A DNA stretch of 29,659 bases from a virus. This document shows positions 1 through 29,659 of the stretch, piece after piece (the first letter of the stretch is position 1; each line of letters begins with the position of its first letter). Both the position numbers and the translations under genes were made by a program. The notes under the pieces were generated by a model. The model was not told the DNA's origin. It worked only from the letters and a program-made list of their open reading frames with translations, and did no database searches. The DNA is taken from IMG/VR virus record IMGVR_UViG_3300045135_001232, positions 1 to 29,659 of that record; one strand, written 5' to 3'.

Positions 1-411
1 AACGTACTGAACGCGCACAGTCATGGTGATACCACCAATAGGGTCTAATGTCCCCTCGTCTGTGCCAACTTCTAGCACTTGCGTATCAAGAGCATTGCCG
101 CCACGAGTGCGGTCAGCTTCTAATGCTTCCTCAATTGCTTCTAGCAACTGGTTTCGGGCCGTGTCAATGGTCGTGCTTTTGACAAAACCCACAATTCTGT
201 AACTGATAGTTCCCATGCGGCGCACATTGGCACCCGTGGAAATATCTTCTCGGCTTTCTTCGCCTGACTGTACCCACGCAGCCGGAAACTGTGGGTTGGC
301 TAATTTCTCGTAATCAAACGGGTCGCGAGTAACTTTCTTTAAGGTGATAGGGCTTGTCATGTTCGTTAGCGTAGTAACGATATCAGCCGCTATTGTTTCC
401 CTAATACTCAT
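1..411 (-). CDS. Tail terminator / tail completion protein, N-terminal 137 residues (continues at 29659)
   Basis: The ATG at 409-411 overlaps the stop of the upstream connector gene (ATGA). The frame is open for 137 codons and runs off the window at base 1. The product resembles tail terminator proteins, which cap the tail tube and join it to the head: an alpha/beta N-terminus, then residues reading RRMGTISYRIVGFV near 70-85, a helix with DTARNQLLEAIEEAL, and a strand pattern ending GGITMTVRVQYV. Its place between the connector genes and the tail tube gene (29149-29535, if the sequence is circular) fits that role. If the ends are joined, the frame continues without a stop into the ATG at 29659. 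The full protein would then be 180 residues with a lysine-rich tail. Family assignment is from pattern and position. Confidence 0.75.
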   Translation of the reverse strand, partial: MSIRETIAADIVTTLTNMTSPITLKKVTRDPFDYEKLANPQFPAAWVQSGEESREDISTGANVRRMGTISYRIVGFVKSTTIDTARNQLLEAIEEALEADRTRGGNALDTQVLEVGTDEGTLDPIGGITMTVRVQYV

Positions 412-863
412 TTAAATAATTCCCGTTTAAATACTCGCATAATGTCGCGCTGTTCATCTGGCGTAATACCCATAAATGGGCGTGTTCGCTGGTTGCCTTG
501 AGCCTTTTTGCGCTCCATTGGTCGCCTGAACGATAACAAAGCATAACTAGGTGTTGCCTTAACAACGCCTAAATCAGCAAGCATCTTGCCTGTGTAAAAC
601 AAGTTAACAGGTCTTACAGGCTTAAAACCGCCTTTAGGTTTCTTTTTACCGTATCTGCGTTCGCGCAACCTTTTAGCATAGCTTGGTGAATAGTCTTTAA
701 ATTCACCGTCTACACCTACACCGTCAGCAGTTCTTTCCTTGATTGCTGTAACTTGCAAAAGTCCTGCTTTTTTTAAAGCTCGTTCTCGCTTTGCTGGTGA
801 GGCTTGCGCAATCTTTAACGCGTTTAAAGCACCTCTAATGTCAACACTAGAAGTGATTTCCAT
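408..863 (-). CDS. Head-tail completion / virion morphogenesis protein (HK97 gp10 or Mu gpG-like)
   Basis: A 151-residue basic protein. The middle part (about 55-100) reads FKDYSPSYAKRLRERRYG and then VNLFYTGKMLADL, a pattern shared with phage virion morphogenesis and HK97 gp10-like neck proteins. The C-terminus contains RTRPFMGI, also common there. The ATG at 861-863 overlaps the stop of the adaptor gene (TAATG), and its stop overlaps the terminator start (ATGA). It should act at the head-tail joint. The family call rests on motif memory and on position between the capsid/adaptor and terminator genes; exact fold membership is not certain. Confidence 0.7.
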   Translation of the reverse strand: MEITSSVDIRGALNALKIAQASPAKRERALKKAGLLQVTAIKERTADGVGVDGEFKDYSPSYAKRLRERRYGKKKPKGGFKPVRPVNLFYTGKMLADLGVVKATPSYALLSFRRPMERKKAQGNQRTRPFMGITPDEQRDIMRVFKRELFK

Positions 864-1276
864 TAGCGCACCAATCGGCCCATATGCACAGGCGCACGCT
901 CACTGACGCTAATAACGTCATCATCGTTATAGTCGTACTCGACCCCATCTTCTAGCACGTCCTGAAATTCAGATTCGTACATTTCTCGGTAATGGTCTAG
1001 CATGATTTTAAAACGATCATCAGCCACCCAAGTAGTCAATTGCGGTAGTGCATACTTCCACAGAACTAAATAGGCGGCTGTTCGCGTGAACTGCGACTCA
1101 GTTAAAAGGGTAGTGTTTAGCTCACCAGCCAAACCCTTATTAGGCCACCATTCGCGTCTAAGTCTGCGCTCGATATCTGCCTTTGCCTTAGCGTGTTCAG
1201 AGCTAAATGACGCGATACCCAAATCAAGGATATCAGGCACTATAGATTGCAAATCAGTGTCAACGCTCATAGCCAT
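863..1276 (-). CDS. Head-tail adaptor protein (connector)
   Basis: A 137-residue, mostly helical and acidic protein encoded directly after the major capsid gene, where siphoviruses carry the adaptor that binds the portal ring. Residues 60-110 (SQFTRTAAYLVLWKYALPQL and the helix after it) look like the helical core of gp6-like adaptors. The first ATG (1274-1276) has an AAGGGG ribosome site 8 bases upstream; a second ATG two codons later is also possible. The 29-base gap to the capsid gene holds only this site. Function is inferred mainly from gene order. Confidence 0.55.
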   Translation of the reverse strand: MAMSVDTDLQSIVPDILDLGIASFSSEHAKAKADIERRLRREWWPNKGLAGELNTTLLTESQFTRTAAYLVLWKYALPQLTTWVADDRFKIMLDHYREMYESEFQDVLEDGVEYDYNDDDVISVSERAPVHMGRLVR

Positions 1277-1305
1277 AATAACTACCCCTTAAACCTAGCT
1301 ACCCA

Positions 1306-2145
1306 TTAAAGGGCAGCGTCAAAGGTCATCTTAACTGCGTATGCATCTTCCAGCTCACCAACTGCGTAGGCGGCGGTAGCGTTAAGCTCCCAACCACGGC
1401 GGGAACCGTCACGCTCTGGCTCGATGGTTACATCCCACTTGATAGCTAGGCCGAATGCTTCTGGTACGAATACACAACCGATAGCGTCATTAGCGCCGTC
1501 TACAGCAATGTTAGCAGATTCGTAAATCAGAACATCACCCAACTGACCAACGTAACCAGTACGCATGGCGGCGTTCTGAGCGTCACCACCGTTAGGGTTA
1601 GCAAAGGTGTTAGTCAAGTTAGCCTTTAGCTGGTAAGCCTGATAAGGGTGCAATACAGCAACCTTTTGACCCATAACCTTTTGGTTACGCAGCATAGCGG
1701 AAGCCTTGAAGATATCAGCAGCAGTAATTTCCTGACCAGCAGCACCAAGGGTGTTAGTAGCCACGGAAGCAAACAAGCCGATTAGGTCAGTATCCATCTT
1801 AGTAGATACAGCGTCACCCAATACGCGACCCATTTCGCCAGCAACGTCGCCGGAAGCAGACTTAGAGGCTAGGTCGGTTAGGAATGCTTGAACACCAGAT
1901 TCGGTGCAAGTCATAGTAACGCCGGAAGTGCTGATAGCAGTATCAGACATGTCAGTACCTTCGGTTAGGCCAGCAGCAGTAACAGAAGCGTACTTAGGCA
2001 CCTGTACAGTCAGACCTTCTTGAGCAGACACATCATAGTTAGTTACAAGATTGCGCAGCAAAGAATGCTCGGACGCAGTGAAACGGGCTTCTTGGATAAT
2101 ATTCGCAAAAAGATCGTCAAGAGTGGTAGTAGTGGACGCAGCCAT
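1306..2145 (-). CDS. Major capsid protein (HK97-like fold expected)
   Basis: A 279-residue protein when started at the ATG at 2143-2145, which has GAGG 8 bases upstream. The longer frame from 2154 begins with a GTG that lies inside this ribosome site and is unlikely. The sequence has an N-terminal arm with TTTLDDLFANIIQEARF, a central segment with VAGEMGRVLGDAVSTKMD, then KVAVLHPYQAYQL and a C-terminal IKWDVTIEPERDGSRRGWEL followed by a strand to the end. This layout is seen in HK97-fold capsid proteins of phages with separate scaffold proteins. It follows a scaffold gene and precedes the adaptor. A hairpin lies just upstream (2173-2199). No protease gene is evident, so the capsid protein is probably not proteolysed. 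Confidence 0.85.
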   Translation of the reverse strand: MAASTTTTLDDLFANIIQEARFTASEHSLLRNLVTNYDVSAQEGLTVQVPKYASVTAAGLTEGTDMSDTAISTSGVTMTCTESGVQAFLTDLASKSASGDVAGEMGRVLGDAVSTKMDTDLIGLFASVATNTLGAAGQEITAADIFKASAMLRNQKVMGQKVAVLHPYQAYQLKANLTNTFANPNGGDAQNAAMRTGYVGQLGDVLIYESANIAVDGANDAIGCVFVPEAFGLAIKWDVTIEPERDGSRRGWELNATAAYAVGELEDAYAVKMTFDAAL

Positions 2146-2172
2146 TTTAGTCACCTCGAAATTTTAAAAATC

Positions 2173-2199
2173 GCAAGGTGACTATTTGATACACCTTGC
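2173..2199 (-). terminator. Hairpin with T-rich tail between scaffold and major capsid genes
   Basis: GCAAGGTG (2173-2180) and CACCTTGC (2192-2199) form a perfect 8-bp inverted repeat with an 11-base loop. Read on the minus strand the stem ends and is followed by GATTTTTAAAATTTC, a T-rich tract, so it has the form of a weak intrinsic terminator or a 3'-end stabilising hairpin. It starts directly after the scaffold stop codon (2200-2202) and ends about 27 bases before the capsid start. Partial termination, RNA processing or transcript stabilisation are all possible. Confidence 0.6.
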
Positions 2200-2856
2200 C
2201 TAGTTTGGTTTAATGAAACCACCACCCGCGTTACCACGATTGATAGTTTTTCTATACTCCGCGTATTCACTTGGAGTCATTTCACCCACAGCTTTAGGCT
2301 TCTGTGTATCGCCACCGACAGCACCCGCGCTACCATTGCCACCTTGGGAGGCTTTGACAAAATGCGGGTTTGTCGTAAGGAATTCGTTAACCAAGTCAGA
2401 AACTTGTAACGCTTCACCCTTGTCATTGTAACGAGCCGTACCCTCAGCGTCAACAACTTCGGTTTTGCCGTCAGTATTAACGCGCACTTGGCCTTTTAAT
2501 AGCTCTGCGATTTGGTCGGGTGCAACAGCATTACCACGGGCCGCAGCCGCTAGTAATTCGCCGTCACGTTCGCGCTTTTCGATGATGGAATGTAGGCGGG
2601 AAATTTCCGCGTTCTTTTCCTCGGCCTGTTGCTTGATTAGCTTGTCATATTCGCCCTTGCGCTCAAGCTCTGCTTTTTCGGCATCAGCTTGCTTGTCTAG
2701 TAGTTCTTGGTATTTGTCCATATCAAGGCCGCTAAACTTGTCTAGCTCTTTGGCGTGCTTCTTGCGTTCACGCGCTAAACGCTGCTCAATAGCCGCATCA
2801 ATATCGGCTTGAGTAAATTTAGCATCATCATTTGGTGGTGTGTTATCGTCAGACAT
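2200..2856 (-). CDS. Capsid scaffolding protein
   Basis: A 218-residue, highly charged protein. It begins with a run of Asp/Asn/Pro, then a long Lys/Glu/Ala-rich stretch (about 25-105) typical of a coiled coil with few hydrophobic breaks. A flexible Gly/Ala region follows (170-185), then a short C-terminal helix-turn segment (EMTPSEYAEYRKTINRG) and a glycine-rich end. Scaffolds usually carry a helical capsid-binding end like this. The gene sits just before the major capsid gene and after the Mu-F-like gene, the standard place. The ATG at 2854-2856 has ACGGGG 7 bases upstream. Confidence 0.8.
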   Translation of the reverse strand: MSDDNTPPNDDAKFTQADIDAAIEQRLARERKKHAKELDKFSGLDMDKYQELLDKQADAEKAELERKGEYDKLIKQQAEEKNAEISRLHSIIEKRERDGELLAAAARGNAVAPDQIAELLKGQVRVNTDGKTEVVDAEGTARYNDKGEALQVSDLVNEFLTTNPHFVKASQGGNGSAGAVGGDTQKPKAVGEMTPSEYAEYRKTINRGNAGGGFIKPN

Positions 2857-2869
2857 AGTGTTACCCCGT

Positions 2870-3769
2870 TTAGTCTATTACTGGCACAAAATGGTGACGG
2901 CAATTATAACCGCCACGAACAATAAACGGGTCGCCAGCAGCTTTCCCCGCCCATTCATTATTTGCCCACAGTTCGCGTATCTCGTCTGTGGTGAAAGTTT
3001 CGCCCTTGTGTCTCCGGCACCATTCGCGGGTGTCGGTTATCGCATCCCCATAATACTTCCAGCGCTCAACGCCAACCTCATTAGCAATTGATACGTTAGC
3101 AGCCGCACTAAACTGCATTAGGGAATCATGCGCGTATACGTTGGCATAGCGTCTTAGGTTGTTGCCTACCCTGTCGCGTGCGTAGATCGTATGCAAACGC
3201 GTGACAGCTTGGTCAACCTCTTTTTGCATGTCTGGGTTGTCTTTATTTTCCTGTACAAAATCCACCAGTGCTTGTGCTTCGTCATCATCGGATTGGATGT
3301 ATACCCCATTAATAGCGTGTCGAATAGTCTTGATGCTTTCGTTAATAGAGCGCCCAGCTAGCGTGCTTTGGTACACTTCACGCGCCATTACCTCTAGGTG
3401 AGTGCTTGCTACGTCCTCGAACCCAGCAAAGGCCATGTTCTTAAGTTGGTTAATAGCTTCAAGCTGGGTAGATGGCAATACGCCACCCTCTAGCACTTCC
3501 TGATACAAACCTATAAGCGTACCCGTTGCATCGTCATAACTCCTGACTACATCGTCGGCAACCGTTAGGAACGAATCAATAACAGCTTGCTGCAGCTCTT
3601 GGCGGGCAAATACAGCCGCTTGGATGTCGTGCAACTTACCATCTTTGACAGGTAAGCCCGCAATGATAGCCGCCGCCCTATCTTCAAGATCGAATAACGC
3701 CTCATTGATAAGGTCGCTATGAAGATCGGCGAGGCGGTCTAGGTTATCGCTGTGCTGTTTAGCTGTCAC
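2870..3769 (-). CDS. Phage Mu F-like minor head protein
   Basis: A 299-residue protein started at GTG (3767-3769), whose TAGTG overlap with the portal stop supports the choice. Residues 1-220 are helical. The C-terminal part (about 230-298) has the hallmark Mu-F/SPP1 gp7 pattern: GVERWKYYGDAITDTREWC, then a TTDEIRELW segment, and a final GGYNCRHHFVPV with the conserved Asn-Cys-Arg-His. Proteins of this family are minor head components bound to the portal, with roles in head assembly or DNA ejection. It lies between portal and scaffold, the usual order in headful-packaging siphoviruses. Confidence 0.88.
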   Translation of the reverse strand: MTAKQHSDNLDRLADLHSDLINEALFDLEDRAAAIIAGLPVKDGKLHDIQAAVFARQELQQAVIDSFLTVADDVVRSYDDATGTLIGLYQEVLEGGVLPSTQLEAINQLKNMAFAGFEDVASTHLEVMAREVYQSTLAGRSINESIKTIRHAINGVYIQSDDDEAQALVDFVQENKDNPDMQKEVDQAVTRLHTIYARDRVGNNLRRYANVYAHDSLMQFSAAANVSIANEVGVERWKYYGDAITDTREWCRRHKGETFTTDEIRELWANNEWAGKAAGDPFIVRGGYNCRHHFVPVID

Positions 3770-5130
3770 TATTCACCACCAAGGGTAGGAGTTGAAAAGT
3801 CACCCAATGCCTTTTGCGCTTCAATCTCAGTAATAGCCTGCTTCAAATCTTCGTCGGCAAGTACCAATTCAGCAATAGCCTTTTCCACACCCTTATTAAA
3901 CGTGGCAGACTTGATGCCGGATGCCTTGGCCTTTTGCAGGAATTCAAGCTCGCTGCCAAAGTCGCGCAAATCAAAGCTATCAGCATAATCAACCGTTACA
4001 TCGTTAGGCATTTCCTGCCACATGGCGAAAAAGTCCCAGATTTGCTCTTCGGCTAGTTCTAGCAAGTCGGCCTTTTCGGATAAGCTGGCGTTAAGCAACT
4101 GGAACTCAGTCTGCAAGGCAACGCCTGACATGGTTGTTGCTTCTGTGCCACGCACTGCGCCCATGTGCGCCATACGGTTAATAGCTTCAACCTTATTGTC
4201 GATAGAGTCCATAATAGCCGACAAATTGCCGCCGTTAGGCTGTAACAGGTATGGCTTATCGTCGTTATCCATTACAGTAACAATAGAGCCTGCACCTGCA
4301 TTAGCGTCTGTGCTTTCGCGCTTAACTAGGCTGGGGTGGTTGGCAATACGAATAAGCTGCTCGATTTCCGATAGCTCGTTATAGATTGCTTTCTGCATTA
4401 GGGCAATGTCGCCAATGCTAGAAATACCAATACCGCGTACTGGTGAGCGCTTGGCATAAACAGTGGTAGCAGTAATAACGCCTAGGCGGTTTTCGTTGCT
4501 GCTTTCAACTGTAACCTTTTTACCGTCAGTGCGGTACAGGGTAACAGTGTCTAGACGCCATTCACGGATATAGGCAATATCACCCATTTGCATTTCACGG
4601 ATTTTTAGGCGGGTTAGAATATAACGCCCGCTAGGGGTGCGCTTGTATTCCCAATCCAATACGTTTTCAGGGGTAATGATTGTTACATAAGGCCGAATGT
4701 CTTGCTCTAACTCTTGGGCGCGTGTGGCTGCGTTTGACTCTGGCTTATCCACGATAATTAGACAGTGACCGTAAATGTCGGCCCATGCCTGCGCGTCTTT
4801 CATTACCGCGTTTAAGGTGCGCCCGTCTAGGTCAGCATCCTGCAAGAATGATTGTACGCTTTTGTCATTACCCATATTACCTAGGTTACGGGTAGGCGGG
4901 ATGCGCCACACAAAAGACGAATTAATGCCCACTACGTTTTTGCAGTGGTTATCCAATGGAGTCATTGCAATGCGCTTGGCAAATTCATCCGTGCTTTCGT
5001 TAACGTACTTTAGCAGGTACTCGCCTGCCTGATATTCAGAGCCGCCCAGATAGGAGCGTAAGTTAAATTCCCAATCCAGTACATTAGCGTCATAAGCTGG
5101 ATTAGTTTCCATTAATTCTGAGTGTTTCAT
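3769..5130 (-). CDS. Portal protein
   Basis: Set to start at the ATG at 5128-5130 (TAATG overlap with the terminase stop, AAGG 8 bases upstream), giving 453 residues. A GTG three codons earlier (5139) is the alternative. The region around 50-75 (DEFAKRIAMTPLDNHCKNVV) and the later IEQLIRIANHPSLVKRE and AINRMAHMGAV segments resemble SPP1-like and DUF4055-type portals. The helix-rich end after EFQLLNASLSEKADLLELAEEQ fits the stem and wing region. It forms the ring through which DNA enters and leaves the head. Position directly after the large terminase supports this strongly. Confidence 0.87.
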   Translation of the reverse strand: MKHSELMETNPAYDANVLDWEFNLRSYLGGSEYQAGEYLLKYVNESTDEFAKRIAMTPLDNHCKNVVGINSSFVWRIPPTRNLGNMGNDKSVQSFLQDADLDGRTLNAVMKDAQAWADIYGHCLIIVDKPESNAATRAQELEQDIRPYVTIITPENVLDWEYKRTPSGRYILTRLKIREMQMGDIAYIREWRLDTVTLYRTDGKKVTVESSNENRLGVITATTVYAKRSPVRGIGISSIGDIALMQKAIYNELSEIEQLIRIANHPSLVKRESTDANAGAGSIVTVMDNDDKPYLLQPNGGNLSAIMDSIDNKVEAINRMAHMGAVRGTEATTMSGVALQTEFQLLNASLSEKADLLELAEEQIWDFFAMWQEMPNDVTVDYADSFDLRDFGSELEFLQKAKASGIKSATFNKGVEKAIAELVLADEDLKQAITEIEAQKALGDFSTPTLGGE

Positions 5131-6440
5131 TAACTCCACCTTTGCGGCCCCGTATTAGTCTTTTCAACCATAATAGGAAATTCATAAGCGATCATATAAC
5201 CTATAGCCGTTGTAATGTGCTGGTATTGGTTAGTTTGATCTTCCTGAAAGGTCGAACCTTTTTGCAATTGTACAGTAGAAAGGCCCTTATCGCACCATTT
5301 TGCAGTTTTTGGGTTGACAAATAGGGATATGCTACCGTCAGCCGTTTTAACCTTGGCTCTAACGGCGTTTTGCCTATCCTTAATCGGCGGGTGTTTCACC
5401 TTAACTCTGCGCGTATATTTCCACCCGTTATCCCTTAGCACTTTCTCAATATCGGTATAGTCGGAAGCATGCCCGTGCTTTTCGCCTGCGCGTCCGGCTG
5501 GGTCGCCGTAAATCAATACATGCTTGTTAACATGGTTTTTGTATCGCTCGACAAACTCAAGGGCCGATTGCTTAGACGTTGCCGACTCCAATACTATTTC
5601 GTCACACAGGTAAACGGCGTTCTTTTCCCGCACCCCGATAGCACTTGATAGCGGCGTATAGTTTTGGTCATGCATCCACAATAGTTGTTCGTGTGGCTGA
5701 ATAGTTCGCTGCGTGTGGTTGTCGCTCGAATAGTCCTCATATATCCGGCCCGACACCGTTTCAAAGCTGGCCTCAAATTCCTGCTTGAATTGCTTTTCCG
5801 ACATTTGCCGCTTGGCCGACTCTATAACGTCCTTTGGCAATATCTCGCTAGACTTCCAGTGGTATAAGCCCCATTCGGGGTCGTTAGCTGCCTCAGCATA
5901 TTGGGCCATATCATAATAATGGTTGAGGCCGTCAGGGACGCCAATAAGCCAGCACCAAGCGCGATAGTCGGGGCGTTCTGGGCTAACAGTGTTAAGGGCT
6001 GGTAATATGTGTGCTTCCCATGCCTCGCCCTTGATATCTGCTATTTCGTCTATTACACCACCTGTCCACATAATACCCTCAATGCGGGCAGGCTTATCAA
6101 GGCCGATAAAGTGAATCTCGGTGCCGTTAGGCATGTAGATTATTAGCTCGGTTTCACTTGGCTTGTTAGGGTGAGCAAAAGCAAAGGTCAGCAGCTTCAT
6201 ATCTGACCAATAGATTTTCTTTACTTGGTCGCGGGTAGGGGCTGCAATGAAGTATTTTTCACCCGCGTTTTTCATGGCTTGCTTGGCAATGTAACGCTTT
6301 GCGCGTTCGGTTTTGCCAGATCGGCGTCCGGCTGGTACAACCTTAAAGCGTATGTCGTCATTAACTAGGGCTACTTGCTGGGCTATGTCCTTTAGTTTAT
6401 ACCAGCGTTTCTTTGCCCTATCTAGGTTAGGGTCGCCCAT
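5130..6440 (-). CDS. terL: Terminase large subunit
   Basis: A 436-residue packaging motor and nuclease. The N-terminal ATPase has a Walker A motif GRRSGKTE at residues 38-45, a Walker B ending in Asp131-Glu132 (GGVIDEIAD), and a following coupling region. The C-terminal RNase H-like nuclease starts near residue 310 with LIYGDPAGRAG, whose Asp is the expected first metal ligand, followed by HGHASDYTDIEKVL. The ATG (6438-6440) overlaps the small-subunit stop (TAATG) and has no clear ribosome site, so translation is probably coupled. With an SPP1-like portal and Mu-F protein, headful packaging is likely, consistent with a circularly permuted sequence. Confidence 0.95.
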   Translation of the reverse strand: MGDPNLDRAKKRWYKLKDIAQQVALVNDDIRFKVVPAGRRSGKTERAKRYIAKQAMKNAGEKYFIAAPTRDQVKKIYWSDMKLLTFAFAHPNKPSETELIIYMPNGTEIHFIGLDKPARIEGIMWTGGVIDEIADIKGEAWEAHILPALNTVSPERPDYRAWCWLIGVPDGLNHYYDMAQYAEAANDPEWGLYHWKSSEILPKDVIESAKRQMSEKQFKQEFEASFETVSGRIYEDYSSDNHTQRTIQPHEQLLWMHDQNYTPLSSAIGVREKNAVYLCDEIVLESATSKQSALEFVERYKNHVNKHVLIYGDPAGRAGEKHGHASDYTDIEKVLRDNGWKYTRRVKVKHPPIKDRQNAVRAKVKTADGSISLFVNPKTAKWCDKGLSTVQLQKGSTFQEDQTNQYQHITTAIGYMIAYEFPIMVEKTNTGPQRWS

Positions 6441-6805
6441 TAGTCGGGTAATGAGTCAGCCAGTGATAAGAAAGCATTTGCTAGGTTATCGCCTACAGCA
6501 ACATCCTGCTTTTCGGCTTGGCCTAACCATTGCTTACCGAGCCAAATCTGCATAGTTCTATCGCCCTCCATAGCTGCCGTGTATTGCTTGCGTCTAAGGC
6601 TAACTTTGCCGCTTGCGCTCTTTTGTTGGAAATACTCCGAAAAATTTAACCCGTACTCGCGCTTAATAGCGGATACCAAGGTGTCATAATCACACCCCAA
6701 AACGCCTGCTATTTCCTCGCCTGTACAATGTATGGCGCACATGCTTTCAACTTGTGTCCAGTTGACCTCAAATAGTGGTCGGCCTGTTTTTTTCTTTGCG
6801 GTCAT
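6440..6805 (-). CDS. terS: Terminase small subunit
   Basis: A 121-residue protein. Residues 10-60 form a helix-turn-helix (VESMCAIHCTGEEIAGVLG, then DTLVSAIKREYG), followed by FSEYFQQKSASGKVSLRRKQ and then MQIWLGKQWLGQAEK, a segment I recognise from small terminase proteins. It binds the packaging site and regulates the large subunit. The start ATG (6803-6805) overlaps the stop of the Mom-like gene (ATGA) with GAGG 7 bases upstream. The large-subunit gene follows at once. Confidence 0.88.
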   Translation of the reverse strand: MTAKKKTGRPLFEVNWTQVESMCAIHCTGEEIAGVLGCDYDTLVSAIKREYGLNFSEYFQQKSASGKVSLRRKQYTAAMEGDRTMQIWLGKQWLGQAEKQDVAVGDNLANAFLSLADSLPD

Positions 6806-7542
6806 ATTGATACCTCAGGACTAGAGGCGGTAGGTTGGAGCGTGTCGGTCGGTGCTGCCCCGCCGCTTAATGGGGGGTGCCCATTAGTAGCCTGCTTCAC
6901 ACGCGCTTTACCAAGATACATCCCTGCGCCCATTTTGTCAATTTCAGAAAATGGCAATACAGGGACGGATAACTGCTTTTCGTAACTCTTATCAATAAAG
7001 TAAATGTACTTTAACTGATACCCCTTTGTCTTTTCCCACTTGCGCCACTCCTTGGTAATCATCAAGTGATGGGCTTGTATGGTATGCACTACTTCACCAG
7101 TTGTTGGGTTTATGCGTAGTGCGTCACTTTCGCGTATCTCAACCAACTTAAAGCCACTGGCTCTGTATATCGTACCATCACCGCATTGGGTGCCGTCACT
7201 AAAGCTAATAACCCATTTAATCTGCGGGTAGTGTTTCCGGATAAGACGCATTGTTATTCCTATAGCGCGAGATTCACTCATTCGCGGCAAGGTATCGCTA
7301 AAGGCCATGCGGTTTAGCTCTATGAACTCATTAAACTTTGTTCCCTTAACAAGATTGACGGTGCCTTTTTTATTTATACTAGGGCCAAACTGCATAACGC
7401 CCTCTAACTTGCCGTCTAGGAATACACCAAAGTGCAATTGGCTATTAGGCACAACTTTTCCGCTATAGTGTAATTGCTTACACTTTGCATTAGCGACACT
7501 GGCCTTAATAACCTTTACAACAATATCCTTAGCTCTACCCAT
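6802..7542 (-). CDS. mom: Mom-like adenine modification enzyme (GNAT-type fold)
   Basis: A 246-residue protein resembling the phage Mu Mom family, which converts adenine in DNA to a carbamoylmethyl form that blocks restriction enzymes. Visible blocks are LHYSGKVVPN (24-33), FGVFLDGKLEGVMQFG (38-53, a GNAT-like strand pair), ELNRMAFSD (75-83), SESRAIG (89-95), WVISFSDGT (110-118) and GTIYRASGF (123-131), the last typical of this acyltransferase-like fold. The C-terminal 35 residues are Pro/Ala/Thr-rich and likely disordered. The gene overlaps the ParB-like gene by 8 bases with GAGG 6 bases before ATG, and ends in the TerS start. Whether it modifies DNA here is inferred from the family. Confidence 0.75.
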   Translation of the reverse strand: MGRAKDIVVKVIKASVANAKCKQLHYSGKVVPNSQLHFGVFLDGKLEGVMQFGPSINKKGTVNLVKGTKFNEFIELNRMAFSDTLPRMSESRAIGITMRLIRKHYPQIKWVISFSDGTQCGDGTIYRASGFKLVEIRESDALRINPTTGEVVHTIQAHHLMITKEWRKWEKTKGYQLKYIYFIDKSYEKQLSVPVLPFSEIDKMGAGMYLGKARVKQATNGHPPLSGGAAPTDTLQPTASSPEVSI

Positions 7543-8146
7543 TGCGCGCCTCTAGCCATTGTTCGCATATTAGGGCGATAGCATTACCGTTAGCGTTTTC
7601 ATTTAAGCCTGTATCAGCTAACGGGTTAGTGCGGGCTAGTGTTACGGCGTTTTCAATGATCGCTGCCTGCTCGTCATGCAAGGTAAAGGTTTTTTGCTGG
7701 AACGGGTCGCGGTCACCGTCTGGTAGCTCTGGTAATTCGCCCTCGATATCTAACAGTTTGTCTAATACATCAGCATCAAAGCCAATTAGATCAAGGTTAA
7801 AATCCATTTCCTCTAACTGCTCAACTTCAACACGCAACATGTCGATATCCCAACCGCTATTTAGCGCCAATTGGTTATCAGCAATAACGTATGCTTTGCG
7901 CTGGGCTTCGGATAGTCCGGATAAGGTAATGGTTGGCACTTCTTTAAGCTTTAGCTTTTTTGCAGCCATTAAACGCCCGTGGCCCGCAATAATGCCGCTG
8001 TCCTCGTCTATTAGGACAGGGTTAGTAAAACCAAATTCTTTTATGCTGGACGCAACTTGCGTGACTTGTTCCTCGCTATGGGTGCGAGAATTGTTCACGT
8101 ATGGAATCAGGTCTGACGTTAACCTGTATGTAATTTCTAAAGCCAT
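7535..8146 (-). CDS. ParB-like nuclease-domain protein
   Basis: About 203 residues. The N-terminal 90 residues match the ParB/sulfiredoxin fold: LIPYVNNSRTHSEEQVTQVA, then IKEFGFTNPVLIDE, and the key GHGRLMAAKKL near 55-65, followed by LSEAQRKAYVIADNQLAL. The C-terminal part (FTLHDEQAAIIENAV and the rest) recurs in phage ParB-like proteins. In phages this domain is often fused or adjacent to DNA methylases; here no methylase domain is present but a Mom-like enzyme follows with an 8-base overlap. Of two consecutive ATGs (8149 and 8146), the second has better spacing from the GGGGG site. Its role, possibly site recognition or nuclease activity, is not known. Confidence 0.82.
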   Translation of the reverse strand: MALEITYRLTSDLIPYVNNSRTHSEEQVTQVASSIKEFGFTNPVLIDEDSGIIAGHGRLMAAKKLKLKEVPTITLSGLSEAQRKAYVIADNQLALNSGWDIDMLRVEVEQLEEMDFNLDLIGFDADVLDKLLDIEGELPELPDGDRDPFQQKTFTLHDEQAAIIENAVTLARTNPLADTGLNENANGNAIALICEQWLEARNG

Positions 8147-8171
8147 CATTAAACCCCCGTTTAATATTTGT

Positions 8172-8180
8172 ATTGTATCA
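8172..8180 (-). promoter_or_regulatory. Candidate extended -10 promoter before the ParB/Mom/terminase genes
   Basis: On the minus strand the 33-base gap upstream of the ParB-like gene contains TGATACAAT, an extended -10 form (TG-N-TACAAT). It lies about 20 bases before the ACGGGGG ribosome site in an A/T-rich stretch. No convincing -35 box lies 17 bases upstream. It could give a separate late transcript for modification, packaging and head genes. Confidence 0.3.
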
Positions 8181-8182
8181 CG

Positions 8183-8503
8183 TTATTTTGATGTTTGCTT
8201 CTTAGCTCTGGGCTTGCGTTTTGGCTTGGGCTTAACAGCCTCTACAATATCCGAATCCATTCTATCTCGCATGTTCTCGGCAGCCTTTAGGGTTGCGGCT
8301 TTTAAGTCTGCATCTTTGCGCATTTCCCTAAACGCCATAATCATTACCTGACGGGCTAGCTCTAGGCGTAGTTCCTTTGCCATTTCCATAGCGTCAAAAT
8401 TGTTAGGTACTCGGATTAGGTCGATAGACTGGCCCTCTCCCTCTAGGTGGATAATAAAGCCGTCCTTGTCGGCTGGTTTTACCTTAATATCAATATCAAT
8501 CAT
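8183..8503 (-). CDS. Small protein of unknown function with basic C-terminal tail
   Basis: A 106-residue protein that I do not recognise. Residues 1-35 form predicted strands (IDIDIKVKPADKDGFIIHLEG), followed by helices rich in Met, Ala, Lys and Arg (about 38-85). The last 18 residues are almost all Lys, Pro and Arg (KPKPKRKPRAKKQTSK), suggesting nucleic-acid contact. The ATG at 8501-8503 has GGGGG 6 bases upstream in an ACGGGGGTTAA context. It is encoded between a possible micro-peptide and the ParB-like gene. Confidence 0.75.
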   Translation of the reverse strand: MIDIDIKVKPADKDGFIIHLEGEGQSIDLIRVPNNFDAMEMAKELRLELARQVMIMAFREMRKDADLKAATLKAAENMRDRMDSDIVEAVKPKPKRKPRAKKQTSK

Positions 8504-8505
8504 GC

Positions 8506-8577
8506 TTAACCCCCGTTCAATATCGTTGCTAAATGCGCTAGGCCTAACACAACTATCAGGCCTAACAACATAATCAT
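8506..8577 (-). CDS. Possible 23-residue hydrophobic peptide
   Basis: In the 90-base space between two genes the minus strand has an ATG (8575-8577), 22 more codons and a TAA (8506-8508). The peptide is almost wholly hydrophobic (MIMLLGLIVVLGLAHLATIL, then NGG), enough for one membrane span. An AGG-containing stretch lies 10-17 bases upstream. It fills the gap in step with its neighbours, but so short a frame could be chance. Confidence 0.35.
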   Translation of the reverse strand: MIMLLGLIVVLGLAHLATILNGG

Positions 8578-8593
8578 AAAATCACGCCTGCCT

Positions 8594-8941
8594 TTAAATT
8601 CTGAAAATTGGTAGTAGCCGCAATTCCTTGCCCGCTTTTCTTTGCTCTTGGCATTCATTGATTAACTGCTCGGCAATCCTTGCCTTTTCCTCTCTGATCT
8701 TTGGGCCAAGCTTATGCCGCCCTATACGATTTCTTACTTGGTGCCACGTTAGCCCCAAGGCGCTTGCTATCGTCCCATCATCAACACCTAATGCCTTGCA
8801 TTGAATAACAAATGCTAGCTCGTCATCGTTCCAGCGCTTATATGGCGTTGGGCATGGCTTGCGCACAGGTTTAGGTTTGCTTGCCTCTGGGTGAAGCTTA
8901 TCTAAAGCCTCTTTACTTGGTTTGTGAACTAACCCCGTCAT
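8594..8941 (-). CDS. Helix-turn-helix DNA-binding protein
   Basis: A 115-residue basic protein. Residues 35-75 have a Myb/GcrA-like three-helix pattern: RWNDDELAFVIQCKALGVDD, then IASALGLTWHQVRNRIGRH. The pattern of an acidic first helix, a turn before IA..LG and a recognition helix with V.NRI is shared with the two other small HTH genes at 9343-9645 and 9642-10028. The N-terminus is rich in Lys and Pro. The ATG (8939-8941) has GGGG 6 bases upstream and nearly abuts the MazG-like stop. It is probably a phage transcription regulator; the target is unknown. Confidence 0.7.
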   Translation of the reverse strand: MTGLVHKPSKEALDKLHPEASKPKPVRKPCPTPYKRWNDDELAFVIQCKALGVDDGTIASALGLTWHQVRNRIGRHKLGPKIREEKARIAEQLINECQEQRKAGKELRLLPIFRI

Positions 8942-8950
8942 AATTCACCC

Positions 8951-9343
8951 CTAGAACTTTTTGCCGCCCGCTTTGTCGCGGTTCTCTGGCTTATGGTCGG
9001 CTCGTTTAGTGTTGTAGGCTAGTTTCTCAGCAATAGCGCCACCAATGTCTAAGCCTAAGCCGCCGGACATATCCATAATACGAATTACAGCGTCGGCTAA
9101 CTCAACCTCTAGCATGTCGCGATTAGGTAAGTGGTCGTCTTTCAGGCCCTTGCGTGCGCCCTCCATTGCCTCGCTAATTTCAGAGTGAATAAGGCAAAGC
9201 ATTTCGCCTACGTTGCGATTTGGTTGACGCCACCAGCCGCATTCAACAGCTATGCCGTGGCACATGGTTTGCAATGCGCGTGCGTGCATGTCTATTTTGG
9301 TTTGGCCTGCTTCTGTTTGGATTGCTTGAACGTATGTAGCCAT
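8951..9343 (-). CDS. MazG-like nucleotide pyrophosphohydrolase
   Basis: A 130-residue all-alpha NTP pyrophosphohydrolase. The metal-binding signature is visible as E55-xx-E58 (LIHSEISEAMEG) and E81-xx-D84 (VELADAVIRIMD), separated by a loop with RKGLKDDHLPNRDM. Family members hydrolyse NTPs or dNTPs to monophosphates, clearing aberrant nucleotides or, it has been suggested, adjusting alarmone levels in infected cells. The ATG (9341-9343) overlaps the upstream stop (TAATG) and has ACGGGG 7 bases upstream. It sits among small HTH genes in the early leftward arm. Confidence 0.85.
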   Translation of the reverse strand: MATYVQAIQTEAGQTKIDMHARALQTMCHGIAVECGWWRQPNRNVGEMLCLIHSEISEAMEGARKGLKDDHLPNRDMLEVELADAVIRIMDMSGGLGLDIGGAIAEKLAYNTKRADHKPENRDKAGGKKF

Positions 9344-9645
9344 TATTTTTCCCCGTGTGAAATAGCGTTAATTATATCATTTTTGATCGTTTCGCGCCTG
9401 TCTGCTATGCGATCATTAAGCCTTAGCTCATATATTTTATTGTTTACTGTTTGATGCGACAGACCTAGCGCCTCGCCAATCTCGTATAGCGTAAACCCAA
9501 GCGCCCGCAATTCAATAATGAGGGGTATTTGGTTTTTTACACATACCCTGCGCCTACCCTTTTTTTTCGGCTTCACCAGCTTGTATTTCTCAAGCCTGTA
9601 TTTCTCAAACTTCTGTAAGTTTGGTTTAAATCCTAGTCCTATCAT
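9343..9645 (-). CDS. Helix-turn-helix DNA-binding protein
   Basis: A 100-residue strongly basic protein. Residues 12-34 are Lys/Arg-rich. Residues 38-75 form an HTH: NQIPLIIELRALGFTLYEIG, then EALGLSHQTVNNKIYELR. The ATG (9643-9645) overlaps the previous gene's stop (ATGA) and has GGGAGG 4 bases upstream. It is the middle of three HTH genes. It has no recognisable effector domain and is probably a regulator. Confidence 0.72.
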   Translation of the reverse strand: MIGLGFKPNLQKFEKYRLEKYKLVKPKKKGRRRVCVKNQIPLIIELRALGFTLYEIGEALGLSHQTVNNKIYELRLNDRIADRRETIKNDIINAISHGEK

Positions 9646-10028
9646 GCTGCCTCCCTGCGCTTCCGCATTACCTCGCTAGTTGCTTTGCCAGCCGCTTTGC
9701 AGCTAGCGTTTTTGCCGTTTCTATAAGAACGCTCCCTAACCCATTGCGGCATTTTGGCAATACGGTTTTTTATATACGATCTGGAAACGCCTAGCTCGCT
9801 GGCTATTGTCGGCACAGTCTTTCTTTGCGCTACCTTTGTTGCAATAATATTAGGGTCAATATCAAGACTGTGCTTGTAAGGTTCCCTGTCTATGCCGTAG
9901 CGCTTTGCTGCCTGTGTTACGCCTGACTTAGTGCGCCCCATAGCCTTAGCCAAGTGCTTTGTGCTAACCCTGTTGTAATACTTTCTAAGTATACCGACTT
10001 CCTTTTCTGTCCACGCTTTATAATCCAT
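9642..10028 (-). CDS. Myb/HTH-type DNA-binding protein
   Basis: A 128-residue basic protein with two repeats of HTH pattern. The first (2-48) is AWTEKEVGILRKYYNRVS, then LAKAMGRTKSGVTQAAKRYG, very Myb/SANT-like. The second (58-92) is IIATKVAQRKTVPTIASELG, then SRSYIKNRIAKM. The C-terminal 30 residues are Arg, Lys and Ala-rich. The ATG (10026-10028) has a strong AAGGAGG site 4 bases upstream, the best in this arm. It likely controls transcription of phage or host genes; targets are unknown. Confidence 0.75.
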   Translation of the reverse strand: MDYKAWTEKEVGILRKYYNRVSTKHLAKAMGRTKSGVTQAAKRYGIDREPYKHSLDIDPNIIATKVAQRKTVPTIASELGVSRSYIKNRIAKMPQWVRERSYRNGKNASCKAAGKATSEVMRKRREAA

Positions 10029-10037
10029 ATGACCTCC

Positions 10038-10442
10038 TTATCGGTAAAAAATATGCTGCCCTAGCTTAACCGTTGCGGCGTAGTCGCCCGCCCAATACGG
10101 CTGCACATAGTCAGCGTGATAAAAGGTTGCTCCCTCTGTAATGTCTATTACATCGGTATTTTGTACGCGGTAGGCCAAGTGCAAGGCTTGCTGCCATGCT
10201 TGGTCATCCTGTGGCATGTCTGACTTACCATCACACCACCAGCTAAACGCGCACTTGTTGCGGATAGGGTGGCCTTCCCAATAATGGCCTTGGTGTACAA
10301 CAGCGCAAATACTGTTAGGGAACTTAGGCGAGTTGACGCGGTTTTGCACAACCAGCGCCACCGCTATTTGCCCAGCCAAAGGCTCCCCGCGTGCCTCATG
10401 GTAAATATTCATAGCTAGGCACATGGTTGCCTCAAGAATCAT
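10038..10442 (-). CDS. SleB/Hydrolase_2-type cell wall hydrolase
   Basis: A 134-residue enzyme matching the SleB-like cell wall hydrolase family, which cleaves peptidoglycan glycan strands. The conserved NIYHEARGEP lies near residues 12-21, its first Glu being the expected catalytic acid. It is followed by QIAVALVVQNRVNS, a CAFSWWCDGKSD segment and a C-terminal ATFYHADYVQPYW typical of the family. The start is taken at ATG 10440-10442 (GTG 10445 is the alternative). The start overlaps the end of csrA by 11 bases, with AAGGGG 6 bases upstream. No signal peptide is seen. Its place in the early arm, far from the M15 endolysin, is unusual; it may be a second lysin. Confidence 0.85.
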   Translation of the reverse strand: MILEATMCLAMNIYHEARGEPLAGQIAVALVVQNRVNSPKFPNSICAVVHQGHYWEGHPIRNKCAFSWWCDGKSDMPQDDQAWQQALHLAYRVQNTDVIDITEGATFYHADYVQPYWAGDYAATVKLGQHIFYR

Positions 10443-10611
10443 CACTAGCCCCTTTGTCTTTCAACTCAGCCCGCACAATGCGCACGGATTTATCAGCCTC
10501 GATACCCACGCGAACTTGATTGCCGCCAGCATGTAGAATCATAACCTCGATAACCTCGTCATCGGTTTCAATGTATATGCTTTCTGCTACTCGTCTTGTT
10601 AATACCAGCAT
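10432..10611 (-). CDS. csrA: CsrA/RsmA-family RNA-binding translational regulator
   Basis: A 59-residue frame too short for common length cutoffs. It starts MLVLTRRVAESIYI and has GGNQVRVGIEADKSVRIVR in the second half, a clear match to CsrA (MLILTRRVGE and GNQVRIGV in E. coli). The RNA-contacting positions are kept: Leu4, Arg6-Arg7 and Arg47, which aligns with E. coli Arg44. The loop between the first strands is three residues longer than in E. coli. CsrA dimers bind GGA motifs near ribosome sites and change translation or mRNA decay. The ATG (10609-10611) has AAGGGG 5 bases upstream, follows the exonuclease stop at one base, and overlaps the hydrolase gene. Confidence 0.93.
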   Translation of the reverse strand: MLVLTRRVAESIYIETDDEVIEVMILHAGGNQVRVGIEADKSVRIVRAELKDKGASDDS

Positions 10612-10612
10612 G

Positions 10613-11251
10613 TTAACCCCTTAGTTTTTGTTCGTATGTGCAAACCAGCTTATTAAATTCCAGCAAGTCGCTTTCTAGTTGCTCAATAAAATTGTCGTCA
10701 CGCTCTACGCGGATAATGGTCAGGTCGCGCCCGATATTCTTAAGCGCTGGGCAGTACAACACAAAGTCGGCCCATAGTCGTTCAGTTACCCAAAGCTGAC
10801 CTTGCACTTGGTCGATAACGTGGCTTAAGTCGTCGTTTAGCAATATAGGCATAAGCGAGTCAGGCGATATAAAGCACTTGTACTCGCTAGCCCCGTCATG
10901 GTCGATAAGGCCGTCAACGGACGCGCCAAATACACCGTCGTCAGTTAAGGCTATGCCCGCTTGTTCCACTAGGATGCCTTTCGCCGCCTCATGCGCTAGC
11001 CGCGCCTCTGGCTCTAGCTCTCGGCCTCGTTTCATTGCCCAAGTGTCATATTGGTCAACGTCTAGCAGCTCCCCGCTAATACGCTCAATAGCAACCCTAA
11101 AGGCGTACTTGTGGGCCGCGTTGGTAAAGTCGCCCTTGTTAGGGCCAGACTTCAAGCGCTTGCGGCACTCGGCAAAGTTGCTGGCGGTTATCGCGCCAGC
11201 TCTAGCGGCAAACCATTCGGCTGTGCCTTGTTCACATTCAATTATGCGCAT
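10613..11251 (-). CDS. Lambda Exo/YqaJ-type exonuclease
   Basis: A 212-residue 5'-3' double-strand DNA exonuclease of the YqaJ family, partner of RecT-type annealases. Visible motifs are TAEWFAARAGAITASNF (10-26), GRELEPEAR (76-84), VFGASVDGL (107-115) with Asp113, EYK at 123-125 giving Glu123 and Lys125, and VIDQVQGQLWVT further on. Together they form the D-x(n)-ExK PD-(D/E)XK centre. The ATG (11249-11251) overlaps the recT stop by 10 bases with GAGG upstream. It makes single strands for annealing during recombination and concatemer formation. Confidence 0.92.
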   Translation of the reverse strand: MRIIECEQGTAEWFAARAGAITASNFAECRKRLKSGPNKGDFTNAAHKYAFRVAIERISGELLDVDQYDTWAMKRGRELEPEARLAHEAAKGILVEQAGIALTDDGVFGASVDGLIDHDGASEYKCFISPDSLMPILLNDDLSHVIDQVQGQLWVTERLWADFVLYCPALKNIGRDLTIIRVERDDNFIEQLESDLLEFNKLVCTYEQKLRG

Positions 11252-12132
11252 TGTTCTTCCTCGATTGTTTGGCTCTTAAGCCAGTTTAAAGCGCCCTCGT
11301 AGCGCTGCGCTGGTAGCTCATGGATATTGTTTATCTGCGCCTTTTTGCAAAGGTCATCAAGAGTAAGCCCCGCCATGTCTGCCGCCTTGGTCAGGTTTTC
11401 GATTTCAGTGTCATCAACCAAAATAACAGCCGGAACCTCTTTGACTTGCTCAAACTCGATGCCCTCATGCTCGTTAACGGCGTCAATAGCTAAGTTTAGG
11501 CGGTCAACCTTGGGCCAATACTTAGAGGCCCGCTTAACAACTGTCTTGCGCGTCATTTCTTCGGGCCATGTTTTCCAAGGGCCGTTTGCCGCGCTCGATG
11601 CGTTACGCACTTTGTTAATGGCCTCTATGTCCATTTCCTCGGTTAGGTAGTCGCCCTTGCTGGTTTTCACTGTGCAATAGACGCCCACTAGCTTGCCCTT
11701 GTCGCCAAAGGTTTTTTGCTTGTGCGTTGGCGCTTGGTCGATGCCGTTGTTTTCGTAGTGGTCGTTTTCATACACAAGCTTTGCTTGCCCCCACTCAATA
11801 GAGCCGGATTGCATAGCTAGGTGCATTAGGCCTTGGTAGCTAATATCTAAGCAGGCAACAGGCGCTTGCCCTTTCTTGGTTGCCCGTGGCACAAGGTAAG
11901 CATGCTTAAGCGCTGGGTTTAGACTAATGCCAATAGCCGCCACATTGATAATGGCGTTTTGCAGGGCGGCGGGTGCATTCATTGCTGCCTTAGCCAAGTA
12001 GTCGTTATTGCCTAGCGCCTGTATAGCGAACTGGCTTTCTTTGGCCCACTCAACAGCGTTGTTGCCAAGGGCCGCGTTAAAGAATGACTCTTGCTGGTTA
12101 ACAAGGTCGATTGGTGTTAATTCGTTGCTCAT
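11242..12132 (-). CDS. recT: RecT single-strand annealing protein
   Basis: A 296-residue RecT-family annealase. The diagnostic blocks are AALQNAIINVAAIGISLNPA, HAYLVPRATKK and VACLDISYQGLMHLA, then WPEEMTRKTVVKRASKYWP. The start is taken at ATG 12130-12132 with CGGGGA upstream; the longer frame to 12174 adds 14 residues without a ribosome site and overlaps a small gene. It anneals complementary strands made by the neighbouring exonuclease, together forming a Red-like recombination system. The gene is in the early leftward arm. Confidence 0.93.
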   Translation of the reverse strand: MSNELTPIDLVNQQESFFNAALGNNAVEWAKESQFAIQALGNNDYLAKAAMNAPAALQNAIINVAAIGISLNPALKHAYLVPRATKKGQAPVACLDISYQGLMHLAMQSGSIEWGQAKLVYENDHYENNGIDQAPTHKQKTFGDKGKLVGVYCTVKTSKGDYLTEEMDIEAINKVRNASSAANGPWKTWPEEMTRKTVVKRASKYWPKVDRLNLAIDAVNEHEGIEFEQVKEVPAVILVDDTEIENLTKAADMAGLTLDDLCKKAQINNIHELPAQRYEGALNWLKSQTIEEEQCA

Positions 12133-12154
12133 TTTATTTATCCCCGTGGGCAGC

Positions 12155-12256
12155 CTACATAGGCAGGCTGTCAATGTTTACGATAAGCGCCCAATATGTC
12201 ATTGCGACGCCAACACTATAGGCTAACAGGCCTTGCGCGAATTTCTTAATAGTCAT
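12155..12256 (-). CDS. 33-residue single-span membrane peptide
   Basis: A short frame on the minus strand from ATG 12254-12256 to TAG 12155-12157. The peptide starts MTIKKFAQGLLAYSVG and continues VAMTYWALIVNI before a short polar end, giving one membrane span of about 20 residues with a positively charged N-terminus. GAGG lies 9 bases before the ATG, and the start overlaps the upstream gene by 11 bases, as elsewhere in this genome. It fills an otherwise empty gap before recT. Function is unknown; superinfection exclusion or modulation of a membrane protein are possibilities. Confidence 0.55.
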   Translation of the reverse strand: MTIKKFAQGLLAYSVGVAMTYWALIVNIDSLPM

Positions 12257-12641
12257 AGCGATCTTCCTCTAATTGCTTTTCAACTTCGTCTAACAAATCA
12301 TTCTTGAATTGCGCCATATGATCTTCAAGGTGCTTTTTCAGAAAGTCGCCCATGTCTGTATCAGCTTCCTCTTTGTCGCGCTCTTTGCCCTTGCCAGTGA
12401 ATAGGTTTAAGGCATAACAAACAAAGCTATCTAGAATTTCGCCGTCCTCATCTTCAACACAAAGATCATAAATAATTTCAGGTAGGAACCAGCTAGAGCC
12501 TCTATATTCGGCTTTGCCGTAGAAAAGCAGATCGTCAATTAGATCAGCAATTACATCGTCTGTCTTTTCTTCTAAATCAGCAAGGCGGTCTTGCTCTTGG
12601 TAGTATCGGTAGGTGTCGGCTTCGACTACGCAGTAGGTCAT
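12246..12641 (-). CDS. Acidic protein of unknown function, first gene of the leftward arm
   Basis: A 131-residue protein that I do not recognise. By count it has 38 Asp/Glu and about 14 Lys/Arg. The C-terminal 45 residues form an amphipathic, Glu/Lys-rich helix. The middle (45-80) is more hydrophobic with SSWFLPEIIYDL. It is the first gene after the leftward promoter at 12679-12706, so it should be made early. GAGG lies 9 bases before ATG 12639-12641. Early acidic phage proteins are often host-takeover or anti-defence factors, sometimes DNA mimics; that is only a possibility here. Confidence 0.8.
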   Translation of the reverse strand: MTYCVVEADTYRYYQEQDRLADLEEKTDDVIADLIDDLLFYGKAEYRGSSWFLPEIIYDLCVEDEDGEILDSFVCYALNLFTGKGKERDKEEADTDMGDFLKKHLEDHMAQFKNDLLDEVEKQLEEDRYDY

Positions 12642-12678
12642 AACTCACTTCCTCTATCAGTTATTGGTGACAGTTCCT

Positions 12679-12706
12679 ATTATACGTATTTTTAAATATA
12701 CCGCAA
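12679..12706 (-). promoter_or_regulatory. Leftward early promoter
   Basis: On the minus strand a perfect TATAAT (plus positions 12679-12684) lies 16 bases downstream of TTGCGG (12701-12706). The start should fall near 12672, about 30 bases before the ATG of the gene at 12246-12641. It is the only clear promoter for the leftward arm. Confidence 0.65.
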
Positions 12707-12725
12707 TCTTTTTTCTGCTTTTTAT

Positions 12726-12754
12726 TTGCGCTTTTATTTCGGCTGGTATATTAT
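12726..12754 (+). promoter_or_regulatory. Rightward early promoter
   Basis: TTGCGC (12726-12731) and TATTAT (12749-12754) are separated by exactly 17 bases. The expected start near 12761 gives a leader of about 23 bases to the ATG at 12784. The promoter is divergent from that at 12679-12706, whose -35 box lies only 20 bases away, so a shared operator could control both. Confidence 0.6.
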
Positions 12755-12783
12755 GGCATCACATTAACCAATGGAGTAACCCA

Positions 12784-12990
12784 ATGACACCAATAGAACG
12801 AATTGCTCATTACCGTGTAATGAACAATCTCACAAAAACGCGCATGGCAAATAAGCTAGGTGTAACGCCAGCATACTTGCGAATGATTGAAAGCGGCGCT
12901 GCTAGCATTAGCATGAACATGGCCCATAAATTCCACGCCTTATCAAAAAAGGATTTTCCATTAGCTGCAATGCTGGGTATTGATGAATGA
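12784..12990 (+). CDS. Small Cro/XRE-type HTH regulator
   Basis: A 68-residue protein with an XRE-type fold: MTPIERIAHYRVMNNLTKTR, then MANKLGVTPAYLRMIESG, in which the second and third helices are clear, and a short C-terminal part. It starts at ATG 12784-12786 with GGAG 7 bases upstream. The longer frame from 12664 has no ribosome site and contains the promoter, so it was not used. As the first rightward gene beside divergent promoters it is the likely regulator of the early switch, like Cro. No opposing CI-like repressor is seen. Confidence 0.75.
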   Translation: MTPIERIAHYRVMNNLTKTRMANKLGVTPAYLRMIESGAASISMNMAHKFHALSKKDFPLAAMLGIDE

Positions 12991-13799
12991 AATGGTTTAA
13001 GCATGATTCAGATGCCAATATGGATGCTAAATTAAAGCGCCTGCGCATTAAATACGGCATGGCGGGCTATGGCCTTTATTGGTACTGCCTAGAGTTAATA
13101 GCGCAAGGCATTGACCAAAATAACCTGACATTTGAGCTAGAGCATGACGCTGAAATACTAGCGCATGACACTGGAATCAATTACCAGTTGGTCAGTGAAA
13201 TGATGGTTTTTATGGTTGACCTTGGTTTGTTTGAAAACAATGACGGGGTTGTTACCTGTTTTAAAATGGCAATGCGCCTTGATGATCACACATCACGCAA
13301 CCCACAAATAAAGCAGATACAGGCAAAGCTATTCGGTAAGACTTCGGACAAACTCCGTAGTGACTCCGAACAAGCTTCAAAGGCGCTTAACAGCAGAGAA
13401 GATAACAATACAAAACAAGAGAAAACAATAGTTAATAGTCCGGCAAAGCCAGACTATGCCGATGATGATTTATTGTTTGCTGAGAAAATGTTTAATTCTA
13501 TTGCTAGTCAACAGCCAACCTTTAAAAAGCCAAACCTGAAAAGATGGGCAAAGACTATCAGGCTAATGCGTGAACGTGACAACCGTAATTACCACGACAT
13601 GGAAAAGGTGTTTGTTTGGGCAAGGCGTGACAACTTCTGGCAAAGCAATATCCTGTCAGCTAACAAGTTTAGAGAAAAATACGACACCCTGACCGCCCAA
13701 ATGAGTCGAGCGCCACAGGCTGGCAGTGTGTCACAAAAGCAACAACAAAGGGCCGAGATAACATCGGCAACAATGGATATTCATAATACCGATTGGTAA
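12987..13799 (+). CDS. Replication initiation protein (O-like / replisome organizer)
   Basis: A 270-residue protein. The N-terminal domain (1-95), MKWFKHDSDANMDAKLKRLR and YGMAGYGLYWYCLELIA, matches the Lin1244/DUF4373-type winged-helix domain of phage replication proteins. A polar linker rich in Ser, Lys and Asn (100-150) follows. The C-terminal domain (155-250) has LMRERDNRNYHDMEKVFVWA, then FWQSNILSANKFREKYDTL, typical of replisome organizers that load helicase at the origin. Repeats and an A/T-rich tract inside the linker DNA suggest the origin is here. The ATG (12987) overlaps the upstream stop (ATGA). No helicase loader is recognised nearby. Confidence 0.78.
   Translation: MKWFKHDSDANMDAKLKRLRIKYGMAGYGLYWYCLELIAQGIDQNNLTFELEHDAEILAHDTGINYQLVSEMMVFMVDLGLFENNDGVVTCFKMAMRLDDHTSRNPQIKQIQAKLFGKTSDKLRSDSEQASKALNSREDNNTKQEKTIVNSPAKPDYADDDLLFAEKMFNSIASQQPTFKKPNLKRWAKTIRLMRERDNRNYHDMEKVFVWARRDNFWQSNILSANKFREKYDTLTAQMSRAPQAGSVSQKQQQRAEITSATMDIHNTDW
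13332..13437 (+). other. Candidate replication origin inside the initiator gene
   Basis: Four CGG/CCG half-sites recur every 10-11 bases: TTCGG at 13332 and 13343, CTCCG at 13353 and ACTCCGAA at 13363-13370. They lie on one face of the helix with two in each orientation. They are followed within 30 bases by an A-rich, T-poor tract (13398-13437). The place, between the N- and C-terminal domains of an O-like gene, is that of the lambda-type origin. It is based on pattern only. Confidence 0.4.
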
Positions 13800-13809
13800 G
13801 GGGTACACA

Positions 13810-14562
13810 ATGAGTAGAATTATTAGCTGGTTTAGTTGCGGGGCTGCAAGCGCAGTAGCAACAAAATTAGCCATATCTAGTATGGGGGGGGTGACAGTTG
13901 CTTACTGTGAAGTCAAAGAAGAACACCCTGACAACAAGCGCTTTCTTAAAGACTGTGAACAATGGTTTGGGCAGGAGATAATCATATTAGGTAATGATAA
14001 ATACAATCGCTCTATTTACGAAGTGTTCAATAAAACACGGTATCTGGCTGGACATAGTGGCGCACGTTGCACGCTAGAATTAAAAAAGAATGTGCGTAAG
14101 CAGTTTGAGCGACCAACAGATCAGCAAGTTTTCGGTTATACCGTAGAAGAACAAAACCGAGTTGACCGCTTTATTGACGCAAATAACGAAGTTGACTTGA
14201 TTACTCCATTAATTGATCGCGGCCTAACCAAACAAGACTGTTTAGCCATGCTTGAGAATGCCGGAATCGAATTGCCAGCCATGTATAAGCTAGGCTACAA
14301 AAATAACAATTGTCGCGGCTGTGTTAAGGCGCAATCTCCTGCTTACTGGAAGAAGATACAAATCGACTTCCCAGATTTCTTTGAAGCTATGAGTAAGCAA
14401 GAGCAGAAGCTAGGCGTAAAGATATGCAAAACAACCATAGACGGGGTGCCAGATGTACGCATACCGCTAACTGAGTTGCCAGAGCACATTAAGCCAATGG
14501 ATGACTCAATAGATGCGCAATGCGGCATATTTTGCCATATGGCAGAAGATGAATATAAATAG
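13810..14562 (+). CDS. PAPS-reductase / adenine nucleotide alpha-hydrolase family protein
   Basis: A 250-residue protein with the N-terminal nucleotide-binding loop SCGAASAVA (residues 9-17) of the PAPS reductase/ATP-pyrophosphatase superfamily. It continues with VAYCEVKEEHPDNKRFL, then YLAGHSGARCTLELKK, and cysteine pairs CRGC and CGIFC near the C-terminus. Phage homologs are commonly annotated as PAPS reductase; real substrates are unknown, and relatives act in sulfur transfer and DNA modification. It starts at ATG 13810 with AAGGGG 6 bases upstream, downstream of the replication gene. A G8 tract at 13884-13891 lies inside the coding region. Confidence 0.8.
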   Translation: MSRIISWFSCGAASAVATKLAISSMGGVTVAYCEVKEEHPDNKRFLKDCEQWFGQEIIILGNDKYNRSIYEVFNKTRYLAGHSGARCTLELKKNVRKQFERPTDQQVFGYTVEEQNRVDRFIDANNEVDLITPLIDRGLTKQDCLAMLENAGIELPAMYKLGYKNNNCRGCVKAQSPAYWKKIQIDFPDFFEAMSKQEQKLGVKICKTTIDGVPDVRIPLTELPEHIKPMDDSIDAQCGIFCHMAEDEYK

Positions 14563-14573
14563 GAGCAACAAAA

Positions 14574-14774
14574 ATGAGCCAAAACCAACAAATACTAAAC
14601 CACCTGAAAAGCGGCAAGAAGCTAACAGCTATTCACGCATTACAGTTTTATGGATGCGCAAGGCTTGCGGCTAGGATTTTAAACCTACGCGAAAAGGGCC
14701 ACGACATTAAAACAACAATAGTGCATAAGGGCAAAAAGCATTGGGCTGTTTACAGCATGGAGGCTGGCAAATGA
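14574..14774 (+). CDS. Small winged-helix / HTH protein
   Basis: A 66-residue protein: SQNQQILNHLKSGKKLTAIH, then CARLAARILNLREKGHDI and a wing-like end HWAVYSM. This is the common phage HTH domain (HTH_39-like) in which the second helix follows a SGK.LT turn. The ATG at 14574 has AGGAG 8 bases upstream. It may act as a minor transcription regulator or as a DNA-binding partner of the neighbouring genes. Confidence 0.72.
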   Translation: MSQNQQILNHLKSGKKLTAIHALQFYGCARLAARILNLREKGHDIKTTIVHKGKKHWAVYSMEAGK

Positions 14775-14965
14775 GCAAGAAAGAATTTGCCCACGGCACA
14801 GCACGGGGCGGCTATAGCAATGAGCAAGGCATACCGTTAGCAATGGTTAGCGACCAAGGCTTGATAGAGGAAGTTAATAGACGGGGTTTAATGCTTATGA
14901 TGCGCCAGCCGACAAAGCTAAAGATTATACCAAATACTAAAGACTTAACACTGGTGAGAAAATGA
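14771..14965 (+). CDS. Small protein of unknown function
   Basis: A 64-residue protein started at ATG 14771, with GGAGG 7 bases upstream and an ATGA overlap with the previous stop; the longer frame to 14741 is not supported. It has a GTARGGYSNEQGIPLAM segment and a LIEEVNRRGLMLMM helix. I do not recognise it. It precedes another unknown gene with an ATGA overlap. Confidence 0.65.
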   Translation: MSKKEFAHGTARGGYSNEQGIPLAMVSDQGLIEEVNRRGLMLMMRQPTKLKIIPNTKDLTLVRK

Positions 14966-15450
14966 GTAAGCGTAAAGCATACAATCCCAAAAAGCGCCTT
15001 GCCCTACTAGCCAAGTCAGCGCTCAAGGGTCAGGCTGTCATTTGGATAGGTGGCACTAGTGATGGAAACTGCAATATGGTTGATTTACGCAATCACCAAA
15101 TCTATGCGCCGCATATTGAGATAGCTAGGGCGGTGGAAAGCGGGCTTTACCCTTGGGCCGTCTTTTGCGCCGTATTCTGTCGTGACCAACAGGGGCAAGA
15201 GTATATGAAAGGCAAAATGGTGGTCGCTGATATTAAGTGCAAGCAATCAGAGATAGCAGAGGCGGCAGAGGGTGTGCATACGCAGATATTGCGCAATGAT
15301 TGCAACAGGCAGCATGTGGCAAATGTGGGTTGGATTGCCGTCCCGACAGCAGGCGACATTGACGAGGAAACAGCGGGCAAGATATTTGATAAGGCCAACG
15401 CTTGGGAATTCCTTTCCAAGTGGGAGGCAAGCCAAGAGGGGGTAATATGA
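14962..15450 (+). CDS. Protein of unknown function
   Basis: A 162-residue protein with a basic N-terminus (SKRKAYNPKKRLALLAK) followed by VIWIGGTSDGNCNMVDLRN, HIEIARAVESGLYPWAVF and WIAVPTAGDIDEETAGKIF. Four Cys residues occur, without a clear zinc motif. No family is recognised. The ATG overlaps the upstream stop (ATGA), and its own stop overlaps the next start. It is co-transcribed with the recombination genes. Confidence 0.7.
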   Translation: MSKRKAYNPKKRLALLAKSALKGQAVIWIGGTSDGNCNMVDLRNHQIYAPHIEIARAVESGLYPWAVFCAVFCRDQQGQEYMKGKMVVADIKCKQSEIAEAAEGVHTQILRNDCNRQHVANVGWIAVPTAGDIDEETAGKIFDKANAWEFLSKWEASQEGVI

Positions 15451-15629
15451 TTAACTTATTCAAAAGCAAGAACCGCTTGCCGGATAACTGGAAGCCGGAA
15501 CGCGGCACCATTGTGCGCAGCGTTATGGCATATGCGCTAACCGATGCAACAGAGTCAGGAAAGGAAGTGGATTTCTACCATGACCCGATAAACCGTGAAG
15601 TGGTAACAGTTAAAAGGGGCTGGAAATAG
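15447..15629 (+). CDS. Small protein of unknown function
   Basis: A 60-residue protein started at ATG 15447 (ATGA overlap, GGGGG 4 bases upstream); the frame from 15402 lies within the previous gene. It reads LFKSKNRLPDNWKPERGTIV, then YALTDATESGKEVDFYHDP and a short basic end. No family is recognised. It ends TAGTG into the ninB gene. Confidence 0.65.
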   Translation: MINLFKSKNRLPDNWKPERGTIVRSVMAYALTDATESGKEVDFYHDPINREVVTVKRGWK

Positions 15630-16126
15630 TGTTTGATGTAAACGACAACGGGGCTAAGGGTGTTATCAATAACGGTAACATCATTGAGATGCTATCCCAT
15701 GCAAAGCACATAATTGAGCGGGCATTATGGCAGGGGCCAGTGGTAATGACCATCGAGCGCGAAAGCAAAACGCGATCAATGGAGCAAAAGTATCACGCTA
15801 TGATGGGTGAAATTAGACAGGCACTAAACCCTAATTACAGCCTAGATATTTGGAAAGCAAAATTGATTGTCGATTTTGAATCTGAATATGAAGCCGCTAT
15901 GGGCGAAAAGCTAAAGCATAGCGGTGAGTGGACAATGAGCCTAAAGAAGCAATTCCCTATCTACGTGCGGCCCAGTAGCGCCAAATTTAAAAAGCTTGAG
16001 GGGTGTTTGTTCATAGAATACTTATACCGCTTCGGTGCTGAAAACAAAGTGGCTTTTTCTGATGATTCAATGAAGTATTACGAAGAAGCCGCCCAGTACG
16101 TCAAGGAAAAACAAATTGGCAAATAA
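15629..16126 (+). CDS. ninB: NinB-like recombination protein
   Basis: A 165-residue protein started at GTG 15629 (TAGTG overlap, AAGGGG 9 bases upstream). The sequence VVMTIERESKTRSMEQKYH, then MMGEIRQALNPNY, SLDIWKAKL and FIEYLYRFGAENKVAF matches NinB, the lambda Orf recombination mediator that replaces RecFOR functions and binds single-strand DNA-binding protein. With RecT and Exo in the other arm and NinG next door, it completes a phage recombination set. Confidence 0.87.
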   Translation: MFDVNDNGAKGVINNGNIIEMLSHAKHIIERALWQGPVVMTIERESKTRSMEQKYHAMMGEIRQALNPNYSLDIWKAKLIVDFESEYEAAMGEKLKHSGEWTMSLKKQFPIYVRPSSAKFKKLEGCLFIEYLYRFGAENKVAFSDDSMKYYEEAAQYVKEKQIGK

Positions 16127-16742
16127 ACTAAGGAAGTGCAAGCACTGCAAAGAGCGCAAACCAATAGAAACAGGGTTCATTATTGGCTTGTCGTTCCTGT
16201 GTGGTGAAGAATGCCGCGTAAATGAGGCGCTAACCCACCTAGAACGCTCTAGAAAGACCGCGCAGAGAAAAGCCGATAAATCACACAAGGAAAAAACAAA
16301 AGCGCTTAGACGGCAATCTAGGGCGTTTAAAGAAGCTAATAAAACAAAGAGTGATTGGAACAAGGAGGCCCAAGCGGCATTTAATAAATATATCCGCGCC
16401 CGTGATTATGGCAAACCATGCATTGCCTGTGGGGCTATGTCGCAGCAAAAGTATGGCGGCACAGTGGATGCTTCGCATTTTCGCTCAAGAGGCAGCAGCC
16501 CCAATTTGCGTTTCCATTTACTGAACTGCTGGTCTGGCTGTACCAGATGCAACCGTTATCTCAGCGGCAATATAACCGAATATAGAAAGGGCTTAATAGA
16601 TCGGATTGGGCTTGCCCGTGTCGAGGAACTAGAGTGCGACAATCGCATTGTACGCATGGATATTGAATATCTTAAACGGGTGAAAAGTATTTTCAACAAG
16701 CGGGCTAGACTGTACGAAAAACTAAGAAAGGAAAAACTTTAA
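16116..16742 (+). CDS. ninG: NinG (Rap)-like recombination endonuclease
   Basis: A 208-residue protein started at TTG 16116, overlapping ninB by 11 bases with AAGGA 8 bases upstream; no ATG fits better. The N-terminus has a zinc site CKHC with a second pair FLCGEEC. A long basic helical linker leads to the HNH-like part: CIACGAMSQ, DASHFRSRGSSPNLRF and GCTRCNRYLSGN. This is the Rap/NinG layout, a DNA structure-specific nuclease that targets recombination intermediates. It is the last gene before the promoter at 16761-16788. Confidence 0.87.
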   Translation: MANKLRKCKHCKERKPIETGFIIGLSFLCGEECRVNEALTHLERSRKTAQRKADKSHKEKTKALRRQSRAFKEANKTKSDWNKEAQAAFNKYIRARDYGKPCIACGAMSQQKYGGTVDASHFRSRGSSPNLRFHLLNCWSGCTRCNRYLSGNITEYRKGLIDRIGLARVEELECDNRIVRMDIEYLKRVKSIFNKRARLYEKLRKEKL

Positions 16743-16760
16743 AATATTTTTAAAAAATAG

Positions 16761-16788
16761 TTGACTCTTTAAAATAGTTTGATATAAT
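16761..16788 (+). promoter_or_regulatory. Strong sigma70-type promoter
   Basis: TTGACT (16761-16766) and a perfect TATAAT (16783-16788) are separated by 16 bases, in A/T-rich DNA between ninG and a small gene. The start should be near 16795. It makes a leader of about 25 bases with AAGGAG before ATG 16820. It is the best promoter match in the window and drives three small genes. Confidence 0.8.
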
Positions 16789-16819
16789 GGAATCGTAATT
16801 AAACAAAGGAGCAACTAAA

Positions 16820-17053
16820 ATGTTTATAGCACCACACTACCGCATTCAAATGCCAAAAGTCGTAGAAGAAAATGGCGTTGAACTCTGGGTTTACATGGTC
16901 ACTGATATAGAAAAACCACCCATCCGTCTTTTTTGCACTGAGTCGGATGATGAGTGGTATCTGTCTCGCGCTGAGTTTGACATACTGCTAGACAATGCAG
17001 ATATGTATGACAGCACATTCCATGTTGATTTATCTTTAATTGGTGCCGCCTAG
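16820..17053 (+). CDS. Small protein of unknown function
   Basis: A 77-residue mildly acidic protein (MFIAPHYRIQMPKVV, then ELWVYMVTDIEKPPIRLF and RAEFDILLDNADMYDS). No family is recognised. It follows a strong promoter with AAGGAG 8 bases before the ATG, so it should be highly expressed. It is the first of three genes in a short unit ending at the terminator. Confidence 0.7.
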   Translation: MFIAPHYRIQMPKVVEENGVELWVYMVTDIEKPPIRLFCTESDDEWYLSRAEFDILLDNADMYDSTFHVDLSLIGAA

Positions 17054-17079
17054 TGCGGCCCTAACAGGAGGTTAGAAAA

Positions 17080-17265
17080 ATGTGGTATGAAATTAATGTA
17101 AGCTTAAATGGCAAGCACTACTTTGCAACCAATGAGCGCAGCATCCGAACCTTGCCTAAAGCTATGAGCATAGCAGAGCATTTTAAAAAGGTTTTTCCTG
17201 CTAATGATGGTTATGAAGTTGAGGTAACAGAACACACCCAGATAGCAAAGAGGGTTGCAAAATGA
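17080..17265 (+). CDS. Small conserved-type phage protein of unknown function
   Basis: A 61-residue protein: MWYEINVSLNGKHYFATNER, then SIAEHFKKVFPANDGYEV. Similar small proteins occur in other phages by my recollection, without a known role. AGGAGG lies 8 bases before the ATG. Its stop overlaps the next start (ATGA). Confidence 0.68.
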   Translation: MWYEINVSLNGKHYFATNERSIRTLPKAMSIAEHFKKVFPANDGYEVEVTEHTQIAKRVAK

Positions 17266-17633
17266 CAGCAGCACAAGCAGCTAAAGCGGCAGGCCTTAAG
17301 AGCCTGTCGCAAATGGCAGAGATAACAGGGCAAAGCCCGCAAACCCTAATTAACTGGTTTAAGAATAAGCCGCAATTGTTTGACGTAGTGTTAAACGGTT
17401 GCCGTGTAATGAAGCCTAGAGAGATTAGGGAATCCAGTTTCTTTATGGCATATGACCCAATGCAATCAGAGGAAGATAGATATTGCAAAGCGCAATTGGC
17501 TTTCTCGCTGAACCTTGACCCTACCTTGTTGCCTATCGGTGCGCCTGAAATGGAGTTGATAGAAACTGAGCAGCACGGCACAGTATGGCTAGTTAAATGC
17601 AAGGCCCAAACAACCATGCTGACAAAAGACTAG
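17262..17633 (+). CDS. Putative HTH regulator
   Basis: A 123-residue protein. Residues 1-48 form a Cro/YdaS-like HTH: AAQAAKAAGLKSLSQMAEIT, then GQSPQTLINWFKNKPQLFDVV and LNGC, seen in phage small regulators. The C-terminus (60-123) is not recognised. It is the last rightward gene and ends four bases from the A-tract of the terminator. GAGG lies upstream of ATG 17262. It may control the middle unit or the convergent lysis genes. Confidence 0.7.
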   Translation: MTAAQAAKAAGLKSLSQMAEITGQSPQTLINWFKNKPQLFDVVLNGCRVMKPREIRESSFFMAYDPMQSEEDRYCKAQLAFSLNLDPTLLPIGAPEMELIETEQHGTVWLVKCKAQTTMLTKD

Positions 17634-17636
17634 GCG

Positions 17637-17664
17637 AAAAAAAGCCCGCACTAATCAGGCGGGC
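17637..17664 (-). terminator. Intrinsic terminator of the leftward (tail/lysis) arm
   Basis: GCCCGC (17644-17649) and GCGGGC (17659-17664) form a 6-bp GC stem with a 9-base loop. On the minus strand the stem is followed by seven T residues (17637-17643), a standard Rho-independent terminator. It closes the transcript whose last gene ends at 17712. On the plus strand the A-tract precedes the stem, so its action there would be weak. Confidence 0.85.
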
Positions 17665-17669
17665 CAACC

Positions 17670-17687
17670 CCCTGCCGGATTGCAGGG
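17670..17687 (+). terminator. Second hairpin at the convergent junction
   Basis: CCCTGC (17670-17675) and GCAGGG (17682-17687) form a 6-bp stem with a 6-base loop. No T-run follows on the plus strand, so it is at best a weak or factor-dependent terminator for the rightward genes ending at 17633. Confidence 0.4.
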
Positions 17688-17711
17688 TACACACTTTGAG
17701 CAACAAAATGT

Positions 17712-17993
17712 TCATTTAACTGGCGGGGAAATACCAAGCTTTGCTAACGCTCCCACAAATGCTAACCCTAAAACAACCAGAATAACACCCCGTATGCCGT
17801 TTTTAGCTAGGTCTAACTTAAGCCCTCGCCAAAATTCCTGTTGCTCTTTGGATGCTTTTATAGCTTCCTCGTGCGCCATTCTATGCCCATGTGCGTCAAT
17901 AGAACCGTCGTCATTGTGCGGAAATGCGTCGGTTATCGTGTCGAGCCGAGCTAATATCTCGGTTAGTTTCTGGTTGATTTCCGTATCTGACAT
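17712..17993 (-). CDS. Small membrane protein, lysis-region (holin-like candidate)
   Basis: A 93-residue protein. The N-terminal part is a helix with INQKLTEILARLDTIT, then a polar segment with DAHGHRMAHEEAIKASKE and QQEFWRGLK. One span follows near residues 68-88 (GVILVVLGLAFVGALAKLG). Proteins with this HGHR..HE..I...EQ..FW pattern and a C-terminal span occur in phage lysis cassettes and are often labelled holins, but the role is unproven. It is the last gene of the leftward arm, 48 bases before the terminator. AGAG lies 8 bases before the ATG, a weak site. Confidence 0.6.
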   Translation of the reverse strand: MSDTEINQKLTEILARLDTITDAFPHNDDGSIDAHGHRMAHEEAIKASKEQQEFWRGLKLDLAKNGIRGVILVVLGLAFVGALAKLGISPPVK

Positions 17994-18047
17994 GGGTCAA
18001 TCTCTGGGTTAGCTTTACGCCATTTTAGCTTATAAAAGCGCTTTTCT

Positions 18048-18455
18048 CTACCTTGACCGCCAAATCTTAAGGCCTACGCCAGACAGAACAACGGCAGACA
18101 TTAGCAGATTCATATCGACGCCGATTTGCCCCAACGCTTGAATGCCAGCAATAGTGCCGTCTATCAATCGGCTGTCCTCAGTAAACGCCTGATATACGCC
18201 GCCGATAATAATCATTGGAATAGGCAAAGGAATGATGATCGTCAAATATTCATCTTTCCAAGAGCTCTGCATGCCACGGGCTGCGATAGCCTCCCACTCT
18301 GCATCCGTCAGCTTAATATTAGTATCGCCTGTCTCTTTCATCTGACGCAATTTAATTTCGCCAGACTCTTTAGCGGCTTTGCGCTCTTGCGCCTGCGTGA
18401 ACGGCTTTGCAATTAGTGAGCCGAGGTCTTTGATAATACCTAGATATTGCAGCAT
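18048..18455 (-). CDS. Membrane protein in lysis cassette
   Basis: A 135-residue protein. A charged amphipathic N-terminal half (about 1-65, with KLTDAEWEAIAARGMQ) is followed by SSWKDEYLTIIIPLPIPMII with a span at about 72-90 and a second at about 113-130. The DAEWE and WKDEY pattern recurs in marine phage lysis-region genes. It could be a second holin or an accessory to membrane disruption; I cannot assign it. The ATG (18453-18455) has GGGGG 7 bases upstream and overlaps the holin stop (TAATG). Confidence 0.6.
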   Translation of the reverse strand: MLQYLGIIKDLGSLIAKPFTQAQERKAAKESGEIKLRQMKETGDTNIKLTDAEWEAIAARGMQSSWKDEYLTIIIPLPIPMIIIGGVYQAFTEDSRLIDGTIAGIQALGQIGVDMNLLMSAVVLSGVGLKIWRSR

Positions 18456-18664
18456 TACTTAACCCCCTTGCTCTTAGTGTTGGTGTAAATACCAAACCAA
18501 GCAGCACCAACACCAAGGATTGCGCCAACATACGAGGTTTGCTGGGTAGTTGGGTCAGGAATTTGCATAAGCCAGTAAGACGAGTCCACAAGCAAATACA
18601 TGTAAGTAAACATCATTGCACGCGGCACTACGCGCAGATCATCAAGCAGTTTTGCAATATCCAT
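18455..18664 (-). CDS. Holin candidate (two spans)
   Basis: A 69-residue protein when started at ATG 18662-18664 (GGAGG 7 bases upstream); the TTG at 18670 is less likely. Spans are seen near residues 15-35 (AMMFTYMYLLVDSSYWLM) and 44-60 (YVGAILGVGAAWFGIY), with a basic tail. Length, two spans and position directly after the endolysin suit a class II holin that permeabilises the inner membrane. The DPTTQQTSYVGAILG segment is familiar from phage proteins. Direct function is inferred. Confidence 0.65.
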   Translation of the reverse strand: MDIAKLLDDLRVVPRAMMFTYMYLLVDSSYWLMQIPDPTTQQTSYVGAILGVGAAWFGIYTNTKSKGVK

Positions 18665-18666
18665 AA

Positions 18667-19056
18667 TCAAACCTCCGGCTTTTGGAAGTGGGGCATATCA
18701 ACAAAAGTTTTCCAGTTACCACCCCATTCTAACGGCACGCCTAATATGATAGCCGCTTGCAGGATAGCAGCCGCACAAGCTGTTAGGTGGTGCTTATCCC
18801 AACTTGCCTTTCCATCAACATAAGCATAGATATCAAAGGCTCGGCCTGTCTGGTGGTAGGATTTGTTAACGATTCCGTCACACTTAGACGCACCCGCCGT
18901 ATAAAGCCCGCGCTGATCTTCCTCGGTACGCAAGCCGCCAAATTCAGGGATACCAAAATCTATCTTGCTGATAGTTAACGCTAGCTCGACAACTTCTATT
19001 AAGTCGCTGTCTATGCCTTGTAGCCTTTCGCGGCTACGCTTACCGAGTACAAACAT
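18667..19056 (-). CDS. M15-family peptidase endolysin (L-alanyl-D-glutamate endopeptidase type)
   Basis: A 129-residue cytosolic lysin resembling the T5 type. Zinc ligands are His68 and Asp75 in SYHQTGRAFDIY and His123 in VDMPHFQ, with Asp120 as the likely catalytic residue. The N-terminus carries the FGGLRTEEDQRGLY pattern of the VanY/M15 family. It cuts the peptide cross-bridges of peptidoglycan at the end of infection. No signal peptide is seen, so it needs a holin, and a candidate lies directly downstream. The ribosome site before ATG 19056 is weak. Confidence 0.9.
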   Translation of the reverse strand: MFVLGKRSRERLQGIDSDLIEVVELALTISKIDFGIPEFGGLRTEEDQRGLYTAGASKCDGIVNKSYHQTGRAFDIYAYVDGKASWDKHHLTACAAAILQAAIILGVPLEWGGNWKTFVDMPHFQKPEV

Positions 19057-19058
19057 AA

Positions 19059-19760
19059 TTAATTCTTCACTAGAACTATATCAAATACAGCGCCCACGCC
19101 TGTTGTCGCGCCTGCCTTGGCCCTGACCTCAATGTCAGTCTTTTCAGCAAATGAGATAGGTATTTCATAGTCATAGGTAACAGGTACGCCAAAAGAACCA
19201 AATTGACCCTTTGTGTTATATACGTTGCTGCCATTAAATCGGGTAAGGATAGCAAATACAGCCTCTTTGCCTTTCTCAAGCGAGCCTTGGAATTTGCGCA
19301 TATAGCCAGTATAGCCAGCAGGGATAGTGTAAACAGCCATTAGCGTTTGACCCTTGCCTGCTAGAATCTTGGCCCTGACTGCGCCGTCAACAGTAATATC
19401 AATGTCATTAGCATTAATGCCGTCAGTGTGAACGGTTAGCCTTGCACGGAACACGCGCTTAAATAATTTGGTAGAAGTCGCGCCGACTACCACGTCCTCA
19501 TCAATGAGATTGTAGTTAGCATCTAAGCCTTGGATGTTGATTGTAGCGCCTACGTCAGCGCCCGTACCTGCAACGGCGGCAGTAGTGGCGTTATCGGCAT
19601 AAGAGTATATGCCCGCACCATCCCAGACAGTTTCAAAGCTAGTACCAATAGAGTCGGTATAGCCAAACTTGTTAATGTGGTCGATATTGGCATAAGTGCC
19701 TATTGCTATGTCGAAATAAACGTCAGCCGACGCCTTATCATTGTGTAACCAAGTAGGCAT
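19059..19760 (-). CDS. Virion structural protein, marine-phage type
   Basis: A 233-residue protein rich in Gly, Ala, Thr and Asp, with beta-strand patterns throughout: KFGYTDSIGTSFETVWDGAG, ATINIQGLDANYNLIDEDVV, AGKGQTLMAVYTIPAGYTGY and FAEKTDIEVRAKA. I recognise this type from marine phages, where it is annotated as a virion structural protein of uncertain place. No signal or membrane segment is seen. AGGAG lies 8 bases before the ATG (19758-19760). Its position after the fibres and before the endolysin suggests a decoration or tail-associated role, which is inference. Confidence 0.6.
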   Translation of the reverse strand: MPTWLHNDKASADVYFDIAIGTYANIDHINKFGYTDSIGTSFETVWDGAGIYSYADNATTAAVAGTGADVGATINIQGLDANYNLIDEDVVVGATSTKLFKRVFRARLTVHTDGINANDIDITVDGAVRAKILAGKGQTLMAVYTIPAGYTGYMRKFQGSLEKGKEAVFAILTRFNGSNVYNTKGQFGSFGVPVTYDYEIPISFAEKTDIEVRAKAGATTGVGAVFDIVLVKN

Positions 19761-20228
19761 CTAAACAACTCCTGTTAAAACTAATCCAACACTGCCAGCG
19801 GCTAGCAGCGCACAAACAATAGTAAAAGCTATAATTACGTTTTTCACATCATCATCCTTTTGTGCCTGTTTAATCCTTTTGCTACGCTTGGCCCTTGCGT
19901 CTGCTTCCGCTTCCTCTAGGGCCTGTTCGCGCAATGCCACCTTATGCTCATTCCACATTTTGATGACCCAGCCCTCACAGGTTAGAACTATGTATTCATC
20001 TAGTTCTATCTGCTTGCGCTTTAGGTCAACAGCAGCTAGAAAGGCCTGTGTGCTAGTGTGGCCTTTCTTTTTGTCCTGCTCTGCCTGAACATCAATCTTG
20101 GTTTTAGCCTCAAGGAACTTGCTTGCCCACTTCCATATTTCATTAGAATTATTACCTAACGTTTTAATGGTTTTGTAAGCTGCATTGGCAGTACCAATGG
20201 CTGCAAGTATTGAGGCTGGGTCAAGCAT
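19761..20228 (-). CDS. Protein with C-terminal membrane span, unknown function
   Basis: A 155-residue protein. The N-terminus is a mildly hydrophobic helix (LDPASILAAIGTANAAY). The centre is Lys, Glu and Ala-rich and helical, with LTCEGWVIKMWNEHKVALRE. One span lies at 132-154 (AFTIVCALLAAGSVGLVLTG). No family is recognised. It starts at ATG 20226-20228, overlapping the upstream stop (TAATG). A place near the lysis genes and a single C-terminal span could suggest a lysis accessory, but spanins have their span at the N-terminus, so this is uncertain. Confidence 0.55.
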   Translation of the reverse strand: MLDPASILAAIGTANAAYKTIKTLGNNSNEIWKWASKFLEAKTKIDVQAEQDKKKGHTSTQAFLAAVDLKRKQIELDEYIVLTCEGWVIKMWNEHKVALREQALEEAEADARAKRSKRIKQAQKDDDVKNVIIAFTIVCALLAAGSVGLVLTGVV

Positions 20229-20641
20229 TATTCAGATTGTGCGGCTAGGGCAGCAGCTACGGCAGCATCAATACGCGCTTGTTCTTCGGCTGCGGCTTGC
20301 TCGGCTGCGGCTTGGGCTTCTGCCTCTGCTTCTGCGGCTAGGCGTTCTTGCTCTAGGCGCTCGGCTTCGGCTTTGGCAGCTTCTGCATCTAGCTTGGCTT
20401 GATACTTGCCTTTCCATTCTGCATCGTGGATAGATTCACAGATAGCCTTAACGGTTGGATGATCGTTAGTAGCATCATGGTCTGGCCATAATACTGTGCG
20501 GTGAGGTGTTACAGACCCACAAGGATTTCCATTTTCATCAAGTGGCAAGCGGTTTTCTTTTACGTTAATAGCAATAAAACCTTCGTCTGTAGGCTCACAA
20601 GCCGTAACGGAACGACTAATAACTCGGTAATTGTCAGTCAT
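20228..20641 (-). CDS. Ala/Glu-rich coiled-coil protein, unknown function
   Basis: A 137-residue protein. Residues 1-80 carry a compact part (ISRSVTACEPTDEGFIAIN and TVLWPDHDATNDHPTV). Residues 80-137 are nearly all Ala, Glu and Gln with a few Arg and Leu, a long predicted coiled coil made of imperfect AEAEA-type repeats. It follows the tail fibre gene by 35 bases, with AAAGGA 9 bases before ATG 20641. A tail-fibre chaperone is conceivable but not shown. Confidence 0.55.
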   Translation of the reverse strand: MTDNYRVISRSVTACEPTDEGFIAINVKENRLPLDENGNPCGSVTPHRTVLWPDHDATNDHPTVKAICESIHDAEWKGKYQAKLDAEAAKAEAERLEQERLAAEAEAEAQAAAEQAAAEEQARIDAAVAAALAAQSE

Positions 20642-20676
20642 AATATTTTTTCCTTTAGTAAATCCAAGCTAGATAA

Positions 20677-21771
20677 TTATTGATCTGTGCGATAAACACC
20701 AGTGACTATTGCCCTTCCAGTAATGCTAACATTACCATTGGTTGAAAATAATGCAGCAGCGCCTTCGTAGAAATCAACCCTGTTAGAGCCACCATAAGTA
20801 ACGTGTATCCCTAGTGTATTCGATAGCCCAGTAGCATTAATCATATTGCCATACGACCATGCAGCAGCACCAAAACCTAGATTTCCATAAGCGTTAGATG
20901 TAAAAGGTAGTCCACCGAATTGCAAATGCGCACCGCTTGGCGTTCCTGACGATAGTTGCAAGTCAATACTAAACCAAACAAAACTACCTATTTTGACATA
21001 GGAGCCTTGCTGTAGACTGTAGACCGGATTAGTAGCACCAGCAACGATAGTAGGCGTAAAAGTCCCAGTCTCATAATCATCTAGCTTATTAGCTGCACCT
21101 GTGCCGCCTAGATGGATACCACCAGACAACCACATATCGCGAAAACGCCCTGACGCCTCACCTAAATCAATAGCAGCATCACGGTTAGCGCCAGCAGTAG
21201 TGGCAGGTTTGATTGCGTTATATCCCATGCGTATGCCAGCATCACCACCAGCAGGGGATGACAGGGTTAATTCACCACCATAAGCACCAATACTGCCCAC
21301 AACGGTATCATCTTTGCGGAAATCAACAATATCGCCATCAGAAGTCTTACGATTAAGTCGCGCTACAGGCGAACCACTAACCGTGCCGTAAATTTGACCC
21401 GTTGAAGTTAATTCTGCACCTACCGTAAACAAGCTGGATGCAGTCTTACCAACCAGTAGATTACCACTAGAGTCTATACGGGCGCGTTCTGTGTTATTAG
21501 TAATGAAGCTCATGTATCCGGTATTATTACCAGTGATACGCTCGTTACCATCGCCCCAACGCAAAGAATAAGCATTGCCTACGTCTATATGACCGCTACA
21601 ATCAACACCATCAGCAGTAACCGTGCCTGTTACGTCCCAACCGTTAGCTCGCAGATAAGCAGATAACGCACTTAAACTAATCTTCTTAGTTGCCGCACCA
21701 TCGACAATGACCATTTCGTCAGCATCGGATGCCGCGCCCGTTGGTAATTCTGAAATTTTTACGTCAGCCAT
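20677..21771 (-). CDS. Tail fibre protein
   Basis: A 364-residue fibre. It begins MADVKISELPTGAASDADEM, a common phage fibre start, then has repeat-like beta segments, the ERARIDSSGNLLVGKT motif near residues 95-110, Gly/Thr-rich strands, and LDDYETGTFTPTIV near 236-250. The C-terminal part is a compact beta domain. Such proteins form trimers that contact the host. The ATG 21769-21771 is four bases from the preceding stop, with an AGG-type site. Together with the two genes before it, it forms the adsorption module. Confidence 0.78.
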   Translation of the reverse strand: MADVKISELPTGAASDADEMVIVDGAATKKISLSALSAYLRANGWDVTGTVTADGVDCSGHIDVGNAYSLRWGDGNERITGNNTGYMSFITNNTERARIDSSGNLLVGKTASSLFTVGAELTSTGQIYGTVSGSPVARLNRKTSDGDIVDFRKDDTVVGSIGAYGGELTLSSPAGGDAGIRMGYNAIKPATTAGANRDAAIDLGEASGRFRDMWLSGGIHLGGTGAANKLDDYETGTFTPTIVAGATNPVYSLQQGSYVKIGSFVWFSIDLQLSSGTPSGAHLQFGGLPFTSNAYGNLGFGAAAWSYGNMINATGLSNTLGIHVTYGGSNRVDFYEGAAALFSTNGNVSITGRAIVTGVYRTDQ

Positions 21772-21774
21772 AAT

Positions 21775-22629
21775 TTATACCTGTGTAATTGTGTAACCGC
21801 TAGGGTTGTAATAGTCTGCACCGTCAGAGCCAGCCGCACCGCCTGCGCCTCGAATATGACCACTTGGTGCCTGTTGTCCGGCAGAACCATCAATACCCCA
21901 TGAACCACCATTGCCGCCCGTGCCGCCTGTTGAGCTACCATCGGAACCACCAGAACCACCAGAACCATTAGCGGTTTGACTTGCAGTTCCACCAGCTGAG
22001 CCGTTACCGCCGCCGCCATAGTGACTAGTACCACCAGCGCCGCCAGCGCCATAAGGTGCGCCACCGCCACCGCCACCACCGCCAGCAAAGTCGTTGCTGC
22101 TAGGCCATGATCGGTCAGTCCATGAGCCGCCACCACCGCCGCCACCGCCACCGCCGCCAGCAATAGTGCCGTTATTGTCGATAGTTACGTTACATTCAAC
22201 ATGAATGCAGGGGCCACCGTTTGAGCCAGCGCTACCAGCTTGCCCCTCGCTACCGGAGCCAGAATTACCACCAGCACCGCCATCCCCACCACGGCCTAGG
22301 ATCTTGCCGTGGTTCTCGATGGTTAGTGTGCCGCCATAACCGGAGCCAGTTTTAAGTGCATAGCTACTAGTATCATTTGCTACAATAGAAGCGCCAGAAG
22401 GGATAACAATCCGTACATTATGGTACTTATCAATACCAACTAACGTATCCAAGTCAACGCTAGGGTGTTCCTGAGAAGTGAAAGTATAAACCCATTCATA
22501 CTCATAGGCTTTTTTCCAGTTACCGCCAGCTTTAACCCAAGCAATGCGCACGGCTACCCATGAGCCGCCAACCTTGACCCAAGGCTTTATAGTCTGCCAG
22601 ACACCGCTAGCTTTAGCCTTAATACTCAA
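21775..22629 (-). CDS. Glycine-rich tail adhesin candidate (polyglycine repeats)
   Basis: Started at TTG 22627-22629 with GGAG 9 bases upstream and overlapping the upstream stop, giving 284 residues; the frame to 22710 lies inside the neighbour gene. The N-terminus (1-60) has IKAKASGVWQTIKPW and Trp-rich repeats (WVKVGGSW, WVKAGGNW). A beta domain (60-125) ends in GGTLTIENHGKILGRG. From there to the end it is glycine-rich, with long Gly runs, broken by DGSSTGGTGGNGG and similar. This resembles phage adhesins that fold into stacked polyglycine-II sheets, such as T-even gp38. Receptor binding is inferred. Confidence 0.6.
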   Translation of the reverse strand: MSIKAKASGVWQTIKPWVKVGGSWVAVRIAWVKAGGNWKKAYEYEWVYTFTSQEHPSVDLDTLVGIDKYHNVRIVIPSGASIVANDTSSYALKTGSGYGGTLTIENHGKILGRGGDGGAGGNSGSGSEGQAGSAGSNGGPCIHVECNVTIDNNGTIAGGGGGGGGGGGSWTDRSWPSSNDFAGGGGGGGGAPYGAGGAGGTSHYGGGGNGSAGGTASQTANGSGGSGGSDGSSTGGTGGNGGSWGIDGSAGQQAPSGHIRGAGGAAGSDGADYYNPSGYTITQV

Positions 22630-23089
22630 GCCAAATATCTCCGTTAGAACCGCCGCTTGGTGCGTCTGTGTCAACGTAAACCGTGCGGCCCGATGTAATA
22701 GTACCGTCAAGATTTACGCTGATAGTATTTAAAGCATCAACCTTAGCTTGTGCCGCATCCTGTACCATAGCGGTTGTAGCTATCTTGGTTGAGTCGTCAG
22801 CAGTAGCAGGGGTAGGTGCTGTAGGCGTGCCAGTTAATGCAGGGCTATTCTTAGTGGCTAGACCTAGGTTAGTTGTATCAAGGCTACCAAGTACAATCCA
22901 AGCGTTATTAGCACCGTTGCGCATTTTAAGCTGGTTTGATGTGGTGTCAGCCCAGAACATAAACGAGAATTTAGTTGCTGGCTCAGTCGCCCCGCTATTC
23001 TGCGTGACAATAGCCGCTAATACTTGGTTAATGTCGGCGCGTACAGCCGCGCCCGATGCGTTTGCTATGTCGTGATCGTGCTGGCTCAT
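22619..23089 (-). CDS. Tail fibre / tail tip connector protein
   Basis: A 156-residue protein with a helical N-terminal HDHDIANASGAAVRADINQV, then QNSGATEPATKFSFMFWADT, a module seen in phage fibre proteins. The phage fibre repeat ALTGTPTAPTPATADDSTKI and ATTAMV follows near residues 86-112. The end is a beta segment. It should lie between the tip and the other fibres. The ATG 23089 overlaps the hub gene stop (TAATG), with GAGG 7 bases upstream. Confidence 0.7.
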   Translation of the reverse strand: MSQHDHDIANASGAAVRADINQVLAAIVTQNSGATEPATKFSFMFWADTTSNQLKMRNGANNAWIVLGSLDTTNLGLATKNSPALTGTPTAPTPATADDSTKIATTAMVQDAAQAKVDALNTISVNLDGTITSGRTVYVDTDAPSGGSNGDIWLEY

Positions 23090-25827
23090 TATACCGCCTC
23101 TTTTCCGTAACCTGTGGCTATCCAGTTAATTGAGCGCTGGATTCCTGTATCTGTGGAATCATAGCAATTAACCGTAAAGCCTGTTCTAGTCTTGCTTGTA
23201 ATGCGGAAATAATCACCGCTATTAGCGTCTTGCATGCTCACACCAACAACAGGGGTTGCATGGAATGCGCTGTTAAATGTTATCGCTGTGCCGCTTGCAG
23301 AAATTGTAACATCATTAGATCGTTCTGTCCGATCTGGCATATCGACAGTAACTTCTAGCTTGGTAATGTTGATATTGTAGTTAGCGTCCTCGTTAGTAAC
23401 TACAACACGGAACTCATACGCACGCGCATGGTAGTCGCCAACTAAGAACGGTTGCCAAGCTGACCAAGTAGGCGAACCCGCTGGGTCATCATCGGTCAAT
23501 CGTAATTGCAATTCCGCGCTTAATTTGTCTGTAGGCTCACCGTCAAAGTTTGCCCAATCATCAATATTAGCAATGCGGTTGTCGATCAAATCGGTTGCTA
23601 GGGCTGTGGATGATTCAAGCACAGCAGTTAAGCGGCTAGTATAAACGCCACCAAGATCAACGCTATTGCTAAAGTAATAAGTGCCTGTGTCCTCAATAAC
23701 GCCAATATCGCCAATTTCGCGGGAAATACCAGTGCCTGCCTCAGTAACCAATCTATCACCGCTTTCTAACAGGATATAACGTGGCGCACCGTCCAGCTTT
23801 AGGGCGCTGCCGTCAATAATCATGTCATCCCTAGTGCCTGCAAAGGTCGGATGCTCTGTGGCTGTTACAACGGCGTTAAAATCAACAATGTTAGGCACGT
23901 TAGTAACAGCAATGACCGCATTAGTAGAGAATCGCCCGCCCTCGTCAACGGCCTTTGCCATGTATGTTCCGGCAAGCATAGGCAATACAACGTGTGTAGC
24001 AGTACCAGCCAAAGCCTCGCCAATGTCCTGCCCATCTTCCCAAGTAGCACCGCTTTGTAAGCTACTGTGACGGATGCGTACATAACCGCCATTAATAACA
24101 TCTAGGTCGGTGATTCGGCTCCATGATAAGTGACATTGACCATCTAGGGCGCGAATAGAAAAACCGCTAATATCGTTCGGTACAGCAGTAAGGCCCGCAA
24201 AGTTTTGGTTTGTAAGCTCTGCCCAATCAGATCGAACATCCATGCTATTGATAGACCTGACACGGAAGTCATAGAAACCAGCCGCCACATCATCAACGCG
24301 GGCCTCTAGGCCACTAGTTTTAGTGATAAATGTCCATGTAGAACCGCCGTTTGCCTTATATTCAGCCTCGTACTCTTTAACGAATGCGTCATTAGGTGCC
24401 GACCATGTAAAGATTGCCCGCGCCTGCGTACCCTTACTGTTTACCGTAGTATAAAGTTCCTCGGTCACGCCTGCTGGAGTAGGCGCGACAACAGAGAAAG
24501 GATTAGGCAAGTTGGTATCAGGGTAAGCGTCATATTCAGACTTTTGCGACCAAGGATAAATACTATCTTGATGCTCAATCAATTCCACATCAACCGTGCC
24601 ATTCATGCGCAAGGATAAGGCTTGCACGCGGAAAGGCTTGCTTGTCCATGCTGGGGTTGTATGGGTTACATCAACAATCTGACCCACGATAACATTTAGC
24701 GCCTCGCTGGTGGCATTGAATGATGCGACCAAGCCATTACGGGAACGGTGAACGATAAGTTCTGCCATGTCCTCGGCTAAATAAATGTCTGTAATGGTTG
24801 GCAAGGTGACGCGCTTTTCTAATGTCACGCCGCCGTCCTCGTCTAGATATTCTTGCTCATGCGCAGAACCAGCAACAGGGTATTGTATTTGGTCTGTTTC
24901 CCAATTTGCATCAGGGTTAGTAAATTCAACAATGCATTTGTTTAGTTTGTTCTTTTTGGTTTCTGACTGAATAGACAGGCCGCCAATGATATTAGATTCA
25001 TTAAAGCTAAAGGTGCTGGAACCCTCGTCCTCGACAATCAGGCCATACTTGCCATTTTGATAAGGCATTAAGCCACGCATACCAGAAAGCAAAACTTTTA
25101 CATTCTCTAGCAAGGTTTGATCTGTTTCTAATATCACGCTACTGATAAAGCGTTTTTGTGTTAATGCGCCCGCGTATGGTGTTACGGAAACGTCACAGAC
25201 GTTAGCGGCTGCATTAAACAATGTGTCATCAATGAAAGAAGCGCCCAAGCCTTTACCGAATCGGGTATTGGTTAGGTAGTCGCGCAATTGCAAAGCTGGG
25301 TTTTCGCTGTATGCGGTTGTGCTAGTTCGCGGGTCGTAGACCTTGCGACCTTTAACAACAGCATGAATATTAGGCATAGAGCTAAACGCGTCATTATCCC
25401 ACTTTAAGCGGATAGCTAAATAAGCAAGGCCACGTAAGCGGTGGTTAGCTGTCCAGTTATCAACCTCTTGCAGAATTGTGCTTGCTGCTTGGTTGTCGCC
25501 ACCTAAATGCTTTTCGATAGTAACTAGGCCGCTAAACTGGCTATCAGTGCTTAACACGTCATCAATATAAACGTCACCGATAGATTCGATTTCACCCTCA
25601 CACAAAACCAAAGCAATATACAGATAGGTATTGTCACCGCCGCTATTCTCTACAAATACACGGGTGCCGCTTACTTTGCGCTCACCGTAAACAATAGGGA
25701 TAGGCTCGATATTCGATTGCTTGTTTACTTCTGTGCCGCGCTGGGCAGCTTTAGGCTTTGGAGCTAAGGCAGCGCCACCAAGCCAGCCAGCAACAACAGA
25801 CGCTATAAGATTAATCCAAAATCCCAC
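23089..25827 (-). CDS. Tail hub / host specificity protein (gpJ-like)
   Basis: The main tail-tip protein, 912 residues when started at GTG 25825-25827 (TAGTG overlap with the upstream stop). A GTG at 25842 gives five more residues and is less likely. The N-terminus has WINLIASVVAGWLGGAAL, a hydrophobic stretch common in these proteins, then IEPIPIVYGERKVSGTRVF and ALVLCEGEIESIGDVYIDD, the gpJ hub signature. Two fibronectin type III-like domains lie near residues 450-640 (FTWSAPNDAF and FRVRSINSMDVRSDW). The C-terminal third is beta-rich and varied. It recognises the host and closes the tail tip. Confidence 0.87.
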   Translation of the reverse strand: MGFWINLIASVVAGWLGGAALAPKPKAAQRGTEVNKQSNIEPIPIVYGERKVSGTRVFVENSGGDNTYLYIALVLCEGEIESIGDVYIDDVLSTDSQFSGLVTIEKHLGGDNQAASTILQEVDNWTANHRLRGLAYLAIRLKWDNDAFSSMPNIHAVVKGRKVYDPRTSTTAYSENPALQLRDYLTNTRFGKGLGASFIDDTLFNAAANVCDVSVTPYAGALTQKRFISSVILETDQTLLENVKVLLSGMRGLMPYQNGKYGLIVEDEGSSTFSFNESNIIGGLSIQSETKKNKLNKCIVEFTNPDANWETDQIQYPVAGSAHEQEYLDEDGGVTLEKRVTLPTITDIYLAEDMAELIVHRSRNGLVASFNATSEALNVIVGQIVDVTHTTPAWTSKPFRVQALSLRMNGTVDVELIEHQDSIYPWSQKSEYDAYPDTNLPNPFSVVAPTPAGVTEELYTTVNSKGTQARAIFTWSAPNDAFVKEYEAEYKANGGSTWTFITKTSGLEARVDDVAAGFYDFRVRSINSMDVRSDWAELTNQNFAGLTAVPNDISGFSIRALDGQCHLSWSRITDLDVINGGYVRIRHSSLQSGATWEDGQDIGEALAGTATHVVLPMLAGTYMAKAVDEGGRFSTNAVIAVTNVPNIVDFNAVVTATEHPTFAGTRDDMIIDGSALKLDGAPRYILLESGDRLVTEAGTGISREIGDIGVIEDTGTYYFSNSVDLGGVYTSRLTAVLESSTALATDLIDNRIANIDDWANFDGEPTDKLSAELQLRLTDDDPAGSPTWSAWQPFLVGDYHARAYEFRVVVTNEDANYNINITKLEVTVDMPDRTERSNDVTISASGTAITFNSAFHATPVVGVSMQDANSGDYFRITSKTRTGFTVNCYDSTDTGIQRSINWIATGYGKEAV

Positions 25828-26378
25828 TATGCACGACCCCACTTAACTGTATCTGTATTACTGGCAAATTTTAATCCATCATCATCAGCGAAATAAACTT
25901 GCTGACTGTTATGGTTAGTCCTGCGCCCAGACTCGCGCTCAAAGTCAGACCATTGCGAGGCAATAGATAGGTTGATTTGGCTTGTCTTGTTATCGTCTTT
26001 CATCTGATAACCGTCAATGTAACCTGTATACATTGGAATAGGGTTTCCAATAATTGCCCCTGAACTATCAAGCACAACGCGGCTAATGATAACCTCGCGG
26101 TCAATATAGTTTTCGCCAAGCAGGATAGCAATAAAGGCCTGATCTACGCCTGACAGATTAAGCGTGAAACTACCTACTTGCACGTCATGGGTTTCATTGA
26201 CTTGCGACATTTGCAGAATGTGGCTGCTAGAAGTGTAAGTGTTGCCGTCATATTCAATATCATGACCAAAGTCAGTCAGATATTTAGGGGTCGTAAAGTC
26301 GATGCTAACCAAGTGCGCCATATTAAACGCATCTTTAGCTAGCTCGGTTATAACACTCGCATGAATGCCACGGCTCAT
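25827..26378 (-). CDS. Tail tip / hub-associated protein (DUF2163-like)
   Basis: A 183-residue protein with LVSIDFTTPKYLTDFG, then DIEYDGNTYTSSSHIL and SFTLNLSGVDQAFIAILL. Later it has PMYTGYIDGYQMKDDN and SDFERESGRRTNHNSQQ. That last block with DFER..GRRT..NSQQ is characteristic of phage tip proteins annotated DUF2163/BR0599-like. It lies directly before the hub gene. The ATG (26376-26378) overlaps the previous stop (ATGA), with AGAGG 7 bases upstream. Confidence 0.68.
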   Translation of the reverse strand: MSRGIHASVITELAKDAFNMAHLVSIDFTTPKYLTDFGHDIEYDGNTYTSSSHILQMSQVNETHDVQVGSFTLNLSGVDQAFIAILLGENYIDREVIISRVVLDSSGAIIGNPIPMYTGYIDGYQMKDDNKTSQINLSIASQWSDFERESGRRTNHNSQQVYFADDDGLKFASNTDTVKWGRA

Positions 26379-26956
26379 GACAAGGCCTCTACTAGATCAA
26401 CCTCGAAATTGTAGAACATGCCAGTTCCAACTTTGTATTGCTGCACATCGTTAGCAAGGCGCATAGTGAAAGGCACGTTGTTATAGATGATTTGCTCGTT
26501 GTTGGTAACAGCGCTAACCAATGCAGGCTCAATAGTAATATCACCAGCACCGGAACGGTCAGCAGTCAGCATATAAACTTTATCATGGCCCGCGAATTTA
26601 ATCATATCGCCAGCTTTAAGGCTTCCAGTAATGCCGTCAATGGTAATTGTGGTATCACCTATAGCAGAACCGCTTGCCTCATTAACAGCCGCTACGCCCG
26701 TTGCTGTGCCGTTTGTATCACTAATACCAGTGGGAACAACAGTAAAAACACCGTGCCGCCCTTTCTGGGCCACAACAAACGCCCATACAGGCTGAAACTC
26801 ATTGCGTGTCATAGTTGCATAAGATGCGGTAAAGCGCCACTTCTGACCGCCAATTTTACGGCTTTGCATGCGACCAGAAATAGCCTCACTGAACAAAGAG
26901 GGGCTATCTGATTCTAGGTTAATGGCATTAAATGCTGGGGATGTTGGATAACTCAT
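26375..26956 (-). CDS. Distal tail / minor tail protein
   Basis: A 193-residue protein, mostly beta: NLESDSPSLFSEAISGRMQS and QKWRFTASYATMTRNEFQ near the start, and a C-terminal FEVDLVEAL. A beta-rich insertion in the middle has IDGITGSLKAGDMIKFAG. Its size and place directly after the tape measure gene fit a distal tail protein that starts the tail tip. The family is not certain. No strong ribosome site is seen before ATG 26956, but the start is inside the tape measure end (ATGA overlap), so translation may be coupled. Confidence 0.6.
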   Translation of the reverse strand: MSYPTSPAFNAINLESDSPSLFSEAISGRMQSRKIGGQKWRFTASYATMTRNEFQPVWAFVVAQKGRHGVFTVVPTGISDTNGTATGVAAVNEASGSAIGDTTITIDGITGSLKAGDMIKFAGHDKVYMLTADRSGAGDITIEPALVSAVTNNEQIIYNNVPFTMRLANDVQQYKVGTGMFYNFEVDLVEALS

Positions 26957-28581
26957 GTTAAAGCAGGCCTACCGTTTTCGTTTAATGCTTGGTTCATTAG
27001 CCCCAATAGTGTACCACGGCTTCGAGTTAATAGGTCATCAAATCCGGTAGCATCGTTAGTGGTTACGTTAATGGTTACATTGTTGCCGCCGCCTAATTGA
27101 TCGTTAGGGATAACAGTTGACGCTTGATTAGGCACCACAAGTTCAGGGCCACGCTCACCAACGATATACGGGCTACCCTTAGTCATTGGGCCGCCTTTCT
27201 CGCGGTATTGCGTAGCACGGATGTTTTGAACCGTGGCATAACCTTTAGCTAAAGCAATAGCGGCAGGCGCTACGTTAGCAGGGAAAGGGGCAGAAGCCCA
27301 CGCCTTAGATACAGCTTTATAGGTATCAATTAAAGCATCTTTAATGGCGAATGCTTTGTTCATCTTGAACATTTTTTCATTATGGCCTGCTAAAGTGCTA
27401 GATAACTCTCGCGCTGTTTCATCAAGGGTCATTGTCTGCTCTTGTTTTGCAATTTTTTGTAAAGCCGCGTTTTTGCGATAATACATGGCTGTAAGATCAA
27501 GCATTTCCTTATATTGATTGCCTGTTGCTTCCAATGCTTCTGGGTCTGGCATTGGTAAAATCTGAGTATCACCAATAGAGTCCTTAAAGCCTAGAATTTT
27601 TTGCTCCATGTCATCAAAGAACTTTAATGCGCCCTCTGCTGCAACAGGGTCAATTAGTGACGGCATTTCAAATTCATCATCAAAGAAACCACGAATAGCA
27701 GAATAAGTCTCAATTGCTTTATTGGCAAAATCAATCAGCGAGTTAGATACATCTTTAAATGCTTGAACCATTGCGCGACCAGAACGCACAACTATCAGTG
27801 CAATTTGTGTAGCTGCACCAGCAACACCGCCATGCTCATCAATTTTAATAAGCATCCATTCTTTTATGTTTTCAGTAACAGTCTGAATAACAGGAGCAAG
27901 CTGCGCAACCGCTTGATGAAACACGCCAGAAATAAACTTGGATAGTTTAGAGATAGAATCGTTAGCACTTTCTACGCCTGCGACAACTTGGCTATTCATT
28001 CGCAAGCCAAGCATTTCAGCCTCACGCTCCATTTCAGCAATGGCGGCAGAGCCTCCCTTTAAAGTGTTAACCAGTGCTACACCTTCGGAGTCGAACAAAC
28101 GCATAGCCAAGCGAACCTTATCGGCTTGTCCTGTTACGTTCTCCATAGCATCAGCGATAGCTTTAAACTGCTGATCTGGTGACAACTCCTCTAGTTTGGC
28201 AGCATCAAGGTTTAATTCCTGCAACGCCTTTACAGCCTCACCAGTGCCGCCAGCCGCTTCGGAAACACGCCTAACCATGCGCTGCAATGCCATATCTAAA
28301 GTATTGGAGGCAACACCAGTTAAGTCAGCAGCATGCCTCAAGCCTCCAAGCGCTTGTGTTGTAATACCTATTTTAGATGCTGTTTTACCAAGCTGGTCGG
28401 TAACATTCATTGACTGCCTGATAAGGTAGCCCATACCAGCCACACCACCAACGGCGAGCAAGCCAGACTGCAAAGAAAAAGCGGCACGCTTGACCATATT
28501 AAGGCCAGCAGTTACCGCTTTAAATGTGCCTTTGGTCTTATCAACCGCCCTTAGAACAATGTTTACGTTTTCGTTAGCCAT
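26953..28581 (-). CDS. Tape measure protein
   Basis: A 542-residue protein, largely helical, with a hydrophobic stretch at 37-55 (LQSGLLAVGGVAGMGYLI) and long Ala, Gln and Lys-rich coiled regions. The C-terminus has REKGGPMTKGSPYIVGERG and PELVVPNQASTVIPN, the usual end of tape measure proteins. Its length predicts a tail of about 80 nm by the usual 0.15 nm per residue. It is directly downstream of the frameshifted chaperone genes, whose frame overlaps its start by 8 bases. GGAG lies 10 bases before ATG 28581. Confidence 0.9.
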   Translation of the reverse strand: MANENVNIVLRAVDKTKGTFKAVTAGLNMVKRAAFSLQSGLLAVGGVAGMGYLIRQSMNVTDQLGKTASKIGITTQALGGLRHAADLTGVASNTLDMALQRMVRRVSEAAGGTGEAVKALQELNLDAAKLEELSPDQQFKAIADAMENVTGQADKVRLAMRLFDSEGVALVNTLKGGSAAIAEMEREAEMLGLRMNSQVVAGVESANDSISKLSKFISGVFHQAVAQLAPVIQTVTENIKEWMLIKIDEHGGVAGAATQIALIVVRSGRAMVQAFKDVSNSLIDFANKAIETYSAIRGFFDDEFEMPSLIDPVAAEGALKFFDDMEQKILGFKDSIGDTQILPMPDPEALEATGNQYKEMLDLTAMYYRKNAALQKIAKQEQTMTLDETARELSSTLAGHNEKMFKMNKAFAIKDALIDTYKAVSKAWASAPFPANVAPAAIALAKGYATVQNIRATQYREKGGPMTKGSPYIVGERGPELVVPNQASTVIPNDQLGGGNNVTINVTTNDATGFDDLLTRSRGTLLGLMNQALNENGRPALT

Positions 28582-29055
28582 TGTGTTTCAACTCCAAGTA
28601 AGCGGCCCAAAGGATTATTTCGTCTGTAGATAGAACCATGATTTCATCTAGCGTCTTGTGTAGATGCTCGGCCAGCTGCATAGCAAACCGCAAATCATGG
28701 TCTTTCTTTAGTTTTTTACTGCGTCCTCAACTGTTGGCGCGTCATCGTCACTCATTTCGGTAACAATACGGCTTACAACATCAGGGTCGATAGAGCGCAT
28801 CATTTCTGTCATGTTAGCACGCTTAAATAGCTTGTTGCCATTCTCGTCTAACCCCTTAACGATCAAAGTCATAATGACCGCCTCGGCTGGTTTGTTCTCT
28901 GCATGTAGCTTTAAGATTTCGCCTTGCTCCTTAAAGTTCATGCTTGCCTTGTAGTAGATTTTGGCGTTATCCCATTCAGGAACAACGATGCAACCTAAAT
29001 CGCCACTCATGCGGTCACGAAAGTGAACCTTAGCCGCTTCTAAAATACTAGACAT
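28574..29055 (-). CDS. Tail assembly chaperone, -1 frameshift fusion (GT-like), 160 residues
   Basis: Near the stop of the 115-residue chaperone the minus strand reads GTA AAA AAC TAA, containing the slippery heptamer A AAA AAC (28711-28717). A -1 slip there bypasses the stop and adds 45 residues (LKKDHDLRFAMQLAEHLH, then LDEIMVLSTDEIILWAAYLEL and a short end) to a stop at 28574-28576. The extension fills the otherwise empty gap of about 130 bases and resembles the T domain of tail chaperones, with the LLWAAY.E pattern. In lambda this is the gpG/gpGT arrangement. A stimulatory RNA structure was not established. Confidence 0.9.
28708..29055 (-). CDS. Tail assembly chaperone (G-like, unshifted product)
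   Basis: A 115-residue acidic protein. Features are VHFRDRMSGDLGCIVVPEWD and YYKASMNFKEQGEILKLH, then AEAVIMTLIVKGLDENGNKL and a C-terminal Asp/Glu-rich end. It lies between the tail tube and tape measure genes, where chaperones that coat the tape measure are always found. The ATG 29053-29055 has ACGGGG 7 bases upstream; the same 12 bases are repeated 16 bases further upstream. Its end holds a slippery site. It is made in excess of the shifted product. Confidence 0.85.
   Translation of the reverse strand: MSSILEAAKVHFRDRMSGDLGCIVVPEWDNAKIYYKASMNFKEQGEILKLHAENKPAEAVIMTLIVKGLDENGNKLFKRANMTEMMRSIDPDVVSRIVTEMSDDDAPTVEDAVKN
28711..28717 (-). other. Slippery heptamer for -1 ribosomal frameshift
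   Basis: A AAA AAC in the correct register, with the zero-frame stop TAA following at once. The codon pair AAA-AAC can re-pair one base back as AAA-AAA. It joins the chaperone frames. Confidence 0.88.
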
Positions 29056-29060
29056 AATAT

Positions 29061-29111
29061 TACCCCGTTAAATTTTTACCCCGTTAAAATCCAGCGACAG
29101 GCATACGGGGT
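29061..29111 (-). repeat. Direct repeat and complementary segment before the tail chaperone gene
   Basis: TACCCCGTTAAA occurs twice on the plus strand (29061-29072 and 29077-29088). On the minus strand each copy contains an ACGGGGTA ribosome site. A further ACGGGGT on the plus strand (29105-29111) is complementary to both, so the mRNA can pair its upstream ACCCCGT with either copy. The near copy serves the chaperone start. The gap 29056-29148 holds nothing else clear except a short stem (TCTAG-CGA-CTAGA). Confidence 0.55.
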
Positions 29112-29148
29112 GAATGCTTTTCGATTTCTCTAGTCGCTAGAAAACAGT

Positions 29149-29535
29149 TTAGGCGGTAGCTTCTGTCAAAGCGCCTGAACCTTGCAGGCTGATAGAAGCC
29201 TCAACCATGCCGTCGATTGCAGCACTAACGCTGATTTCGGTGACAATGGCGGTTCCTGTCATGTAAGTATCACCAGCGGTGTCGCCCTCTGGGTAGAAGT
29301 TCATAGTAACCTCGGCACCAATAGTCAAGGCGTCTTGACCGCTGTCGGCTTCATCCCAGAATACATCACAAGAACCAGACCAAGTTGTCTGTCCAGCTTT
29401 GTAGGTTTTAGCGCTATCAGTTAGAACGGTATCTTCAATCGTGGAAGCCGTCTGACTGTAATTGTAGCTGCGCAGTTCACCCAAGGTCACTGCTCCAATT
29501 TTTACGAGGCCCTCAGAGCCAGTATGATTAGCCAT
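29149..29535 (-). CDS. Major tail tube protein
   Basis: A 128-residue beta-rich protein: GSEGLVKIGAVTLGELRSYN and YSQTASTIEDTVLTDSAKTY near the start, WSGSCDVFWDEADSG in the middle, and a final sheet VSAAIDGMVEASISLQGSG. This layout is typical of siphovirus tail tube subunits, which stack as hexamers around the tape measure. It lies between the tail terminator and the chaperones. The ATG 29533-29535 overlaps the end of the terminator frame, with GAGG 9 bases upstream. Confidence 0.88.
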   Translation of the reverse strand: MANHTGSEGLVKIGAVTLGELRSYNYSQTASTIEDTVLTDSAKTYKAGQTTWSGSCDVFWDEADSGQDALTIGAEVTMNFYPEGDTAGDTYMTGTAIVTEISVSAAIDGMVEASISLQGSGALTEATA

Positions 29536-29659
29536 CGTTGTTCACCTCTGACTTTTTGGTTGGTTTTTTGGCTGTTGGCTTTTTGTCCGTCCAGCCTCGG
29601 TTTTTCATCGTATCAACTTGCGAGGCGTGAACCTCGGCAGTTTGTGAACCTTTGTACAT
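29528..29659 (-). CDS. C-terminal part of the tail terminator gene across the window junction (or a small separate ORF)
   Basis: The last three bases of the window are an ATG on the minus strand, followed by 42 sense codons and a TAA at 29528-29530 that slightly overlaps the start of the tail tube gene. The frame is exactly in register with the gene truncated at base 1 if the molecule is circular (411 bases = 137 codons). The peptide has a short EVHASQVDTMKNRGW-like segment, then a Lys/Pro/Thr-rich tail. The VH.SQ...M..RGW pattern resembles small phage proteins sometimes encoded as separate genes, so this could be a domain fused to the terminator or a free-standing 43-residue ORF. Fusion is preferred because no stop lies between them after circularisation. 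Confidence 0.6.
   Translation of the reverse strand: MYKGSQTAEVHASQVDTMKNRGWTDKKPTAKKPTKKSEVNNDG

Follow-up and report, generated by a model that had tools for sequence, protein, structure and literature searches.

The 29,659-base IMG/VR virus record IMGVR_UViG_3300045135_001232, analysed in full and called the window below, encodes a 59-residue protein that is a full-length phage member of the CsrA/RsmA family. Bacterial CsrA is a regulator that binds messenger RNAs and controls translation. Phage csrA genes are already known in hundreds of phages, and the present gene is a real but ordinary example. The published work on them includes surveys in 2020 and 2021 (PMC7366521, PMC8450108) and one knockout study (PMC7546807). 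The survey of PMC7366521 lists csrA in 30 phages, VvAW1 and F116 among them. In PMC8450108, GenBank and IMG/VR were surveyed for phage csrA; RsmA represses cas genes, phages carry RsmA homologues, and an anti-CRISPR role was proposed. The preliminary description of this DNA called the gene hidden below the usual length cut-off. This was overstated, as public records annotate phage csrA genes of 57-70 codons.

Family membership, fold and RNA-contact residues

10432-10611, minus strand: csrA-like gene, 59 aa, ATG start (PF02599 at 62.7 bits; PHROG 9500; CsrA/RsmE fold matches)
10617-10622, minus strand: AAGGGG, Shine-Dalgarno-like site of csrA, without a GGA core (sequence and leader fold)

The 59-residue frame is present on the minus strand, and the proposal that it encodes a CsrA homologue was borne out. 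The CsrA profile search suggested as its check gave a match across the domain and above the curated Pfam cut-off (PF02599, 3e-17, 62.7 bits against a cut-off of 27, profile positions 1-50 of 53). PHROG 9500, "CsrA-like regulator", matched residues 1-53 over profile positions 1-50 of 65 (4.3e-14). Sequence matches to CsrA/RsmA chains in the PDB reached 4e-7 at best. The AlphaFold2 model, built on an 85-row alignment, had a mean pLDDT of 87.8. When the model was compared with the PDB by Foldseek, the top 14 structures were all CsrA, RsmA or RsmE (E 0.003-0.03, probability 0.99-1.00), and the first match after them had a probability of 0.41. A chance match of the frame to the CsrA family is excluded. 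The AAGGGG lies five bases 5' of the csrA ATG and overlaps the final codons of the exonuclease gene.

The protein missed the NCBIfam csrA equivalog cut-offs (TIGR00202, 56.4 bits against 70.1; NF002469, 53.7 against 73), so we file it as a CsrA family member and not as a csrA equivalog. No relative found was more than 58% identical to it over the best segment. Judged by sequence, it is a divergent new member of the known phage-CsrA kind. In a tree on the 59 residues it grouped with the phage protein L008 (support 0.78); the deeper nodes were weak and gave no firm placement. The search for a close DNA relative among phage records found none, and the terminase was nearest to those of Pseudomonas and Acinetobacter phages (68%).

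The preliminary description also held that key RNA-binding residues are kept, and the RNA-contact side chains of solved complexes are indeed retained. The RNA contacts of RsmE are Thr5, Arg6, Gln29, Arg31, Arg44 and Glu46 (PMC4005645). All of them are found here, as T5, R6, Q32, R34, R47 and E49. The residues M1, L2, L4, R6, R47 and E49, which occupy invariant columns in an alignment of 85-88 CsrA proteins, are all present. The membership test on the RNA-contact residues of beta1 and beta5 found L4, T5, R6, R7, R47 and E49, in columns that are 92-100% conserved. Like the chromosomal CsrA, RsmA and RsmE, the phage protein has the fold, the LTRR strand and the equivalents of R44 and E46. It differs from them in a beta2-beta3 loop longer by three residues, in its score below the NCBIfam equivalog cut-off, and at two positions: Asp40 replaces a near-invariant Pro (Pro in 84 of 88), and Val46 replaces His43, the commonest residue at that position. 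Because of these two replacements, its RNA affinity or preference may differ.

Gene neighbourhood and accessory status

11242-12132, minus strand: RecT-like annealing protein, ATG at 12132, listed frame from TTG 12174 (PF03837, PHROG 148)
10613-11251, minus strand: YqaJ/RecE-type recombination exonuclease, directly upstream of csrA (PF09588, PHROG 149)
10038-10445, minus strand: SleB-type cell-wall hydrolase (PF07486, 6e-25)

On the minus strand the order is recT, the YqaJ exonuclease gene, csrA and the hydrolase gene, then small HTH genes. The hydrolase start overlaps the csrA end by 14 bases (GTG) or 11 bases (ATG 10442). Three near-adjacent small HTH proteins (8594-8941, 9343-9645 and 9642-10028, minus strand) all match PHROG 323 (D5-like regulator), as if duplicated. 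Elsewhere in the window, a phosphoadenosine phosphosulfate reductase-like gene (PHROG 424; 13810-14562, plus strand) lies between replication genes. An Rfam int-alpA RNA (RF02996, 41.3 bits, cut-off 35.8; 29079-29140, minus strand) lies between two apparent tail genes.

In the two closest relatives of the exonuclease (67-70% identical), an ATPase-like gene occupies the place of csrA, and csrA is absent. Since csrA is missing behind these nearest relatives, it is an accessory add-on gene here and not a core gene. Among 20 exonuclease relatives, only L282 had csrA nearby, which rules out csrA as a fixed partner of the YqaJ exonuclease family.

The position of csrA near recombination or replication genes recurs in unrelated csrA phages. 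The neighbour is a DEDD exonuclease in VvAW1 and L196, RecE in L002, L004 and L212, Sak4 in L006, L241 and L262, RecE-RecT in L292 and L299, and a primase in L205, L247, L295 and L301. RecE-like exonuclease and Sak4, with four each, were the commonest families among 97 genes near csrA loci. This recurrent siting points to early expression of csrA.

The Vibrio phage VvAW1 encodes a similar CsrA-like regulator (YP_007518368.1). It belongs to the CsrA family, carries the same three additional beta2-beta3 residues, and its gene lies directly downstream of an exonuclease gene and overlaps it. It differs in being 41% identical, with a DEDD exonuclease, an HNH nuclease as the next gene and a longer C-terminus (70 aa).

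The longer beta2-beta3 loop

10552-10569, minus strand: csrA codons 15-20 (E-T-D-D-E-V), the beta2-beta3 loop holding three extra residues (alignments and model secondary structure)

The three-residue longer loop noted earlier is real. It forms residues 15-20 of the model, between beta2 and beta3, and is shared by other phage CsrAs, namely those of Vibrio phage VvAW1, Xanthomonas phage PhiXhv-12, Erwinia phage Ep032 and several IMG/VR contigs. Loop forms were counted with one CsrA DNA pattern at two fixed spacings, which replaced a query-biased comparison of the first relative sets. The +3 spacing was found in 16 viral contigs and in 1 of 369 genomes sampled around a Dasania genome, from the class taken here to be Gammaproteobacteria. 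The standard spacing was found in at least 120 viral contigs and in 73 of 94 genomes from that class. The protein of the single +3 genome is identical to that of the IMG/VR viral contig L205/L289, so its csrA is very probably a prophage gene. The data indicate that the +3 form is a minority among viral CsrAs and nearly absent from chromosomes, occurring almost only in phages and prophages. Most +3 csrA genes adjoin recombination or replication genes. The almost exclusively viral occurrence of this loop and its usual siting may be the less familiar part of these results.

The +3 CsrAs might form a virus-specific branch or a recurrent variant. In the present protein, the longer loop and Asp40 would then alter RNA choice or partner binding, giving a different set of messages or an escape from host CsrA antagonists. 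We consider this quite doubtful.

Two further CsrA forms were observed. Proteobacterial CsrAs (L124, L134, L144, L156, L163 and L164), mostly from gammaproteobacterial MAGs, are lengthened at the same place between beta2 and beta3 by a much longer insert, of about 17 residues. The CsrA-fold phage protein L008:351-536 has the stretch IEADKSVRI and the +3 loop as in the query, and lacks the LTRR strand and the RE pair. Its gene adjoins a major head protein gene. From its sequence, it is possibly a non-RNA-binding CsrA derivative.

Candidate RNA targets and the proposed role

12141-12145, minus strand: GGGGA in the recT leader, without a predicted A(N)GGA hairpin loop (leader sequence, shuffles, fold)
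17061-17075, plus strand: CUAAC-AGGAG-GUUAG hairpin with the Shine-Dalgarno sequence in its loop, before gene 17080-17265 (61 aa) (leader fold; count not above chance)

We believe, with moderate confidence, that the phage CsrA is an early-expressed mimic of host CsrA that acts on host messages. The protein would be made early, from one leftward transcript with the recT and exonuclease genes, and would form a strand-swapped dimer. This dimer would bind GGA-containing leaders of host messages for metabolism, motility, biofilm and possibly cas genes. The bound messages would be blocked in translation or stabilised, to the benefit of phage growth. Family membership, the retained RNA-contact residues, the fold model, the position in the recombination block and the accessory status speak for this reading; early expression, the dimer, RNA binding and host messages as the main targets are the steps we infer. 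Asp40 for Pro, Val46 for His43 and the score below the NCBIfam equivalog cut-off count against it.

Two CsrA sites had been suggested within the phage itself, the AAGGGG before csrA and the GGGGA before recT. The first is a Shine-Dalgarno sequence without a GGA core. The second is present before recT, but GGGGA was not enriched in the phage leaders (2 against 2.4 in shuffled leaders). Folding of the csrA and recT leaders gave an A(N)GGA (CsrA-type) hairpin in neither. Both were therefore ruled out as CsrA sites. GGA was likewise not enriched in the phage leaders and lay slightly below the shuffles (28 against 37.7 ± 4.4). Among the phage leaders, that of gene 17080 alone has a CsrA-type hairpin. 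Since 0.8 such sites would be expected from density, the hairpin is only a candidate CsrA site. With neither GGA nor CsrA-type hairpins enriched in the leaders, the phage's own messages are therefore not obvious targets.

A separate feature of the leaders is a Shine-Dalgarno style of the form (A)ACGGGG(T) or AAGGGG, found before about 14 genes; ACGGGG occurred 9 times, against 1.0 in shuffled leaders.

Minus strand, starts of genes with GGGG-style leaders: 1276, 2856, 5139, 8149, 8503, 8941, 9343, 10445, 10611, 12132, 18455, 29055
Plus strand, starts of genes with GGGG-style leaders: 13810, 15629

Vibrio phage 1.232.O shows this style strongly too (16 of 68 genes). The idea that csrA phages avoid GGA by using GGGG Shine-Dalgarno sequences was ruled out: in a comparison of loci, GGGG-only sites were equally frequent with csrA (11%), in csrA-unknown or csrA-negative phages (13%) and in bacteria (12%). 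The style is probably a host-lineage trait and not an effect of csrA.

The explanation that the phage CsrA times the phage's own gene expression through phage leaders, and not host messages, is unlikely in our view. It could appeal to the place of csrA within a phage operon and to the Shine-Dalgarno sequence in the loop before gene 17080, but that single hairpin equals the density expectation, leader GGA falls below the shuffled expectation, and the csrA and recT leaders have no site. The phage protein could instead disturb host CsrA through mixed dimers, or by soaking up small RNAs of the CsrB/RsmZ type, and so shift its activity indirectly. We hold this to be less probable still. The dimer fold is conserved, and the loosely grouped paralogue L008 (support 0.78) keeps the core without the LTRR strand and RE pair, like a non-binding partner; however, the present protein keeps its RNA-contact residues, which makes a pure spoiler unnecessary. 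That the gene was captured from a host only recently and has no function would fit its absence at the same spot in the nearest relatives but is very improbable, since a best-segment identity of at most 58% to any known CsrA, with all invariant columns and its own ribosome-binding site intact, speaks for long maintenance and not for fresh debris.

For the mimic of host CsrA, characterised mobile-element proteins offer precedents. Deletion of phage bci alters infection, host quorum-sensing transcripts and biofilm (PMC7546807), and the plasmid CsrA RsmQ is a global regulator that takes over host control (PMC9928087). Because of these two precedents, reprogramming of host translation by the phage CsrA is plausible by analogy. 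Bci/RsmM of Pseudomonas aeruginosa phages (F116 type, AUS531phi; PMC7546807, PMC7366521) is another CsrA encoded by phages, and its knock-out gives evidence that it affects infection and the behaviour of the host. Unlike the present protein, it has the standard loop and 123 aa with a C-terminal extension; the two are 44% identical over 50 residues. RsmQ (PMC9928087) is likewise a CsrA of a mobile element, but it is encoded on a plasmid and experimentally characterised; the action on host translation is that of RsmQ, and the likeness is drawn from its description.

The 59-residue csrA gene is in itself one more example of a published class. Provided that its product binds RNA as expected, a protein of 59 residues, expressed together with the recombination genes, would let the phage shift host translation. 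The wider pattern, a loop variant found nearly only in viruses and a repeated siting by exonuclease, RecT, Sak4 and primase genes, turns the reason why phages keep CsrA into a testable question.
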